From: Pseudomonas sp. NC02
Lineage (GTDB): Bacteria > Pseudomonadota > Gammaproteobacteria > Pseudomonadales > Pseudomonadaceae
NCBI RefSeq assembly: GCF_002874965.1
Contig: NZ_CP025624.1
Location: 5,456,001 to 5,520,000 of the forward strand
Direction of reading: 5' to 3'
Length of the DNA stretch: 64,000 nt
In this document: positions 1-64,000 of the stretch, one piece after another
Position numbering within the stretch: position 1 is the first letter of the stretch
Layout of the letters: every line of letters starts with the position of its first letter
Notes under the pieces: model-generated
What the model was told of the DNA's origin: nothing
Database searches by the model: none
What the model saw: the letters and a program-made list of their open reading frames with translations, nothing else
Position numbers and translations under genes: made by a program

Positions 1-137
1 AAAAACCAGCCGCTGAGATTGTCCGAGTGATGGCTCGCTTCGGTGATCCAACCGTTGTGGGAAGCCAGAAAGTTACTGACCTTGGCAACGATGCCAACCC
101 GGTCCGGGCAAGCAATCACCAGCCGAAAAGTGCGCAT
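1..137 (-). CDS. purU: Formyltetrahydrofolate deformylase, N-terminal part (cut by window edge)
   Basis: The reverse strand reads from an ATG at 137 as MRTFRLVIACPDRVGIVAKV and onward through SHHSDNLSGWFF before leaving the window. This is the N-terminal ACT-type domain of PurU, with the family hallmark CPDRVGIVA. PurU hydrolyses 10-formyl-tetrahydrofolate to formate and tetrahydrofolate, balancing one-carbon pools and feeding formate to purine synthesis. Only about 45 residues are present, so the catalytic formyltransferase-fold domain cannot be checked. The gene is divergent from mvaT, an arrangement I recall from other pseudomonads. Confidence 0.85.
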   Translation of the reverse strand, partial: MRTFRLVIACPDRVGIVAKVSNFLASHNGWITEASHHSDNLSGWF

Positions 138-364
138 TAGGGGGAAACTCCAGAACTTCGCAAAGGCCGCCATTCTAGCGATTGCGCAGAAAAACTGCAG
201 TATTCCTCAACGCTTATTCTGATCGGCTGCGTCAACCCTGCCCCTTAATAGCGTAAGGTTTTTCCCCACTATGTGTGCAAACGCGTGGACTCCGGCAGTA
301 AGCCAAGACTTAACCAGAGTATCTTTAGGCCATCCCCCTTACTAATTAACTCAATTCCACGCTT

Positions 365-394
365 TTGCCACAAACAACCAAAGTAAATTACATA
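365..394 (+). promoter_or_regulatory. mvaT upstream region with candidate sigma-70 promoter
   Basis: The 349-base gap between purU and mvaT (138-486) holds no ORF. Its second half is clearly AT-rich compared with the surrounding GC-rich genes. TTGCCA at 365-370 and TACATA at 389-394 are separated by 18 bases and could form a promoter for mvaT. AT-rich DNA just upstream would suit autoregulation by MvaT, which prefers such sequence; that part is inference. Confidence 0.35.
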
Positions 395-486
395 AATGCG
401 GTCTTAAATGTTTACTTGGGCAAACTGTCTGACTATTATTGAGCCACTATCCCCTTTCACCCAGCGCCCTGCATAAGGTAGTCCCC

Positions 487-861
487 ATGTCCCTGATCAA
501 CGAATATCGCGCCACCGAAGAAGCTATCAAAGAGCTGCAAGCCCGTTTGAAGAACCTGTCCCAAGACGACAAACTGCAAACCGAGCTGGAATTCGAAGGC
601 AAATTGCGCACCCTGATGGGCGAATACTCCAAATCCCTGCGTGACATCATCGCGCTGCTGGATCCGGATTCGAAAGTTAAGGCTCCACGTGGCGCCGTAA
701 AAGCTACCGGCACCAAGCGTGCACGCAAGGTTAAACAATACAAAAACCCGCACAACGGCGAAGTGATTGAAACCAAAGGTGGCAACCACAAGACTCTGAA
801 AGAGTGGAAAGCCAAGTGGGGCGGCGACGTGGTTGAAGGCTGGGCTACCCTGCTGGGCTAA
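487..861 (+). CDS. mvaT: MvaT, H-NS-like xenogeneic silencer
   Basis: This 124-residue protein is MvaT, the Pseudomonas functional analogue of H-NS. It coats AT-rich DNA and silences horizontally acquired and virulence or biofilm genes. The N-terminal half (about residues 1-60, MSLINEYRATEEAIKELQAR) is a charged coiled-coil oligomerisation region. The C-terminal half carries the DNA-binding part, including RKVKQYKNPHNGEVIETKGG (about residues 78-97) and the conserved tail LKEWKAKWG. The start was set at ATG 487, preceded by AAGG at 475-478. The frame extends to a TTG at 439, but that adds residues absent from the family. A bidirectional terminator follows, and sbcB converges on it. Confidence 0.95.
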   Translation: MSLINEYRATEEAIKELQARLKNLSQDDKLQTELEFEGKLRTLMGEYSKSLRDIIALLDPDSKVKAPRGAVKATGTKRARKVKQYKNPHNGEVIETKGGNHKTLKEWKAKWGGDVVEGWATLLG

Positions 862-895
862 GCCTCGCCAGGACGCTGCGTGATACGCAACGCAA

Positions 896-926
896 TAAAA
901 AACGCCAGCTTGCTGGCGTTTTTTAT
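896..926. terminator. Bidirectional rho-independent terminator between mvaT and sbcB
   Basis: AACGCCAG (901-908) pairs with CTGGCGTT (913-920) around a CTTG tetraloop. An A-run lies before the stem and a T-run after it, so the hairpin can terminate the converging mvaT and sbcB transcripts. Confidence 0.85.
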
Positions 927-951
927 TGTCCGTATTTTACCGGGAAGCTGA

Positions 952-2379
952 TTACAGACTCATTCGAGTCGCTAAGGCATCAACATACTCCTGCCATTCA
1001 TCAAGCACCTGGCGCTGAAACGGTGTGGCACTAACAGCCAACTCAAGACACGCCTGCTTAAAACCCTCAAGGGTGTTTGGCGCGCCCCATTGAGGGTCTG
1101 ACAAACGTTGCTGACAGAAAACTCTCCAGCGTTGTTGCTCTTCACTATTCAAGGTGTCTGGAAAGTTGCGTGCACGATAGCGAAATAATAATTCAGGCAA
1201 ACGTTCATCATCGAAAGGCCATTGCTGGCGCGCTAGTTGCGCCGGCTCGGCGACTCTCACTTGCTCACATAAACGTCGATCACGATCCCCGATAAAACCA
1301 TCGTATAGCTGCTGCTCGGGATCGGCGCTTGGCGCAAAATCTTCCTCGGCGTAAATCGCCGCCAGTTTATCGCGCCATAGTTCCTGTGCGTCGCTTAGCC
1401 GCAGGGCCCGCGCATCACACTCATCCATATCCAGCTGCAAACGCTCGCGGTCTTGCGGCCGAAGCACGCTCAACGGTGCGACCACCGGGCAACGATTGAT
1501 GTGCAGCAACTTGAGCGGTACCGGCAACTCACCTTCGGCCAGTTCGTCGCGGCGAGTATATAAGCGCCGGCGCAAGGTATCGGCGTCCTCGTCCAACAGC
1601 CCTTGCGGATCGAGACCCAGGTCGCAGACGATCAATGCATTGCGATTGCGCGGGTGCCACGCCAGCGGCAGCACCACCCCCAGGTAATGACGCTCGGCAG
1701 AAAAACGACCGGAAATATGCACCATCGGCTGCAACAACCGCACCTGGTCCATGACCCGTTGTTTGCTACGCAGTTGAAACAGCCAGTCATAGAGCTTGGG
1801 TTGCTTCTCGCGGATCAACCGGGCCAGGGCGATGGTGGCGCGCACATCGGACAAGGCGTCGTGGGCCTGGCCGTGGTCGATGCCGTTGGCGGCCGTCAAG
1901 CGCTCAAGCTTGAGGGTGACGCGCCCGTCCTGTTCCGGCCAGACGATCCCGTCAGGGCGCAGGGCGTAGGCAGTGCGCACCACGTCGATCAGGTCCCAGC
2001 GGCTGTTGCCGCCCTGCCATTCCCGGGCATAGGGATCGAAGAAATTGCGGTACAAGCTGTAGCGCGTCATCTCATCGTCAAAACGCAAGGTGTTGTAGCC
2101 GGCCCCGCAAGTGCCCGGGGTGGCCAGCTCGGCGTGCACCCGGGTCATGAAGTCGGCTTCGGCCAGGCCTTTTTCCGCCAGCACGCCGGGAGTGATGCCA
2201 GTGATCGCGCACGCTGCCGGATGCGGCAGGATATCGTCGCTGGGGTGGCAGTAGAGATTGACCGGCGGCCCGACCTCGTTAAGCTCGAGGTCGGTGCGAA
2301 TACCGGCTACCTGCAGCGGGCGGTCGGTACGCGGATTGATGCCGGTGGTTTCATAGTCGTACCAGAAAATGGTGGTCAC
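952..2379 (-). CDS. sbcB: Exodeoxyribonuclease I
   Basis: ExoI degrades single-stranded DNA in the 3'-to-5' direction and acts in mismatch repair and in trimming recombination intermediates. The protein has 475 residues, the same length as the E. coli enzyme. The DEDDh nuclease motifs are visible: YDYETTG near the N-terminus (D8, E10), RFDDEMTRY near residue 102, and HDALSDVRATIALA near residue 175. The remainder matches the SH3-like and helical ExoI C-terminal domains. The gene is convergent with mvaT, and the pair is conserved in order with purU upstream in Pseudomonas. Confidence 0.95.
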   Translation of the reverse strand: MTTIFWYDYETTGINPRTDRPLQVAGIRTDLELNEVGPPVNLYCHPSDDILPHPAACAITGITPGVLAEKGLAEADFMTRVHAELATPGTCGAGYNTLRFDDEMTRYSLYRNFFDPYAREWQGGNSRWDLIDVVRTAYALRPDGIVWPEQDGRVTLKLERLTAANGIDHGQAHDALSDVRATIALARLIREKQPKLYDWLFQLRSKQRVMDQVRLLQPMVHISGRFSAERHYLGVVLPLAWHPRNRNALIVCDLGLDPQGLLDEDADTLRRRLYTRRDELAEGELPVPLKLLHINRCPVVAPLSVLRPQDRERLQLDMDECDARALRLSDAQELWRDKLAAIYAEEDFAPSADPEQQLYDGFIGDRDRRLCEQVRVAEPAQLARQQWPFDDERLPELLFRYRARNFPDTLNSEEQQRWRVFCQQRLSDPQWGAPNTLEGFKQACLELAVSATPFQRQVLDEWQEYVDALATRMSL

Positions 2380-2568
2380 GGGCTATTCCTGTGCTGAAGA
2401 CCGGCAAAGTCTAGGCGCTTGCAGGCATCGGGGGCCAGCGCTGTCTTCCCTGTACAAACATTCAGTAAATCGTTGAGTGGTTGCTTCCACCGTCGACACT
2501 GCTAGCATCGGTCTTTCCAACCCCGCCGCTGCCGCCCAGGCGCCAGCGCCGCACTGCCAAGGACCGCG

Positions 2569-3261
2569 ATGCCACCTGCGCCACTGGATACCCGCTACCA
2601 GATCGAGACCCCGGAGGGTATCGACCTGCCCCTGCGCCCGGCCGGCCTGCTGGTACGCTCACTGGCCTTTGCCTTCGACCTGGGTTTGCGCGGCCTGATT
2701 CTCGGCATCCTGTTTATCGCATTGGCCTTTCTCGGCAACCTGGGCATTGGCCTGGGTTCGCTGCTGCTGTTCCTCGTCAGTTGGTGGTACATGGTGCTTT
2801 TCGAAGTGCTCAACCAGGGCTGCTCGCCCGGCAAGCAGGTCATGGGCCTGCGGGTGGTACAGGACGACGGCACGCCCATCGGCTGGTCCGCCTCGCTGAT
2901 CCGTAACCTGCTGCGTTTTGTCGACATGCTGCCCTTCGGCTATTTCCTCGGCGCCATCAGTTGCCTGCAACACCCCAACTTCAAGCGCCTGGGCGACCTG
3001 GCGGCCGGGACCCTGGTGATCTACCGCGAACAACCGCTTTCCCGCCCGCAAGTGCCCCAGGCCCCGGCGCTGCGCCTGCCGTTCGCCCTTGAGCTGAACG
3101 AACAACGGGCGATTCTCAGCTTCGCCGAACGCCAGGGCGAACTGTCGGCCGAACGGGTCAACGAACTGGCCGCTATCCTGGCCACGCCCCTGCAGGTCTC
3201 CCCTGCCCGCGCCGTGGCAGAACTCAACGGTGTGGCCCGCGGATTGTTGGGGCCAGCATGA
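2569..3261 (+). CDS. RDD family membrane protein, first gene of MoxR/DUF58 operon
   Basis: This 230-residue protein belongs to the RDD family, named for conserved Arg and Asp residues in its first transmembrane helices. Hydrophobic segments lie at about residues 25-45, 47-70 and 115-135. The sequence LRPAGLLVRSLAFAFDLGLR and the later GCSPGKQVMGLRVV and RLGDLAAGTLVIYR are typical. A soluble C-terminal tail of about 85 residues follows. The function of the family is unknown; transport or assembly roles have been suggested. The ATG is preceded by AAGGA. Its stop overlaps the next start (ATGA), so the two are probably translationally coupled. Confidence 0.8.
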   Translation: MPPAPLDTRYQIETPEGIDLPLRPAGLLVRSLAFAFDLGLRGLILGILFIALAFLGNLGIGLGSLLLFLVSWWYMVLFEVLNQGCSPGKQVMGLRVVQDDGTPIGWSASLIRNLLRFVDMLPFGYFLGAISCLQHPNFKRLGDLAAGTLVIYREQPLSRPQVPQAPALRLPFALELNEQRAILSFAERQGELSAERVNELAAILATPLQVSPARAVAELNGVARGLLGPA

Positions 3262-4238
3262 AACAGAGTCTTTTCGAAAGCCGTCATCAGCCACAATGGC
3301 AAGCCTTTGCCGAGCAGTTGACGCAGTTGGAGAAAGGCAAAGCCAAAGGCGCCGACTTCGTCGACTTCCCTCATCAATACCGGCAGTTGTGCCAGCACCT
3401 GGCCCTGGCCCAGGAGCGCGGCTACAGCAGCTACCTGGTGGACCCGTTGCAGCAGCTTGCCTTGCGCGGCCATCAACAGTTGTATCGTCATCGCAGCCGG
3501 ATGGGGGCAAACGTGCTGAGCTTCCTGCTGGCCGATTTCCCCAGGCTGGTTCGCGCGCAATGGCCATTTGTGCTGGCTGCCGGCCTGCTGTTCTTTGGCA
3601 GCCTGCTCGGCATTGCCTTGCTGGTGTACCTGTTTCCGGACTTGATCTACAGCATCGTCAGCCCTCGGCAGGTGGCCGAGATGCAGTCCATGTACAACCC
3701 CGATGCCAGCCGCCTGGGCCGGGCAGCCGAGCGCGCTTCCAGCGAAGACTGGATGATGTTCGGCTACTACGTGATGCACAACATCGGTATCGCCTTCCAG
3801 ACCTTTGCCGCCGGGTTGCTGTTCGGCCTGGGCAGCGTATTTTTCCTGTTCTTCAATGGCCTGATCATTGGCGCCGTTGCCGGGCACCTGACGCAAATCG
3901 GCTACGGGCAAACGTTCTGGTCATTTGTCATCGGCCATGGCGCCTTCGAGCTCAGCGCAATTGCCCTGGCTGGCGCGGCTGGCCTGCAACTGGGCTGGGC
4001 GCTGATTGCACCGGGGCCCCTCACCAGAGGCGAATCCCTGCGCCTGGCCGCGCGCAAAAGTGTGCAAATGATTTGTGGTGTGATGGTGTTCCTGCTGATC
4101 GCCGCGTTTATCGAGGCGTACTGGTCGTCCACCAATGCCGTGGCGCCGTGGGTCAAGTACCTGGTCGGCACCGCCCTGTGGTTGCTGATGGCGGCCTACC
4201 TGCTGTTTGCCGGACGGAATCGCCATGCGCCTGAGTGA
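3258..4238 (+). CDS. SpoIIM/DUF95-type integral membrane protein
   Basis: This 326-residue membrane protein resembles the stage II sporulation protein M (DUF95) family. The first 90 residues are cytoplasmic. About five hydrophobic helices follow, starting at WPFVLAAGLLFFGSLLGIAL (about 97-116), with FFNGLIIGAVAGHLTQIGYG and FVIGHGAFELSAIALAGAAG as the recognisable signature. Despite the name it has nothing to do with sporulation here. In many bacteria homologues sit beside MoxR ATPase and DUF58 genes, as in this operon. It overlaps the RDD gene by 4 bases and the following gene by 14, which implies coupled translation. Confidence 0.75.
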   Translation: MKQSLFESRHQPQWQAFAEQLTQLEKGKAKGADFVDFPHQYRQLCQHLALAQERGYSSYLVDPLQQLALRGHQQLYRHRSRMGANVLSFLLADFPRLVRAQWPFVLAAGLLFFGSLLGIALLVYLFPDLIYSIVSPRQVAEMQSMYNPDASRLGRAAERASSEDWMMFGYYVMHNIGIAFQTFAAGLLFGLGSVFFLFFNGLIIGAVAGHLTQIGYGQTFWSFVIGHGAFELSAIALAGAAGLQLGWALIAPGPLTRGESLRLAARKSVQMICGVMVFLLIAAFIEAYWSSTNAVAPWVKYLVGTALWLLMAAYLLFAGRNRHAPE

Positions 4239-5754
4239 TGCCAGCGTCGTGATCCGCCCGCGTACCTCCTGGGAGGCCATGGACCTCGGCATCCTGCTGG
4301 CCCGGGAACATCGACTGCTGTTGATGAGCAGTTGGGCCATCGTGACCTTGCCGGTCTTCGCCCTGTTCAGCGTGCTGCTGTGGAATCACCCCACCACGGC
4401 GCTGTTGCTGTTCTGGTGGTTGAAACCCGCCTTCGACCGCCTGCCACTGTATATCCTGTCCAAGGCCCTGTTCGGCGAAACACCCAGCCTGAAACAAGCG
4501 CTGCGCCAATCGCCGCGGCTGCTCAAGGGCCAACTGCTGGCCAGCCTGACCTGGCGGCGCTTCAGCCTCAGCCGTAGCTTCGAGATGCCGGTGGTCCAGC
4601 TCGAAGGGCTGCAAGGCCAGGCGCGCCAACAACGTCTCGGGGTGTTGCAGCAGCGCAACGCAGGCGCCGCGCGCTGGCTGACCCTGATCGGGGTGCACCT
4701 GGAAATCGCCCTGTGGTTCGGGTTGATGGCCGTGTTCTATTTCTTCCTGCCGCAAGAGGTCGAACGCGACTGGGATTGGCAGCAACTGGTGCTCACCGCC
4801 GGCCACGACTGGCGTTGGCTGGAGCACCTGACCAACATGTTCTACGCCTTGATCCTGGTGTTCTGGGAGCCGATCTATGTCGCCTGTGGCTTCAGCCTTT
4901 ACCTGAACCGCCGCACGGTGCTGGAAGCCTGGGACCTGGAACTGGTGTTCCGCCGAATGCGCCAGCGCCTGAGCGGTGTGGCGTCGCTGCTGTTGCTGGT
5001 GGCCGGGCTGACGCTGATTCCGCCGATCCCATCGGCATGGGCTGATGAACCGGTTCCCCAAACGCCGCTGACTACACAATCGGCCAGTCACTCGATCAAG
5101 ACGCTGTTGGAGCAGCCACCGTTCAAGAACCCGGAAACGCTCACTCGCTACCGCTTCGGCGAGGATAAAGCAGCCGACAAAAACAAAGCGGCAGGTGATG
5201 CCAAGCTGCCAGCCTGGCTGGAATCATTGCTGAAAAACCTCAACAGTGATTCGTTCAAGCACATCGCCAAGGGCCTTGAAGTACTGCTCTGGGGATTGCT
5301 GGCAGGTGGCCTGGCACTGGTGATCTGGCGCTACCGCGACTGGCTGCATGCCTTTGTCAGCCGCCGCAGCCCGCGCAAACCCAAGGCTGCCAAACCCGTG
5401 CCTTCGCAGCTGTTCGGCCTTGAACTGGGGGCTGACACCTTGCCCGAAGACATCGCAGACGCCGCCGAACAGCTGTGGGCAACACAGCCCCGGGAAGCCC
5501 TCGGCCTGCTCTACCGTGGGTTGCTCAGCCGCTTGCTGCACGACTTCAACCTGCCGCTGAAAAGTGCCGACACGGAAGGTGAAGTCCTGGAACGTATCCG
5601 CCAACTGCAACAACCGCAGCTGCTGGCATTCAGCGGTGAGCTGACCCGTTACTGGCAAAACCTTGCCTATGGCCATCGCCTGCCGCCTGCCTTGGCGCAA
5701 CAACAGCTATGCAGCGATTGGCGAACCCTGTTCGGTTCGGGAGCGGCGCAATGA
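4225..5754 (+). CDS. Multi-pass membrane protein with C-terminal DUF4129 domain
   Basis: The first half of this 509-residue protein has several hydrophobic helices (about residues 28-70, 150-180, 205-235 and 255-275). A polar, Ala/Lys-rich stretch of about 100 residues follows, then another helix (LLWGLLAGGLALVIWRYRDW). The C-terminal region carries the DUF4129 signature around LWATQPREALGLLYRGLLSR. ATG 4225 was preferred to an in-frame ATG at 4207, because it lies closer to the upstream stop and gives the natural start MRLSDASVVIRPRTSWEAMD. DUF4129 proteins travel with MoxR, DUF4350 and DUF58 in distant phyla, but their biochemical role is not established. Confidence 0.7.
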   Translation: MRLSDASVVIRPRTSWEAMDLGILLAREHRLLLMSSWAIVTLPVFALFSVLLWNHPTTALLLFWWLKPAFDRLPLYILSKALFGETPSLKQALRQSPRLLKGQLLASLTWRRFSLSRSFEMPVVQLEGLQGQARQQRLGVLQQRNAGAARWLTLIGVHLEIALWFGLMAVFYFFLPQEVERDWDWQQLVLTAGHDWRWLEHLTNMFYALILVFWEPIYVACGFSLYLNRRTVLEAWDLELVFRRMRQRLSGVASLLLLVAGLTLIPPIPSAWADEPVPQTPLTTQSASHSIKTLLEQPPFKNPETLTRYRFGEDKAADKNKAAGDAKLPAWLESLLKNLNSDSFKHIAKGLEVLLWGLLAGGLALVIWRYRDWLHAFVSRRSPRKPKAAKPVPSQLFGLELGADTLPEDIADAAEQLWATQPREALGLLYRGLLSRLLHDFNLPLKSADTEGEVLERIRQLQQPQLLAFSGELTRYWQNLAYGHRLPPALAQQQLCSDWRTLFGSGAAQ

Positions 5755-6904
5755 ACCGGCCGTTGCTGTGGGTCGGGCTGCTGGTCGCGGGCTTGCTGGC
5801 AGCCGGCGGTTTTTATGCCTGGCACAAGGCGATTCCTTATCAGGAAGTGGTCGATCGCGGCCCTTCACCCGAAGCCCTGGCCAACCCCTACCTGGCAGCT
5901 GAACACTTTCTGCGCCAGCAGGGCCTGGTGGTGGAACATGCCAACAGCCTCGAACGGCTGGCCAGCCTTTCGCCCAAGGGCAACAGCCTGCTGTTGCTGG
6001 GCGAGCGCAGCAACATGAGCCCGCCCCAGGTTGATCAATTGCTGCAGTGGACCCGGGCTGGCGGCCATCTGCTGCTGGTAGCCGAAGCGCTGTGGGATGA
6101 GGACACCGGTGAAAGTGGCGACCTGTTGCTGGATCGTGTGCAGATACACCAATCCTTCAGTGAAGAATTCGACGCTCCGGCACCCGCGCGTAAAAAGAAA
6201 ACGCCGGACCTGACCAAACTCTATGTGGACAACGAAACAGCGCCGGCCTATTTCAGCTTCGACACCGACTTCAACCTCACCGACCCCAGGCACCTGGCAC
6301 AATTCTCGGCCAACAGCGCCCGGTCGACGCACCTGATGCAGGTCAACCTCGGGCAAGGGCGTGTGACCGTGGTCACCGACAGCGACCTGTGGAAAAACCC
6401 GGGCATCGGCCTGCACGATAACGCGTGGCTGCTCTGGTACCTGAGCCAGGGCACCCAGGTCACACTGCTATTCAACACTGATGTCGAGGACCTGTTCAGC
6501 CTGTTGTTGCGCTACTTCCCCCAGGCACTGGTGGCACTTGCCGCACTGATCGCCCTGGGCCTCTGGCACGCCAGCCTGCGCCAGGGTCCGATCCGGCAAC
6601 CGGCGCCCAAGGCACGGCGGCAATTGCAGGAACACTTGAACGCCAGTGCCGACTTCCTGTTGCGCCGCAGCGGGCAAGACAGCTTGCTGCAAGCTTTGCA
6701 GCGCGACATCCAGCGCACCGCTCGGCGCCGTCATCCCGGGTTCGAACACCTCGATACAGCCGAACAATTGCGGGTGCTTGAACGCCTGACCCGCCAACCC
6801 TCCCTTGTTATCAGCCAGGCCCTTGGCCCACCTGCGACGAAACGGCTCTCCAGCGCCGATTTCAGCCGCCAGGTGGCCTGCCTGCAAACCCTCAGGAATG
6901 CCCT

Positions 6905-6908
<4 letters not shown>
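5751..6908 (+). CDS. DUF4350 domain membrane-anchored protein
   Basis: This protein of 385 residues starts with one transmembrane helix (about 5-23) and has a second near residues 255-275 (YFPQALVALAALIALGLW). Between them lies a periplasmic DUF4350 domain, recognisable from NPYLAAEHFLRQQGLVVE and the Rossmann-like strands NSLLLLGE, GGHLLLVAE and GRVTVVTDSD. The fold resembles a glutamine-amidotransferase-like or ABC-exporter accessory domain, but I see no catalytic triad. The cytoplasmic tail is Arg/Gln-rich. It overlaps both neighbours by 4 bases (ATGA at each end). The first in-frame ATG at 5709 lies inside the upstream gene and was rejected. Confidence 0.7.
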
Positions 6909-7885
<977 letters not shown>

Positions 7886-7892
7886 GACGCCC

Positions 7893-9224
7893 ATGAGACC
7901 AACCCGCCTGCTGTTGACCTGGCTCGGTGTACTGCTGGGCCTGAGTATCCTGCTCGGCGCACTGGTGGCGCTACAGGTCAAGGTGCCAGACGCCCTGCAC
8001 TCAGTGACGTGGGGCCTGCTGCTGGCCCTGTTGCTGCTGGCCCTGCTGGATGCCAGCCGCCTGCGCCGCCGGCCGTCCCCGCGCGTGCGACGGCAGATGC
8101 CCGGCAGCCTGGCACTGGGGCGCTGGGGGGAAGTGCGGGTAAGCCTGGAGCACGATTATCCCCAGCCGTTGGCGGTCCAGGTATTCGATCATGTGCCTGA
8201 CGGCCTGGCGGTGGAGGACCTGCCGCAGTCCATCGAACTGCGGCCCGGCGAGCACAGTGAACTGGGTTATCGGCTAAGGCCCCAAAGGCGCGGGCATTTC
8301 AGCTTTACCCGCTGTGAAGTGCATCTGCCCAGCGCCCTGGGGCTATGGTCGGCCCGGCGCCTGATCGACGTCAGCGACGCCACCCGGGTCTACCCGGACT
8401 TCGCACGCCTGTATGGCGCGCAGTTGCTGGCGGTGGACAACTGGCTCAACCAGCTGGGCGTACGCCAGCGGCAACGGCGTGGGCTGGGCCTGGAGTTTCA
8501 CCAGCTGCGTGAGTTTCGCGAAGGTGACAGCCTGCGCCAGATCGACTGGAAAGCCACCGCCCGGCAACGCACGCCCATTGCCAGGGAGTACCAGGACGAG
8601 CGCGACCAGCAGATCATGTTCATGCTCGATTGTGGCCGGCGCATGCGCAGCCAGGACGCCGAATTGTCGCACTTCGACCACGCCCTCAACGCTTGCCTGC
8701 TGCTCAGCTATGTCGCCCTGCGCCAAGGTGATGCCGTGGGGCTCTGCACGTTTGCCTGCGACCAGCCGCGCTACCTGGCCCCTGTCAAGGGCAGCGGCCA
8801 GCTCAACCTGCTGCTGAATGCGGTATATGACCTGGACACTTCCCGGCGTACCGCCGATTACCAGGCAGCCGCCAACCAACTGCTGGCTCGACAGAAACGC
8901 CGTTCGTTAGTGATCGTAGTGACCAATTTGCGCGATGAGGATGATGAAGAATTGCTGAGCGCCGTTAAACGCCTCAGTCGCCAGCATCGGGTACTGGTTG
9001 CCAGCCTGCGGGAGGAGGTCCTTGACCAGTTGCGCCAGGCCCCCGTGCAAACCCTGCCCGAAGCCCTGGCCTATTGCGGGAATGTCGACTATCTCAACAC
9101 CCGGGACGAACTCCACGACCGCTTGAACGCCCACGGGCTGTCGGTACTGGACACACTGCCTTCGGACCTGGGTGCCGCCCTGGTGACCCGCTACCTGGGC
9201 TGGAAAAAAGCCGGCGCGCTATGA
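7893..9224 (+). CDS. DUF58 (von Willebrand A-like) membrane-anchored protein
   Basis: The 443-residue protein begins with two transmembrane helices (about residues 7-27 and 36-53). A beta-rich region follows (80-160), then the DUF58 core with its signature EGDSLRQIDWKATARQ (about 210-225). DUF58 is a vWA-like fold that partners MoxR ATPases. In vWA domains the metal site reads DxSxS; here the equivalent position reads DCGRR (246-250), so the site looks degenerate. ATG 7893 was chosen over in-frame ATG 7800, which lies inside moxR. It is the last gene of the operon, and a PilZ gene converges on it. Confidence 0.85.
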   Translation: MRPTRLLLTWLGVLLGLSILLGALVALQVKVPDALHSVTWGLLLALLLLALLDASRLRRRPSPRVRRQMPGSLALGRWGEVRVSLEHDYPQPLAVQVFDHVPDGLAVEDLPQSIELRPGEHSELGYRLRPQRRGHFSFTRCEVHLPSALGLWSARRLIDVSDATRVYPDFARLYGAQLLAVDNWLNQLGVRQRQRRGLGLEFHQLREFREGDSLRQIDWKATARQRTPIAREYQDERDQQIMFMLDCGRRMRSQDAELSHFDHALNACLLLSYVALRQGDAVGLCTFACDQPRYLAPVKGSGQLNLLLNAVYDLDTSRRTADYQAAANQLLARQKRRSLVIVVTNLRDEDDEELLSAVKRLSRQHRVLVASLREEVLDQLRQAPVQTLPEALAYCGNVDYLNTRDELHDRLNAHGLSVLDTLPSDLGAALVTRYLGWKKAGAL

Positions 9225-9240
9225 ACGCCGGATGCAGCAC

Positions 9241-9600
9241 CTAGGCAGAGGCCTGCAACGGATCAAAGCTGAAGTAATCCAGCAGCGCGCTGATCACCTC
9301 CCCATATTCGGCAGGGGCCTGGGATATGCTGAACCCGGAATCGTAATGCTGGGGGTTTATATCCTCATGACACCACAGGCAGGTGGCCGTGAGGTCTACC
9401 GCCTGCACCTCACCCTCAGGCCCGGGGATCTTCAAGCGCAGCTCGAACTCCACATCGACCATCATGGGTAACTGGCTGATCAACATCAGGCCCTGCTCGG
9501 AAACATTGCCCAGATAGCCGATTGGCTTGTCCGTCAGGCGGTTGAACACTTGAAGGAAGCAAGGTAACTGATGCCGCTCGATCCGTCGGTGAGTAAACAT
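9241..9600 (-). CDS. PilZ-domain protein, predicted c-di-GMP receptor
   Basis: This is a single PilZ domain of 119 residues starting MFTHRRIERHQLP. Both c-di-GMP-binding motifs are intact: RxxxR at residues 5-9 (RRIER) and NxSxxG at NVSEQG. It should therefore bind cyclic di-GMP. The reading frame stays open upstream to an ATG at 9777, which would add 59 residues without PilZ character. ATG 9600 was preferred because PilZ proteins of this kind usually begin just before the RxxxR motif. Neither start has a strong ribosome binding site, so the longer form cannot be excluded. The target is unknown. Confidence 0.75.
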   Translation of the reverse strand: MFTHRRIERHQLPCFLQVFNRLTDKPIGYLGNVSEQGLMLISQLPMMVDVEFELRLKIPGPEGEVQAVDLTATCLWCHEDINPQHYDSGFSISQAPAEYGEVISALLDYFSFDPLQASA

Positions 9601-9826
9601 GATGAGGTCGCCATCCAATAGCCATATATGTGGCCGCTCCAGTGATTCGAAACGAGCCTGAAGGCCCGCTCTCCCCGGATATCGGTGCGACAACCGCAAA
9701 CGGGTTGCCACTTTTACAGCTGCCAAATCCGGGAACGCCATCCGTTTGAATAGAAACTTATACAAACTGACATTCAAAGATTAGCCCAAGACTGGCAACG
9801 AGCCAGCTATGGCATGACAAATATCA

Positions 9827-10201
9827 TCACAACGACGCCGGCCGCGGCTGAGCAACGCTCGCGCCGGGGTAATGCCCCAGTTGCTGCAGGGTATCCAAAC
9901 GGGCACGGGCACGGAATGCGTACTCGCTCGCCGGGTACTGGCTGATGATGAACTGATAGGTTTGCGCCGCATCGACAAACAGCTTCTCGCGCTCCAGGCA
10001 CTGCCCGCGCAACATCGAGACTTCCGGTTGCACGTAGCGCCGGGAACGGCTTTCACGGTCGACCTGGGACAACTCAAGGGTGACCCGCTGGCAATCGCCC
10101 ACACCGTAGGCGCGGTACGCATTGTTCAAATGATGGTCCATCGACCAACGGGTGCAGCCGACAACACTGACGGCCAGGGCAGCAATGATCACGATTCGCA
10201 T
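9827..10201 (-). CDS. Small TPR-like lipoprotein
   Basis: This is a 124-residue predicted lipoprotein. The signal MRIVIIAALAVSVVGC ends in a lipobox (VVGC), giving Cys16 as the lipidated residue. The mature part is helical and resembles a tetratricopeptide pair (LNNAYRAYGVGDCQRVTLEL and TYQFIISQYPASEYAFRARA). The start at 10201 has a good ribosome binding site (AGGAGA). The frame runs further upstream to 10240, but that would bury the signal peptide. It is divergent from pykA. No specific function is recognised; an envelope scaffolding role would be a guess. Confidence 0.75.
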   Translation of the reverse strand: MRIVIIAALAVSVVGCTRWSMDHHLNNAYRAYGVGDCQRVTLELSQVDRESRSRRYVQPEVSMLRGQCLEREKLFVDAAQTYQFIISQYPASEYAFRARARLDTLQQLGHYPGASVAQPRPASL

Positions 10202-10376
10202 GGGGGTTCTCCTGTCTTGTGCAGTGTATCGACCCTTCATCGAAAATCTTCAAGGTTGTTCATCTGTTCATGCAGAGTGAAAACAAGCGAATCATCGATA
10301 AGTAGTGCAAACGAACAATGACTACAACCAAAGAGCATAGTAGCCTTCCCCAGCGCTTGAACTCAGGAGTCCGTGC

Positions 10377-11828
10377 ATGTCCGTCCGTCGTACCAAAATC
10401 GTCGCCACCCTTGGCCCGGCCAGTAACTCGCCGGAAGTCCTCGAACAGCTGATTCTGGCTGGCCTGGACGTTGCCCGTCTGAACTTCTCCCACGGCACCC
10501 CGGACGAGCACAAGGCTCGCGCCAAGCTGGTGCGTGACCTGGCCGCCAAGCATGGCCGCTTCGTGGCGTTGCTGGGTGACCTGCAAGGCCCGAAAATCCG
10601 TATCGCCAAATTTGCCAACAAGCGGATCGAGCTGAAGATCGGTGACCAGTTCACCTTCTCCACCAGCCATCCCCTGACCGAAGGCAACCAGCAAGTCGTG
10701 GGTATCGACTACCCGGACCTGGTGAAAGACTGCGGCGTGGGCGACGAACTGCTGCTGGACGACGGTCGTGTGGTAATGCGCGTCGACACCGCCACCCCGA
10801 CCGAACTGAATTGCACCGTGATCATCGGCGGCCCGCTGTCGGACCACAAAGGCATCAACCGTCGCGGCGGTGGCCTGACTGCCCCGGCCCTGACTGAAAA
10901 AGACAAGGCCGACATCAAGCTCGCCGCCGAAATGGAAGTGGACTACCTCGCGGTATCCTTCCCGCGCGACGCCGCCGACATGGAATACGCCCGTAAACTG
11001 CGCGACGAAGCCGGCGGCACTGCCTGGCTGGTGGCGAAGATCGAACGCGCCGAAGCCGTAGCCGATGACGAAACCCTCGACGGCCTGATCAAGGCTTCCG
11101 ACGCCGTGATGGTTGCCCGTGGCGACCTGGGTGTGGAAATCGGTGACGCCGAGCTGATCGGTATCCAGAAGAAAATCATCCTGCACGCACGTCGCCACAA
11201 CAAGGCGGTGATCGTTGCGACCCAGATGATGGAGTCGATGATCCAGAACCCGATGCCAACCCGTGCCGAAGTGTCCGACGTGGCCAACGCCGTGCTCGAC
11301 TACACCGACGCCGTGATGCTTTCAGCTGAAAGTGCGGCTGGCCCGTACCCGCTGGAAGCCGTGCAGGCCATGGCACGCATCTGCGTCGGCGCTGAAAAGC
11401 ACCCGACCAGCAAGACCTCCAGCCACCGTATCGGCAAGGTCTTCGAAAGCTGCGACCAGAGCATCGCCCTGGCGGCCATGTACACCGCCAACCACTTCCC
11501 GGGGGTGAAAGCGATCATCGCCCTGACCGAAAGTGGCTACACGCCGTTGATCATGTCGCGCATCCGTTCCTCGATCCCGATCTACGCGTTCTCCCCGCAC
11601 CGCGAAACCCAGGCCCGTGCGGCCATGTTCCGCGGCGTCTACACCGTACCGTTCGACCCGGCATCGCTGCCGCCTGAGCAAGTCAGCCAGGCCGCGATCG
11701 ACGAGTTGCTCAAGCGCGGCGTCGTGGAGAAAGGCGACTGGGTCATCCTGACCAAGGGTGACAGCTACCACACCATCGGCGGCACCAACGGCATGAAGAT
11801 CCTGCACGTTGGCGACCCAATGGTCTGA
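10377..11828 (+). CDS. pykA: Pyruvate kinase
   Basis: This enzyme of 483 residues converts phosphoenolpyruvate and ADP into pyruvate and ATP, the last step of lower glycolysis. The N-terminus SVRRTKIVATLGPASNSPEV and the signature LVAKIERAEAV (substrate and metal site, around residues 219-229) are diagnostic. MVARGDLGVEIG and the C-terminal allosteric domain are complete. The length and position beside the enoyl-CoA hydratase and ferredoxin-reductase genes match the PykA paralogue of pseudomonads rather than PykF. AGGAG lies 8 bases before the ATG, and a strong terminator follows the gene. Confidence 0.95.
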   Translation: MSVRRTKIVATLGPASNSPEVLEQLILAGLDVARLNFSHGTPDEHKARAKLVRDLAAKHGRFVALLGDLQGPKIRIAKFANKRIELKIGDQFTFSTSHPLTEGNQQVVGIDYPDLVKDCGVGDELLLDDGRVVMRVDTATPTELNCTVIIGGPLSDHKGINRRGGGLTAPALTEKDKADIKLAAEMEVDYLAVSFPRDAADMEYARKLRDEAGGTAWLVAKIERAEAVADDETLDGLIKASDAVMVARGDLGVEIGDAELIGIQKKIILHARRHNKAVIVATQMMESMIQNPMPTRAEVSDVANAVLDYTDAVMLSAESAAGPYPLEAVQAMARICVGAEKHPTSKTSSHRIGKVFESCDQSIALAAMYTANHFPGVKAIIALTESGYTPLIMSRIRSSIPIYAFSPHRETQARAAMFRGVYTVPFDPASLPPEQVSQAAIDELLKRGVVEKGDWVILTKGDSYHTIGGTNGMKILHVGDPMV

Positions 11829-11849
11829 GTGACCGCTCGCTGAAAAACA

Positions 11850-11882
11850 AAAGCCCCGCCATGTGAATGGCGGGGCTTTTTG
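11850..11882 (+). terminator. Rho-independent terminator of pykA
   Basis: AAGCCCCGCC and GGCGGGGCTT form a 10-bp stem with an 8-base loop, followed by TTTT and preceded by an A-run on the other strand. It begins about 20 bases after the pykA stop. Confidence 0.85.
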
Positions 11883-11920
11883 CATTGCAAATTGGCTTGT
11901 GTGTTGGCTTTACTGGCCTA

Positions 11921-12003
11921 TTCGCGAGCAAGCCCGCTCCCACATTTGATCGCGTACATCCTGAAGAAACACGGTCGAATGTGGGAGCGGGCTTGCTCGC
12001 GAA
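11921..12003. repeat. REP doublet (GTGGGAGCGGGCTTGCTCGC type)
   Basis: Two inverted 25-base copies of the Pseudomonas REP sequence, at 11921-11945 and 11979-12003, flank a short unrelated spacer. It lies between the convergent pykA and enoyl-CoA hydratase genes. Such doublets (REPINs) are dispersed by RAYT transposases encoded elsewhere. Confidence 0.85.
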
Positions 12004-12027
12004 GACGGCCGACCAGTCAACGCTCAT

Positions 12028-12777
12028 TCATCTCCGAGTGATAAACCCCGACAACGCCGCAATCGCCTCCGGCGACTTCAACCTCTGGGTAAACAACGCC
12101 CCCTCCTCCTCGATCACCTTGCGCAACTGCTCGCGATCAACGCTTTTCATCAGATGCTTGCTGACTTGCACCGCGCCCGGCGCCAGGGTCTCAAACCGTC
12201 CAGCAATTTCCCGTGCCTTGGCCAGGGCCGATTCACCGCTGCCCAATGCCTCGGTGGCAATGCCCCAGGCGGCAGCCTGTTCGCCGGTAAACCCTTCACC
12301 CAACAGCAGCAACTCCGCCGCCTTGGCATGCCCCAGCAAGCGCGGGAGGATCAAGCTGGACCCAAACTCCGGACACAGCCCCAGGTTGACGAACGGCATG
12401 CGCAACCGTGCATCCCGGCTGACATACACCAGGTCACAATGCAGCAGCAGCGTCGTGCCAATTCCCACCGCCACGCCCGCCACCGCCGCAATCACCGGCT
12501 TGCGGCAGTTGAGCAAGCTGCGCATGAAATTGAAGACCGGGCTGTCGAGATCCGCCGGCGGTTGTTCGAGGAAGTCGCCAATATCGTTACCGGCGGTGAA
12601 GCACTCGCTGCTGCCCTGGATCAGCACGGCATTCACGCTGGTATCGGCATCCGCCTGCTCCAGCGCCTCGGCCAATTGGCTGTACATGGCGCGGGTCAGG
12701 GCATTTTTCTTGTCCGGGCGATTGAGCTGCAAAATCAGCAACCCGCGTTCGCGTTGCTGCAGGATGGCATCGGTCAT
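12028..12777 (-). CDS. Enoyl-CoA hydratase/isomerase family protein
   Basis: This 249-residue crotonase-fold enzyme carries the CoA-ester oxyanion-hole segments CFTAGNDIGDF and AVAGVAVGIGTTLLLHCDL. MPFVNLGLCPEFGSS supplies a Glu in the position used by hydratases and isomerases. It should act on acyl-CoA intermediates of fatty acid or aromatic acid breakdown; the exact substrate is not readable from sequence. It lies 30 bases downstream of the 2Fe-2S reductase gene on the same strand, so the two probably form one transcript. I recall the same pair beside pykA in P. aeruginosa. Confidence 0.85.
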   Translation of the reverse strand: MTDAILQQRERGLLILQLNRPDKKNALTRAMYSQLAEALEQADADTSVNAVLIQGSSECFTAGNDIGDFLEQPPADLDSPVFNFMRSLLNCRKPVIAAVAGVAVGIGTTLLLHCDLVYVSRDARLRMPFVNLGLCPEFGSSLILPRLLGHAKAAELLLLGEGFTGEQAAAWGIATEALGSGESALAKAREIAGRFETLAPGAVQVSKHLMKSVDREQLRKVIEEEGALFTQRLKSPEAIAALSGFITRR

Positions 12778-12807
12778 GACAAATCTCGCGGCTGGGAAAT
12801 TCAGCGC

Positions 12808-13740
12808 TCAACCACGGGGCAGGAACACATCGGCCAGCAGTTGATTGCGCGGCAGTCCGGCCAGGAACAGGCGCTTGGAAAAGGCCTCGACACTGGCCGG
12901 GTGCCCGCAGAGTAAAGCCAGAGTTTGCCGGGAAACAAGCCGCAGTTGCGCCAACGCCTGCGTCACCTCAGCCGCTGTCCATAGCTCAACGGTCACGTTC
13001 GGATGCGCACCAGCCAGCTGGGCCAATGGCCCGGCGAGGTAATGACCGCCCGCGTCATGGGCCAGGTGAATGACCCGGATGGCGCCCTGGTGATCCTGGC
13101 GCAAGGCCTCGCGCAACACGCCCCATAGCGGGCCGAGTCCGGTGCCCGAGGCCAGCAGCCAGAGCGGCCGCGATTGCCAGTCGGGGTCGTACTGCAACGC
13201 GCCGCCCCGCAATTCGCCCAGGCGCAGGCTGTCACCGGCCTTGAATTGGCGGGCGGCGTCGCTGAATTCGCCGGGCAGGCGGCAATCGATGTGAAATTCG
13301 AGAAACGGATCTTCCTGGGGCAGGCTGGCCAATGAATAAGGCCGCGCAACGCTGCCGGCCCACAACACCAGATGCTGCCCCGCCCGGTAGCGCAAGCCGC
13401 GTTCGGGTTGCAGCCGCAGGCGCAGTACACTCGGGTTCAACCAATCGACGCTCAGCACCGTCGCCGGCAACCCGTCACGCAGCGGGTCGAAGGCTTCGAC
13501 CTGCAAGTCACCTGCGACCTGGCACTGGCACGCCAGGCGCCAGCCATCCTGGCGCTGCGCCGGGCTCAGGGCATCCGGCTGGTTGTCCTGGATATCACCC
13601 TGGCAACGCACCAGGCAGGCATGGCAGCTGCCGGCGCGGCAACTATAAGGCACGGCCACGCCCGCCTGGTTCAGGGCATCCAGCAGGTTGCTGCCGGCGG
13701 CTACCGACCAGTGGCGTTCACCGACGTGAAGTTCAGGCAT
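12808..13740 (-). CDS. 2Fe-2S ferredoxin/FAD reductase fusion
   Basis: The 310-residue protein fuses an N-terminal plant-type 2Fe-2S domain to a ferredoxin-NADP reductase-like module. The cluster ligands read CRAGSCHACLVRC with a fourth Cys in WRLACQ. The FAD-binding RPYSLAS motif follows, and LLASGTGLGPLWG marks the nicotinamide-binding region. It would transfer electrons from NAD(P)H to an oxygenase or other partner. The start at 13740 (MPELHVGERHW) was chosen because the longer frame to 13818 adds residues before the ferredoxin fold. The partner enzyme is unknown; the adjacent hydratase-family gene hints at acyl-CoA or aromatic metabolism. Confidence 0.85.
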   Translation of the reverse strand: MPELHVGERHWSVAAGSNLLDALNQAGVAVPYSCRAGSCHACLVRCQGDIQDNQPDALSPAQRQDGWRLACQCQVAGDLQVEAFDPLRDGLPATVLSVDWLNPSVLRLRLQPERGLRYRAGQHLVLWAGSVARPYSLASLPQEDPFLEFHIDCRLPGEFSDAARQFKAGDSLRLGELRGGALQYDPDWQSRPLWLLASGTGLGPLWGVLREALRQDHQGAIRVIHLAHDAGGHYLAGPLAQLAGAHPNVTVELWTAAEVTQALAQLRLVSRQTLALLCGHPASVEAFSKRLFLAGLPRNQLLADVFLPRG

Positions 13741-13956
13741 CAAGGGTCTCGGATCAAAAAGGCGTCTACAGGGAATCACGCCCGGTAGAGTTTGACCATA
13801 GTCGGGTGTATCGGCCACCGTGGCGGGTTATACTGCCGCGCCTTTTTAGCGTCGCGCCTGCACCACTTTGGCGTGCCTTGGAAAGGTGGCTTCAGCCGAC
13901 CGATGCAACACTGACGCCACCTTTATTGAATGTTCCCTTATAGAGGAGCGCGACTC

Positions 13957-15480
13957 ATGACCGTGATCAAGCAAGACGACCTGATTCAGAGCGTTGCCGA
14001 CGCCCTGCAATTCATTTCCTACTACCATCCCGTTGACTTCATCCAGGCGATGCACGAGGCCTACCTGCGCGAAGAATCGCCAGCGGCCCGTGACTCCATG
14101 GCTCAGATCCTGATCAACTCGCGCATGTGTGCCACCGGCCACCGCCCGATCTGCCAGGACACCGGGATTGTCACCGTATTTGTACGTGTAGGCATGGACG
14201 TGCGCTGGGATGGCGCCACCATGAGCCTGGACGACATGATCAACCAAGGCGTGCGCCAGGCCTACAACCTGCCGGAAAACGTCCTGCGGGCTTCGATCCT
14301 CGCCGACCCGGCCGGTGCGCGTAAAAACACCAAGGACAACACCCCTGCCGTGATCCACTACTCCATCGTCCCGGGTAACACCGTGGAAGTGGACGTGGCC
14401 GCCAAGGGCGGTGGTTCCGAGAACAAGTCGAAAATGGCCATGCTCAACCCGTCCGACTCGATCGTCGACTGGGTGCTCAAGACCGTTCCGACCATGGGCG
14501 CCGGCTGGTGCCCACCGGGCATGCTTGGCATCGGCATCGGCGGCACCGCCGAGAAAGCCGCGGTAATGGCCAAGGAAGTGTTGATGGAATCCATCGACAT
14601 CCACGAGCTGAAGAAGCGCGGCCCGTCCAACCGTATCGAAGAGATGCGCCTGGAGCTGTTCGAGAAGGTCAACCAACTGGGCATCGGCGCCCAGGGCCTG
14701 GGTGGCCTGACCACCGTGCTCGACGTGAAAATCATGGACTACCCGACCCACGCGGCTTCGCTGCCGGTGTGCATGATCCCCAACTGCGCCGCCACCCGTC
14801 ACGCGCACTTCGTGCTCGACGGTTCGGGCCCTGCATCGCTCGAAGCGCCACCGCTGGACGCCTACCCGGAAATCGTCTGGGAAGCCGGCCCGTCGGCCCG
14901 TCGCGTCAACCTCGACACCCTGACCCCGGAAGACGTGCAGAGCTGGAAGCCGGGCGAAACCGTGTTGCTCAACGGCAAGATGCTCACCGGTCGCGACGCC
15001 GCGCACAAGCGCATGGTCGAGATGCTGAACAAGGGCGAAACCCTGCCGGTGGACCTCAAGGGTCGCTTCATCTACTACGTCGGCCCGGTTGATCCGGTGC
15101 GCGAAGAAGTGGTGGGGCCTGCCGGTCCGACCACCGCCACGCGGATGGACAAGTTCACCCGCCAGATCCTCGAGCAAACCGGCCTGTTGGGCATGATCGG
15201 CAAATCCGAGCGCGGCCCGACCGCTATCGAAGCGATCAAGGACCACAAGGCGGTTTACCTGATGGCAGTGGGCGGCGCGGCTTACCTGGTGGCCCAGGCC
15301 ATCAAGAAATCCCGCGTCGTGGCGTTCGCCGAGCTGGGCATGGAAGCGATCTACGAGTTCGACGTGAAAGACATGCCGGTCACCGTTGCCGTTGATAGCA
15401 AGGGCGAGTCGGTACACATCACCGGTCCTGCCATCTGGCAGAAAAAGATCAGTGAAAGCCTGGCGGTTGAAGTGCAGTAA
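13957..15480 (+). CDS. fumA: Class I (iron-sulfur) fumarate hydratase
   Basis: Fumarase of 507 residues interconverts fumarate and malate in the TCA cycle. It is the oxygen-sensitive [4Fe-4S] class I type, seen from NSRMCATGHRPICQDTGIVT (cluster Cys region) and the C-terminal beta domain with GLLGMIGKSERGP. ATG 13957 has a clear GAGGAG ribosome binding site at 13943-13948; an in-frame upstream start at 13930 was rejected. The 216-base upstream gap contains a 9-bp stem (AAAGGTGGC at 13882, GCCACCTTT at 13916) in the probable leader. A terminator follows. Confidence 0.92.
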   Translation: MTVIKQDDLIQSVADALQFISYYHPVDFIQAMHEAYLREESPAARDSMAQILINSRMCATGHRPICQDTGIVTVFVRVGMDVRWDGATMSLDDMINQGVRQAYNLPENVLRASILADPAGARKNTKDNTPAVIHYSIVPGNTVEVDVAAKGGGSENKSKMAMLNPSDSIVDWVLKTVPTMGAGWCPPGMLGIGIGGTAEKAAVMAKEVLMESIDIHELKKRGPSNRIEEMRLELFEKVNQLGIGAQGLGGLTTVLDVKIMDYPTHAASLPVCMIPNCAATRHAHFVLDGSGPASLEAPPLDAYPEIVWEAGPSARRVNLDTLTPEDVQSWKPGETVLLNGKMLTGRDAAHKRMVEMLNKGETLPVDLKGRFIYYVGPVDPVREEVVGPAGPTTATRMDKFTRQILEQTGLLGMIGKSERGPTAIEAIKDHKAVYLMAVGGAAYLVAQAIKKSRVVAFAELGMEAIYEFDVKDMPVTVAVDSKGESVHITGPAIWQKKISESLAVEVQ

Positions 15481-15499
15481 GCATTTCCCCTGCAAGGAT

Positions 15500-15528
15500 A
15501 AAAGGCGACCACTACGGTCGCCTTTTTT
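15500..15528 (+). terminator. Rho-independent terminator of fumarase gene
   Basis: AAAGGCGACC pairs with GGTCGCCTTT around ACTAC and runs into a T-tract, starting 20 bases after the fumarase stop codon. Confidence 0.88.
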
Positions 15529-15547
15529 TGTTTCATGCACCTCTCAC

Positions 15548-15641
15548 TGTGGCGAGGGAGCTTGCTCCCGCTCCAGTGCGCAGCGCTCCCATTTTTTTGG
15601 GGCCGCTACGCGCCCCAGCGGGAGCAAGCTCCCTCGCCACA
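15548..15641. repeat. Inverted repeat pair of GGCGAGGGAGCTTGCTCCC type
   Basis: TGTGGCGAGGGAGCTTGCTC at the left end is repeated in inverted orientation at the right. The core contains a GGGGCCGC...GCGCCCC hairpin. The same element recurs at 24097-24189, so this is a second dispersed repeat family distinct from the GTGGGAGCGGGC type. Confidence 0.85.
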
Positions 15642-15697
15642 ACAGCCATGCGCCTCATGCTATGGTGCTCGCCCCCAATTGCACTGTTCATCCTCGA

Positions 15698-17464
15698 ATG
15701 ATCGCGATTCCCCGGCCTTTGCGTTTGACCTTCTACTCCCTGCTGATCATCGCCGGTGCGATGCTGGCTGCCGCCCTGGCCACCCGCCACGCCGAACGCC
15801 TGGCCCTGGTGGATGACGCCGCCCGCGCCAATCAGCAGCTCATGCTTTATGGCAACTCCCTGCACACCCTGATCGAACGTTACCGCGCCCTGCCCGCCGT
15901 GCTGGCCCTGGACTCGGAAATGATCAGCGCCCTGAAGGGCCCGCTGGACACCGCCACCCAGGATTTGCTCAACCGCAAGCTGGAGCGCATCAACGGCGCC
16001 GCCCAGTCCTCGACCCTGGAACTGATGGACCGCAACGGCCTGGCCGTGGCCGCCAGCAACTGGAACCTGCCCAGCAGTTATGTGGGGCACAACTACGCGT
16101 TTCGTCCCTACTTCAGCCAAACCCTGAGCCAGGGCACCGGGCGTTTTTATGCAGTGGGCGTGACCACCGGGATTCCGGGGTATTTCCTCTCCAGCGCGGT
16201 GGTCGGCGAGAACGAGCAGTTCCTCGGCGCCATGGTGGTCAAGCTTGAGTTCCCGGAACTGGAGCGCGAGTGGGCCCAGGGCAATGACTTGCTGCTGGTC
16301 AGCGATGCCCGGGGCATTGTGTTTATCGCCAATCAGCCGGGCTGGCGCTACCGCGCGCTGCGTCCGTTGTCGGACAGCGACCACGCCGAACTCAAGGCCA
16401 CCCGCCAATACGACAAGAAACAATTGCTGCCGCTGGACACTGAAGCCTTGCAACGCTTTGACGAAAACAGCCACCTGATGCGCGTCGACGGCCCCGATGG
16501 CAAGGCCAATTACATTTGGGAGTCCCTGCCGCTGAAGGCCGAAGGCTGGACCTTGCACCTGTTGCGCAAGCCACAGTTTGCCTTTGAAGACCAACGCAAC
16601 GCCGGCCTCGCCGCCGCCGGCTCGTGGCTGGCGCTGGTGTTCCTGGTGCTGTTCCTGACCCAGCGCTGGCGCCTCGCCCGCTTGCGCCAGCGCAGCCGCG
16701 AAGAACTTGAACAACTGGTGGAAGAACGCACCCGCGCCCTGCGTACTGCCCAGGATGGCCTGGTGCAATCCGCCAAACTGGCAGCGCTGGGGCAGATGTC
16801 TGCCGCCCTCGCTCACGAAATCAACCAGCCATTGACCGCCCAGCGCATGCAGTTGGCGACTCTGCGGCTGCTGCTGGACCATGGCCGGGTGGACGACGCC
16901 TACCAGGCCCTGACCCCGCTGGACGACATGCTCACACGCATGGCCGCGCTCACCGGCCACCTCAAGACCTTCGCCCGCAAGAGCCCCAGCGGCCTGCGCG
17001 AACGCCTCGACCTGGCGACGGTGGTGGACCAGTCCCTGCACTTGCTCGATGCGCGCCTGCGGGACGAAGCCATCGGCACCGTACTGGACCTGACCCGCCC
17101 GGCCTGGGTACGCGGCGACGCGATCCGCCTCGAACAGGTGCTGATCAACCTGCTGCGCAACGCCCTCGACGCCATGGCCGACAAGCCACGCAAGCGCCTG
17201 GAGATCCGTCTGCACGCCGATCAGCAGCTATGGCACCTGACCGTCAGCGACAGCGGCGGCGGGATCGCCGAGGAAAACCTCAACAGCGTGTTCGACCCGT
17301 TCTTCACCACCAAGCCGGTGGGCGACGGGCTCGGCTTGGGGCTCGCCGTGTCGTACGCTATCGTCCACGAACTTGGCGGGCGCCTGAGCGCCGGCAATCA
17401 AGGTGACGGGGCGATCTTTACCCTGACCTTGCCCATCGCACTGGAGACGCCAGACCTATGTTGA
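15698..17464 (+). CDS. mifS: DctB/MifS-type sensor histidine kinase
   Basis: This 588-residue kinase has an N-terminal transmembrane helix (about 9-27), a large periplasmic sensing region of double-PAS (dCache) type, and a second helix near residues 303-322. The cytoplasmic part begins with a coiled coil and an H-box (LAHEINQPLTAQRMQL). The ATPase motifs QVLINLLRNALDAM, DSGGGI and GDGLGLGLAVSYAIVHELGG are intact. The architecture is that of DctB, a C4-dicarboxylate sensor, and of P. aeruginosa MifS, linked to 2-oxoglutarate use. It overlaps the response regulator gene by 7 bases. A longer frame from 15386 runs into the repeat and the fumarase gene and was rejected. Confidence 0.8.
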   Translation: MIAIPRPLRLTFYSLLIIAGAMLAAALATRHAERLALVDDAARANQQLMLYGNSLHTLIERYRALPAVLALDSEMISALKGPLDTATQDLLNRKLERINGAAQSSTLELMDRNGLAVAASNWNLPSSYVGHNYAFRPYFSQTLSQGTGRFYAVGVTTGIPGYFLSSAVVGENEQFLGAMVVKLEFPELEREWAQGNDLLLVSDARGIVFIANQPGWRYRALRPLSDSDHAELKATRQYDKKQLLPLDTEALQRFDENSHLMRVDGPDGKANYIWESLPLKAEGWTLHLLRKPQFAFEDQRNAGLAAAGSWLALVFLVLFLTQRWRLARLRQRSREELEQLVEERTRALRTAQDGLVQSAKLAALGQMSAALAHEINQPLTAQRMQLATLRLLLDHGRVDDAYQALTPLDDMLTRMAALTGHLKTFARKSPSGLRERLDLATVVDQSLHLLDARLRDEAIGTVLDLTRPAWVRGDAIRLEQVLINLLRNALDAMADKPRKRLEIRLHADQQLWHLTVSDSGGGIAEENLNSVFDPFFTTKPVGDGLGLGLAVSYAIVHELGGRLSAGNQGDGAIFTLTLPIALETPDLC

Positions 17465-18783
17465 ATGCGGTGATTGTGGTCGACGACGAAGCCAGCATTC
17501 GCACGGCCGTCGAGCAATGGCTGAGCCTGTCGGGCTTTGAGGTGCAGTTGTTCAGCCGCGCCGAAGAATGCCTGGCGAAATTGCCCCGGGACTTTCCCGG
17601 GGTGATCCTGAGCGACGTGCGCATGCCCGGCCTCAGCGGCCTGGAGTTGCTGGCTGAAGTGCAGCGGCGTGACGCCGACCTGCCGGTGATTCTGCTCACC
17701 GGCCACGGCGATGTGCCGATGGCCGTCGAGGCCATGCGCGACGGCGCCTACGACTTCCTCGAAAAACCCTTCAGCCCCGAGGCCCTGCTCAGCAGCCTGC
17801 GCCGGGCGCTGGACAAGCGCGGGCTGGTGCTGGAAAACCGCCGCTTGCATCAGCAGGCCGATCACCGGGCCCAACTGGAATCGAGCCTGCTGGGGGTGTC
17901 CCGGGGTTTGCAGAACCTGCGCCGGCAAGTCCTGGACCTGGCCGGCTTGCCGGTCAATGTGTTGATTCGCGGCGAAACCGGCAGCGGCAAGGAGCTGGTC
18001 GCCCGTTGCCTGCATGATTTCGGCCCCCGGGCGAAGAAGCCGTTTGTGGCGCTGAACTGCGCGGCGATTCCCGAGCAGCTGTTTGAAGCCGAGCTGTTCG
18101 GCCATGAAAGTGGCGCGTTCACCGGCGCCCAGGGCAAGCGCATCGGCAAGCTGGAATACGCCAATGGCGGCACGCTGTTTCTCGATGAGATCGAAAGCAT
18201 GCCGCTGGCCCAGCAGGTGAAATTGCTGCGGGTGTTGCAGGAGCAAAAACTCGAACGGCTCGGTTCCAATCAAAGCATCAAGGTGGACTTGCGGATCATC
18301 GCCGCCACCAAACCCGACCTGCTGGACGAAGCTCGCGCCGGGCGTTTTCGCGAGGACTTGGCCTATCGCCTGACCGTCGCACAACTGCGCCTGCCACCGC
18401 TGCGGGAACGCCGGGAAGACATTCCCCTGCTGTTCGAGCACTTTGCACAAAGCGCCGCCGAGCGCCTGGGCCGCAACTTCGCGCCGCTGAGCGGACCCGC
18501 GCTGGGGCGCCTGCTCAGCCATGACTGGCCGGGGAATGTGCGGGAGCTGGCCAATGCCGCGGAACGCCAGGTGCTGGGGCTGGGTGAACCGGAGCCGGAA
18601 GGCATCGAAGCCGGGCAATCGTTGGCGGCGCAGCAGGAAGCATTTGAAGCCCATTGCCTGAAAGCCGCGCTGACCCGGCACAAAGGCGATATCAAGGCGG
18701 TGCTGGCCGAGCTGCAACTGCCACGGCGCACCTTCAATGAAAAAATGCAGCGCCATGGCCTGGCGCGGGATACGTTCCTCTAA
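17458..18783 (+). CDS. mifR: Sigma-54-dependent response regulator (DctD/MifR type)
   Basis: The 441-residue regulator has three domains in NtrC order. The receiver carries phospho-acceptor Asp53 (LSDVRMPG). The AAA+ domain has Walker A GETGSGKE, the sigma-54 contact loop GAFTGA and Walker [10 protein letters not shown] short Fis-type helix-turn-helix ([20 protein letters not shown]) ends the protein. It should activate sigma-54 RNA polymerase from upstream sites. The best candidate target is the permease gene downstream, which has an excellent -24/-12 promoter. The start overlaps the kinase gene, indicating coupled production of the pair. Confidence 0.85.
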
Positions 18784-18786
18784 CCC

Positions 18787-18899
18787 GATCGTTCCCACGC
18801 TCCGCGTGGGGATGCAGCTCTGGGCGCTCCGCGTCCGCCCTTAAAATCGTGACGCGGAGCGTCACAGGATGCGCTCCCACGCAGAGCGTGGGAGCGATC
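18787..18899. repeat. Inverted repeat of GATCGTTCCCACGC type
   Basis: The outer arms GATCGTTCCCACGCTCCGCG and its near complement at the right end enclose a second inverted pair (GCTCCGCGTC / GACGCGGAGC). A half copy of the same family occurs at 54278-54327, so it is a third dispersed repeat family in this window. Confidence 0.8.
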
Positions 18900-18910
18900 T
18901 TCGTCGGCGG

Positions 18911-18967
18911 TTTTCCGCTCATCCCCCTTGATTCATCAGCAATTTTCCGCTCAAAAATTTCCGCAAA
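18911..18967 (+). promoter_or_regulatory. Candidate enhancer sites: three TTTCCGC repeats
   Basis: TTTTCCGCTCA occurs at 18911-18921 and again at 18943-18953, exactly 32 bases (three helical turns) apart. A third TTTCCGC starts at 18958. They lie 36-85 bases upstream of the sigma-54 promoter, where an NtrC-type activator could bind. Binding by the adjacent MifR-like regulator is inference. Confidence 0.45.
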
Positions 18968-18993
18968 CCCTTCTAGACCGGGCCTTCATCGGC

Positions 18994-19010
18994 TTGGCAC
19001 AGCTCCTGCT
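18994..19010 (+). promoter_or_regulatory. Sigma-54 (-24/-12) promoter of the permease gene
   Basis: TTGGCACAGCTCCTGCT matches the sigma-54 consensus, with GG and GC separated by exactly 10 bases. The promoter lies about 63 bases before the permease start and directly after genes for a sigma-54-dependent activator and its kinase. Confidence 0.85.
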
Positions 19011-19072
19011 ATAGCCCAGCCAGGCTGCACTACCGCGCGCTCCACAAAAACAATTAGATGAAGGATCCTTAA

Positions 19073-20392
19073 ATGGATAACTCCAACTCCCTGCCTCTGG
19101 GGTCGGCGGCTGCGCCGGCAAAAGAACGCACCACCTCCAGCCGTATCAGGTCGATCTTCAGCGGATCGGTCGGCAACATGGTCGAGTGGTACGACTGGTA
19201 CGTCTACGCGGCTTTCTCCCTGTATTTCGCCAAGACCTTTTTCCCGAAAGGCGACACCACCGCCCAACTCCTGAACACCGCCGCGATCTTCGCCGTGGGC
19301 TTCCTGATGCGCCCGATCGGTGGCTGGTTGATGGGCCTGTACGCTGACAAGGTCGGACGTAAAAAGGCCTTGATGGCCTCGGTGTACCTGATGTGCTTCG
19401 GCTCTTTGCTGATTGCCCTGAGCCCGGGCTATGAAGCCATTGGTATCGGTGCGCCGATCCTGCTGGTATTCGCCCGCTTACTGCAGGGGCTGTCGGTCGG
19501 CGGTGAATACGGCACCTCCGCCACTTACCTCAGCGAAATGGCGACCAAGGAACGTCGGGGCTTCTACTCCAGCTTCCAGTACGTGACCCTGATCTCCGGC
19601 CAGCTCATCGCCCTGGCGGTATTGATCGTGCTGCAACAATTGCTGACCACCGAACAACTGTACGACTGGGGCTGGCGTATCCCGTTCGCCATCGGCGCGC
19701 TGTGCGCGGTAGTGGCGCTGTACCTGCGTCGTGGCATGGAAGAAACCGAGTCGTTCACCAAGAAAGAAAAGGCCAAGGAAAGCGCAATGCGCACCTTGAT
19801 GCGCCACCCCAAGGAACTGATGACCGTGGTCGGCCTGACCATGGGCGGCACCCTGGCGTTCTACACCTACACCACCTACATGCAGAAATACCTGGTGAAC
19901 ACCGTCGGCATGAGCATCTCCGACTCCACCACCATTTCGGCGGCCACGCTGTTCCTGTTCATGTGCCTGCAACCCATCATCGGCGGGCTGTCGGACAAGG
20001 TTGGCCGCCGGCCGATCCTGATCGCCTTCGGCGTCCTCGGCACCCTGTTCACCGTGCCGATCCTCACCACCCTGCACACCATCCAGACCTGGTGGGGCGC
20101 GTTCTTCCTGATCATGGCGGCGCTGATCATCGTCAGCGGCTACACCTCGATCAACGCCGTGGTGAAGGCCGAATTGTTCCCCACCGAAATCCGCGCCCTG
20201 GGCGTTGGCTTGCCCTATGCACTGACCGTGTCGATCTTCGGCGGCACCGCTGAATACATCGCGCTGTGGTTCAAGAGCATTGGTATGGAAACCGGTTACT
20301 ACTGGTACGTCACCGCGTGTATTGCGGTGTCGCTGTTGGTGTATGTGACCATGAAGGACACCCGCAAGCATTCGCGGATTACTACGGACTAA
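19073..20392 (+). CDS. MHS-family MFS permease, probable 2-oxoglutarate/dicarboxylate transporter
   Basis: This 439-residue, 12-helix transporter belongs to the metabolite:H+ symporter branch of the MFS. Markers are VEWYDWYVYAAFSLYFAKTF in helix 1, YADKVGRKKALM after helix 2, and LQGLSVGGEYGTSATYLSEM in helices 4-5. The nearest known relatives are KgtP-type permeases for 2-oxoglutarate and related dicarboxylates. Its position behind a MifS/MifR-type system and a sigma-54 promoter supports induction by its own substrate. The gene is monocistronic, with a terminator directly after it. Confidence 0.85.
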   Translation: MDNSNSLPLGSAAAPAKERTTSSRIRSIFSGSVGNMVEWYDWYVYAAFSLYFAKTFFPKGDTTAQLLNTAAIFAVGFLMRPIGGWLMGLYADKVGRKKALMASVYLMCFGSLLIALSPGYEAIGIGAPILLVFARLLQGLSVGGEYGTSATYLSEMATKERRGFYSSFQYVTLISGQLIALAVLIVLQQLLTTEQLYDWGWRIPFAIGALCAVVALYLRRGMEETESFTKKEKAKESAMRTLMRHPKELMTVVGLTMGGTLAFYTYTTYMQKYLVNTVGMSISDSTTISAATLFLFMCLQPIIGGLSDKVGRRPILIAFGVLGTLFTVPILTTLHTIQTWWGAFFLIMAALIIVSGYTSINAVVKAELFPTEIRALGVGLPYALTVSIFGGTAEYIALWFKSIGMETGYYWYVTACIAVSLLVYVTMKDTRKHSRITTD

Positions 20393-20410
20393 GGGTTCGG
20401 CAGGCGTAAA

Positions 20411-20446
20411 AAAAGGGCCATGTCAGTCAATGACACGGCCCTTTTT
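20411..20446. terminator. Rho-independent terminator after the permease gene
   Basis: AAAAGGGCC pairs with GGCCCTTTT and an inner TGTCA/TGACA extends the stem around GTCAA. It can serve the permease gene and, from the other strand, the converging DUF347-repeat gene. Confidence 0.85.
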
Positions 20447-20454
20447 CATTGCCC

Positions 20455-21210
20455 TCAAGACAGCTCGGCAGCCGCCTGGCGTCCATACCGACGCTGGGCA
20501 TACGCCGCCCCGGCAATCATCACCACCAGCACCGCCGCCAACACGGCCGACGAGCCGATGGTGCCAAAGTCCAGCCCGCCCTTTTCATGGGGTTTGGTCA
20601 GGAAGTCACCCAGGGTTGCGCCGAACGGCCGGGTCAACACAAACGCCACCCAGAACAGCAGCACCGACGAAATCCGCGTGAGGTATTTAAGCAACACCAC
20701 CACCGCGATACTCGCCCCGATCAGCAACGCGCCACCAGCGAACCCCAGCCCGGAATCATCCGCGAGGAAATCCCCCAGCGCCGTGCCCAGGGTGTTGGAG
20801 AACAGGATCGCCATCCAGTAGAACAGCTCACCGCGAAAGGTCTGCACCTTGTTCACGTTCAGCGAGTCGCCGCTGATACGCCACAGGGCAAAGATCGCCA
20901 CCAGGATCGACACCAGAATCATCGAGCCCGTGGCATAACCCAGCCCCAGCGTGCGGTCCATAAAGTCCGACATGGTGGTGCCGGCGGTGCTGGTGGACAG
21001 GATCACGATCCAGTACAGCACCGGGTTGTAGGTTTTCGACCAGAGTTGCGTCACCAGAGTGACCAGGAACACGCTGATCAGGATCATCGAGCTGATGGCG
21101 TAACCGACATTCAAGGTCATCGACAGCAAGTCCCCGGCGGTTTCGCCCAGGGTCGTGGCGCAGATTTTCATGACCCAGAACGCCAGGGTGATCTGAGGAA
21201 GTTTGTTCAT
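20455..21210 (-). CDS. DUF347-repeat (COG4705-type) integral membrane protein
   Basis: This 251-residue, very hydrophobic protein is built from four copies of a unit of about 55-60 residues. Each copy contains a T-x-G/A-x3-D-F/L core: TTLGETAGDLLS, STAGTTMSDFMD, NTLGTALGDFLA and RPFGATLGDFLT. The first three are followed by a LGYATGS or LGFAGGA-like element and two helices. This matches the family defined by the DUF347 repeat. The regular Asp and Thr in membrane segments would suit ion binding, but no function is known to me. The gene appears monocistronic and convergent with the permease gene. Confidence 0.7.
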   Translation of the reverse strand: MNKLPQITLAFWVMKICATTLGETAGDLLSMTLNVGYAISSMILISVFLVTLVTQLWSKTYNPVLYWIVILSTSTAGTTMSDFMDRTLGLGYATGSMILVSILVAIFALWRISGDSLNVNKVQTFRGELFYWMAILFSNTLGTALGDFLADDSGLGFAGGALLIGASIAVVVLLKYLTRISSVLLFWVAFVLTRPFGATLGDFLTKPHEKGGLDFGTIGSSAVLAAVLVVMIAGAAYAQRRYGRQAAAELS

Positions 21211-21405
21211 TGTGCAGAAGGCTCCAAAGGCTCAGTCGTTCAATCGGTCGACTTACAGGGGGTGTCGACCTGGCGCGCAGACTGACCCGGGAGCTGTGAA
21301 AAATAGGTGGGGGCTGTATGAAAATTCCATATGGATGATAGAAATCCGCCGCGCCGGATTGCACTATGATGCCCTCCCCAGAACCGCGCAGCAGGAACCC
21401 CGGCC

Positions 21406-22038
21406 ATGTCCGACGATATTCATTTCTACGAACCCGCCAACGGCCACGGCCTGCCCCATGACCCATTCAACGCGATCGTCGGCCCGCGCCCGATTGGCTG
21501 GATTTCGTCACACGACAGCCAGGGCCGCCTGAACCTGGCGCCCTACAGTTTCTTTAACGCGTTCAACTACATTCCGCCGATCATTGGGTTTTCCAGTGTC
21601 GGGCGCAAAGACAGCCTGAACAACATCGAACAGACCGGTGAGTTCGTGTGGAACCTGGCTACCCGCCCGCTGGCCGAGCAGATGAACCAGAGTTGCGCGC
21701 CGGTATCACCCGAGGTCAACGAGTTTGAATTGGCCGGCTTGACGCCGGTGGCTTCAAAGGTGATCGCCGTGCCTCGCGTGGGCGAAAGCCCGGTGTCGTT
21801 CGAGTGCAAGGTGACGCAGATCATTCAGCTGCAGCGCGCCGACAAGGAGCTGGTGCCTAGCTGGCTGGTGCTTGGTGAGGTGGTCGCGGTGCATATCGCC
21901 AAATGGCTGCTGAAAGACGGGGTGTACGACACGGCTGCCGCCCAGCCGATCCTGCGTGGAGGTGGCCCGGCGGATTATTTTCAGTTGGGGCCGGAAGCGC
22001 TGTTCAAAATGTACCGCCCAGGCGCCACGCAACGCTGA
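21406..22038 (+). CDS. Flavin reductase-like (FMN-binding split barrel) protein
   Basis: The 210-residue protein belongs to the DIM6/NTAB flavin reductase family. Visible markers are PFNAIVGPRPIGWISSHDSQ, then NLAPYSFFNAFNYIPP and the FMN-phosphate region GRKDSLNNIEQTGEFVWNLA. It binds FMN and may reduce flavins or act on a specific substrate. The C-terminal PILRGGGPADYFQLG is usual in the subgroup. It is transcribed alone, with a REP doublet just downstream, so the neighbourhood does not point to a pathway. Confidence 0.82.
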   Translation: MSDDIHFYEPANGHGLPHDPFNAIVGPRPIGWISSHDSQGRLNLAPYSFFNAFNYIPPIIGFSSVGRKDSLNNIEQTGEFVWNLATRPLAEQMNQSCAPVSPEVNEFELAGLTPVASKVIAVPRVGESPVSFECKVTQIIQLQRADKELVPSWLVLGEVVAVHIAKWLLKDGVYDTAAAQPILRGGGPADYFQLGPEALFKMYRPGATQR

Positions 22039-22054
22039 TTGGAATGCGATAAAA

Positions 22055-22145
22055 ATGTGGGAGCGGGCTTGCTCGCGAAGGAGGCGTGTCAGTCCATGCA
22101 TATGCCAACTGATCCACCGCATTCGCGAGCAAGCCCGCTCCCACA
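22055..22145. repeat. REP doublet (GTGGGAGCGGGCTTGCTCGC type)
   Basis: Inverted REP copies start at 22055 and end at 22145, just downstream of the flavin reductase gene and before a converging small gene. Confidence 0.85.
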
Positions 22146-22178
22146 CAAGCCGCTCCCAGATTTGGATCAGCGGTGTTT

Positions 22179-22427
22179 TCAGTTGGCGGAAGTTGCCCAA
22201 GAGAGCTGACCGTCTTCATCTACATCGACCAAGCGCTCCAGTTGCAGCGCTGCGGCATCGTCGGCGTCGGAGGCAGTCTTGAACGTCTGTCCATCGAGGA
22301 TCTTGTGAAAGCGCGGTGCGCCCATGCCATCCAGCGCCTTGACGGCGATGGCGGCGCTATAGCCACCCTCTTCTTCACGCACCAAGGCGGAAACGGCTTC
22401 GTGGTGGGCAAACTCTTTACGTGCCAT
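22179..22427 (-). CDS. Conserved small hypothetical protein
   Basis: This is an 82-residue acidic protein starting MARKEFAHHEAVSALVREEE. It has no signal peptide or membrane segment. The sequence alternates charged helix-like stretches (DADDAAALQLERLVDVDEDG) and is likely cytoplasmic. The start at 22427 has an AGGAC-like ribosome binding site; the frame is open to 22562, but the added residues look non-coding (Trp/Pro-rich). The gene lies 43 bases downstream of the monooxygenase-fold gene on the same strand and could be co-transcribed. I do not recognise a family. Confidence 0.6.
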   Translation of the reverse strand: MARKEFAHHEAVSALVREEEGGYSAAIAVKALDGMGAPRFHKILDGQTFKTASDADDAAALQLERLVDVDEDGQLSWATSAN

Positions 22428-22470
22428 GTTGCAGGTCCTGGCCAATGGGAAAGGCGGCCATTCTAAAGCA

Positions 22471-22812
22471 CTAGCCCGCCAGTTGCAGGTACTCGCCATA
22501 GGCATTGGCCGCCGAGGCGTCGGTAAAGGTCTGGAAGTCCATGCTGCGAACCACCATGTCATTCAACAACTCGGTGAAGACCATCAGCGCCGGCGAGCTG
22601 AAGTAGGCACTCATCGCCTGCTCGCTGCTCCAGAAGCCCGACACCAACCACACATCCGGGTCGGCCAGGGAGTGCTGCAACGAGAATTGCAGGCAACCCT
22701 GAGCCTGGCGGCCCGGTTCGATCAAACTGCTCAAGCGTGCACCCAGTTCGGTGCTGTACCCGGTACGGGCACGGATAAAGGCCATATGGCTCGCGGGAAT
22801 GGGGGTGGACAT
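22471..22812 (-). CDS. Antibiotic biosynthesis monooxygenase (ABM)-fold protein
   Basis: This 113-residue protein has the dimeric alpha/beta-barrel (ABM) layout: an N-terminal strand (MAFIRARTG), then FSLQHSLADPDVWLVSGFWS and a C-terminal strand. Proteins of this size include quinol monooxygenases and heme-degrading enzymes, but many lack a defined activity. GGGAGAG precedes the ATG at 22812. It is divergent from an AraC-family regulator across a 326-base gap with inverted repeats, so that regulator probably controls it. Confidence 0.65.
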   Translation of the reverse strand: MSTPIPASHMAFIRARTGYSTELGARLSSLIEPGRQAQGCLQFSLQHSLADPDVWLVSGFWSSEQAMSAYFSSPALMVFTELLNDMVVRSMDFQTFTDASAANAYGEYLQLAG

Positions 22813-22927
22813 GTTCGACTCTCCCGTTGAGAAGTGATGCTCGGCAAGCACTGTGAGGGCGTGTTGCCATAGGATCAAAGATACGGGCGCGGGGGTGGAT
22901 GCGGTTAGTCAATTCCTGCTGGCTTAT

Positions 22928-23067
22928 TGCACAATCCTGCGAGATACGTAGATATAGCAATCGGCCTGCGAAGTTTATTCCCGGCATGACTGCCGTATTT
23001 CAGGGGCATGACAGGCCCCGGCTTGCCTGATTCACGATTTTTCGCAGGATCAGGCAAGGATTGTGCA
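22928..23067. promoter_or_regulatory. Inverted-repeat operator candidates in ABM/araC divergent region
   Basis: The gene-free stretch 22813-23138 carries TGCACAATCCT at 22928-22938 and its exact inverse complement AGGATTGTGCA at 23057-23067. Overlapping it, ATCCTGCGA at 22934-22942 is mirrored by TCGCAGGAT at 23042-23050. GCCTGAT (23025) and ATCAGGC (23049) form a third pair. The spacing fits looping or paired occupation by an AraC-type dimer between divergent promoters. Binding is inferred, not shown. Confidence 0.5.
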
Positions 23068-23138
23068 GAATCGAAATACCGCTTTTTGCAAAGCCGCCCT
23101 TAAGCTGTGCCCATCGTCAAAGCACCAGAGGATGTCCC

Positions 23139-24068
23139 ATGTCGTCGCCCGAACTTCGCTCCACCCCCCTCGACGCCGATATGGAAAAGCAGCGCGCAGA
23201 ACTCGCCGGCATCGTTCGCCGGCATACCTGGGAGGATGGTTCCTACGGCACGGCGATCACGTCGCTGTATCTCAACCGTCATAACTCCCCGCGTGAATTC
23301 ACGCCGGTGCTGGTTGAGCCCGCGCTGTGCATCCTCGCCCAGGGGCGCAAGGAAGTGCGTTTGGCGGATGAAGTATTCGCCTATGACCCGCTCAATTACC
23401 TGGTGTTTTCGGTAGCGATGCCGGTGGCCGGGCGCATCCTTGATGCCACGCCGGAAGACCCCAACCTGTCGATTCGGGTGAATATCGACCCGGCACAGAT
23501 CACCGCACTGATTGCCGAAGCCGGGCCGATGGGCGTGCCCCCGCGCCCGACCTCCCGAGGGATGTATGTCGACCGCCTGGACAACCAGTTACTGGACGCT
23601 GTGCTGCGCCTGACCCGATTGCTCGACGCACCGAAAGACATCGCAATGCTCGCGCCGCTGATCAATCGGGAAATTCTCTATCGCCTGTTGCGCGGTCCAC
23701 AGGGTTATCGGCTGTATGAAATTGCCGTCGCCAACAGTCAGAGCCATCGGGTGAGCCAGGCGATCACCTGGTTGAACGGCAACTACGAACAGCCCCTGCG
23801 CATTGATGACCTGGCCAAGGAAGTGAACCTCAGCGTCTCGACCTTGCACCACCGCTTCAAGGCGATGACCGCCATGAGCCCGTTGCAGTACCAAAAACAG
23901 TTGCGCTTGCAGGAGGCTCGGCGGTTGATGATCGCCGAGGGCCTGGAAGCCTCGGCGGCGGGGTATCGGGTGGGCTATGAGAGCCCATCACAGTTCAGCC
24001 GCGAATACAGCCGGCTGTTTGGTGCGCCGCCGTTGCGGGATCTGGCCAGGTTGCGCCAGAGCGTCTAA
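23139..24068 (+). CDS. AraC-family transcriptional regulator
   Basis: The 309-residue regulator has an N-terminal AraC_N-type sensory domain; EPALCILAQGRKEVRLADE and NYLVFSVAMPVAGRILDATP are typical. Two helix-turn-helix motifs follow at about residues 210-305 (IDDLAKEVNLSVSTLHHRFK and AAGYRVGYESPSQFSREYSR). The start was set at ATG 23139, preceded by AGAGGA; the frame is open to 23061, but those residues are not AraC-like. The effector is unknown. The divergent ABM-fold gene and the inverted repeats between them are the likely targets. Confidence 0.88.
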   Translation: MSSPELRSTPLDADMEKQRAELAGIVRRHTWEDGSYGTAITSLYLNRHNSPREFTPVLVEPALCILAQGRKEVRLADEVFAYDPLNYLVFSVAMPVAGRILDATPEDPNLSIRVNIDPAQITALIAEAGPMGVPPRPTSRGMYVDRLDNQLLDAVLRLTRLLDAPKDIAMLAPLINREILYRLLRGPQGYRLYEIAVANSQSHRVSQAITWLNGNYEQPLRIDDLAKEVNLSVSTLHHRFKAMTAMSPLQYQKQLRLQEARRLMIAEGLEASAAGYRVGYESPSQFSREYSRLFGAPPLRDLARLRQSV

Positions 24069-24096
24069 CCACGGTTATAACACCGGATACTAATAA

Positions 24097-24189
24097 TGTG
24101 GCGAGGGAGCTTGCTCCCGTTGGACTGCGCAGCAGTCCCATCTTTTGGGGCCGCTTCGCGCCCCAACGGGAGCAAGCTCCCTCGCCACA
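24097..24189. repeat. Inverted repeat pair of GGCGAGGGAGCTTGCTCCC type
   Basis: Second copy of the element at 15548-15641, with the same arms and the same GGGGCCGC...GCGCCCC core. It lies between the convergent araC-type and gtrS genes. Confidence 0.85.
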
Positions 24190-24220
24190 AGTACTCAATC
24201 AGCTGCAGTATTGGTGGTGT

Positions 24221-25690
24221 TCAATCCAGGCCACGAGGCAGTTGCAAGGTCACCCGCAAACCGCCCTCCCGCAGATTCTGCAAACTCACTTCACCGCCAT
24301 GGCTGTGGGCAATGTTGCGGGCGATGCCCAGGCCCAGGCCGTAACCCTGTTGCTGCCCGGCCAGGCGGAAGTGCGGCTCGAAGACCTGCTCCAGGCGCTG
24401 TTCCGGCACGCCCGGGCCTTCGTCGTCGACGTGGAGGATGAACTCCGCGCCATCGTCTTCAATGTGCAAATGGGCGTTCTGCCCGTACTTCAGGGCGTTG
24501 TCGATCAGGTTGCCGATGCAGCGCTTGAGCGCCAGCGGCTTGCCCGGGTACGTCGTAAGTGCCCGACCATGTTGGGTCACGCGCCCATTGCCGTTGGGCG
24601 CCAGGTACGGCTCCACCAGGCAGTCGAGTACGTGGTTGAGGTCCACCGGTTCGATGTTTTCGTGGATGTCGGTGTCCTTCACGCACTGCAACGCGCCTTT
24701 GACCAGCAATTCCAGTTCATCCAGGTCGCGGCCGAACTTGGCTTGCAGGTTCTCGTCTTCCAGCAATTCCACCCGCAACCGCAGGCGTGTGATGGGTGTG
24801 CGCAGGTCGTGGGAAATGGCGCTGAACAGCTGGCTGCGTTCGGTCAGGTAACGGCTGATGCGTTCGCGCATGGCATTGAACGCGCGGCCTACTTCCACCA
24901 CTTCGCTGCCGCCGCCTTCGGCCACCGGCTCCACGTCGGCGCCCAGGGACATGTCCCGCGCCGCCCTCGCCAGGCGCTTGAGTGGACGGCTTTGCCAGTG
25001 CACCAACAGGCCGATAAACAGCAGCAGGAAGCCGCTGGTGAGCACGATAAACCACACCTGCTGGTATGGCAGGCCTTGTTCTTCGAGGCTGGTGTAGGGT
25101 TCGGGCAGCAAGGAGGCAATGTAGAGCCATTCGCCTTGGGCCAGCTGGATCTGGGTGACCAACACCGGCGGATTCACCGGTTCCAGGGTCAGCGCGTAAT
25201 GCGCCCAGGAACGTGGCAGTTCGTCGAGTTTCAAGCCGGCGTTGAAGATGCGCAGGTCTTCGGCGCTGACGAACTCCACCGAAACATGCACGTCGCTGCC
25301 CAGGGTCTGGCGCAACACTTCTTCGACAGCACCGAGCACTGCATGCTTGCGCGGGGTTTCCGGCAATACCGCCATGTCCAGGGGCTTGTCGTTGAGCGTC
25401 ACCACAAACCGGGTACCGCCCATGCTGCGCAACTGGTCCAGTACCAACGGCCGGAAGGCCACCGGCAACGAGCGGAAATAACTGACGCTGGCGGTCATCG
25501 AATGCGCCAGGCTGCGGGCGGCGGTTACCAGGCCTTCAAGCTGGGTAGCGCGCAATTGCGAGACCCAGATTACGCTGGACAACGCCTGGGCAAACAGCAC
25601 CGCCAACAGGGTCAGCAGTAACATCCGCCCCAGCAGCGAACGCGGTACCGGGATGCGCCGGCGCAGTTCACGCAGGCGCTCAGTGGGCAT
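24221..25690 (-). CDS. gtrS: GtrS-type sensor histidine kinase
   Basis: The 489-residue kinase has an N-terminal helix (about 21-43), a periplasmic domain of about 190 residues, a second helix (FIVLTSGFLLLFIGLLVHW), HAMP, and a catalytic core. The H-box reads SAISHDLRTPITRLRLR, and the ATPase boxes are NLIDNALKYG, DEGPGV and GLGLGIARNIAHSHGG. In Pseudomonas GtrS and GltR sense glucose-acid metabolites (2-ketogluconate, 6-phosphogluconate) and control glucose uptake genes. The gene order edd-glk-gltR-gtrS supports this identity. The start at 25690 overlaps gltR by 11 bases. Confidence 0.88.
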   Translation of the reverse strand: MPTERLRELRRRIPVPRSLLGRMLLLTLLAVLFAQALSSVIWVSQLRATQLEGLVTAARSLAHSMTASVSYFRSLPVAFRPLVLDQLRSMGGTRFVVTLNDKPLDMAVLPETPRKHAVLGAVEEVLRQTLGSDVHVSVEFVSAEDLRIFNAGLKLDELPRSWAHYALTLEPVNPPVLVTQIQLAQGEWLYIASLLPEPYTSLEEQGLPYQQVWFIVLTSGFLLLFIGLLVHWQSRPLKRLARAARDMSLGADVEPVAEGGGSEVVEVGRAFNAMRERISRYLTERSQLFSAISHDLRTPITRLRLRVELLEDENLQAKFGRDLDELELLVKGALQCVKDTDIHENIEPVDLNHVLDCLVEPYLAPNGNGRVTQHGRALTTYPGKPLALKRCIGNLIDNALKYGQNAHLHIEDDGAEFILHVDDEGPGVPEQRLEQVFEPHFRLAGQQQGYGLGLGIARNIAHSHGGEVSLQNLREGGLRVTLQLPRGLD

Positions 25691-26411
25691 TGCCGGCAAC
25701 CACGCTGGCTGCCAATTGATAGCCACTGCCGCGCACGGTGCGGATCAGCCGGGGTGGTTTTTCGGTGTCGCGCAGGCGTTGGCGCAGACGGCTGACGGCC
25801 ATGTCGACAATCCGGTCCAGGGGCATCAGGTCGCGGCCACGGGTGGCGTTGCCGATGGTGTCGCGGTCGAGGATTTGCTGGGGGTGGTCGAGGAACAGTT
25901 TGAGCAGGGCAAAATCGGCGCCGGAAAGAATCACTTCCTCGCCGTCGACGTGGAACAGCCGGTGGCTGACCATGTCCAGGCGCCACTCGCCAAACACCAG
26001 CACCTCGCCGCCGCTGCGCTCCTGGCCAAACTGGCAGCGCCGCAACAAGGCCTTGATACGGGCCTGCAACTCACGGGGGCTGAAGGGTTTGCCGATGTAA
26101 TCGTCGGCACCCAGCTCCAGGCCGATGACGCGGTCGGCTTCGTCGGAACTGGCGGTGAGCATGATGATCGGCACCTGGGCCTGGCGCGGGTGCTGGCGGA
26201 TCCAGCGGCAGAGGCTGAAACCGTCTTCGTCCGGCAGCATCACATCAAGGATCACCAGGTCGCACGGCGCTTCGTTCATCGCCTGGCGGAACCCCGCGCC
26301 ATCCGGCACGCCGCGCACCTGGAAACCGGCGCGGCTGAGGTAGGTTTGCAGCAACTCGCGGATTTCCTGGTCGTCGTCGACCAGGAGAATGGATTTACTG
26401 ATTACGCTCAC
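25680..26411 (-). CDS. gltR: GltR, OmpR-type response regulator of glucose transport
   Basis: This 243-residue OmpR-family regulator has a receiver with phospho-acceptor Asp56 (LVILDVMLP), the dimer-interface Lys in GKPFSPRELQ, and a C-terminal winged helix ending in RLIRTVRGSGYQLA. GltR represses glucose-uptake and related genes until the partner kinase GtrS senses sugar-acid intermediates. It follows glk on the same strand after a gap of about 150 bases that holds a REP doublet. That gap may uncouple its expression from edd-glk. Confidence 0.9.
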   Translation of the reverse strand: MSVISKSILLVDDDQEIRELLQTYLSRAGFQVRGVPDGAGFRQAMNEAPCDLVILDVMLPDEDGFSLCRWIRQHPRQAQVPIIMLTASSDEADRVIGLELGADDYIGKPFSPRELQARIKALLRRCQFGQERSGGEVLVFGEWRLDMVSHRLFHVDGEEVILSGADFALLKLFLDHPQQILDRDTIGNATRGRDLMPLDRIVDMAVSRLRQRLRDTEKPPRLIRTVRGSGYQLAASVVAGNAH

Positions 26412-26468
26412 GGGGTCCTCCTTGTTGTTATGGCCAAGCTTAAGTCATTTGTTGCCCTTGAGGCCGCC

Positions 26469-26551
26469 TTCGCGAGCAAGCCCGCTCCCACATTCGACCT
26501 CATTCATCCAGTTGGAATGGGATTGAATGTGGGAGCGGGCTTGCTCGCGAA
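26469..26551. repeat. REP doublet inside the edd-glk-gltR-gtrS gene string
   Basis: Inverted REP copies (left TTCGCGAGCAAGCCCGCTCC, right its complement) occupy the glk-gltR gap. This is the only REP doublet here that sits between genes of one presumed operon. Confidence 0.85.
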
Positions 26552-26565
26552 GAGGCCATCACTGC

Positions 26566-27522
26566 CTACGCAAATGCCTGCTCAAGCGCCACACCAGCAC
26601 CTGTCAACCCTGAATACGGTGCCGTCACCAGCCACACCGGAATGCCTTTGAAGTAGTCGCTCATGCAGCCCTTGTCGCCAAAACTCCTGGCAAAACCACT
26701 CTTGATAAAGAAATCGGCAAAGCGCGGGATCACCCCACCCACGATGTACACGCCACCACGACCGCCGGTGGTCAGCACGTTGTTACCGGCAACGCGGCCC
26801 AGCCAGATACTGAACTGGTCCAGCACTTCCAAGGCAATCGGGTCGCCCGCCAGGCCAGCGGCAGTGATGGCCTCGGGAGTTTCCAGAACCGCCTCGTGAC
26901 CGTCCACCGCGCAGATCGCCCGGTACAACCTGGGCAAACCGCCACCGCTCAAGGCAGTTTCAGCGCTGACATGGCCGATCTCATTGTAGATGTGCTGCCA
27001 CAGCTGGGCTTCACGCGGGCTGCTCACGGGCAGGTCGACATGGCCGCCCTCCCCCGGCAATGCCGCCCAACGGCCATGGCCGAGGTCGAGCAAGGTGCCG
27101 ACGCCCAGGCCGGTGCCCGGGCCGATCACCACCGCAGGGCGCAACGGCTCCGGCGTGCCTTCGCACACCACGCGGAATTCGTCGGGCTTCAGGCGGGTCA
27201 TGCCCAGGGCCATGGCCGAGAAATCATTCACCAGCAGCAGCTCGTCCACCTGCAAGGTCTTGCAGAACGCAGTCTTGCTCAGGCGCCAGTGATTGTTGGT
27301 GAATTTAAATTCATCTCCACTCACCGGCCCCGCGACCGACAGGCACACCGCGCCAATCGAGCCGATGGCCAGGCCTTCTTCCTTCAGATAGACCTGGATC
27401 GCCTCTTCCGGGCTGGCATGATCCGCCGTCGCATGGACGCGGATCGAATGCAGCTCCTGATCCCGCCACAACGCAAAACGGGCGTTGGTACCACCGATAT
27501 CACCGACCAGCGCTAGCTTCAC
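26566..27522 (-). CDS. glk: Glucokinase
   Basis: Glucokinase of 318 residues phosphorylates glucose with ATP to glucose 6-phosphate. The ATP-binding motif [14 protein letters not shown] opens the protein, and [12 protein letters not shown] and GEGGHVDLP mark the sugar/phosphate site of the Glk (non-ROK) family. It overlaps edd by 4 bases, so the two are translationally coupled in the Entner-Doudoroff operon. In pseudomonads this supplies the direct phosphorylation branch next to periplasmic glucose oxidation. Confidence 0.95.
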
Positions 27523-29345
27523 TTAAGTGTCTCCAAGGCAGAGGTAAAGGCGCTGGCGCCCTGCTCTGCGGAGCTTGCAGCCAAACGCATAAACGCAAAC
27601 AACTCGCGACCGGCCCCCACGTTATTGCCCAGAAGGCCCGTGGCAGGCGCGCGCGCGGCAAATTCTTCGGCGTCCACCTTAAGCTCCAAGGTGCCTTTGA
27701 CGCCATCCACGCGAATGATATCGCCATCGCGCACACGTGCCAGTGGCCCGCCGCTCTGGGCTTCGGGGTTGACGTGAATCGCGGCGGGAATCTTACCCGA
27801 GGCGCCGGACATGCGCCCGTCTGTTACCAACGCCACTTTGAAGCCACGATCCTGCAACACGCCGAGGAACGGGGTCATCTTGTGCAATTCCGGCATGCCG
27901 TTGGAGCGCGGGCCCTGGAAACGCATCACCGCAACAAAGTCTTTTTCCAACTCACCGGCCTTGAACGCGTCGGCCAGGTCTTGCTGGTCCTGGAACACCA
28001 CGGCCGGGGCTTCGACGATTTGATGTTCGAGGGCCACGGCGGAGACCTTCATCACACCCCGGCCGAGGTTGCCTTCCATTACCCGCAGGCCGCCTTCCGG
28101 AGAAAACGCACGGGCCACGGGACGCAGGATGGTTTCGTCGAGGCTTTCAATCGGGCCTTCACGCCATACCAGCTCGCCGTCCACCAGAAACGGTTCCTGG
28201 GTGTAGCGGCTCAGGCCATGACCGGCCACGGTGTTGACGTCGTTGTGCAGCAGGCCGGCTTCCAGCAGTTCGCGGATCAGGAACGACATGCCTCCCGCCG
28301 CCTGGAAGTGGTTGATGTCGGCCTTGCCGTTTGGATACACGTGGGAGAGGGTCGGCACCACCTCGGAGAGGTCGGCCATGTCATCCCAGGTCAGGATGAT
28401 GCCCGCCGACATGGCGATGGCCGGCATGTGCAGGGTGTGGTTGGTGGACCCGCCAGTGGCGTTGAGGGCGATGATGGAGTTGACGATGGATTTCTCGTCG
28501 ACGATCTCGCCGATCGGCGTGAAGCTGCCGTTGGCCTTGGTCAGGCGCGTGACCTGGTGCGCGGCTTCGCGGGTCAGGGCGTCACGCAGCGGCGTGTACG
28601 GGTTGACGAACGAGGCGCCCGGCAGGTGCAGGCCCATGACTTCCATCAGCAACTGGTTGGTGTTGGCGGTGCCGTAGAAGGTGCAGGTGCCCGGGCTGTG
28701 GTAGGACTTCATCTCCGATTCCAGCAGCTCTTCGCGAGTGGCCTTGCCTTCGGCGTAGCGCTGGCGCACGTCGGCTTTCTGTTTGTTGGAGATCCCCGAC
28801 GGCATCGGGCCGCCCGGTACGAAGATCATCGGCAGGTGGCCGTAGCGCAGGGCGCCCATCATCAGGCCGGGGACGATCTTGTCGCAGATACCCAGCATCA
28901 GCGCGGCGTCGAACATGTTGTGGGACAGCGCTACCGCCGTGGACATGGCAATCACTTCGCGGCTCAGCAGGCTGAGCTCCATGCCCGGCTCGCCCTGGGT
29001 CACGCCGTCGCACATGGCGGGGGTACCGCCGGCGAACTGGCCAACAGAACCGACTTCACGCAGGGCCTTTTTGATTTGCTCGGGGAAATGTTCGTATGGC
29101 TGGTGGGCCGACAGCATGTCGTTATATGACGAAACAATTGCCACGTTGGCGGCGTTCATCATGCGCAGGCTGTTTTTGTCTTCGGTGCCACACCCGGCCA
29201 CGCCGTGGGCAAAGTTGGCGCATTGCAGCTTGCCGCGCATCGGGCCGTCGCTGGCAGCGCCGCGAATGAGCGCAAGGTATGCCTCACGGGTTGCACGGCT
29301 GCGGGCGATAAGCCGTTCGGTGACCTCAAGTACGCGGGGATGCAT
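27519..29345 (-). CDS. edd: 6-phosphogluconate dehydratase
   Basis: Edd (608 residues) converts 6-phosphogluconate to 2-keto-3-deoxy-6-phosphogluconate, the committing step of the Entner-Doudoroff pathway. It is an iron-sulfur IlvD/Edd enzyme. The cluster-binding segments [16 protein letters not shown] and [16 protein letters not shown] and the C-terminal [19 protein letters not shown] are all present. TGGAG precedes the start at 29345. The upstream region holds a HexR-type operator (29466-29480). It is the first gene of the edd-glk-gltR-gtrS string, divergent from gap. Confidence 0.95.
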
Positions 29346-29465
29346 GTATAGAACTCCAGGCTAACGGATGTGGCGACCTGAGTGTCTATGCTGGTCAAAA
29401 GCCCGCCGCGAAGAGGTTGGCAGGGTGTTGCTTGACCAATCGGACCAGTTGATTCAGGTCACTCG

Positions 29466-29480
29466 TTGTAGATTGAACAA
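29466..29480. promoter_or_regulatory. HexR operator, edd side
   Basis: TTGTAGATTGAACAA fits the HexR consensus TTGT-N7-ACAA. It lies about 120 bases upstream of the edd start. HexR releases DNA on binding 2-keto-3-deoxy-6-phosphogluconate. The hexR gene itself is not in this window. Confidence 0.75.
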
Positions 29481-29527
29481 AATATTGCCACTAAAAAGGC
29501 TTGTTTTCTATTTTTATGCGAATAATC

Positions 29528-29542
29528 TTGTAATTCTTACAA
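29528..29542. promoter_or_regulatory. HexR operator, gap side
   Basis: TTGTAATTCTTACAA is a near-perfect palindrome matching TTGT-N7-ACAA. It ends 24 bases before the gap start codon, where bound HexR would block transcription. Confidence 0.82.
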
Positions 29543-29566
29543 CAAATCGACGACAGGCACCTTCCA

Positions 29567-30568
29567 ATGACTCTACGTATCGCTATCAATGGTTTTGGCC
29601 GTATTGGCCGTAATGTCCTGCGCGCACTTTATACCCAAGGCTACCGTCAGGATTTGCAGATCGTCGCCATCAACGATCTCGGCGACAGCTCGATCAATGC
29701 CCACCTGCTTAAATACGACACCGTCCACGGTACTTTCGACGCAGAGGTCGCTCATGATCAGGAAAGCCTGACCGTGAACGGTGACCGGATTGCCGTGAGT
29801 GCCATTCGCAACCCGGCCGACCTGCCGTGGGCTGCGCACAAGGTGGACGTGGTGTTCGAATGCACCGGTCTGTTCACCGACCGTGACAAGGCCGCCGCCC
29901 ATATTACCGCCGGCGCGCGCAAGGTAATCATCTCGGCCCCGGCCAAGGGCGCCGATGCCACCGTGGTGTACGGGGTAAACCATGACATTTTGCGTCAATC
30001 CCACCAGATCATCTCCAACGCTTCCTGCACCACCAACTGCCTGGCGCCCGTGGCCCAGGTGCTGCACCGCGAGCTGGGCATCGAAAGCGGCCTGATGACC
30101 ACCATCCACGCCTACACCAACGACCAGAACCTGACCGACGTCTACCACACCGACCCGTACCGCGCGCGCTCGGCCACCCAGAACATGATCCCGAGCAAGA
30201 CCGGCGCTGCCGAAGCCGTGGGCCTGGTGCTGCCGGAACTGGCAGGCAAGCTGACCGGCATGGCCGTGCGTGTACCGGTGATCAACGTGTCGCTGGTGGA
30301 CCTCACCGTGCAACTGAAAAAAGAAGCCAGTGCCGAGCAGGTCAACGCGCTGCTGAAAGAAGCCAGCCAGCACTCGAAAATCCTCGGCTACAACACCCTG
30401 CCGCTGGTTTCCAGTGACTTCAACCATAACCCGCTTTCGTCGATCTTCGACGCCAATCACACCAAGGTCAGCGGCAAACTGCTGAAAGTGCTGGCCTGGT
30501 ATGACAACGAGTGGGGCTTCTCGAACCGGATGCTGGATAACTGCCTGGCGCTGTGCAACGCCGAGTAA
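29567..30568 (+). CDS. gap: Glyceraldehyde-3-phosphate dehydrogenase, type I (catabolic)
   Basis: This 333-residue GAPDH oxidises glyceraldehyde 3-phosphate to 1,3-bisphosphoglycerate. The NAD-binding [15 protein letters not shown] opens the protein. The catalytic Cys is C154 in [10 protein letters not shown], and [20 protein letters not shown] and [12 protein letters not shown] complete the family signature. Placement divergent from edd-glk with a HexR site at its promoter marks it as the glucose-induced paralogue. The ribosome binding site is weak (CAGGCACC). A REP doublet follows instead of an obvious terminator. Confidence 0.95.
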
Positions 30569-30576
30569 TGCTCGGC

Positions 30577-30678
30577 CTGTAGGAGCGAGCTTGCTCGCGA
30601 AAAACGCAAAACCACCGCGTTTATTCAGGATGCCAGCGATATCGTTGACGCCCTTCGCGAGCAAGCTCGCTCCTACAG
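30577..30678. repeat. REP doublet variant (GTAGGAGCGAGCTTGCTCGC type)
   Basis: CTGTAGGAGCGAGCTTGCTC at the left and its inverted complement at 30654-30678 enclose a 52-base spacer. The variant has GAGCTTGCTC where other copies have GGGCTTGCTC, and it separates gap from the heme locus. Confidence 0.85.
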
Positions 30679-30709
30679 TAATCCAAAGTGCCACTTGCCA
30701 TTTGCGTTG

Positions 30710-30726
30710 ATGATAAGCATTATCAT
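30710..30726. promoter_or_regulatory. Fur box upstream of the ECF sigma gene
   Basis: ATGATAAGCATTATCAT is a perfect palindrome with a 3-base centre and matches the Fur consensus closely. It ends 26 bases before the GTG start of the sigma factor gene, so the locus should be repressed when iron is plentiful. Confidence 0.85.
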
Positions 30727-30752
30727 TCGCTGCAAATCGGTCTGGTATCACT

Positions 30753-31271
30753 GTGAGCCAATCTCGTTTCAACCAAGTCTTCCTCACCCAACGGGTGATT
30801 TTGCTGCGCACCTTGCAGCGGATGGTGAATAACCACAGCACCGCCGAGGACCTGTTGCAGGAAACCTACCTGCGCGTTACCCGGGCCCTGAGCGAGCGGC
30901 CGATCGACCACCTCGAACCCTTTGTCTACCAGACGGCGCGCAACCTGGCGCTGGACCACCTGCGCGCCCGCAGGATTCAGGCCCGCACGCTGCAGGAAGA
31001 TGTCCCGCTGGACGTCCTGCAAAGCGTCGCCTCCCCCGTCAGCACCCCCGAAGACGCGACACAGGCCGAGCAATTGCTCGAGCACCTGAGTGTCAGCCTC
31101 GGCCAGTTGAGCGCCCGCCAGCAGCAGATATTCATCCTCAGCCGCCTGCACGGTTGCAGCTATCAGGAGATCGCCGACAAGCTCGACGTGTCCCTGAGCA
31201 CCGTACAGAAGGAACTGAAACTGATCATGGCCATCTGCATAGGTGTGGCCGAAAGACTGGATCGCCCTTAA
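30753..31271 (+). CDS. ECF sigma factor of FecI type (heme-uptake signalling)
   Basis: This is a 172-residue ECF sigma factor with region 2 (NNHSTAEDLLQETYLRVTRA and FVYQTARNLALDHLRARR) and region 4 (LSARQQQIFILSRLHGCSYQ through STVQKELKLI). It starts at GTG 30753, directly behind a Fur box. Together with the downstream anti-sigma and the receptor with an N-terminal signalling domain it forms a cell-surface signalling system. Organisation and the adjacent heme oxygenase resemble the HxuI/HasI heme systems. The sigma factor probably drives the receptor gene. Confidence 0.88.
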   Translation: MSQSRFNQVFLTQRVILLRTLQRMVNNHSTAEDLLQETYLRVTRALSERPIDHLEPFVYQTARNLALDHLRARRIQARTLQEDVPLDVLQSVASPVSTPEDATQAEQLLEHLSVSLGQLSARQQQIFILSRLHGCSYQEIADKLDVSLSTVQKELKLIMAICIGVAERLDRP

Positions 31272-31332
31272 GCTTTGGCGGCACAGTCTGTAGGACTATT
31301 GATTAAAACGTGGCGAAGACCCGAGGAACACC

Positions 31333-32301
31333 GTGACGGAACCGAATCAACGGCACCCCCATGAGCTGGCTCATGAGGTGTTGCAAGACGCGGCCATGGA
31401 CCAAGCCCTCGACTGGCTGATCGCCTTGCAGTGCCCGCAACCCGGGCAGCAGGCGGAATTTGAAGCCTGGCTCGCCAACGACCCGTTAAACGCCGAAGCC
31501 TTCATCAAGGCCCAGACTGCCTGGGGCGGCGCGCCGGTTCACAGCGCTGCCGTCGCCCTGAATGCGCCACGCAAACCCAGCGCCTGGCGCCGTATCAAAC
31601 CGCACTGGAAGCCCCTGGCCACTGCCGCCGTGTTGCTGCTGGGCCTGTTCAGCTTCAGCAACCTGCCTATGCGCCTGCAGGCCGACCATCTGACCGTGGT
31701 GGGCGAACGCCAGCGCCTGCAGCTGGACGATGGCTCGAAAGTGTTGCTCAACACCAACTCAGCCTTCTCCAGCAGCATCAAGGACCACCAGCGCATCGCC
31801 CGCCTGTATCAGGGCGAGGCGTTTTTCGAAGTGCTGCCCAGCCGTGGCCTGCCCCTGGAAATCGACGCCGGCCCGGTGCGCGCCAGCGTGCGCGACACCT
31901 CTTTCGCGGTGCGCTACTTGAACGGTGAAGCCCAGGTTCAGGTACAGCGTGGTGATGTCGACCTGAGCAACACGTTTGACGACGCGCGGGTGCGCCTGAG
32001 CGCCGGCGAAAGTATCCGCATCGGGCCCAAGGGCTTCGGCCAACCGGCCAAACTCGACACCACCAAGGACCTGGCCTGGGTCGACGGCCGGCTGATCTTC
32101 GAAAACTGCCCGATGAGCGAAGTGCTGGCCGAATTGCGTCGCTACTACCCCGGCTGGATCGTCAACAACAACGACAGGCTCGCCAGCGTGGCCGTCACCG
32201 GCAATTACCGGCTCGACCAGCCGCTCGACGTGGTGCGCTCCCTGGCCCACATCACCTCGGCCAAGCTCTCGGAATACCCGGCGCTGGTGATCCTGAACTA
32301 A
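31333..32301 (+). CDS. FecR-type anti-sigma factor
   Basis: The 322-residue membrane regulator has the FecR layout. A cytoplasmic N-terminal domain (QALDWLIALQ and FEAWLANDPLNAEAFIKAQT) precedes one transmembrane helix near residues 95-112 (PLATAAVLLLGLFSF). The periplasmic FecR domain follows (VGERQRLQLDDGSKVLLNTN). A C-terminal part contacts the receptor signalling domain (LAELRRYYPGWIVNNNDRLA). It relays receptor occupancy to the sigma factor. The start codon is GTG with GAGGAAC upstream. It lies 61 bases after the sigma gene and is presumably co-transcribed. Confidence 0.88.
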   Translation: MTEPNQRHPHELAHEVLQDAAMDQALDWLIALQCPQPGQQAEFEAWLANDPLNAEAFIKAQTAWGGAPVHSAAVALNAPRKPSAWRRIKPHWKPLATAAVLLLGLFSFSNLPMRLQADHLTVVGERQRLQLDDGSKVLLNTNSAFSSSIKDHQRIARLYQGEAFFEVLPSRGLPLEIDAGPVRASVRDTSFAVRYLNGEAQVQVQRGDVDLSNTFDDARVRLSAGESIRIGPKGFGQPAKLDTTKDLAWVDGRLIFENCPMSEVLAELRRYYPGWIVNNNDRLASVAVTGNYRLDQPLDVVRSLAHITSAKLSEYPALVILN

Positions 32302-32319
32302 ATGAGAATTATTTTTACT
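32301..32319. promoter_or_regulatory. Possible second Fur box before the receptor gene
   Basis: AATGAGAATTATTTTTACT just after the anti-sigma stop matches the ATGAGAATnATT half of Fur boxes, but its right half is poor. It may act with, or be merely adjacent to, the ECF-type promoter expected in this gap. Confidence 0.35.
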
Positions 32320-32418
32320 CGATAGCCAGCGACGATACGTCTCGTTATAGCCAATGCAACTGATTCCTATTTGATTCAGTGCGCAACTATAAGATTCGTA
32401 CCTTCCGGAGCGCTCTCG

Positions 32419-34998
32419 ATGTCGTCTCGTTTCAACCGCCGGTCCTCTTCGCCCGTTCGCCGCCAGGGCTTGTCGCTGCTGACGGCCGCAATCCTGTTGG
32501 CCGGTGCGCCCGTCATGGCCGCCACCGCCGCCGAGCCTGCCAGCCGCAGCCAGGGCAATTACAGCTTCAGCATCGAGCAGCAATCCCTGGTCTCGGCGCT
32601 GAACGCCTTCACCGCGGTGACCGGCTGGCAAGTCGGCCTGCCGGCAGAACTGGGCCAGGGTGTGTCGTCCCCTGGCGTACGCGGCTCATTGCCGGCGGAT
32701 AAAGCCTTGGACCGGCTGTTGGTGGGGACCAACCTGGGCTATCGCAAACTGGGCAACAACAACATCGTGCTGGAAAAACGCGTCGCCGTCGGCGCCATCA
32801 CCCTGCAACAGATGACCATCAGTGCCACCCGCCAGGAACAGGCCGTGGACAGCGTGCCCAGCACCGTGACCGTGCACGACCGCGAAGAACTGGACCGCCA
32901 GAACGTCAACACCATCCGTGAACTGGTGCGTTATGAGCCAGGTGTTTCGGTGGGCGGTGCCGGCACCCGCTCCGGCAATGCCGGCTACAACATTCGCGGG
33001 ATCGACGGCGACCGCATCTTGACCCAGGTGGACGGCGTCGAAGTCCCCGACAACTTCTTCAACGGCCCCTACGCCAAGACCCGCCGCAACTACGTCGACC
33101 CGGAAATCGTCAAGCGCGTGGAAATCCTGCGCGGCCCGGCCTCGGCCTTGTACGGCAGCAGCGCCATCGGCGGCGCGGTGAGCTATTTCACCCTCGACCC
33201 CAACGACATCATCAAGCCCGGCCAGGACTACGGCGCGCGCCTGAAGACCGGCTACAGCTCCGCCGATGAGAGCTGGCTGACCTCCGGCACCGTCGCCGGT
33301 CGCGTGCAGGACTTCGACGGCTTGCTGCACCTGAGCCAGCGCAACGGTCACGAGATGGAATCCTACGACGGGAATAACGCCACCGGCCTGGCCCGCACCG
33401 GCGCCAACCCGGAAGATGCGCGCACCACCAACGTGCTGGCCAAACTGGGTTGGAACTACGGCGAAGACAACCGTCTGGGCCTGACCTACGAGAAGTTCAA
33501 GGACGATCGCGACACCAACCTGAAAAACGCAGTGGGTGGCCCGTTTGTCGGTGGCCAGGGCTTCAACTTCTACCGCGGCCGCACGGGCAACGACACCATC
33601 ACCCGCGAACGCTTCGGCATCGAAAACAAGTTCGCCCTCGACTCGCCGATTGCCGATCACATCAAGACCAGCCTCAACTACCAGATCGCCAAGACCGACC
33701 AGACCACCGCAGAAATCTACCAGCCATCGCGCAAGGTATTGCGCACCCGCGAGACCCTGTACGAAGAGAAGCAATGGGTATTCGACGCGCAGTTGGACAA
33801 GGCTTTCAGCATCGGCGAAACCGACCATGTCGTGACCTACGGCACCACCCTCAAGCAGCAGAAAGTCACCGGTTCCCGTGAAGGCGCCGCGACCTGCCTG
33901 GCGGTCGGCGCAGGCTGCACCGCCATCGGTGCACCAAGCCCGTCGGCCGCCGACAGCGTGAAAAAAGCCAGCGACTTCCCCGACCCGACCATCAACTCCT
34001 ACGCGCTGTTTGCCCAGGACCAGATTGCCTGGGACAAGTGGACCTTCCTGCCCAGCGTACGGTACGACTACATCCAGCTCAAACCCAAGCTGACCCAGGA
34101 ATTCCTCAATACCGTTGACCCGACACGCATCTACGACCACAGCGATTCGGAAAAGAACTGGCACCGTGTAACGCCAAAATTCGGCATCACTTATGCCCTG
34201 ACCGAGCAATACACCTGGTTCGGCCAATACGCCGAAGGCTATCGCACGCCATCGGCCAAGGCCTTGTATGGCCGCTTTGAAAACCTGCAGCAGCGCTACA
34301 CCGTCGAACCCAACCCGGACCTCAAGCCGGAAAGCAGCCGGGGCGTCGAAACCGGGATTCGCGGCAACTTCGACTCGGGCTCGTTTGATGTGGCGGTGTA
34401 CTACAACAAGTACCGTGATTTCATCGACGAAGATGCCTCGGTTGCCGGTGGCACCGTCCAGCAGTTCGAAGCCAACAACATCAAGCACGCCACCATCAAG
34501 GGCGTGGAGGCCAAGGGCCGCTTGAGCCTCGACGCATTCGGCGCACCGCAGGGCCTGTATACCCAAGGCTCGATTGCCTACACCTACGGGCGCAATGACG
34601 ACAACGGCGAACCGTTGAACAGCGTCAACCCGCTCAAGGGCGTGTTCGGCCTGGGCTATGACCAGCAGAACTACGGTGCCCTGGTCAGCTGGACCCTGGT
34701 CAAGAAACAGGACCGCGTCGACAGCACCACCTTCTTCGCCCCTGACGGCAACAGCGCCAACGGCCCGTTCAAGACCCCGGGTTTTGGCATCGTCGACCTG
34801 ACCGGCTTCTACAAGGTCACCAACGACGTGACCATCAACGGCGGCCTGTACAACCTGACGGACAAGAAATACTGGAACTGGGATGACGTGCGCAGCTACG
34901 ACAGCGTCGGCGAAGCCGGTGTGACCGGCCCGGCCAACCTCGACCGCCTGACCCAGCCGGGCCGCAACTTTGCGATCAACCTGATCTGGGACATCTGA
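32419..34998 (+). CDS. TonB-dependent heme/hemoglobin receptor with signalling domain
   Basis: This 859-residue outer-membrane receptor starts with a signal peptide (cleavage around residues 34-38, PVMAATAAEP). An STN signalling domain follows (FSIEQQSLVSALNAFTAVTG), typical of transducers that talk to FecR proteins. A plug domain (STVTVHDREELDRQNVNTIR; VEILRGPASALYGSSAIGGA) and a 22-strand barrel complete it. The barrel has YAEGYRTPSAKALY and PNPDLKPE, the positions of the FRAP and NPDL boxes of heme receptors. The ATG at 32419 has CGGAG upstream; the frame extends to 32371 without need. HxuA or HasR are the nearest named types. A strong terminator follows. Confidence 0.88.
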   Translation: MSSRFNRRSSSPVRRQGLSLLTAAILLAGAPVMAATAAEPASRSQGNYSFSIEQQSLVSALNAFTAVTGWQVGLPAELGQGVSSPGVRGSLPADKALDRLLVGTNLGYRKLGNNNIVLEKRVAVGAITLQQMTISATRQEQAVDSVPSTVTVHDREELDRQNVNTIRELVRYEPGVSVGGAGTRSGNAGYNIRGIDGDRILTQVDGVEVPDNFFNGPYAKTRRNYVDPEIVKRVEILRGPASALYGSSAIGGAVSYFTLDPNDIIKPGQDYGARLKTGYSSADESWLTSGTVAGRVQDFDGLLHLSQRNGHEMESYDGNNATGLARTGANPEDARTTNVLAKLGWNYGEDNRLGLTYEKFKDDRDTNLKNAVGGPFVGGQGFNFYRGRTGNDTITRERFGIENKFALDSPIADHIKTSLNYQIAKTDQTTAEIYQPSRKVLRTRETLYEEKQWVFDAQLDKAFSIGETDHVVTYGTTLKQQKVTGSREGAATCLAVGAGCTAIGAPSPSAADSVKKASDFPDPTINSYALFAQDQIAWDKWTFLPSVRYDYIQLKPKLTQEFLNTVDPTRIYDHSDSEKNWHRVTPKFGITYALTEQYTWFGQYAEGYRTPSAKALYGRFENLQQRYTVEPNPDLKPESSRGVETGIRGNFDSGSFDVAVYYNKYRDFIDEDASVAGGTVQQFEANNIKHATIKGVEAKGRLSLDAFGAPQGLYTQGSIAYTYGRNDDNGEPLNSVNPLKGVFGLGYDQQNYGALVSWTLVKKQDRVDSTTFFAPDGNSANGPFKTPGFGIVDLTGFYKVTNDVTINGGLYNLTDKKYWNWDDVRSYDSVGEAGVTGPANLDRLTQPGRNFAINLIWDI

Positions 34999-35007
34999 TC
35001 CATGGAG

Positions 35008-35052
35008 CCTCATCCCGGCGCGATTTAATCTGCGCCGGGGTGAGGATTTTTT
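35008..35052 (+). terminator. Rho-independent terminator of the heme receptor gene
   Basis: CCTCATCCCGGCGC pairs with GCGCCGGGGTGAGG (one T:G pair) around GATTTAATCT and is followed by TTTTTT. hemO downstream therefore needs its own promoter or readthrough. Confidence 0.9.
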
Positions 35053-35129
35053 ACTGTGACGCGTCTTCTGGTTCGTCTAGTTCATAACAGCCTGGCAACC
35101 AGACGCTTTCTCTTCTCAAGGACTCCCCG

Positions 35130-35738
35130 ATGACCGCCTCCCCTACCGCAGAACGTGCAGCCCTGCGCTCCCAGCGCCTGAACCAGATCACCAATGAACC
35201 GCACACCAAGCTCGATGCGTTGGTGAAGGCCCATGCACCGTTTGAAACCCAGGCCAACTTCGCCCGCTTCGTGGTCGCGCAGTACCTGTTCCAGTCGGAG
35301 CTGGTGGCGCTGTACAACGATGCAGAGTTGATCAAGATCGTCCCTGACCTCGCCGAACGCTGCCGTGCCGAAGCAGCCAAACTGGACCTGGGCGACCTGG
35401 ACACCGAAGTACCGGCCCCGGTGGCCGGCGCCGTGAAAAACCCGAGCAAGGCCGAAGCCCTGGGCTGGCTGTTCGTGTCCGAAGGCTCCAAGCTGGGCGC
35501 CGCGTTCCTGATCAAGCGTGCCGTGGGCCTGGGTTTGAGCGAAACCTTCGGTGCCCGTCACCTGGGCGAGCCTGCGGGGGGTCGCGCTGAAGGCTGGAAG
35601 CGCTTCACCCGCACCCTCGACGCACTGGAATTCACCGCTGAAGAAGAAGCCGAAGTGGAGAAAGGCGCGATTGATGCGTTCGTGCGCTTCACCGTGTTGC
35701 TGGAACAGGCGTACGCTAGCGCCCCTGAGCTGGCCTGA
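35130..35738 (+). CDS. hemO: Heme oxygenase (HemO/PigA type)
   Basis: This 202-residue alpha-helical heme oxygenase opens heme to biliverdin, CO and ferrous iron in the cytoplasm. RSQRLNQITNEPHTKLDALV contains the proximal His ligand (H25). QANFARFVVAQYLFQSELVALY and ALGWLFVSEGSKLGAAFLIK contain the distal helix with its Gly-rich kink. The similarity to P. aeruginosa HemO is extensive. AAGGACT precedes the start. Its place just after the receptor gene completes an import-and-degrade unit. The locus holds no periplasmic heme permease genes. Confidence 0.93.
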   Translation: MTASPTAERAALRSQRLNQITNEPHTKLDALVKAHAPFETQANFARFVVAQYLFQSELVALYNDAELIKIVPDLAERCRAEAAKLDLGDLDTEVPAPVAGAVKNPSKAEALGWLFVSEGSKLGAAFLIKRAVGLGLSETFGARHLGEPAGGRAEGWKRFTRTLDALEFTAEEEAEVEKGAIDAFVRFTVLLEQAYASAPELA

Positions 35739-35761
35739 TTCCCTGATTGGAATGCAATCAA

Positions 35762-35853
35762 ATGTGGGAGCGGGCTTGCTCGCGAATGCGGTGGATCAGT
35801 CAATATATCTGGTGACTGAACCACCGCATTCGCGAGCAAGCCCGCTCCCACAT
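35762..35853. repeat. REP doublet (GTGGGAGCGGGCTTGCTCGC type)
   Basis: Inverted REP copies separate hemO from the DUF454 gene on the same strand. The inner spacer contains ATGCGGTGGATCAGTCA and a mirrored ACCACCGCAT. Confidence 0.85.
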
Positions 35854-35893
35854 TTTGATCCGGTTTCACTTTGAATCCTTCGTAAATCCATCC

Positions 35894-36310
35894 ATGCAAA
35901 CCGCACCCATGACCGGCAAAACCCAATCCTCATCCAAAATCGCCCGCGTCCTGTTCGGCCTGCTGGCCTACGTCAGCCTGGGCATCGGCTTGATTGCGAT
36001 TGTGGTACCGGGCTTGCCCACCACCGAATTCATCCTGCTGGCCGCCTGGGCCGCCACCAAAAGCTCGCCGCGCCTGAGTGCCTGGCTGGAAAACCACCGG
36101 CTATTCGGGCCGATCCTGTTCAATTGGCGCAATGGCAAGATCATCGCCCGCCGGGCCAAAGTCAGCGCCACCGTGAGCATGCTGCTGTGCGCCGGCCTGA
36201 TGCTGGTGATGCTCGACCACGGCTGGCCGATCTACCTGGCCATCGCCGGAATGAGCATGGGCAACCTGTGGATCTGGTCGCGACCGGAACGTCTCCCGCA
36301 ACCCACCTGA
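35894..36310 (+). CDS. YbaN/DUF454 family inner-membrane protein
   Basis: This 138-residue membrane protein has three or four helices: FGLLAYVSLGIGLIAIVVPG, FILLAAWAATKSSPRLSAWL and a C-terminal pair. LPTTEFILLAAW, FGPILFNWRNGKIIARRAK and the final WIWSRPE are diagnostic of DUF454 (E. coli YbaN). The function is unknown. Homologues often sit next to heme oxygenase or heme-uptake genes, as here, which suggests an iron or heme role. The start is uncertain: ATG 35894 was used, and ATG 35909 also fits; ribosome binding sites are weak. Confidence 0.75.
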   Translation: MQTAPMTGKTQSSSKIARVLFGLLAYVSLGIGLIAIVVPGLPTTEFILLAAWAATKSSPRLSAWLENHRLFGPILFNWRNGKIIARRAKVSATVSMLLCAGLMLVMLDHGWPIYLAIAGMSMGNLWIWSRPERLPQPT

Positions 36311-36433
36311 CACCCCCACTACCGCTCATCGGCTCCCGCTCATGAACTGCCGGCCCAAGCCGATGTTCCGGGCATAGCGCCGAATGGACTCGCCTGAGCT
36401 TGCATACTAATAAGTCCATTCGCGGGTACTTCT

Positions 36434-38572
36434 ATGTTCGACACCCTCTCCATTCGCTTGAAAATCGTGCTGTTGTCCGGTCTGTGCCTGCTGGGGGTGA
36501 TTGCCCTTGTTGTGGGCATGAACCTTTACCAGACCAGCCAGAACGATCAACTGATCAGCGATTCAAGCTCGCGAATGCTCACCGACAGTGTGCAGAACCT
36601 GCTGCAGGCCAAGGCCGCCGAGCAAGCGGTGCAACTGCAAAAAACCTTCGGTGAAAGCCTGTTGGTGGTAACGGCCCTGGCCGACCAGATCAAGGACCTG
36701 CGCACTCTGGCCGCCAAGCGCTCGCTGGATGCCGGGGCCTTGCGTGAAGAACTCAACCACAGCCTGAAAACCGCCTTCGACCGCAACACCAAGGTGCTCG
36801 GCATCTGGCTGTCGTTCGAGCCCAACGCCCTCGATGGCAAAGACAGTGAATTCGTCAATGATGCCGCCCGTGTGTCCAACGAAAAAGGCCGCTTTTCCAG
36901 CTACTGGAGCCGCGCCGGCGGTGAAGGCCTGAACACCGTGATGGTCGAGGATGACCTGACCAAGACCACCCTCAACCTCAGCGGCACGCCCTACAACATC
37001 TGGTACACCTGCCCACGAGACACAAAAAACACCTGCCTGCTGGACCCGTATGAAGACACCGTAGCCGGCAAGCCGGTGTTGATGACCACCATTTCCCTGC
37101 CCCTGCTGGTCGACGGCAAAGTGATCGGCGTGGTCGGTGTGGACCTCGCCCTCAATGCCCTGCAAGCGGCGACCGATGCGGCGCAAAAAGAACTGTTCAA
37201 CGGCGCCGGAATTCTCGAAATACTGTCCGGTAACGGCTTGATCGCCGGCTACAGCGGCGAGCCGGCCAAAGTCGGCAAAAACCTGGTGGACACCCTCGGT
37301 GCCGAAGGCAAAGAGATCGTGCAACTGCTGGCCAGCGATACCCGCAAGATCCGCGAGGAAGACGGCACGATTCGCGCCGTGTACCCGGTCAAACCGATTG
37401 CCGACGCCAAATCCTGGGGCGTGGTGATCAAACTGCCCAAACAAGTGCTGCTGGCAGACTCGCTCAAACTCCAGGCGGTGCTCGACAAGGCTCAGGCCAG
37501 TGGCACCGTCAAGGCGTTGCTGGTAGGCGCAGCCGCCGGGCTGCTGGGCCTGTTGCTGATCTGGCTGACCGCCACCGGCGTGACCCGGCCGATCAACAGC
37601 GTGGCCGCCATGCTCAAGGAAATCGCCAGCGGCGACGGCGACCTCACCCAGCGCCTGGCCTACGGTAAAAAAGATGAACTGGGGGAACTGGTGAACTGGT
37701 TCAACCGCTTCCTCGACAAGCTGCAGCCGACCATCGCGCAGATCAAGCAAAGCATCACCGAAGCCCGTGGCACCGCCGACCAGTCCTCGGCAATCGCGCG
37801 CCAGACCAGCGAAGGCATGCAGGTGCAGTTCCGTGAGATCGACCAGGTGGCCACCGCCTCGAATGAAATGAGCGCCACCGCCCACGACGTGGCCAACAGC
37901 GCCTCCAACGCCGCCAGCGCGGCCCGCGGCGCCGACCAGTCAGCCCGCGAAGGCATGCAGATCATTGAACGCAGCACCCGCGACATCACCACCCTGGCCG
38001 AAGAAGTCAGCAAGGCCGTGACCGAAGTCGAAGCCCTGGCGGTGAACAGCGAGCAGATCGGCTCGGTACTGGAAGTGATCCGCAGCATCGCCGAACAGAC
38101 CAACCTGCTGGCCCTGAACGCTGCGATTGAAGCGGCGCGAGCCGGGGAAAGCGGGCGCGGTTTTGCGGTGGTGGCCGACGAGGTGCGCAACCTGGCCAAG
38201 CGTACCCAGGACTCGGTGGAGGAGATTCGCCTGGTGATCGAGCGCATCCAGACTGGCACCCGTGGAGTGGTGGCGACCATGCATTCGAGCCAGACCCAGG
38301 CGCAGAACAACGCCGGGCAGATTCATCAGGCGGTGCAGGCCCTGGGCAAGATCAGCGATGCGGTAACGGTGATCAGCGACATGAGCCTGCAAATCGCCAG
38401 CGCCGCCGAGCAGCAAAGTGCGGTGGCCGAGGAGGTCAACCGCAACGTCTCGGCAATCCGCACAGTGACCGAAACCCTGACCGGCCAGGCCACCGAATCG
38501 GCGGCCATCAGCAGCCAGCTCAATGCCCTGGCCAGCCAGCAGATGAAGCTGATGGATCAGTTTCGGGTTTGA
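36434..38572 (+). CDS. Methyl-accepting chemotaxis protein with dCache sensor
   Basis: The chemoreceptor has 712 residues: transmembrane helix 1 (about 10-30), a periplasmic double-Cache domain (about 32-345), helix 2 (about 352-372), HAMP, and the cytoplasmic signalling hairpin. The hairpin tip reads [20 protein letters not shown] with [20 protein letters not shown]. The distal sensor part has [29 protein letters not shown] and GVVGVDLAL. This resembles the ligand pocket of amine or amino-acid dCache receptors, and the length fits TlpQ-like proteins. The ligand remains inference. No C-terminal CheR-binding pentapeptide is present. Confidence 0.9.
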
Positions 38573-38599
38573 CCCGGGCTTGAAGCCAGTAAGCACCAA

Positions 38600-38690
38600 A
38601 TGTGGGAGCGGGCTTGCCCGCGAATACGGTGGATCAGTCGGTACATGTATTGACTGACACACCGCATTCGCGAGCAAGCCCGCTCCCACA
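38600..38690. repeat. REP doublet with one diverged arm
   Basis: The left arm reads GGGCTTGCCCGCGAAT where the right arm and other copies correspond to GGGCTTGCTCGCGAAT. It lies between the convergent chemoreceptor and nitroreductase genes. Confidence 0.85.
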
Positions 38691-38721
38691 CAAGCCCGTC
38701 CACATTTAGAGTCGCGGTGCC

Positions 38722-39285
38722 TTATTGACCCGTCCAGGCCGCCACAAACGGCGCCAGGTCTTCTTTCGGCGCGGTACGCGGCGGGTTTTGTGGGGTGCCC
38801 AGGTAGAGGAAGCCAATCACTTCCTCATCCGCCTTCAGCCCGAGGCCTTTGGCGACATGGGCCGAGTACGACAACTCACCGGTGCGCCACACCGCGCCGA
38901 TCCCCTGGGCGTACGCCGCCAGCAGAATCCCGTGAGCCGCACAGGCCGCCGCCAGCAGCTGCTCGGATTTTGGCACTTTGAAATGTTCTTGCAGGCGGGC
39001 AATCACCACCACCACCAACGGCGCCCGCAGCGGGCCGTTCTGCGCCTTGTCGATCGCGGCCTGGGGCGCGTCGGCGTCCTGCAGGCGGGCGGCTTCGGCC
39101 AGCAGGGTGCCCATGCGCTCACGTGCCGCACCCTCCACCGTCAGGAAGCGCCAAGGGCGCAGTTGGCCGTGGTCGGGCGCGCGCATGGCAGCGGCGAACA
39201 GCAGGTCGCGCTGCTCCTGGGTCGGTGCCGGGTCCAGCAGTCGCGGCACGGAAACACGGTTGAGCAAAGCGTCGAGAGCCTGCAT
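38722..39285 (-). CDS. Nitroreductase family protein (YdjA-like)
   Basis: The 187-residue FMN-dependent nitroreductase-fold protein shows RAPDHGQLRPWRFLTVEG (FMN-phosphate region) and the downstream LLAAYAQGIGAVWRTG and IGFLYLGTP segments. It resembles E. coli YdjA, a minimal, dimeric member that reduces nitro compounds or quinones poorly. The physiological substrate is unknown. GGAGG lies 6 bases before the ATG at 39285. It is divergent from the di-heme oxidoreductase operon, with which it shares the 139-base upstream region. Confidence 0.87.
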   Translation of the reverse strand: MQALDALLNRVSVPRLLDPAPTQEQRDLLFAAAMRAPDHGQLRPWRFLTVEGAARERMGTLLAEAARLQDADAPQAAIDKAQNGPLRAPLVVVVIARLQEHFKVPKSEQLLAAACAAHGILLAAYAQGIGAVWRTGELSYSAHVAKGLGLKADEEVIGFLYLGTPQNPPRTAPKEDLAPFVAAWTGQ

Positions 39286-39347
39286 TGGCCACCTCCAGAG
39301 AAAAATGTGCGGTCATTCTAGCGGGAATGAATCGGATACCACCAAAC

Positions 39348-39366
39348 GATAATTGCTCTTATTCAA
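39348..39366. promoter_or_regulatory. Weak Fur-like site before the di-heme/imelysin operon
   Basis: GATAATTGCTCTTATTCAA has the outer bases of a Fur box (GATAAT...ATT) but a poor centre. The downstream genes belong to families often controlled by iron. Confidence 0.25.
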
Positions 39367-39424
39367 TCCGCCCTGCCCTGTTAGACTTTGCGGCCTTATT
39401 TTCAGCCTACGTTCAGGAAGACTG

Positions 39425-40852
39425 ATGTCCCGTTCGCCCCTTCGCCTGTCTGCACTGTTGATGGCCTTGAGCCTGAGTGCCTGCGATGACGCCCCGCGAT
39501 TCACCAAGGCCGAGCCTGGTGAAGCGCGTGCCGGTGGCGCGACCACGGTGAGGAAGACCGACCAGAACGCCTTCTCCCTGCCCTCGGCCAACCTGTCGCC
39601 CACCCGGCGCCTGGACTTCAGCGTCGGCAACAGTTTCTTTCGCAGCCCCTGGGTGATTGCCCCGTCCACCACCACTGCCCGCGACGGGCTGGGCCCGCTG
39701 TTCAATACCAATGCCTGCCAGAACTGCCATATCAAGGATGGCCGTGGGCATCCGCCATTGCCCGATGCGCCCAACGCGGTGTCGATGCTGGTACGCCTGT
39801 CGATTCCCGATGCACCGCCCTATGCGAAGGTCATCGAGCAACTGGGTGTAGTCCCCGAACCGGTCTACGGTGGGCAATTGCAGGACATGGCCGTGCCCGG
39901 CGTCGCCCCGGAGGGCAAGGTGCGGGTCGACTACACGCCGGTCAACGTCCGCTTCAAGGACGGCACCGTGGTCGAATTGCGCAAGCCGGCCCTGCAAATC
40001 ACCCAGCTCGGTTATGGGCCGATGCACCCCGACACGCGCTTCTCGGCGCGAGTTGCACCGCCGATGATCGGCCTGGGGCTGCTCGAAGCGATCCCCGACG
40101 CCGACATCCTGCGCAACACCGACCCGAAAACCGCCGACAAGGACGCCATTGTCGGGCGGGCGAATTGGGTCTGGGACGACGCGCAACACAAGACCGTACT
40201 CGGTCGATTTGGCTGGAAAGCCGGGCAACCGAACCTCAATCAACAAAATGTTCACGCGTTCTCTGGTGATATGGGCCTGACCACCTCCCTGAGACCGTTC
40301 GATGACTGCACCGATGCACAAGTGGCCTGCAAACAGGCGCCCAACGGCAATGGCCCGGATGGCGAGCCTGAGGTCAGCGACAACATCCTGCGCCTGGTGC
40401 TGTTCTACACCCGCAACCTGGCCGTCCCCGCCCGCCGCGACGTCAACGCACCGCAAGTGCTGGCCGGGAAAAACCTGTTCTACCAGGCCGGTTGCCAGGG
40501 CTGCCACACCCCGCAATTCACCACGGCGCCCACCGCCGCCGAACCTGAATTGGCTAACCAGGTGATTCGCCCCTACAGCGACTTGCTGCTGCACGACATG
40601 GGCGACGGCCTCGCCGACAACCGCAGCGAATTCAAAGCCAGTGGCCGCGACTGGCGCACGCCGCCGTTGTGGGGCATTGGCCTGACGCAAGCCGTCAGTG
40701 GCCACACCCAGTTCTTGCATGACGGCCGCGCCCGCAACCTGATGGAGGCCGTGCTGTGGCACGGCGGTGAAGCCCAGGCGGCGCAGCAGCATGTGTTGTC
40801 GTTCAATGCCGAGCAGCGCGCCGCGTTGCTGGCATTTCTGAATTCTTTATAA
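39425..40852 (+). CDS. Di-heme oxidoreductase (DUF1111/DHOR) lipoprotein
   Basis: This 475-residue protein starts with a lipoprotein signal ending LSLSAC (Cys20), so it should be exported and lipid-anchored. It carries two c-type heme motifs, CQNCH in ACQNCHIKDGRGHPP and CQGCH in GCQGCHTPQFTT. The flanking sequence matches the putative di-heme peroxidase/thiol oxidoreductase family. It would perform periplasmic electron transfer. Together with the following imelysin and DUF1513 genes it forms a set I recall as PA4370-PA4373-like in P. aeruginosa, where iron control is reported. CAGGAAG precedes the ATG at 39425. Confidence 0.85.
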   Translation: MSRSPLRLSALLMALSLSACDDAPRFTKAEPGEARAGGATTVRKTDQNAFSLPSANLSPTRRLDFSVGNSFFRSPWVIAPSTTTARDGLGPLFNTNACQNCHIKDGRGHPPLPDAPNAVSMLVRLSIPDAPPYAKVIEQLGVVPEPVYGGQLQDMAVPGVAPEGKVRVDYTPVNVRFKDGTVVELRKPALQITQLGYGPMHPDTRFSARVAPPMIGLGLLEAIPDADILRNTDPKTADKDAIVGRANWVWDDAQHKTVLGRFGWKAGQPNLNQQNVHAFSGDMGLTTSLRPFDDCTDAQVACKQAPNGNGPDGEPEVSDNILRLVLFYTRNLAVPARRDVNAPQVLAGKNLFYQAGCQGCHTPQFTTAPTAAEPELANQVIRPYSDLLLHDMGDGLADNRSEFKASGRDWRTPPLWGIGLTQAVSGHTQFLHDGRARNLMEAVLWHGGEAQAAQQHVLSFNAEQRAALLAFLNSL

Positions 40853-40883
40853 GCTTTGTCCTAATTACAGAAGGGAGCTCGAC

Positions 40884-41948
40884 ATGTTCCGTCCGAAGTT
40901 GTTGTTCACCAGCCTGGCCGCCCTCGCCCTCGGTGCGTGCTCGCCCCAGGATCCGCAAGCGGTGACCTCGGCGGCCATCGCCAAGCAAGTGATCCTGCCG
41001 ACCTACAGCCGCTGGGTTGAAGCCGACCGCCAACTGGCCGTCAGCGCCCTGGCCTACTGCCAGGGCAAGGAAAGCCTGGAGACCGCCCGCGCCGACTTCC
41101 TGCACGCGCAAAAGGCCTGGGCCGAGTTGCAACCGCTGCTGATCGGCCCGCTGGCCGAGGGCAACCGCTCGTGGCAGGTGCAGTTCTGGCCGGACAAGAA
41201 AAACCTGGTGGGTCGTCAAGTCGAGCAACTGGTGACCGCCCAACCACAGATCGACGCCGCCACCCTGGCCAAATCCAGCGTCGTGGTGCAGGGCCTGTCG
41301 GCCTACGAATACATCCTCTACGACGCCAAGACCGATCTGGCGGACGAGACGCAAAAAGCCCGCTACTGCCCGTTGCTGGTAGCCATCGGCGAGCGCCAGA
41401 AACTGCTGGCCGAAGAGATCCTGTCGAGCTGGAACAGCACCGACGGCATGCTGGCGCAGATGACCAAGTTTCCTAACCAGCGCTACGCCGATTCCCACGA
41501 AGCCATCGCCGACCTGCTGCGGGTTCAAGTGACTGCGCTGGACACCCTGAAGAAAAAACTCGGCACCCCGATGGGCCGCCAGACCAAGGGCATCCCGCAA
41601 CCGTTCCAGGCCGATGCGTGGCGCAGCCAGTCGTCCCTGCAAAGCCTGGAAGCCAGCCTGGCTGCCGCCCAGACCGTCTGGGTCGGCGTCGACAACAAAG
41701 GCCTGCGCGGCTTGTTGCCTGCCGATCAAAAGCCATTGGCTGACAAGATCGACGCCGCGTATGCCGCCTCCCTGAAACTCTTCGCCAGCAACCAGCGTAC
41801 GCTGAATGAAATGCTGGCCGACGATGCCGGGCGCCAGCAGCTCAACGATATCTACGACAGCCTCAACGTGGTCCACCGCCTGCACGAAGGCGAGCTGGCC
41901 AAGGCGCTGGGCATCCAACTGGGCTTTAACGCCAACGACGGTGACTGA
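40884..41948 (+). CDS. Imelysin (M75/EfeO-like) lipoprotein
   Basis: This 354-residue lipoprotein (signal ends ALGAC, Cys19) belongs to the imelysin family, whose better-known members bind ferrous iron (EfeO) or were called insulin-cleaving metalloproteases (IcmP). YSRWVEADRQLAVSALAYCQ and AQKAWAELQPLLIGPL are typical. At the position of the GxHxxE motif the sequence reads GLSAYE (137-142), so the His is replaced by Ser. Metal binding at that site is therefore doubtful. The gene lies 31 bases after the di-heme gene, with AGAAGGGAG upstream, and its stop overlaps the next start. Confidence 0.83.
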   Translation: MFRPKLLFTSLAALALGACSPQDPQAVTSAAIAKQVILPTYSRWVEADRQLAVSALAYCQGKESLETARADFLHAQKAWAELQPLLIGPLAEGNRSWQVQFWPDKKNLVGRQVEQLVTAQPQIDAATLAKSSVVVQGLSAYEYILYDAKTDLADETQKARYCPLLVAIGERQKLLAEEILSSWNSTDGMLAQMTKFPNQRYADSHEAIADLLRVQVTALDTLKKKLGTPMGRQTKGIPQPFQADAWRSQSSLQSLEASLAAAQTVWVGVDNKGLRGLLPADQKPLADKIDAAYAASLKLFASNQRTLNEMLADDAGRQQLNDIYDSLNVVHRLHEGELAKALGIQLGFNANDGD

Positions 41949-43048
41949 TGATGCTCAGGCGACAGGCTTTGGCCCTCGGCAGCGTGCTGCTCAGTGCGAT
42001 CACTTTGGGCGGCTGGACGCTGTTCAAGCAGAAGGGCAAAAGCCCGCTGCTGCTCTCGGCGCGGGATGACAGTGATGGCAGGCACTACGCCGTCGGCTTT
42101 CGCCTGGACGGCAAGCAGGTATTTGCCACCGAGGTCGGCCAGCGCTGCCACGACATCATCAACCACCCGACGCTGCCGATTGCGCTGTTTGTCGCCCGCC
42201 GGCCCGGCACCGAGAGTTACCTGATCGACCTGCGGGACGGGGCGCTGTTGCAAACCATCACCTCCAAGGCCAATCGCCACTTTTACGGGCATGCGGTGGT
42301 GCACAAGGATGGCGAGTGGTTGTATGCCACAGAGAACGACACGTCTGACCCGGGTCGCGGTTTGCTGGGTGTGTACCGGTTCGAGGGTGAGCGGCTGGTG
42401 CACACCGGGGAGATTTCCACCCATGGGATTGGGCCGCACCAGGTGTCGTGGATGCCTGATGGCGAGACGCTGGTGGTGGCTAACGGCGGGATTCGCACTG
42501 AGGCTGAGAGCCGGGTGGAGATGAACCTGAATGCCATGGAGCCGAGCCTGGTCCTGATGAAGCGCGACGGGACGCTGTTGAGCAAGGAGACCCTGGGCCA
42601 GCAGATGAACAGTGTGCGGCATATGGGGATTGCCAGCGACGGGACGATCCTCGCGGGGCAGCAGTTCATGGGTGCGTCACATGAGCGTTCGGAGTTGCTG
42701 GCGATCAAGCGGCCGGGGCAGGCGTTTATGGCGTTTCCGGTGGCGGATGAGCAGTTGCAGGCCATGGGGCACTACACGGCCAGTGTGGCGGTGCACAGCG
42801 AGTTGCGGCTGGTGGCGTTGACGGCGCCACGGGGGAATCGATTCTTTATCTGGAACATGGACAGCGCGCAGTTGCTGCTGGACGGGCCGTTGCCGGATTG
42901 TGCCGGGGTGGGTGCGGTGGCTGATGGGTTTGTGGTGACTTCCGGGCAGGGGCGTTGCCGGTTTTATGATTGCCGGCAGGTGCCGTTGGTGGGCAAGCCG
43001 CTGGAGTTGCCGGCGGGGCTTTGGGATAACCATCTGCATCTGGTTTGA
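41948..43048 (+). CDS. DUF1513 periplasmic beta-propeller-like protein
   Basis: This 366-residue protein is a DUF1513 member. The N-terminus MMLRRQALALGSVLLSAITL has a twin-arginine pair followed by a hydrophobic stretch, suggesting Tat export. Repeated strands with HYAVGFRLDG, FYGHAVVHKDGEWLYATEND, GPHQVSWMPDGETLVVANGG and MGIASDGTILAGQQF look like propeller blades. No catalytic residues are recognised. The start overlaps the imelysin stop (TGATG), so translation is coupled. The role is presumably with the imelysin and di-heme protein in periplasmic iron handling. Confidence 0.8.
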   Translation: MMLRRQALALGSVLLSAITLGGWTLFKQKGKSPLLLSARDDSDGRHYAVGFRLDGKQVFATEVGQRCHDIINHPTLPIALFVARRPGTESYLIDLRDGALLQTITSKANRHFYGHAVVHKDGEWLYATENDTSDPGRGLLGVYRFEGERLVHTGEISTHGIGPHQVSWMPDGETLVVANGGIRTEAESRVEMNLNAMEPSLVLMKRDGTLLSKETLGQQMNSVRHMGIASDGTILAGQQFMGASHERSELLAIKRPGQAFMAFPVADEQLQAMGHYTASVAVHSELRLVALTAPRGNRFFIWNMDSAQLLLDGPLPDCAGVGAVADGFVVTSGQGRCRFYDCRQVPLVGKPLELPAGLWDNHLHLV

Positions 43049-43067
43049 TTGGGGGGCTGATTGGGGG

Positions 43068-43873
43068 CATATCCGTTGCTGCGGTAACGGCCACTTATGG
43101 TTCCGCTCTTACAGCGGGTCACTTTTGGAAAAGAGCCCCAAAAGTAACCAAAAGGGCTCTTGCCCCACCACTCGGCACCTCGCCTAGGCTCGGTGTGCCC
43201 TCACTCCGGCTTTGGACCGTGGGCCGCCGTCATGGGCCATCCTTGGCCCAGGACGGCTAACCCGGCGTCCTGCCGGGTTACCCACGCTCCAAAGCCTGCG
43301 TTCGGCCAGCGTGGTTTAACGGGGCGCCTAAGATCAAGATCAAAAGCAAAAGCACAGCGGCCTCCCGGCCGGCTTGAGTGTTGAAGAGCACAATCAAAAG
43401 CTAAAGCGTGCACGGTCCATTGTAGGAGCTGGCTTGCCTGCGATGGCATCAACTGGGTGTACCTGATGCACCGAGGTGTCTGCATCGCAGGCAAGCCAGC
43501 TCCCACAGAAAAGCAGATCTGCATTCGCTCTGGCTTTTGATCTGGCTGTTAAACACTCAAGCCGGCCGGTAGGCCGCTGTGCTCTGCTTTTGATCTGCTT
43601 TTGATTTTGATCTGCGGGCCCCGTCAACCACGATGGCCGCAAGCAGGCACGGTGGAGCGGGTAAATCGGCAAGGATGCCGATTTAGCCGCGCCGGGCCAT
43701 GGATGGCCCGTCGCGGCGGCCCGCGGAGCCGTGCCGGAGTGCGGGCATGCCGAGCCTAGGCGAGGCACCGAGTGGTGGGGCAAAGACCTTTTGGTTACTT
43801 TTGGGGCGTTTGCCAAAAGTGACCCGCTGTAAGAGCGGAACCATAAGCCGCCGTTACCGCAGCAACGGATATG
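43068..43873. repeat. 806-base imperfect palindrome with REP core, no gene
   Basis: The gap 43049-43966 holds no supportable gene. From CATATCCGTTGCTGCGGTAA at 43068 to its complement ending at 43873 the two halves are imperfect inverted copies. Matching landmarks in the arms include TTATGGTTCCGCTCTTACAG, CCAAAAGTAACCAAAAG, CCCCACCACTCGG, CTCGCCTAGGCTCGG, CACAGCGGCCT and CCGGCCGGCTTGAGTGTT. The arms differ by scattered substitutions and small indels, and a REP-type pair sits at the centre. ORFs across it (for example 43394-43918 reverse) are by-products of the palindrome. I infer a dispersed, non-coding repeat of the genus; its mobility is unknown. Confidence 0.85.
43423..43508. repeat. REP doublet (GGAGCTGGCTTGCCTGCGAT type) at palindrome centre
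   Basis: GGAGCTGGCTTGCCTGCGAT at 43425 and its complement at 43483-43503 form the innermost arms. A copy of the same variant lies at 61860-61947. Confidence 0.85.
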
Positions 43874-43881
43874 TACTCGAT

Positions 43882-43901
43882 CAACCAACCAACCAACCAA
43901 C
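43882..43901 (+). repeat. Tandem CAAC repeat, five units
   Basis: Five uninterrupted CAAC units lie between the palindrome and the long hairpin. Such tetranucleotide tracts can vary in copy number, but no reading frame depends on this one. Confidence 0.8.
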
Positions 43902-43910
43902 CCAAAACCC

Positions 43911-43958
43911 AAGCCCAAATAAAAGGCCTCGAACTAGCGAGGCCTTTTATTTGGGCTT
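43911..43958. terminator. Perfect 21-bp hairpin, bidirectional terminator
   Basis: AAGCCCAAATAAAAGGCCTC plus one more base pairs perfectly with the inverse at 43938-43958 around AACTAG. The inner GGCCTCG/CGAGGCC core with flanking TTTTATTT gives a terminator in both orientations. It sits just downstream of the converging small gene at 43967. Confidence 0.85.
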
Positions 43959-43966
43959 CAATCTCT

Positions 43967-44197
43967 TCAACTCTGTGGCCTCATCCCTTGGGACATCCCA
44001 AACATGAACAACAACAACTCATGATCAGGCTTGGCCGCGACACCGACCTTGGCGATCCGCGGCATCGGGCATTGCTGCCCGACACCCTGCACCGCACTGA
44101 GAACTTGTGTCCGGGGCTGCTCCCAGGCAGCCAGGGCCAGGGCAGCTATGCCCAACGCCCCCAACAGAAACAAACCTCGTGCAATTTCTAGCTTCAT
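43967..44197 (-). CDS. Small membrane-anchored or exported protein in the ColRS cluster
   Basis: This is a 76-residue protein starting MKLEIARGLFLLGALGIAAL, with one N-terminal hydrophobic segment (signal or anchor) and a mature part containing QQCPMPRIAKVGVAAKPDHE. I do not recognise a family. The start at 44197 shares its A with the stop of the kinase gene (TAATG), indicating translational coupling. The frame upstream to 44275 lies inside the kinase gene and was rejected. A gene of similar size follows the kinase in other pseudomonads as I recall (PA4377 region), supporting that it is real. Confidence 0.65.
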   Translation of the reverse strand: MKLEIARGLFLLGALGIAALALAAWEQPRTQVLSAVQGVGQQCPMPRIAKVGVAAKPDHELLLFMFGMSQGMRPQS

Positions 44198-44913
44198 TAC
44201 GTTAAACCCTTGATAGCGCTGCCAAACGCCGTCTCGTAAAAGTAGCTCAGTTTTTGCCAGTCCGTAGCATTCCACGACGAATGGCGGCGCAACTGCAACA
44301 TGTCATGCCGGGCCGCCCGCAAAGCGGTCAAGCGCTGCCGGCACTTCTCGAAATCCAGCAACGCCACCTCAACCTTCGCCGCGTCACCCTCACCCGTCAC
44401 TCGCACAAAGATATGCTTGATATACAGGCAACCATGCTGCCAACGCCCCTTGTGCATCCGCGCCAACGTACCCGCGAGTTCCTTGAGCAAACGCTCATGC
44501 ACCAACTCGCCATACTGCTCACGACCACCCGCGGCGTACCAGTTTTCGATCTCGTCGAAACCGTCCAGCGACGCCGTCACCAACAACGCCTTCCATTGGT
44601 GCTCAGGATCGCGACGGGCCTCGCAGAACACCAACTCCGGCACGCGTACATCCAGCAAGCGCAGGCCCTTCAGGGCGTCACGCTCACGCAACACAGTGGG
44701 GCGCCCAAACGGATGGAGCCAACTACGGTAGATATGACCGGTCTGGCGCTTGCTGTAGAGCAAACGCCCATGGGTGCCCGTTACCCGTTGCACACCACTT
44801 TCACCGCCACGACGACGATTGGGCTCTTCGACCCACTCGCCCTGCTGGCGCCAGAAATAATCAAATCGCTCTTCGGGAGCTACTTCACTACCTGGTAAAC
44901 ACTCGACAGCCAT
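44197..44913 (-). CDS. inaA: InaA-type lipopolysaccharide kinase family protein
   Basis: This 238-residue protein belongs to the LPS core heptose kinase-like (RfaP/WaaP, InaA) family. A kinase-fold C-lobe is seen at WQHGCLYIKHIFV and LLDFEKCRQ (the latter in the place of DFG). At the catalytic loop, where WaaP has HRDCY, this protein reads HGCLY (160-164), so the usual Asp is missing. Activity could be altered, or it may be a pseudokinase. ATG 44913 was chosen; the upstream frame to 45093 runs inside the methyltransferase gene. It follows that gene by 4 bases and is presumably part of the ColR-controlled operon. Confidence 0.78.
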   Translation of the reverse strand: MAVECLPGSEVAPEERFDYFWRQQGEWVEEPNRRRGGESGVQRVTGTHGRLLYSKRQTGHIYRSWLHPFGRPTVLRERDALKGLRLLDVRVPELVFCEARRDPEHQWKALLVTASLDGFDEIENWYAAGGREQYGELVHERLLKELAGTLARMHKGRWQHGCLYIKHIFVRVTGEGDAAKVEVALLDFEKCRQRLTALRAARHDMLQLRRHSSWNATDWQKLSYFYETAFGSAIKGLT

Positions 44914-44917
44914 CCTG

Positions 44918-45598
44918 TTACCTCTTGCGCAATACATACACTCGCCACATGGCGTAGAGCGGTATGAAGTCCAGAGATTCCTGAACACGGAAACCGGCCT
45001 GCTCAAACTCTGCCTCAACAGTACCAGCCGGTAACACAAACCGATTTTGGTAACCTTCCTGCTCACCCTTGTTGCGACGCCGCACTTCGGCACGCTTGCG
45101 TTTCCACGCCTTGAAGTTGCCGTCCACCCACAGCGAGATAATCACGCTGTCACGGGTAACACGCTGAAATTCGCGCAGTATTGCCAGCCTGTGCTCGGGG
45201 TCACCAATGTGGTGCATCAAGCGCATGCAGAAAATACTGTCGACCGCATTATCTGGCAAATCGATATCAAAGGCAGACGTTTGCAAGGGGCGTACCCGTT
45301 TCACCACATCCGCCGGCTGGGCGACGGTGGCAATCTTCAACATCGACGCGGAGTTGTCGGCGCCGATGATCACGCGGTTGGGCTTTTCTGCCAGCAACGG
45401 CCAGAAACGCCCGGCACCACATGGCAAATCCAGCACCAGGCCAGGCTCACCGGCCATGGCCAGCGCACCACGGGCCAATTGCTCGTCGCGTTTGTGGGAC
45501 AACCGGCGAGCCAGATTGTCCTGGTGTTTGAGTAAATAATTCTGCGCGTGCTGATCGTCGTACTTTTCGGAAAATTCGAGCTTGATCGGGGTAGGCAT
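44918..45598 (-). CDS. Class I SAM-dependent methyltransferase of the ColRS cluster
   Basis: The 226-residue methyltransferase has motif I as LVLDLPCGAGRFWPLL, motif II around VIIGADNSASML, and LPDNAVDSIFCMRLMHHIGD as motifs IV-V. It is cytoplasmic, with no membrane segment. The substrate is not known; its co-transcription with an InaA-type kinase suggests LPS-core or envelope modification. ATG 45598 is preferred over the GTG at 45601, with GGAG 8 bases upstream. A ColR-like element lies 69 bases before the start. Confidence 0.83.
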   Translation of the reverse strand: MPTPIKLEFSEKYDDQHAQNYLLKHQDNLARRLSHKRDEQLARGALAMAGEPGLVLDLPCGAGRFWPLLAEKPNRVIIGADNSASMLKIATVAQPADVVKRVRPLQTSAFDIDLPDNAVDSIFCMRLMHHIGDPEHRLAILREFQRVTRDSVIISLWVDGNFKAWKRKRAEVRRRNKGEQEGYQNRFVLPAGTVEAEFEQAGFRVQESLDFIPLYAMWRVYVLRKR

Positions 45599-45655
45599 CA
45601 CCGGGTCTCCAGTTACTGATGCCTACAACCTTAAAAAGAATCCTGTGATCAACAG

Positions 45656-45679
45656 GTCAACACGTTGTGAAAAACTTGT
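45656..45679 (-). promoter_or_regulatory. ColR-like operator upstream of the methyltransferase gene
   Basis: Read on the reverse strand, ACAAGTTTTTCAC is followed 5 bases later by GTTGAC, giving TTCAC/TTGAC repeats 11 bases apart, the spacing expected for an OmpR-type dimer. The end of the TTTTTCAC block is 69 bases from the start codon. A matching element lies at 47861-47884. Confidence 0.6.
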
Positions 45680-45758
45680 CCTGTCGAATCGTATACATTA
45701 CAAAACTTTGCAGACACAAGTCGTGGCATGATGCCATCTTCGGCGAAAATCAGGAAGT

Positions 45759-45778
45759 CTGCCGCAGCTTAGCGGCAG
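45759..45778 (-). terminator. Weak hairpin after colS
   Basis: CTGCCGC and GCGGCAG form a 7-bp stem 8 bases after the colS stop, but no T-run follows on the colS strand. It may only partly terminate or may stabilise the 3' end. Confidence 0.35.
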
Positions 45779-45786
45779 GGCAGGCA

Positions 45787-47067
45787 TCAGGCTTTGACCT
45801 GACTCAATTCGACGTGAAAGCGGCAGCCGTTGGGCTCCATGGTGCTGAGGCTGACGCTCCAACCCTGGTTCTCGCAGATGCGCTGAACCAAGGACAAACC
45901 CAGGCCAAGGCCTTCACCGCGCTTTTCACTGCCACGCACAAACGGTTCGAACATCGCTTCGCGCTTGTCCTCGGGAATGCCCACGCCAGTGTCTTCCACC
46001 ACAAAACCGCTCGGTTCCAGGGTAAGGCGGATCAAGCCATGCTCGGTGTAGTGCAGGGCATTACGCAACAGGTTGCCCATGACCGCGTGCAGGAAGGTCG
46101 CGTTGTAGCGGGTATCCAGTGGATTGCCCGGTTGATAGATCAGCTCAAGGCCTTTGCGCTCGATCGGCTCACGCCAGATCCCCAGCAAGTCCTCGGCCAC
46201 CTGGGCCAGGTTGGCCTGGGGCGACATGCCGGCCTCCTCGCGCTGGGCACGGGCCAGCATCAGGAAGGTCTGCACCAGTTCGCGCATTTCTTCACAGGCC
46301 CGCGCAATGCGCTCGACCTGCTTGCGGCCGCGCTGGTCAATCGCGGGGTTCTCCAGCAACAGCTCGCAGGAACTGGCGAGCACCATCAGCGGGGTGCGCA
46401 ATTCGTGGCTCACGTCACTGGTAAACAGTTGCTCCCGGGACAATGCCTGGCGCAAACGGCCCAGGGTGGCGTCGAAGGCCACGGCCAATTCGCCGACTTC
46501 ATCCGCGGCGTAATCCGGCGCCAGCGGTGGTGCCAGTCCGAGTAACTGGTCGCGGTGCCGCACCTGGCGGGCCAGGCGCACCACCGGCGCCATTACCTTG
46601 CGCGCCAGCACCCAGCCGAGGAATACCGCCAACGCCAGGCTGAGTACAAACCCCACCAGCACCACGGCAAACAGCACGCGCTCGCGCTCTTCGAAATCGC
46701 TCTGGTCTTGCAGCAGGACATAACGGCGGCCGTCGACCACCTCGACCATGGCATGGTAGGACAGCGCCTCCCGAAACACCTCGTGAAAACCAGGCTCCAG
46801 ATGACGCAAGTCCTTGGGCAGTTCGAAATCGCCGGGGCCGCCGCTGAAGTAGAACAACTGGTCGGGCTCCGGGCGATGGCTCCAGTCCTCGACGCTGTCC
46901 ATCAGCAACAGGCGTTGCAAGTCACCGCCCAGGCCTGCCGAAATGAGTTTTTCTTCCACCAGGTGCACCGTTGCGACGATGCCCATGGCGAAGGCCCCCG
47001 CCACCAGCGCGCTCATCAAGGCGAAGGCGATGATGATCCGCTGGGCAAGGCTTTGCTTAAACTCCAT
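45787..47067 (-). CDS. colS: ColS, metal-responsive sensor histidine kinase
   Basis: The 426-residue kinase has a first helix (about 10-34), a periplasmic loop of about 100 residues, a second helix (about 132-155), HAMP and a catalytic core (SDVSHELRTPLMVLASSC; NLLRNALHYTE; GLGLGLSLVQRICENQGW). The periplasmic loop holds His35, Glu38, Glu96 and a pair Glu126/Glu129 (ExxE). Similar residues are described as the Fe(III)/Zn-sensing site of P. putida ColS. Start 47067 (MEFKQSLAQR) overlaps colR by 11 bases. ColRS protects the envelope against metal excess. Confidence 0.88.
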   Translation of the reverse strand: MEFKQSLAQRIIIAFALMSALVAGAFAMGIVATVHLVEEKLISAGLGGDLQRLLLMDSVEDWSHRPEPDQLFYFSGGPGDFELPKDLRHLEPGFHEVFREALSYHAMVEVVDGRRYVLLQDQSDFEERERVLFAVVLVGFVLSLALAVFLGWVLARKVMAPVVRLARQVRHRDQLLGLAPPLAPDYAADEVGELAVAFDATLGRLRQALSREQLFTSDVSHELRTPLMVLASSCELLLENPAIDQRGRKQVERIARACEEMRELVQTFLMLARAQREEAGMSPQANLAQVAEDLLGIWREPIERKGLELIYQPGNPLDTRYNATFLHAVMGNLLRNALHYTEHGLIRLTLEPSGFVVEDTGVGIPEDKREAMFEPFVRGSEKRGEGLGLGLSLVQRICENQGWSVSLSTMEPNGCRFHVELSQVKA

Positions 47068-47740
47068 CACGACCCTCGGCCAGGCGATAACCCACACCGT
47101 GCACCGTTTGCAGCAACGGCTTGGCGAAGGGTTTATCAATCACCTGACGCAGTTGATGGACATGGCTGCGCAGGCTGTCGCTGTCCGGGCAGTCATCGCC
47201 CCACAGGGCTTCTTCAAGAATCTCACGGCGCAATACATGCGGGCTTTTCTGCATCAGCACCGCCAACAACTTCAGGCCGACCGGGTTGAGCTTGAGCAGG
47301 CGCCCTTCGCGGGTGACTTCCAGGGTATCGAGGTCGTAGTTCAGGTCACCCACCTGCAAGGCACGGCGCCCGCCGCCCTGGGCACGACGCAGCACCGCTT
47401 CGATACGCGCGGCCAGCTCCGACAGCGCAAACGGCTTGAGCAGGTAGTCATCGGCGCCGGACTTGAAGCCCTGCAGCCGGTCATCCAGTTGGTCGCGCGC
47501 AGTGAGCATGATCACCGGCGTGTCGCGGCGCGCGTCTTCACGCAGGCGTTTGCACAGGGTGTAGCCATCAATGCCAGGCAGCATGATGTCGAGCACGATC
47601 AGGTCGTAATGTTCGGTGGCAGCCAGGTGCAGGCCCGACAAACCGTCCTGCGCACAGTCTACGGTGTAGCCCTTCAGCCCCAGGTAATCGGCCAGGTTGG
47701 CCAGAATATCGCGGTTGTCTTCAACCAATAAAATTCGCAT
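47057..47740 (-). CDS. colR: ColR, OmpR-family response regulator
   Basis: The 227-residue regulator has a receiver with Asp51 (LIVLDIMLPGIDGY), the conserved Lys in LLKPFALSELAARI, and a winged helix ending in LLQTVHGVGYRLAEG. With ColS it controls envelope-maintenance genes. It is divergent from the LtaS-like gene across 201 bases that contain a ColR-like element. The methyltransferase, kinase and small-membrane-protein genes lie just downstream on the same strand, matching the known ColR neighbourhood in P. putida and P. aeruginosa. Confidence 0.9.
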   Translation of the reverse strand: MRILLVEDNRDILANLADYLGLKGYTVDCAQDGLSGLHLAATEHYDLIVLDIMLPGIDGYTLCKRLREDARRDTPVIMLTARDQLDDRLQGFKSGADDYLLKPFALSELAARIEAVLRRAQGGGRRALQVGDLNYDLDTLEVTREGRLLKLNPVGLKLLAVLMQKSPHVLRREILEEALWGDDCPDSDSLRSHVHQLRQVIDKPFAKPLLQTVHGVGYRLAEGRDGV

Positions 47741-47860
47741 GGGCAGTGTCTCCGTACGCGGTAACGGCCGTGTTGGCTCGCGCAGCTTAAGGCCAAGTAT
47801 GGCTCACGGCTAGGCCTGAAGGCCGCGCCGATTACTGTTTTCAACCGATTGCGAGACTTA

Positions 47861-47884
47861 ACGAGTTTTTCACTATAGGTTCAC
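47861..47884 (+). promoter_or_regulatory. ColR-like operator upstream of the LtaS-like gene
   Basis: ACGAGTTTTTCAC followed after 5 bases by GTTCAC gives two TTCAC repeats 11 bases apart. The core differs from the methyltransferase-side element at one of 13 bases, and the distance to the start codon (69 bases) is identical. Confidence 0.62.
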
Positions 47885-47941
47885 AAGCTGACTACAGTGT
47901 CAGCGCGAAGATCGCGCCCATCGAAAATAAGGAACGTTGAC

Positions 47942-49891
47942 ATGGGTTTTCCAAAAACGGCGCCAATGCGCTATTTGCTGTTGGTGACCGGTGCCTGGCT
48001 GGTGGTTTTTCTACTGACCCGCAGCGTGCTGCTGGTAACCCATCTGGATGAGGTGAGCGGCAACCTGCTGCCGGTATTCGGCGTAGGGCTGCTGTATGAC
48101 CTCGGCTTCCTCGCCTATGCCGCCCTGCCCCTGGGCCTGTATTTGCTGCTGTGCCCACCGGGGTTGTGGCGCCTTCGTGGCCATCGCTGGTTCCTGCAGG
48201 CGGTACTCACCGTCAGCCTGTTCGCCATGCTTTTCACCAGCGTGGCCGAATGGCTGTTCTGGGACGAGTTCGGCGTGCGCTTCAACTTTATTGCCGTGGA
48301 CTATCTGGTGTACTCCAAAGAGGTGTTGAACAACCTGCTGGAGTCGTATCCGATTGGCAAGCTGCTGAGCCTGCTGGCGGTGATGGCGATTATCTTGAGC
48401 CTGGCCTTGCGTAAACCGTTCAACGCGGCGATGAACTCGCCGTTGCCTGCGATGCGCAAACGCCTGCTCAACGCCCTTGGTTTGTTGGTGGTGGCCGGCC
48501 TGAGCCTGCAACTGATCAACCAGGACAGCCCGCGCAGCCAGGGCGGTAACGCCTACAACAACGAATTGGCCAGCAACGGCCCCTATCAGTTCTTCGCCGC
48601 TTTCCGTAACAACGAACTGGACTACACCCAGTTCTACAAGAGCCTGCCGGCAGATGTAGTCGCCAAGCAGTTGCGCGCCGAACTCAGCGAGCCCAACGCA
48701 CGGTTTATCGGCACGGATCCGCTGGATATCCGTCGCGCCATTACCAACCCGGGCACGCTGCGCAAACCCAACATCGTGCTGGTGACCATCGAAAGCTTCA
48801 GTGCCAAGTACATGGGCAGCAACGGCGACCCGAATAACCTCACGCCCAACCTCGATGCGCTGCGCAAACAGAGCCTGTACTTCAATAACTTCTACGCCAC
48901 CGGCACCCGCACCGACCGTGGCCTGGAAGCCATCACCCTGGCCATCCCGCCGACGCCCGGGCGCTCCATCGTCAAGCGTATCGGCCGGGAAAGCGGTTTC
49001 GGCAGCCTCGGCCAGCAGCTCAACGCCATCGGCTACGACAGCGTGTTTGTCTACGGCGGCCGGGGCTACTTCGACAACATGAACGCGTTTTTCAGCGGCA
49101 ACGGTTACCGCGTGGTCGACCAGAGCAGCGTGCCGGAATCCGAAATCAGCTTTAAAAACGCCTGGGGCATGGCCGACGAAGACCTCTATAAACAGACGCT
49201 GAAACTGGCGGACGCCGACTACGCCAAGCAGCAACCATTCCTGTTGCAACTGATGACCACCTCCAACCACCGTCCGTATACCTATCCGGCTGGCCGCATT
49301 GATATCAAATCCGGTGACGGTCGCGACGGCGCGGTGAAGTACACCGACCATGCCATCGGCCAGTTCCTGGAGGCGGCGCGCCAGAAACCCTGGTTCGACA
49401 ACACGATCTTTATTTTCGTCGCCGACCACACGGCGGGCAGCGCCGGCAAGGAAGACCTGCCGATGGTCAATTACCAGATCCCGCTCTTCATCTACGCACC
49501 CAAACTGGTAGACGCCGGCGAGAACGCGAAGCTGGCCAGCCAGATCGACCTCGCCCCGACCCTGCTGGGCTTGCTGAACCTGAGCTACGAGTCGACGTTT
49601 TTTGGCCGCAACCTGCTGCAGGACAACCCGCTGCCGCCACGGGTAGTAGTCGGCAATTACCAGTACCTGGGGTTGTTCGACGGCAAGGACCTGGCGATTC
49701 TCAGCCCGCGCCAAGGCTTGCGTCGGCATGACCAGGCCCTGGGCGACAGCCACGAAATCCGCGTTGGCAGCGATGACCCGTTGATCCAACGGGCCATCAC
49801 CTACTACCAGGGCGCCAGTTATGACTACAAGCAACAGTTGCTGAGCTGGAGGGTGCCCAAGGACGAGGCTTCCCAAGTGAGTACACGCTAA
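47942..49891 (+). CDS. LtaS-like (LTA synthase/sulfatase fold) membrane phosphotransferase
   Basis: This 649-residue protein has five N-terminal transmembrane helices (to about residue 190) and a periplasmic alkaline-phosphatase-like domain. PNIVLVTIESFSAKYMG supplies the first metal ligands, YATGTRTDRGLEAI the catalytic Thr region, and FVADHTAGS the C-terminal metal ligands. Gram-negative members (OpgB and relatives) transfer phosphoglycerol from phosphatidylglycerol to periplasmic glucans. Others modify polysaccharides, so the acceptor is open. AAGGAA precedes the ATG at 47942. The ColR-like element suggests control by ColRS. Confidence 0.82.
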   Translation: MGFPKTAPMRYLLLVTGAWLVVFLLTRSVLLVTHLDEVSGNLLPVFGVGLLYDLGFLAYAALPLGLYLLLCPPGLWRLRGHRWFLQAVLTVSLFAMLFTSVAEWLFWDEFGVRFNFIAVDYLVYSKEVLNNLLESYPIGKLLSLLAVMAIILSLALRKPFNAAMNSPLPAMRKRLLNALGLLVVAGLSLQLINQDSPRSQGGNAYNNELASNGPYQFFAAFRNNELDYTQFYKSLPADVVAKQLRAELSEPNARFIGTDPLDIRRAITNPGTLRKPNIVLVTIESFSAKYMGSNGDPNNLTPNLDALRKQSLYFNNFYATGTRTDRGLEAITLAIPPTPGRSIVKRIGRESGFGSLGQQLNAIGYDSVFVYGGRGYFDNMNAFFSGNGYRVVDQSSVPESEISFKNAWGMADEDLYKQTLKLADADYAKQQPFLLQLMTTSNHRPYTYPAGRIDIKSGDGRDGAVKYTDHAIGQFLEAARQKPWFDNTIFIFVADHTAGSAGKEDLPMVNYQIPLFIYAPKLVDAGENAKLASQIDLAPTLLGLLNLSYESTFFGRNLLQDNPLPPRVVVGNYQYLGLFDGKDLAILSPRQGLRRHDQALGDSHEIRVGSDDPLIQRAITYYQGASYDYKQQLLSWRVPKDEASQVSTR

Positions 49892-49898
49892 CCAAAAT

Positions 49899-49929
49899 GC
49901 CCCGGCCAGGTCTGACCGGGGCTTTTTTT
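49899..49929 (+). terminator. Rho-independent terminator of the LtaS-like gene
   Basis: GCCCCGG and CCGGGGC pair around a 10-base loop and run into seven T residues. Confidence 0.88.
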
Positions 49930-49945
49930 AGAGTCTGAGTTCGCC

Positions 49946-50689
49946 ATGCACGCAATCGCTGTTCGTCCGTTATCCCAACCCCTCAACTTCTGGCTGTGCC
50001 TCGGTGTGCCTGCCGTTCTGGCGGTGGCCATGTTGCTGCTGGAGCTGACGTCGCTGGACATGGACATCGCCAGGCTGTTTTACGACGCGTCCGAAGGCGG
50101 CTTCGTGGGCCGGCACAGTTTTTTTCTGGAGGACATTCTTCACGATCGCGCCAAGCAGATGGTGATCGTGTTTTCGGTGCTGGCAATCGCCGGGCTTGCC
50201 GGGGCCTTTGTCTTTGAGCGGCTCAAACCCTATCGCCGGGAACTGGGCTGCCTGGTGCTGTCGCTGGCACTGGCCACCTCGTTCGTTTCACCGTTGAAGA
50301 CGGTGACCGGGGTGCAATGCCCGTGGAGCGTCAAGGAGTTTGGCGGCCAGGAGACGTACAGCGAGCTGCTGAGCCCCAGGCCGCCGACCGACAAGCCGGG
50401 GCGTTGCTGGCCGGGCGGGCATGCGGCGACCGGGTTTGCGCTGTTTGCGTTGTTTTTTGCCCTGAGGGATCGCCGACCGCGGATGGCGCGCTCGGCGTTC
50501 ATGTTTGCGCTGGGCCTGGGCACGGTGCTTTCGGTGAGCCGCACGATGCAAGGGGCGCACTTTCTTTCCCACAACGTGTGGACGGCAATTTTCAGCTGGC
50601 TGATTTGTTTGGGCGCCTATTACTTCCTGCTGTACCGGCCGGTGAAAACACCGCAGCCCGCCTTCCGCAAGCAGCCCGTGACGCCGTGA
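49946..50689 (+). CDS. PAP2-family membrane phosphatase
   Basis: This 247-residue, multi-helix inner-membrane protein carries the three PAP2 motifs: KTVTGVQCPW (C1, around K118), PGGHAATG (C2, 156-163, with His159) and SRTMQGAHFLSHN (C3, Ser198-Asn210). Related proteins dephosphorylate lipid A, undecaprenyl pyrophosphate or phosphatidic acid on the periplasmic face. The last C3 position is usually Asp; here the region reads SHNVW, so the charge relay may differ. It lies 54 bases after the LtaS-like gene, but a terminator separates them. A two-component system follows. Confidence 0.8.
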   Translation: MHAIAVRPLSQPLNFWLCLGVPAVLAVAMLLLELTSLDMDIARLFYDASEGGFVGRHSFFLEDILHDRAKQMVIVFSVLAIAGLAGAFVFERLKPYRRELGCLVLSLALATSFVSPLKTVTGVQCPWSVKEFGGQETYSELLSPRPPTDKPGRCWPGGHAATGFALFALFFALRDRRPRMARSAFMFALGLGTVLSVSRTMQGAHFLSHNVWTAIFSWLICLGAYYFLLYRPVKTPQPAFRKQPVTP

Positions 50690-50762
50690 TGATCAGCCCT
50701 TGCCTAGCCGGGGGCAAGGGCGCAACACTCTGCGCACTTTTTGGCAACGATCCTGCTGAGCC

Positions 50763-51461
50763 ATGTCCGATACCCTGTTGCTGATCGAAGACGACCTGCC
50801 CCTGGCGGCACTGACGGCCGAGTTCCTGCGCGCCGAAGGCTTTACCGTCGCAGTGGAACACCGTGGCGACCACGCCGCCCAGCGTATCCAGGATGAACAA
50901 CCGGCACTGTTGATCCTCGATGTGATGCTGCCGGGCATCGACGGTTTTACCCTGTGCCGACAGATTCGCGACCACTACCCCGGGCTGATCCTGATGATGA
51001 CGGCCCTGGACGAGAACGCCGAACAATTGGTGGGGTTTGCCGCCGGGGCCGACGACTACGTGGTCAAGCCGATCGACCCGCAACTGTTGCTGGCAAGGAT
51101 CCGCTCGCTGCTGCGCCGCCATCCCCAGGCACCTCGCAGTTACTATCAGTGGGGCGCTTTTCGGCTGGACCTGAACAACCACTTCGCCTGGCTTGGCGAG
51201 GCACCCTTGCAGTTTTCGGTGGCCGAATTCGAGTTGCTCGCCATCTTTGCCCGCCATTGCGGCGTATTGCTCACCCGCGAAAAGCTGCTCCAGCGCCTGC
51301 GCGGCCTGGAGTACGACGGGCTGAACCGGTCGATTGATATGCGGGTGTCGCGCTTGCGCAAAAAGCTGATGAGCCTTGAGTGCCCCGTGACCATCCAGAC
51401 CATCACGGCGCAGGGATACCTGTTCGTCGAGATCCCGACGGGGAGCCAGCATGCTGTCTAA
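50763..51461 (+). CDS. OmpR-type response regulator (RstA-like)
   Basis: The 232-residue regulator has a receiver with Asp53 (LLILDVMLPGIDGF), Lys in VVKPIDPQLLLARI, and a winged-helix domain (FSVAEFELLAIFARHCGVLL through TIQTITAQGYLFVE). The closest named group I can suggest is RstA. Its partner kinase gene overlaps by 11 bases. Targets are not evident; the flanking PAP2 and GH8 genes on the same strand are candidates. Confidence 0.85.
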   Translation: MSDTLLLIEDDLPLAALTAEFLRAEGFTVAVEHRGDHAAQRIQDEQPALLILDVMLPGIDGFTLCRQIRDHYPGLILMMTALDENAEQLVGFAAGADDYVVKPIDPQLLLARIRSLLRRHPQAPRSYYQWGAFRLDLNNHFAWLGEAPLQFSVAEFELLAIFARHCGVLLTREKLLQRLRGLEYDGLNRSIDMRVSRLRKKLMSLECPVTIQTITAQGYLFVEIPTGSQHAV

Positions 51462-52746
51462 AGTTCGCCCGTGGATGGCCATCGCGGCCGGCACCAGCTG
51501 GGCCGCCCTCACTTTTTACCTGTTGTGGTTGTGCTCGAACGCCTCGGTGTTTATCGGGGACTACAGTTTTCTGCGGCTGATGGCCGGGCCGGGTTATCTC
51601 GTTGCTGAGCAACTCAAGGCCTTGCCCGCCGAACAACGGGAGGCGCGCATCGAGTCACTGCAAGCACGCTTTCAGTACCCGGTGAGCCTGGTGAAAAAGG
51701 ATGATATCGAGCTGCCGCCTGAAGCTATTGTGATGCTCGACCACCATCAGCCGGCGCAGAACAGTGATGAGGACGTCACCTACTTCCCGCTGGACGATGA
51801 CACGGTGATTCAATTCGGCCCCTTGTGGGGAACCGCCGAAGTGAAGGACCTGCTGCAATATCCGGTGTACTGGGTGACCGCCTGTGTCGCCGGCCTGCCG
51901 GTACTGTTGTTTCTCTGGATTGCCCTGCGTGCCCGGCGCAAATACACCCATGACCTCGATGCCCTTAATGCCTGCATTGCTACCCTCGCCCGCTCGCCCA
52001 ACACGCTGCTGCCCGCGATGAGCCAGGAGTGGGCGCCGCTGCTGCTGACCTTGCAACGGCATGCGCTGGATATCAGCTCGATGGGCGAACGCCACCGGGA
52101 GGTTTCCCAGGCGGTGTCCCACGAACTGCGCACACCCCTGGCGCGGATGCGTTTTGCCCTGGCACTGCTGAGTAAAAGCGCCGACCTCGACACCCGCACC
52201 CGCCTGCAAGAGCGCCTGCACACCGATATCGAAGAGCTGGAGTCGCTGGTTCGCGCCAGCCTCGCCTTTGCCCGGCTGGCCGATGCACCCAGCGACCTGC
52301 AGCATGAGCCAATCAATCTCCATGCCTGGCTGCAGCAGGAGTTTGCCCTGCTGGACGGGCACCATCGCTTGCTGACCCTGGACACCGACCCGGCCGACCT
52401 GGAACTGATCGGCGACCGCGCCCTGCTGCATCTGATCGTGCGCAACCTGTTAAGCAACGCCATTAACTACGCCCGCGAACGGGTGAACGTCAGCGCTGCG
52501 TGCCAGGGCCAGCACCTGGTGCTGCATGTGGATGATGACGGCCCGGGCGTACTGCCGGAAAACCGCGAAAAGATCTTCGAACCCTTCGTGCGCCTGGCCA
52601 TGGGCGGCGACGAGCCCAGCGGATTTGGCCTCGGCCTGGCACTGGCCAAGCGCGCCACCCACTGGCACGGTGGTGAGCTGTCGATCACCCGCAGCCCGTT
52701 GGGCGGCGCACGCCTGACCCTGACCCTGGCACTGCGCCCGGCCTAG
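51451..52746 (+). CDS. Sensor histidine kinase (RstB-like)
   Basis: This 431-residue kinase has two transmembrane helices (about 9-28 and 142-160) around a periplasmic loop of about 110 residues that is rich in Asp/Glu (NSDEDVTYFPLDDDTVIQF). The catalytic core is complete: QAVSHELRTPLARMRFAL, NLLSNAINYARERV, DDDGPGV and GLGLALAKRATHWHGGE. The acidic periplasmic patch could sense cations or pH, but that is a guess. The start overlaps the response regulator gene. Confidence 0.87.
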   Translation: MLSKVRPWMAIAAGTSWAALTFYLLWLCSNASVFIGDYSFLRLMAGPGYLVAEQLKALPAEQREARIESLQARFQYPVSLVKKDDIELPPEAIVMLDHHQPAQNSDEDVTYFPLDDDTVIQFGPLWGTAEVKDLLQYPVYWVTACVAGLPVLLFLWIALRARRKYTHDLDALNACIATLARSPNTLLPAMSQEWAPLLLTLQRHALDISSMGERHREVSQAVSHELRTPLARMRFALALLSKSADLDTRTRLQERLHTDIEELESLVRASLAFARLADAPSDLQHEPINLHAWLQQEFALLDGHHRLLTLDTDPADLELIGDRALLHLIVRNLLSNAINYARERVNVSAACQGQHLVLHVDDDGPGVLPENREKIFEPFVRLAMGGDEPSGFGLGLALAKRATHWHGGELSITRSPLGGARLTLTLALRPA

Positions 52747-52831
52747 GCTGTTACAGCCTGTGACAGTGGAACATCCGCGCTGCCGCTAACCTCGCGACCT
52801 TGCCCTTTGGATCAGGTTGGAGAGTCAGCTC

Positions 52832-54259
52832 ATGCGTCACCCTAGACGGCATCTGCCCACGCTGCTGTTATCACTGTGCATGGCCGCCGGTTCATGGTCA
52901 GGCGGCGTTGCGGCCCAGAATGTCCAAGCGCCCTACTACCCCGGCACCATCCTGCCCAATCGCCAGCCCCAGGCGATCATGGATCAACAACTGGTCACGT
53001 TCTACAAGGACTGGAAGGCGGTTTACCTGTCGGGGGAATGCGGCAGCGGCCGGTATTTCATCAAGGTCAACGCCGACCACAAACCCGTGGGTGGTGGCGC
53101 CGCGCCCAACACCATCACCGTGTCCGAGGCCCATGGCTACGGCATGCTGCTCACTGTGATGATGGCCGACTACGATGACGAGGCCCAACGGACTTTCGAC
53201 GGCATGGTGCGCTACTTCCAGGATCACCCGGCAGCTTCCGATCCCGGCCTGATGGCCTGGAACCAGACCGAGGGATGCGGCGACTCCACCGACCCTTTCC
53301 GTGGTGACGTCAGTGCCACCGATGGCGACCTGGACATCGCCTACGCCCTGCTGCTGGCGGATCAGAAATGGGGCAGCGAGGGCACCATTGACTATCGCAG
53401 CGAGGCCAACACGGTGATGGCGGCAATCATGAAACACGAGGTGCACCCCAGGACTCAGCACCTGATGCTCGGCGACTGGGCCGGTACCGACGGTGACGCA
53501 GAGCTTGAGTACACCACCCGCAGCTCGGACTTCATGCAGTCGCACCTCTACAGCTTTTTCACCATGACCGGGGACAAGCGCTGGCAGGCGGTGCGCGACA
53601 AGACCTATTCGATCATCAGTGACTTTACCCAACGGTACAGCGCCAACAGCGGGCTGGTGCCGGACTTCATCAGCCACCTGGACACCTCGATCACCCCGGC
53701 GCGGCCCGATCTGGTGGAAGGCCCATACGACGGCAGCTATTCGTGGAACGCGGCCCGCTACCCGTGGCGCATCGGCCTGGATTACCTGATGTACGGTGAC
53801 CCGCGTGCGCTGTACACCTTGACCACCTTCAACCGCTGGGCACGCGCCACCACCCACGATGAGCCGGGCAACTTCAACAGTGGCTACCGAATCGACGGCA
53901 GTGCGATCGAGGAAGCGCACAATGAGCCGGCCTTTGTGGCGGCACTCGGGGTCAGCGCAATGATCAACCCCGACAATCAGCTGTGGCTCAATAACCTTTG
54001 GGACAACCTGCAACGCCGGTCCATCCGTGACCATGACTATTACGGCAATACCCTCAAACTGCTGGGCATGGTGGTCATGTCCGGCCATTGGGAGCGGCCC
54101 CAACCGGCGCCCCTCAAAAAAACCGCACACGTGCCTGTCCATCCGTCATCCGGCTCTGCGGCACCGGGACCCGTGGCATCTTTGCCGCCCGCCTCGCACC
54201 TGATGCTGGCTCGCGGCTTCATGTTCAAGAAACTGCTGGGGCGTCGCGGCGTCAGCTGA
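52832..54259 (+). CDS. Secreted glycoside hydrolase family 8 (endoglucanase-like)
   Basis: This 475-residue enzyme starts with a signal peptide (to about residue 29, GGVAA-QN). It has the GH8 catalytic features: general acid Glu99 in TVSEAHGYGM and the family signature SATDGDLDIAYALLLA (161-176) with the active Asp. GH8 enzymes cut beta-1,4-glucans (cellulose, chitosan) or xylan. A Pro/Ser/Ala-rich tail of about 50 residues ends in LARGFMFKKLLGRRGVS, which is basic and unusual. ATG 52832 has GGAGAG upstream; TTG 52817 was rejected. No cellulose-synthase genes are nearby, so the substrate is uncertain. Confidence 0.87.
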   Translation: MRHPRRHLPTLLLSLCMAAGSWSGGVAAQNVQAPYYPGTILPNRQPQAIMDQQLVTFYKDWKAVYLSGECGSGRYFIKVNADHKPVGGGAAPNTITVSEAHGYGMLLTVMMADYDDEAQRTFDGMVRYFQDHPAASDPGLMAWNQTEGCGDSTDPFRGDVSATDGDLDIAYALLLADQKWGSEGTIDYRSEANTVMAAIMKHEVHPRTQHLMLGDWAGTDGDAELEYTTRSSDFMQSHLYSFFTMTGDKRWQAVRDKTYSIISDFTQRYSANSGLVPDFISHLDTSITPARPDLVEGPYDGSYSWNAARYPWRIGLDYLMYGDPRALYTLTTFNRWARATTHDEPGNFNSGYRIDGSAIEEAHNEPAFVAALGVSAMINPDNQLWLNNLWDNLQRRSIRDHDYYGNTLKLLGMVVMSGHWERPQPAPLKKTAHVPVHPSSGSAAPGPVASLPPASHLMLARGFMFKKLLGRRGVS

Positions 54260-54277
54260 GGCGTGCGCGTAAAGAGA

Positions 54278-54327
54278 GACGCGGAGCGTCCCTGGCGGCA
54301 TTCCCACGCAGAGCGTGGGAACGATCA
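54278..54327. repeat. Half copy of the GATCGTTCCCACGC repeat family
   Basis: GACGCGGAGCGTC and CCCACGCAGAGCGTGGGAAC reproduce the right half of the element at 18787-18899. Confidence 0.75.
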
Positions 54328-54333
54328 GCATAA

Positions 54334-54370
54334 AAAAACCCCGCCTGCATCGCTGCAGGCGGGGTTTTTC
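54334..54370. terminator. Bidirectional terminator between GH8 gene and groEL
   Basis: ACCCCGCCTGCA pairs with TGCAGGCGGGGT around TCGC, with an A-run before and a T-run after. It can end both the GH8 and the converging groEL transcripts. Confidence 0.92.
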
Positions 54371-54390
54371 AGTATCGGGGTAAGACTGGC

Positions 54391-56046
<1,656 letters not shown>

Positions 56047-56084
56047 TTAAATACTTTGTAGTAACGGGAAGATGAGCGGGGAAA

Positions 56085-56381
56085 TCAGCCTTCCAGAACA
56101 GCGAGAATCTCGTTCTCAGCCATTACCAGCAGGTCTTCGCCGTCGATTTTCACAGTGTTGCTGCCGGAGTAAGGGCCGAAAACAACCTTGTCACCCACTT
56201 TCACAGCCAGCGCACGTACTTCACCGTTTTCCAGGGTCTTGCCTGGGCCAGCAGCGAGAATCACACCGTGGTTGGCTTTCTCAGCAGCCGAACCTGGCAG
56301 CACGATACCGCCAGCGGTTTTCTTTTCTTCTTCACTGCGACGGATGACGACGCGGTCATGCAGAGGACGAAGCTTGCTCAT
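56085..56381 (-). CDS. groS: Co-chaperonin GroES (10 kDa)
   Basis: GroES of 98 residues caps the GroEL chamber. [20 protein letters not shown] and the mobile loop [16 protein letters not shown] are typical, and the length is standard. GGAGAG precedes the ATG. A candidate heat-shock promoter lies about 140 bases upstream. Confidence 0.96.
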
Positions 56382-56520
56382 TGTCGATCTCTCCTAATTG
56401 TGTTTTTCATCGGCCGGTGTCAATTCCGGCTAGTTAAATTCCGGCGGTGCCGGTCGCGGTTCGCGGCGCGAAACGCGGAAGTCTGTCTGGTGTCGCCACC
56501 AGAAACCTTGCGGTGACCGT

Positions 56521-56551
56521 TACATAAGGGCGCATAAGCTTATTACAAGGG
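56521..56551 (-). promoter_or_regulatory. Candidate sigma-32 promoter of groESL
   Basis: On the reverse strand CCCTTGTAA (-35 side) and GCGCCCTTATGTA (-10 side) are separated by 9 bases, giving the usual heat-shock spacing between their cores. They resemble the sigma-32 consensus, though the -10 has CCCTTAT rather than CCCCAT. The stretch from 56382 to 56630 holds no gene. Confidence 0.5.
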
Positions 56552-56630
56552 TACCGAGATGAAAATTTTTGTGTCGGGGGGCGTCTTCAAAAGCCGCACG
56601 GCACCCGCGGGTGCCGTGCCAGTGAGGAGA

Positions 56631-57107
56631 TTACTTGGGGTCGCGGTGTTCGAACTCACCTTCGATCACGTCACCTTCGCGCCCCAGGGGCTGGCGCGGG
56701 GCCGGGCCACCACGGGGTTGCAGGTCATCGGCAAAGGCGCGCTGGCGAATGGCAGCCTCTTCGGCACGCTGGCGCATCTTGCCCGCCAGCACTTTGCGAG
56801 TGAATGGCAGCAACATCACCAGGCCAACCACATCGCTGATAAAGCCCGGCAGGATCAGCAGGCCACCGGCCAATGCCATCATCAGGCCTTCGAGCATGGT
56901 CTGGGCCGGCAGCTCGCCACGATTCAGGCTTTCGCGGGCACGCAGCGCCGTGGCCAGGCCGGCGACGCGCAGCACCAGTACGCCGAGCATCGAGCCGAGA
57001 ATGATCAGCAGCAGCGCCGGGAAAAACCCGATTGCCCCGCTGACTTGTACGAATACGAACAGCTCAAGCACCGGAAACAACAAAAAGAGCAACAAAAAAG
57101 GGCGCAT
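56631..57107 (-). CDS. fxsA: FxsA family membrane protein
   Basis: The 158-residue protein has an N-terminal helix pair (LLLFLLFPVLELFVFVQVSG; FFPALLLIILGSMLGVLVLR), a central helix with ALAGGLLILPGFISDVVGLV, and a polar C-terminal tail. This is the FxsA pattern; E. coli FxsA (YjeG) lowers phage T7 exclusion by F plasmids when overproduced, but the normal role is unknown. GAGGAA supports ATG 57107; a TTG at 57122 is also in frame. It is close behind hugZ on the same strand and precedes groES, as I recall for other pseudomonads. Confidence 0.87.
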   Translation of the reverse strand: MRPFLLLFLLFPVLELFVFVQVSGAIGFFPALLLIILGSMLGVLVLRVAGLATALRARESLNRGELPAQTMLEGLMMALAGGLLILPGFISDVVGLVMLLPFTRKVLAGKMRQRAEEAAIRQRAFADDLQPRGGPAPRQPLGREGDVIEGEFEHRDPK

Positions 57108-57173
57108 CAAATGGTTCCTCAACGCAAGAATGCCTTGCTACTTCACCTTAGATGACGTCGCCGTTTCGTGAAT

Positions 57174-57905
57174 TCAAGCTTCAGCGGCTGCTTTTTTCGG
57201 CCAGACCTCGGCGTGAGCCAGGAAAACCAAGGCTTCGCGTACTTGTGTCGGCGTGTTGCAAGGCTCGGCAAAGGGCAGCCAGTAGAGGGCCTGGCCAATG
57301 CGCAAATGCATGCCTTCGCTGTCGATACCGGCCAGTTGCGCAGGCTCAGAGGTCGGCAGGCCGGCCAGTTCGACATAGTGGGCAATCGCCTTGGTGTGGT
57401 CGCTGTTCATGTGCTCGACCATGCTCAGCTCGGCCTTGCCGGCAAACGGATTGGCCAGGGTCAGTTGGTCGACCCAGTGGATCGCGCCGAACCCGCCGAT
57501 ATAACGATGGCGCACCGGCTTGAGCACCCAGAAGTCAAAATCATGGGCCTTGTGGTAGTTCGCCGAGTCCGGGAAATAGCGGTAATAACGCTCGGCGGCG
57601 GCTTCAATCGCAGCGCCGTCTTCGAGCTTTTCGGCCTCGGCGAGGTAGGTCAGGCGCCCTACCGCTTGCACGTCGTCGGCCTCACGCTCACCGACCAGCA
57701 ACGAGCACTTGGGGTCTTTCTGCAGGTTATGGGTGTGCTGGGCGATACGGCTGATCAGGATCAGCGGCCGGCCCTCGGCGTCCAGACAATAAGGCACCAC
57801 CGACCCAAACGGGAAACCGGGCATGGCCTTGGACAAGGTGGCGAGTGCCCCACGGTATTCCTTGAGCAGTAGTTCTCGGGCATTCTTGGCAACGTGCGCG
57901 CTCAA
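57174..57905 (-). CDS. HugZ-family heme-binding/heme-degrading protein
   Basis: This is a 243-residue protein with an N-terminal pyridoxamine-phosphate-oxidase-like split barrel (FPFGSVVPYCLDAEGRPLIL; KCSLLVGERE) and a C-terminal DUF2470/HugZ domain (LSMVEHMNSDHTKAIAHYVE). HugZ homologues bind heme with a C-terminal His and cleave it to biliverdin. The start is TTG at 57905: AAGGAG lies 7 bases upstream and there is no nearby ATG; the long open frame beyond covers the divergent gene. It probably shares a transcript with fxsA. This gives the genome a second possible heme-degrading enzyme beside HemO. Confidence 0.82.
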   Translation of the reverse strand: MSAHVAKNARELLLKEYRGALATLSKAMPGFPFGSVVPYCLDAEGRPLILISRIAQHTHNLQKDPKCSLLVGEREADDVQAVGRLTYLAEAEKLEDGAAIEAAAERYYRYFPDSANYHKAHDFDFWVLKPVRHRYIGGFGAIHWVDQLTLANPFAGKAELSMVEHMNSDHTKAIAHYVELAGLPTSEPAQLAGIDSEGMHLRIGQALYWLPFAEPCNTPTQVREALVFLAHAEVWPKKAAAEA

Positions 57906-57980
57906 CTTATGACTCCTTCGATAAATTTCGTCAAAAAACAAACTTGGATAGCCGCTTAATTCTGCCCACAGGACTTGCGA

Positions 57981-58739
57981 ATGCATCTCAACGACAAAGT
58001 AATCATTATCACCGGCGGTTGCCAGGGTTTGGGCCGCTCCATGGCCGAGTATTTTGCCGCCAAAGGCGCCAACCTGGCGCTGGTGGACCTCAATCAGGAA
58101 AAACTCGACCAGGCGGTGGCCGCCTGCCAGGCCCATGGAGTGAAGGCCCGCGCCTATCTGTGCAACGTGGCGAATGAAGAGCAGGTGACCCACACCGTGG
58201 CACGGATCGCCGAAGACTTCGGTGCCATCAACGGCTTGATCAACAACGCCGGGATCTTGCGTGATGGCTTGCTGCTCAAGGTCAAGGACGGCGAGATGAC
58301 CAAGATGAGCCTGGCCCAGTGGCAGGCGGTGATCGATGTCAACCTTACCGGGGTGTTCCTGTGCACCCGTGAGGTGGCGGCAAAAATGGTGGAGCTGAAG
58401 AACCAGGGCACCATTATCAATATCTCGTCGATCTCGCGGGCCGGCAATGTCGGGCAGACCAACTACTCCGCCGCCAAGGCCGGTGTAGCGGCCGCCACTG
58501 TGACCTGGGCCAAGGAGCTGGCGCGCTACGGCATCCGCGTGGCGGGCATCGCACCGGGGTTTATCGAGACCGAGATGACCCTGGGCATGAAGCCCGAGGC
58601 CTTGGAGAAGATGACCGCCGGCATTCCCCTCAAGCGCATGGGGCGGCCTGAGGAGATTGCCCATTCAGCGGCGTATATCTTCGAGAACGACTACTACACC
58701 GGGCGGATTCTGGAAATGGACGGCGGGTTACGCCTTTAA
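57981..58739 (+). CDS. Short-chain dehydrogenase/reductase (FabG-like)
   Basis: The 252-residue SDR has the cofactor motif [16 protein letters not shown], the NNAG structural motif (LINNAGIL), and the catalytic tetrad in [20 protein letters not shown] with Tyr and Lys (YSAAK). VALVDLN-type acidic residues after strand 2 favour NAD(H) over NADP(H). The substrate is unknown; homologues act on 3-oxoacyl or hydroxyacyl thioesters. ATG 57981 was chosen over TTG 57975. It is divergent from hugZ. Confidence 0.85.
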
Positions 58740-58754
58740 TTACCAGGCGGCTCG

Positions 58755-59762
58755 TTACCAGGCGACGCCGAACCCTGCGGTGTAGCGGGTCTTGCTCAAC
58801 GCGCTTTCCGAGTCGCCACTAATAATGTCGCGCTCGGCCTTGAGGTTGAGGGAGGCCCACTCGGTGACTTTGTAGCGCAAGCCCATTTCCGCATCCAGGG
58901 AGTACTCGGACGGCCCGGCCAGCGGCTTGCCCACTTCGCCATTGGTGAAGAATTCAACGGTCTTGCCCACCAGGTAGCGGTTGTAGTTCCACTTCATGGC
59001 CAGCGAATAGAAGTTGTCCTTGCCGCCGTCCTGGTATTCATAGTCGGTGCGGTTGACCAGCGAACCGAGGGAGAACGCGCCCAGTTCGTCATCCCAGAAT
59101 TGGTAGCCCGGGCCGGTACCCACGGTGCGCTGGCGGGACAGGTCCTCGACCTTGTCGCGCTTGTAGGTCAAGCGGCCCTGCCAGAACCAGTGTTCGGTAA
59201 TAAACCGGTCCAGGTCGTACTCCAGCGCCCAGTTGTCGGTGGTGGTCACGTCGTCCTGGAATTCGCGGTTGTACTCGCCCTCGGCGGTATGGCGCCACTG
59301 GCCATGGCGGGCAGTGGTCTTGAAGTCGATGTCGTAGTCGTTGGTGTCTTTTTCCGCGCGCTTGTAGTCCAGCGCCATATCGACATTGCCCTTCCACACC
59401 AGGTCCTCGATCACCGGCTTGGGCTTGATGATCTGCTGGATGCTCGCCAGCTCGACGGTCTTGGGCGCCTCGCCGTTGGCCAGGATGACCTTGCCATCGT
59501 CGGCCGGCTGCAGGGACTTGGCCTTCTCACCGCTGTAGGCATCCTGCTTGACCAGCAATTCCTGATCGCTCTCCAGGGTCTTGACCTGCTTCCAGTCCAC
59601 CGGGATCGCGCCGGCATAGTCGGTCTGGATCAGCAGTTTGCCACCGTCGAAAACCTTGATCTTGCCGGTCAGGCGGTCACCGTTCTTCAACCAGACGGTG
59701 TCGGCGAGCAACGGGGTGGAGGCGCTGAAGACAGCGAGGCACAGCAGGGTTCTGGACAACAT
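58755..59762 (-). CDS. DUF481 outer-membrane protein (YdiY-like)
   Basis: The 335-residue protein has a signal peptide (cleavage near STPLLA-DT), a small N-terminal beta domain (VWLKNGDRLTGKIKVFDGGK), and a C-terminal DUF481 region of amphipathic strands ending in Trp (RYTAGFGVAW), typical of outer-membrane barrels. E. coli YdiY, the model member, is acid-induced. The role is not known. The gene converges on the dehydrogenase gene, with only 15 bases between the stops and no obvious terminator. Confidence 0.82.
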   Translation of the reverse strand: MLSRTLLCLAVFSASTPLLADTVWLKNGDRLTGKIKVFDGGKLLIQTDYAGAIPVDWKQVKTLESDQELLVKQDAYSGEKAKSLQPADDGKVILANGEAPKTVELASIQQIIKPKPVIEDLVWKGNVDMALDYKRAEKDTNDYDIDFKTTARHGQWRHTAEGEYNREFQDDVTTTDNWALEYDLDRFITEHWFWQGRLTYKRDKVEDLSRQRTVGTGPGYQFWDDELGAFSLGSLVNRTDYEYQDGGKDNFYSLAMKWNYNRYLVGKTVEFFTNGEVGKPLAGPSEYSLDAEMGLRYKVTEWASLNLKAERDIISGDSESALSKTRYTAGFGVAW

Positions 59763-59925
59763 AAGCGGATATGGGGCTCGAGTTTGACGAAAAAACGGGC
59801 ATTATCGGGGTGGATAACTTCTTAGCAAGGACTGACTCGGGTATTCGTATCGAGTTCCGCTCTCAGCCCCCCATTTTGCAGAAACTTCTTACAAATAGAC
59901 GGATATTTTCATCGGATATGCCACC

Positions 59926-60279
59926 GTGAACGAACTGACCGACGCTCCGCAAAGCCCCGCTGAAATGCGCCGCACCGTGCTGTACCTGACCCTTGCCCAA
60001 GTGCCCGAAGGCTGCGTGATCAGCTACGGGGAGCTGGCACACCTCGCCGGTTTGGGTCGCGCCGCACGTTGGGTGGGTCGCACCCTGAGCCAACTGCCCG
60101 AGGACACCAAACTGCCTTGGCATCGCGTGCTGGGTGCCGGTGGTCGGATAAGTCTGCCGGTGGGCAGTGCCTCGGGTGACGAGCAACGTGCGCGTTTGCG
60201 CGGCGAAGGCGTCAGCATCCTGAACAATCGTGTTGATATTCAGCGTCATGGCTGGCGCCCGGTAGAGCACAGCGGTTAG
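59926..60279 (+). CDS. Alkyltransferase-like protein (ATL), MGMT family
   Basis: This 117-residue protein resembles the DNA-binding domain of O6-alkylguanine DNA alkyltransferases. The reactive Cys of PCHR is replaced by Trp (PWHR, residues 64-67). Such ATL proteins cannot remove alkyl groups; they bind O6-alkylguanine and channel it to nucleotide excision repair. The helix-turn-helix with GRAARWVGRTLSQLPED is retained. Translation starts at GTG 59926. It lies 43 bases before ampG on the same strand. Confidence 0.9.
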   Translation: MNELTDAPQSPAEMRRTVLYLTLAQVPEGCVISYGELAHLAGLGRAARWVGRTLSQLPEDTKLPWHRVLGAGGRISLPVGSASGDEQRARLRGEGVSILNNRVDIQRHGWRPVEHSG

Positions 60280-60322
60280 AGTGCGCGCTTTATTTGCGTA
60301 ATTCTGAGGCAGACTCCAGCCC

Positions 60323-61864
60323 ATGCCCCGTAAAACCTGGCGCGCCGCGCTCGCCGCCTATGCCAGCCCCTCGACGTTAGTGCTGTTGCTGCTCGGCTTT
60401 GCTGCCGGCTTGCCTTACATGTTGGTGTTCTCGACGCTCTCGGTATGGTTGCGCGAGGCCGGCGTGGCCCGCGAAACCATCGGTTATGCGAGCCTGATCG
60501 GCCTGGCCTATGCCTTCAAGTGGGTCTGGTCGCCCCTGCTCGACCAATGGCGCCTGCCACTGCTCGGCAAGCTCGGACGCCGTCGCTCCTGGCTGGTACT
60601 GTCCCAGACGCTGGTGATCCTCGGATTGATCGGCATGGGTTTCTGTGATCCGCAAAAGCATCTGTCCTGGCTGATCGCCATTGCCGTGATCGTGGCCTTC
60701 GCTTCCGCCACGCAAGACATCGCCGTAGACGCCTACCGCCTGGAAATCGCCAGCGACAGCCAGCAGGCCGCGCTTGCCGCCAGCTATATGTCCGGTTATC
60801 GCGTGGCCGCGCTGCTTGCCACCGCAGGTGCGCTGTTTTTTGCCGAAGGCTTCGGTTCCACCGGGTTCAACTACAAGCATTCGGCATGGGCCGGTACGTA
60901 CGTGCTGTTTGGTGCACTGATGGTGCCAGCGCTGCTGACCACGCTGTTCATGCGCGAACCCAATGTGCCGCTGCGTACCCAATTGCAGGCCGGGCGCTAC
61001 AGCTTTGCTCACCAGCTGGTCTCGGTGTTCGTGTTGATCGTGCTGCTGGTGTCGGTGCCGGCGATGTTCACCCAGCTGTACAACACTGACTTCGCCAGCG
61101 TGCTGTTCCATGGGGTCAGCCTGCTGGACCTGCTGCTGGAAGATCGCGCGTTCCTGCGGGCCATCCTCTACATCATCCTGACCACGCTGTGCCTGTCGAC
61201 CATGGGCCGCCGGGGCCTGGCGCCGGTGCTCACGCCGGTCAACGATTTTATCCTGCGCTACCGCTGGCAGGCCTTCCTGCTGTTGGGGCTGATTGCCACC
61301 TACCGCATGTCGGACACGGTAATGGGCGTAATGGCCAACGTGTTCTATATCGACCAGGGCTTTACCAAGGACCAGATCGCCGGTGTCAGCAAAGTCTTCG
61401 GCCTGATCATGACCTTGCTGGGCGCCGGCATGGGTGGCCTGTTGATCGTGCGCTTCGGGATTCTGCCGATCCTGTTCATCGGCGGCATTGCATCGGCCGG
61501 CACCAACCTGCTGTTCGTGATGCTCGCCGACATGGGCCCGGACCTGCAGATGCTGATTTTCACCATCTCCCTGGACAACTTCAGTTCCGGCATGGCGACC
61601 TCGGCGTTTGTCGCGTACCTGTCGAGCCTGACCAACCTGAAGTTCTCCGCCACCCAATACGCCCTGCTCAGCTCGATCATGCTGCTGCTGCCGCGCTTGA
61701 TCGGCGGGTATTCGGGGGTGATGGTCGAGAAGTTCGGTTACCACAACTTCTTCATGATCACCTGCCTGCTGGGTGTGCCGACGCTGGTCCTGATCGCCTT
61801 GCACTGGTTTCAGGAAAGCCGGCGGATTCGCTTGAATCCTCCCGAGGAAAACGAATCACTGTAG
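60323..61864 (+). CDS. ampG: AmpG muropeptide permease (MFS)
   Basis: AmpG (513 residues, about 14 helices) imports GlcNAc-anhydroMurNAc peptides for peptidoglycan recycling and indirectly governs AmpC beta-lactamase induction. LLGFAAGLPYMLVFSTLSVW, GLAYAFKWVWSPLLDQWRLP and FASATQDIAVDAYRLE are characteristic. The stop codon TAG at 61862 and the last Leu codon fall inside a REP element. The position downstream of groESL, fxsA and the dehydrogenase agrees with PA4393 of P. aeruginosa as I recall. Confidence 0.92.
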   Translation: MPRKTWRAALAAYASPSTLVLLLLGFAAGLPYMLVFSTLSVWLREAGVARETIGYASLIGLAYAFKWVWSPLLDQWRLPLLGKLGRRRSWLVLSQTLVILGLIGMGFCDPQKHLSWLIAIAVIVAFASATQDIAVDAYRLEIASDSQQAALAASYMSGYRVAALLATAGALFFAEGFGSTGFNYKHSAWAGTYVLFGALMVPALLTTLFMREPNVPLRTQLQAGRYSFAHQLVSVFVLIVLLVSVPAMFTQLYNTDFASVLFHGVSLLDLLLEDRAFLRAILYIILTTLCLSTMGRRGLAPVLTPVNDFILRYRWQAFLLLGLIATYRMSDTVMGVMANVFYIDQGFTKDQIAGVSKVFGLIMTLLGAGMGGLLIVRFGILPILFIGGIASAGTNLLFVMLADMGPDLQMLIFTISLDNFSSGMATSAFVAYLSSLTNLKFSATQYALLSSIMLLLPRLIGGYSGVMVEKFGYHNFFMITCLLGVPTLVLIALHWFQESRRIRLNPPEENESL

Positions 61865-61947
61865 GAGCTGGCTTGCCTGCGATTGCATCACCGCGGTGTA
61901 ACTGACACACCGTGTTGCCTGCATCGCAGGCATGCCAGCTCCCACAG
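61860..61947. repeat. REP doublet overlapping the ampG stop codon
   Basis: TGTAGGAGCTGGCTTGCCTG at 61860 and its inverted partner ending at 61947 form a REP pair of the same variant as 43423-43508. The first bases provide the TAG stop of ampG. Confidence 0.85.
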
Positions 61948-62043
61948 AAGCCCTGCTCCAGCAACCAGATGCCTGTACGTCGGCAGCAAGCGCCCGTACA
62001 ATCCCAAGTCATTTCAAGTCCAAGCAACCGACAACGGCCTACC

Positions 62044-63759
62044 ATGCGCACCAGTCAATATTTGCTCGCCACACAGAAAGAAACGCCTTCCGACGCGGTC
62101 GTGATCAGCCATCAGCTGATGCTGCGCGCCGGCATGATCCGCAAACTGGCCTCGGGCCTGTACACCTGGCTGCCCATGGGCTTGAAGGTGATGCGCAAGG
62201 TCGAAGCCATCGTTCGTGAAGAAATGAACGCTGCCGGCTCTCTGGAAGTGTTGATGCCGAGCACCCAACCGGCTGAGCTGTGGCAGGAATCCGGGCGCTG
62301 GGAAGAGTACGGCCCTGAATTGCTGCGCTTCAAGGATCGTCATGGCCGGGACTTCTGCGCCGGCCCGACCCACGAAGAAGTGATCACCGACCTGATGCGC
62401 AACGAGTTGAGCAGCTACAAGCAGCTGCCCCTCAACCTGTATCAGATCCAGACCAAGTTCCGTGACGAAATCCGCCCACGCTTCGGTTTGATGCGCGGCC
62501 GCGAATTCATCATGAAGGACGCCTATTCGTTCCACGCTGACCAGGCGTCCCTGCAGGTCACCTACGACCGCATGCACACCGCCTACTGCAATGTGTTCAC
62601 GCGCCTGGGCCTGAAATTCCGTCCGGTTGAAGCGGACAACGGCTCCATCGGCGGTGCCGGCTCCCACGAGTTCCACGTGCTGGCCGAGTCCGGTGAAGAC
62701 GACATCGTGTTCAGCAACGGTTCCGACTACGCGGCAAACATCGAGAAAGCCGAAGCCGTGCCACGGGAAACTTCCCGCCCTGCACCAAGCGAAGAGCTGC
62801 GCCTGGTGGACACGCCCGAGACCAAGACCATCGCGGCCCTGGTGGAAAAATTCAATCTGCCGATTGAAAAGACCATCAAGACCCTGATCGTGCGCGCCGA
62901 GGAAGAAGGCAAGCTGATCGCCCTGGTAATCCGTGGCGACCACGAGCTCAACGAAATCAAGGCCGCCCAGCAGCCAGGCGTTGCCAGCCCGCTGGTCATG
63001 GCCACCGACGCCGAACTGCGTGACGCCATTGGTGCCGGTGCCGGTTCCCTGGGCCCGCTGAACCTGCCATTGCCGATCATCATCGACCGTTCGGTCGAGC
63101 TGATGAGCGACTTCGGCATCGGTGCCAACATCGATGACAAGCACTACTTTGGCGTGAACTGGGAACGTGACCTGCCGGTTCCGACCGTGGCCGACCTGCG
63201 CAACGTGGTGGCCGGCGACCCAAGCCCGGACGGCAAGGGCACCCTGGAAATCAAGCGCGGCATCGAAGTCGGGCACATCTTCCAGCTGGGCAACAAGTAC
63301 AGCAAGGCGATGAAGTGCGAAGTGCTGGGCGAGAACGGCAAGCCGATCACCCTGGAAATGGGCTGCTACGGCATTGGCGTATCCCGCGTGGTTGCGGCTG
63401 CCATCGAGCAGAACAACGACGAGAAAGGCATCATCTGGAGCGACGCCCTGGCGCCATTCCAGGTTGCCCTGGTACCGCTGCGCTACGAAACCGAGCAAGT
63501 ACGCGAAGCCACCGACAAACTGTATGCCGAACTCACGGCTGCCGGTTTTGAAGTGCTGCTGGATGATCGGGACAAGAAAACCAGCCCGGGCATCAAGTTC
63601 GCCGATATGGAACTGATTGGCATCCCGCACCGGATCGTGGTCAGTGACCGCGGCCTGGCCGATGGCAATCTGGAATACAAGAGCCGGACCGAAGCCGAGG
63701 CCCAACCGTTGCCGGTGGCTGACGTGCTGTCTTTCCTTCAGGCGCGTATTCGTCGCTGA
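62044..63759 (+). CDS. proS: Prolyl-tRNA synthetase (bacterial type with editing domain)
   Basis: ProRS of 571 residues charges tRNA-Pro. Class II motifs are visible: motif 1 near [20 protein letters not shown], motif 2 as [20 protein letters not shown], and motif 3 as [17 protein letters not shown]. The editing (INS) domain between motifs 2 and 3, about residues 225-405, clears alanyl-tRNA-Pro. The C-terminal anticodon domain ([20 protein letters not shown]) is complete. ATG 62044 gives the family length; the frame further upstream runs through the REP element. Confidence 0.96.
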
Positions 63760-63779
63760 AAACCAGATCAAGAGTCGTC

Positions 63780-64000
63780 ATGTTCAAGCGAAACACCATA
63801 GCCCTGGGGGGCGCCACGTTATGTGGCGCCCTGCTGGTCAGCGGCTGCGCCAACCAAATGTCGCAACGCAGCGAGCACGAGGAACGCATCGAGCGCAAAT
63901 TGCTCGATCACAGCCTGCAGATCGACGTGGGCGAGCCGAAGGTGCTGGAGCTGCCGCAACGCCGGGTGCGCATTCACGAGCAAAAGACCTTTGAGGTCAC
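63780..64000 (+). CDS. Putative lipoprotein, truncated by window end
   Basis: The first 73 residues read as a lipoprotein: a signal MFKRNTIALGGATLCGALLV followed by the lipobox SGC, then a charged helical stretch (RSEHEERIERKLLDHSLQID). The start lies 21 bases after the proS stop, with AAGAG upstream, so it may be co-transcribed. A lipoprotein-like gene also follows proS in P. aeruginosa as I recall (PA0957). No function is recognised from the visible part. Confidence 0.8.
   Translation, partial: MFKRNTIALGGATLCGALLVSGCANQMSQRSEHEERIERKLLDHSLQIDVGEPKVLELPQRRVRIHEQKTFEV

Follow-up and report, generated by a model that had tools for sequence, protein, structure and literature searches.

The window analysed here (the whole stretch of 64,000 nucleotides from contig NZ_CP025624.1 of Pseudomonas sp. 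NC02) contains, at positions 2569-9224, six genes arranged head to tail on the forward strand that code for RDD, SpoIIM, DUF4129, DUF4350, MoxR, and DUF58 family proteins. This gene set had been proposed in an initial annotation, and it was confirmed by open reading frame and Pfam analyses, all six products exceeding the Pfam curated cut-offs. The proposed junctions were also found (four overlaps, of 4, 14, 4, and 4 bases, and a single 7-base gap at MoxR/DUF58), and so was the predicted pairing of an ATPase and a vWA-like protein beside membrane proteins. From these junctions the initial annotation deduced that the six products may be made in fixed proportion. For three genes the start codon taken was downstream of the earliest one given by the ORF tool: ATG 4225 instead of TTG 4207 (DUF4129), ATG 5751 instead of ATG 5709 (DUF4350), and ATG 7893 instead of TTG 7800 (DUF58). 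The features of the locus are the following:

2481..2508, +, promoter-like element TTGCTT-16-TAGCAT before the first gene, proposed from the conservation of TAGCAT
2551..2563, +, conserved leader block GCACTGCCAAGGA, with an ANGGA that overlaps the ribosome-binding site; a weak candidate for an RsmA/RsmE site
2569..3261, +, RDD-family membrane protein (PF06271, 70.6 bits), adjoining SpoIIM in other loci
3258..4238, +, SpoIIM/DUF95 membrane protein (PF01944, 134 bits), five hydrophobic segments by hydropathy
4225..5754, +, DUF4129 protein with an N-terminal membrane part (PF13559, 32.6 bits, residues 435-506 as numbered in the TTG-started frame)
5751..6908, +, DUF4350 protein (DUF4350 Pfam, 90.6 bits)
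6905..7885, +, MoxR AAA+ ATPase (PF07726, AAA_3, 215.7 bits)
7893..9224, +, DUF58 vWA-like protein (PF01882, 101.9 bits), two N-terminal hydrophobic segments

Conservation of the operon was analysed in 77 named loci, which come from species other than P. aeruginosa. All six genes, with order and strand unchanged, were present in 73 of them; the exceptions were L133, L185, and L192, with an insertion before the MoxR gene, and L183, which stops at a contig end. The six-gene order is common to P. nitroreducens, P. jinjuensis, P. mendocina, P. chlororaphis, and others. Junctions in the complete loci were nearly constant: RDD/SpoIIM was -4 in 73/73, SpoIIM/DUF4129 was -14 in 67/73, DUF4129/DUF4350 was -4 in 68/73, DUF4350/MoxR was -4 in 41 of the 62 with a start found, and MoxR/DUF58 was -4 in 50/73, so that the 7-base gap of the window is the less usual state; these counts are biased towards the starts of the window, since the start chosen in each locus was the one nearest to the first residue of the window protein. 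Strict co-transcription is not universal, because insertions of about 8.8 to 12.4 kb separate the DUF4350 and MoxR genes in three genomes.

In 150 sampled Pseudomonadota genomes, every SpoIIM gene over the cut-off (19/19) lay in the operon neighbourhood, and six further matches, below the cut-off, fell outside it. Two gene orders occur in this neighbourhood, the second one with SpoIIM and RDD after DUF58. The 73 complete loci indicated that the gene set is not due to chance. The initial annotation had described the set as old and conserved, pointing to Rv3691-Rv3695 of M. tuberculosis, and this was supported both by the 19 SpoIIM genes and by the consulted part of PMC8191103, in which Rv3691-Rv3695 are tabulated with DUF4350, MoxR, DUF58, SpoIIM, and RDD counterparts, with similar values among the down-regulated genes of an M. 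chelonae lysogen. Five of the families of the window appear there under consecutive locus numbers; compared by this listing, their order resembles the second Pseudomonadota order and SpoIIM is marked on the other strand.

In relatives lacking the operon, it was mostly absent as a block: the site was empty in most of them, the PilZ gene adjoining sbcB in 16 of 17. Many independent losses were not required, since a tree of sbcB (127 rows) needs two changes to account for the 17 operon-less rows, and its starred branches force only one.

In order to establish the identity of the operon, primers printed for PA4320 and PA4323 of P. aeruginosa were translated after removing their vector tails. Seven of the 14 were used, and all seven matched the expected window protein best, the primers being short and the narrowest lead over a competing protein 23 versus 20. 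The PA4320 primers encode LTDASV and GWRSLF, which matched the DUF4129 protein best, and the primer upstream of PA4320 encodes FGFYIMN, whose best match was SpoIIM. The PA4323 primers, which encode its start, middle, and end, matched the DUF58 protein best, and the primer upstream of PA4323 matched MoxR best. On these primer sequences, the DUF4129 and DUF58 proteins are the counterparts of PA4320 (arc2D) and PA4323 (arc2G), with SpoIIM and MoxR adjoining them. By gene order, RDD, SpoIIM, DUF4350, and MoxR would correspond to PA4318 (arc2B), PA4319 (arc2C), PA4321 (arc2E), and PA4322 (arc2F), respectively. The operon is therefore almost certainly antagonism resistance cluster 2 (Arc2), in a six-gene form without arc2A. 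Both clusters combine a MoxR AAA+ ATPase with a VWF-type protein in one conserved unit; however, that of P. aeruginosa has seven genes (arc2A-G, PA4317-23), while the window lacks arc2A and a strong RsmA-type site at the first gene.

No counterpart of arc2A was found in the window between sbcB and RDD, and elsewhere in the genome there was only a 27% partial match. An arc2A-like gene, presumably corresponding to PA4317 given its position, was present in 44 of 97 sequences searched (the 77 named loci, L032-L050, and the window). It was absent from fluorescens-type loci and from L131, L132, L159, and L196-L200; since these keep the other six genes, arc2A was treated as accessory. The possibility that the N-terminus of the DUF4129 protein is an arc2A paralogue was discarded (hhalign probability 0.7%).

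As for the leader of the first gene, 56 of 58 genus and family loci, window included, have TAGCAT in the 140 bases preceding the RDD start; a consensus promoter scan of 2300-9400 gave no promoter-like site, and an Rfam scan of 2300-9900 gave no match. A leader block of the GCACTGCCAAGGA kind occurred in 34/34 loci (L066-L099), and in a scripted count 32 of these 34 had ANGGA between the promoter and the start codon, versus 2 of 22 loci from other genera. A direct RsmA site in the window is nevertheless not proposed: in spite of the conserved ANGGA, the leader scored 6/12 against the CsrA/RsmA consensus, which does not set it apart from control genes, and the GGA was inconsistently exposed in RNA folds of six example leaders. 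The arc2A leaders of other lineages scored at least 9/12 as RsmA-type sites in 26 of 38 cases. Since the window has neither arc2A nor a strong RsmA-type site, its regulation, and perhaps its function, could differ from those of P. aeruginosa Arc2.

The MoxR protein contains the Walker A motif GVPGLGKT and DEINR; intact GxPGxxKT and DEINR motifs were found in 20/20 rows, window included, and the protein matched PDB 2r44 (E 3.5e-75). Its DUF58 partner has DCGRRM in place of the canonical MIDAS DxSxS. DxGxxM was conserved in 20/20 operon DUF58 rows and in 70 of the 73 named loci; the remaining three read otherwise under this simple pattern. Among 19 control DUF58 stretches from other places (L220 was left out, as it proved to be a copy of the operon), two had DxSxS and one (L209) had DxGxxM. 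MIDAS loss is thus not unique to this operon, the controls varying too, and only the near-constant operon signature stands. The pairing of a MoxR AAA+ motor with a vWA-type partner at the inner membrane is shared by RavA-ViaA, which has an action on lipids as well (PMC9489729, available part), and by NorQ-NorD, a chaperone that remodels a membrane enzyme and in which NorD requires an intact MIDAS for function on its target (PMC9976466, available part). They differ from the pair of the window, where the partner belongs to DUF58, carries DCGRRM and two hydrophobic segments near its N-terminus, and is encoded together with four more membrane proteins.

The DUF4350 protein has hydrophobic segments at residues 5-23 and 251-269. 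The region between them was modelled as a cysteine-free GATase1/GIFT-like domain, which would be periplasmic, and the C-terminus as helical, the structure models being of modest confidence (pTM 0.48-0.49). Sequence searches for solved relatives of DUF4350, DUF4129, DUF58, and SpoIIM found none convincing, and a fold search with the DUF4129 model gave nothing at E < 0.001, the best match being a HEPN-type structure (E 1.2). A mutual relationship of DUF4129 and DUF4350 was discarded (probability 0.2%).

The initial annotation knew of no function assigned to the whole set; this did not hold, since Arc2 has a published defence phenotype. According to the consulted sections of the P. aeruginosa study (PMC8926400), the PA4317-23 genes were hits under T6SS attack, six Arc2 genes being hit. 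Removing the pore-forming toxin ColA from the attacker significantly rescued the survival of the Arc2 mutant, and no further effect came from deleting another gene of the operon, indicating one pathway. The role of Arc2 was predominantly defensive, its inactivation having no impact on the attacker's survival, and its basal expression was very low before Gac/Rsm induction. Among the titles listed by our search, which lay mostly outside subscription literature, no other mechanism paper on Arc2 was found. The operon probably serves in this species to defend against pore-forming protein toxins put into the inner membrane by rival bacteria. As an overall explanation, a six-gene Arc2 acting as an ATPase-driven defence against inserted pores is the one we favour as somewhat probable. 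Gene content, order, conservation, and orthology were established here; the defence phenotype and the Gac/Rsm induction come from those P. aeruginosa sections (PMC8926400). Known anti-phage systems were discarded, PADLOC matches being weak and restricted to the AAA+ protein (best E 3.5e-4). Counted against the favoured explanation were the absence of arc2A, the 6/12 RsmA score, the DUF58 protein without the DxSxS serines, the DUF4350/MoxR insertions, the six below-cut-off SpoIIM matches outside the neighbourhood, and the modest model confidence.

How such a defence might work can be outlined tentatively. Complex formation, topology, and toxin removal are all presumed in this outline, in which an ATPase would power an inner-membrane machine that clears inserted pores or neutralises them. 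The RDD, SpoIIM, and DUF4129 proteins would form an inner-membrane assembly. The DUF4350 protein would contribute a periplasmic domain without catalytic activity, which would either hold this assembly or sense the intruder. Anchored in the membrane, the DUF58 protein would dock the MoxR ring, and ATP hydrolysis by MoxR, acting through DUF58, could remodel the assembly, with the result that the inserted toxin is extracted, sealed, or prevented from opening.

A rather unlikely alternative to defence by pore removal is that Arc2 leaves the toxin alone and reseals or re-energises the depolarised inner membrane, with RDD moving ions and MoxR/DUF58 altering lipids or respiratory complexes in a RavA-ViaA-like manner. 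RDD proteins are known as ion antiporters, which agrees with such repair or ion homeostasis. So does the action of RavA-ViaA on specific phospholipids, with changes in membrane morphology and in sensitivity to aminoglycosides (PMC9489729, in the part available). However, in the assays given in the available text (PMC8926400), loss of Arc1-3 function left the survival of P. aeruginosa under heat, H2O2, high salt, and detergent like that of the wild type, and this normal stress survival gives no sign of a general role in ion or membrane repair. The same assays give no backing to an envelope-stress role and partly answer, against the initial annotation, the phenotype under envelope stress that it had proposed to examine. 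They also speak against its own reading, unlikely in our view, in which Arc2 is a maturation chaperone that assembles or loads one envelope enzyme, toxin sensitivity being a by-product, as does the very low basal expression until Gac/Rsm induction. Although NorQ-NorD remodels a membrane enzyme (PMC9976466) and related MoxR/VWF pairs release inhibition or aid metal cofactor insertion (PMC8926400), both as far as the consulted text goes, the flanking proteins scanned in the window (MvaT, SbcB, PilZ, and a 137-residue protein) include no obvious substrate enzyme.

Two further readings have little probability. Makarova et al. (2015) group DUF4350, a MoxR ATPase, and vWA in one predicted secretion or membrane-remodelling system, and in the part of PMC5898192 consulted the archaeal loci (arCOG01314) resemble the window in having a DUF4350 protein with GldG/flavodoxin-like similarity together with a MoxR-type ATPase and vWA. 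In contrast, the window operon has SpoIIM and RDD instead of Ig-like or S-layer proteins, none of which was found among the six genes and four flanking proteins scanned; this and the unaffected survival of the attacker upon Arc2 inactivation (PMC8926400, same sections) make a secretion or S-layer-type export system very unlikely. The SpoIIM domain, at 134 bits, would fit a peptidoglycan-remodelling complex as in sporulation (SpoIIM, SpoIID, and SpoIIP), but SpoIIP and SpoIID had no match in the 6.9-Mb genome, while both were matched in B. subtilis, one of the controls. This reading is largely refuted and the least probable of all.

New here are the arc2A-less form without a strong RsmA-type site, the GATase1-like DUF4350 model, and the empty sites in relatives. 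Two predictions can be offered, namely that arc2A has a direct RsmA site and that the six-gene form lacking arc2A is a natural one. Pore removal, if true, would be a new bacterial way of surviving membrane attack. On a speculative and quite improbable view, Arc2 could be the founder of phylum-spanning ATP-driven inner-membrane machines, Rv3691-95 included, that extract or dismantle inserted pore-forming proteins as a bacterial counterpart of eukaryotic pore-removal repair, and in the fluorescens lineage it would have been uncoupled from strong RsmA control by arc2A loss. The operon ties the widespread "unknown" families DUF4129, DUF4350, DUF58, SpoIIM, and RDD to a published defence phenotype, the over-cut-off SpoIIM genes of the sampled Pseudomonadota being confined to an Arc2-type context.

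The operon of Pseudomonas sp. NC02 lies in a single-contig genome of 6.89 Mb, whose closest species-named protein relatives belong to Pseudomonas yamanorum, and is arranged as follows:

439-861, mvaT, preceding sbcB
952-2379, minus strand, sbcB, upstream flank of the operon
2569-9224, plus strand, six-gene operon, head-to-tail, between sbcB and the PilZ-domain gene
9241-9777, minus strand, PilZ-domain gene, downstream flank of the operon

All six families (RDD, SpoIIM, DUF4129, DUF4350, MoxR and DUF58) exceeded their Pfam cut-offs. The initial annotation had recognized a six-gene operon here, a sound observation, and the junction sizes it reported were borne out (-4, -14, -4 and -4, then a 7-base gap).

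Searching genome contigs with a relative's DUF4350 protein returned 77 loci, for the most part from Pseudomonas, and 73 of them carried all six genes in the same order and strand, with an RDD/SpoIIM junction of -4 in 73 of 73. The exceptions were L183, which runs into a contig end, and three Pseudomonas loci with DNA inserted exactly between DUF4350 and MoxR: about 12.4 kb in L133 (from 10312), about 9.4 kb in L185 (from 10207) and about 8.8 kb in L192 (10213-19072). The inserted DNA differs from one to another, that of L192 containing, as read by eye, an RND efflux set and a two-component system; MoxR is retained beyond each insertion (87-89% identity, on the same contig as judged by coordinates). 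In Pseudomonas protegens 14B2 (L195, 9109-10211) similarity to the window's DUF4350 protein ends early, possibly by frameshift. Five of the 77 (L196-L200), at 23-26% identity, were distant metagenome-assembled loci, with L199 assigned to a Verrucomicrobiales bin; their RDD and DUF4129 genes were seen by tblastn, below Pfam cut-offs.

Since P. aeruginosa was absent from the 77 loci returned by the DUF4350 search, identity with Arc2 was tested using printed primers. Seven of the 14 primers for PA4320 and PA4323 (PMC8926400, appendix 3) were translated, omitting vector tails. Those for PA4323 encode MKPSRALL, EFHQLR and WKRAGVL-stop, best matching DUF58, and the one upstream of PA4323 encodes TQNPIE, best matching MoxR; those for PA4320 encode LTDASV and GWRSLF (DUF4129), and the one upstream of PA4320 encodes FGFYIMN (SpoIIM). 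Although these peptides are short and the narrowest margin was 23 against 20, all seven agreed with the expected protein in the right order, which identifies the operon as Arc2, an ortholog of a published defence operon.

Transposon screens in which Burkholderia thailandensis attacked by T6SS gave hits in genes of PA4317-23, and deleting ColA, the attacker's colicin-like pore-former, restored survival significantly; of six Arc2 genes, four cleared the threshold for ColA (PMC8926400). The same source reports that complementation of the Arc2 deletion was partial, that a second deletion within the operon caused no further worsening, that general stress resistance was unaffected without Arc2, and that basal expression is very low, with induction via Gac/Rsm. 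Its sections 5-7 and Discussion give no mechanism for Arc2. The best, if tentative, proposal is that Arc2 would be a machine of the inner membrane, powered by ATP, that acts on pores once they are inserted. PA4321, at the DUF4350 position, was mutated in two starved-biofilm P. aeruginosa isolates, in one by an insertion that was its sole mutation (PMC8459498).

In nitroreducens, mendocina and other loci, a gene for a membrane protein of 250-290 residues (DUF975 and GPDPase_memb matches, both below cut-off) lies between sbcB and RDD, a position that suggests arc2A/PA4317. Among 97 sequences searched it was found in 44. Those lacking it include the window and the rest of the fluorescens-type loci, along with P. 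jinjuensis, P. schmalbachii, L159 and L196-L200. Elsewhere in the window's genome, nothing was found beyond one 27% partial match.

The CsrA/RsmA consensus is RUACARGGAUGU. A site near it occurs at the arc2A start, reaching at least 9 of 12 positions in 26 of 38 leaders (maximum 11); no leader of the flanking control genes (mvaT, 72 leaders; sbcB, 72; PilZ, 13; a 137-residue gene, 24; pykA, 24) did so, the best scoring 8. ANGGA was present within 70 bases before the start in 41 of 44 arc2A leaders, versus 19% in shuffles. In loci without arc2A, none of 40 RDD leaders reached 8, the window's scoring 6. A weaker signal, found in all 34 fluorescens-type loci, is a GCACTGCCANGGA-like block that either precedes the start codon or follows it closely, and a script located ANGGA in the promoter-to-first-codon interval in 32 of these 34 versus 2 of 22 elsewhere; on RNA folding of six example leaders, ANGGA was not consistently exposed. 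Given the arc2A-leader scores on the one hand and the window's score and the folding on the other, direct RsmA control has good support from sequence in arc2A-bearing lineages but is unproven for the window's operon, whose regulation would be a twist relative to published Arc2.

Across 150 Pseudomonadota genomes, SpoIIM exceeded its cut-off in 19, including the window's own; six further genomes had weaker matches located outside the operon neighbourhood. RDD, SpoIIM, MoxR and DUF58 occurred together in all 19 stretches (18 fetched loci and the window), and a DUF4350 match lay at most about 4 kb from SpoIIM in each, accepting E up to 0.001 and thus some matches under the family's own cut-off. 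The window's six-gene order was found in 13; the other six (L043-L046, L048 and L049) read MoxR-DUF58-SpoIIM-RDD and carry DUF4350 on the upstream side of MoxR, the RDD/SpoIIM module having switched sides. DUF4350 alone is not specific for the operon: it matched in 55 genomes, and stretches were fetched for 34 of the other 54. Fifteen of these 34 (L051-L065) had DUF4350 but none of its five companion genes, and L050 had just DUF4129, DUF4350, MoxR (split over two frames) and DUF58. DUF58 and DUF4129 also occur outside the operon (matches in 112 and 37 of the 150 genomes).

Of 99 same-genus genomes, 81 had the RDD gene (83 gave matches, those in G156 and G243 weak); of 99 same-family genomes, 65 had it (66 gave matches, one weak). 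sbcB was located in 17 of the 18 same-genus genomes without the RDD gene and adjoins the PilZ gene in 16 of them, the two matches being separated by 48-191 bases in 15; in L243 no PilZ gene was found near sbcB. Between sbcB and PilZ, L230 keeps a 41-codon DUF58 remnant (3075-3197, 61% identity), and is thus a case of operon loss. On the sbcB tree, operon presence and absence needs two changes, and the operon-less state may have a single origin. In G200 (C1:4586656-4587343) and G228 (C1:3636349-3637022) the RDD gene was matched in two pieces, which points to either a disrupted reading frame or an error in the sequencing.
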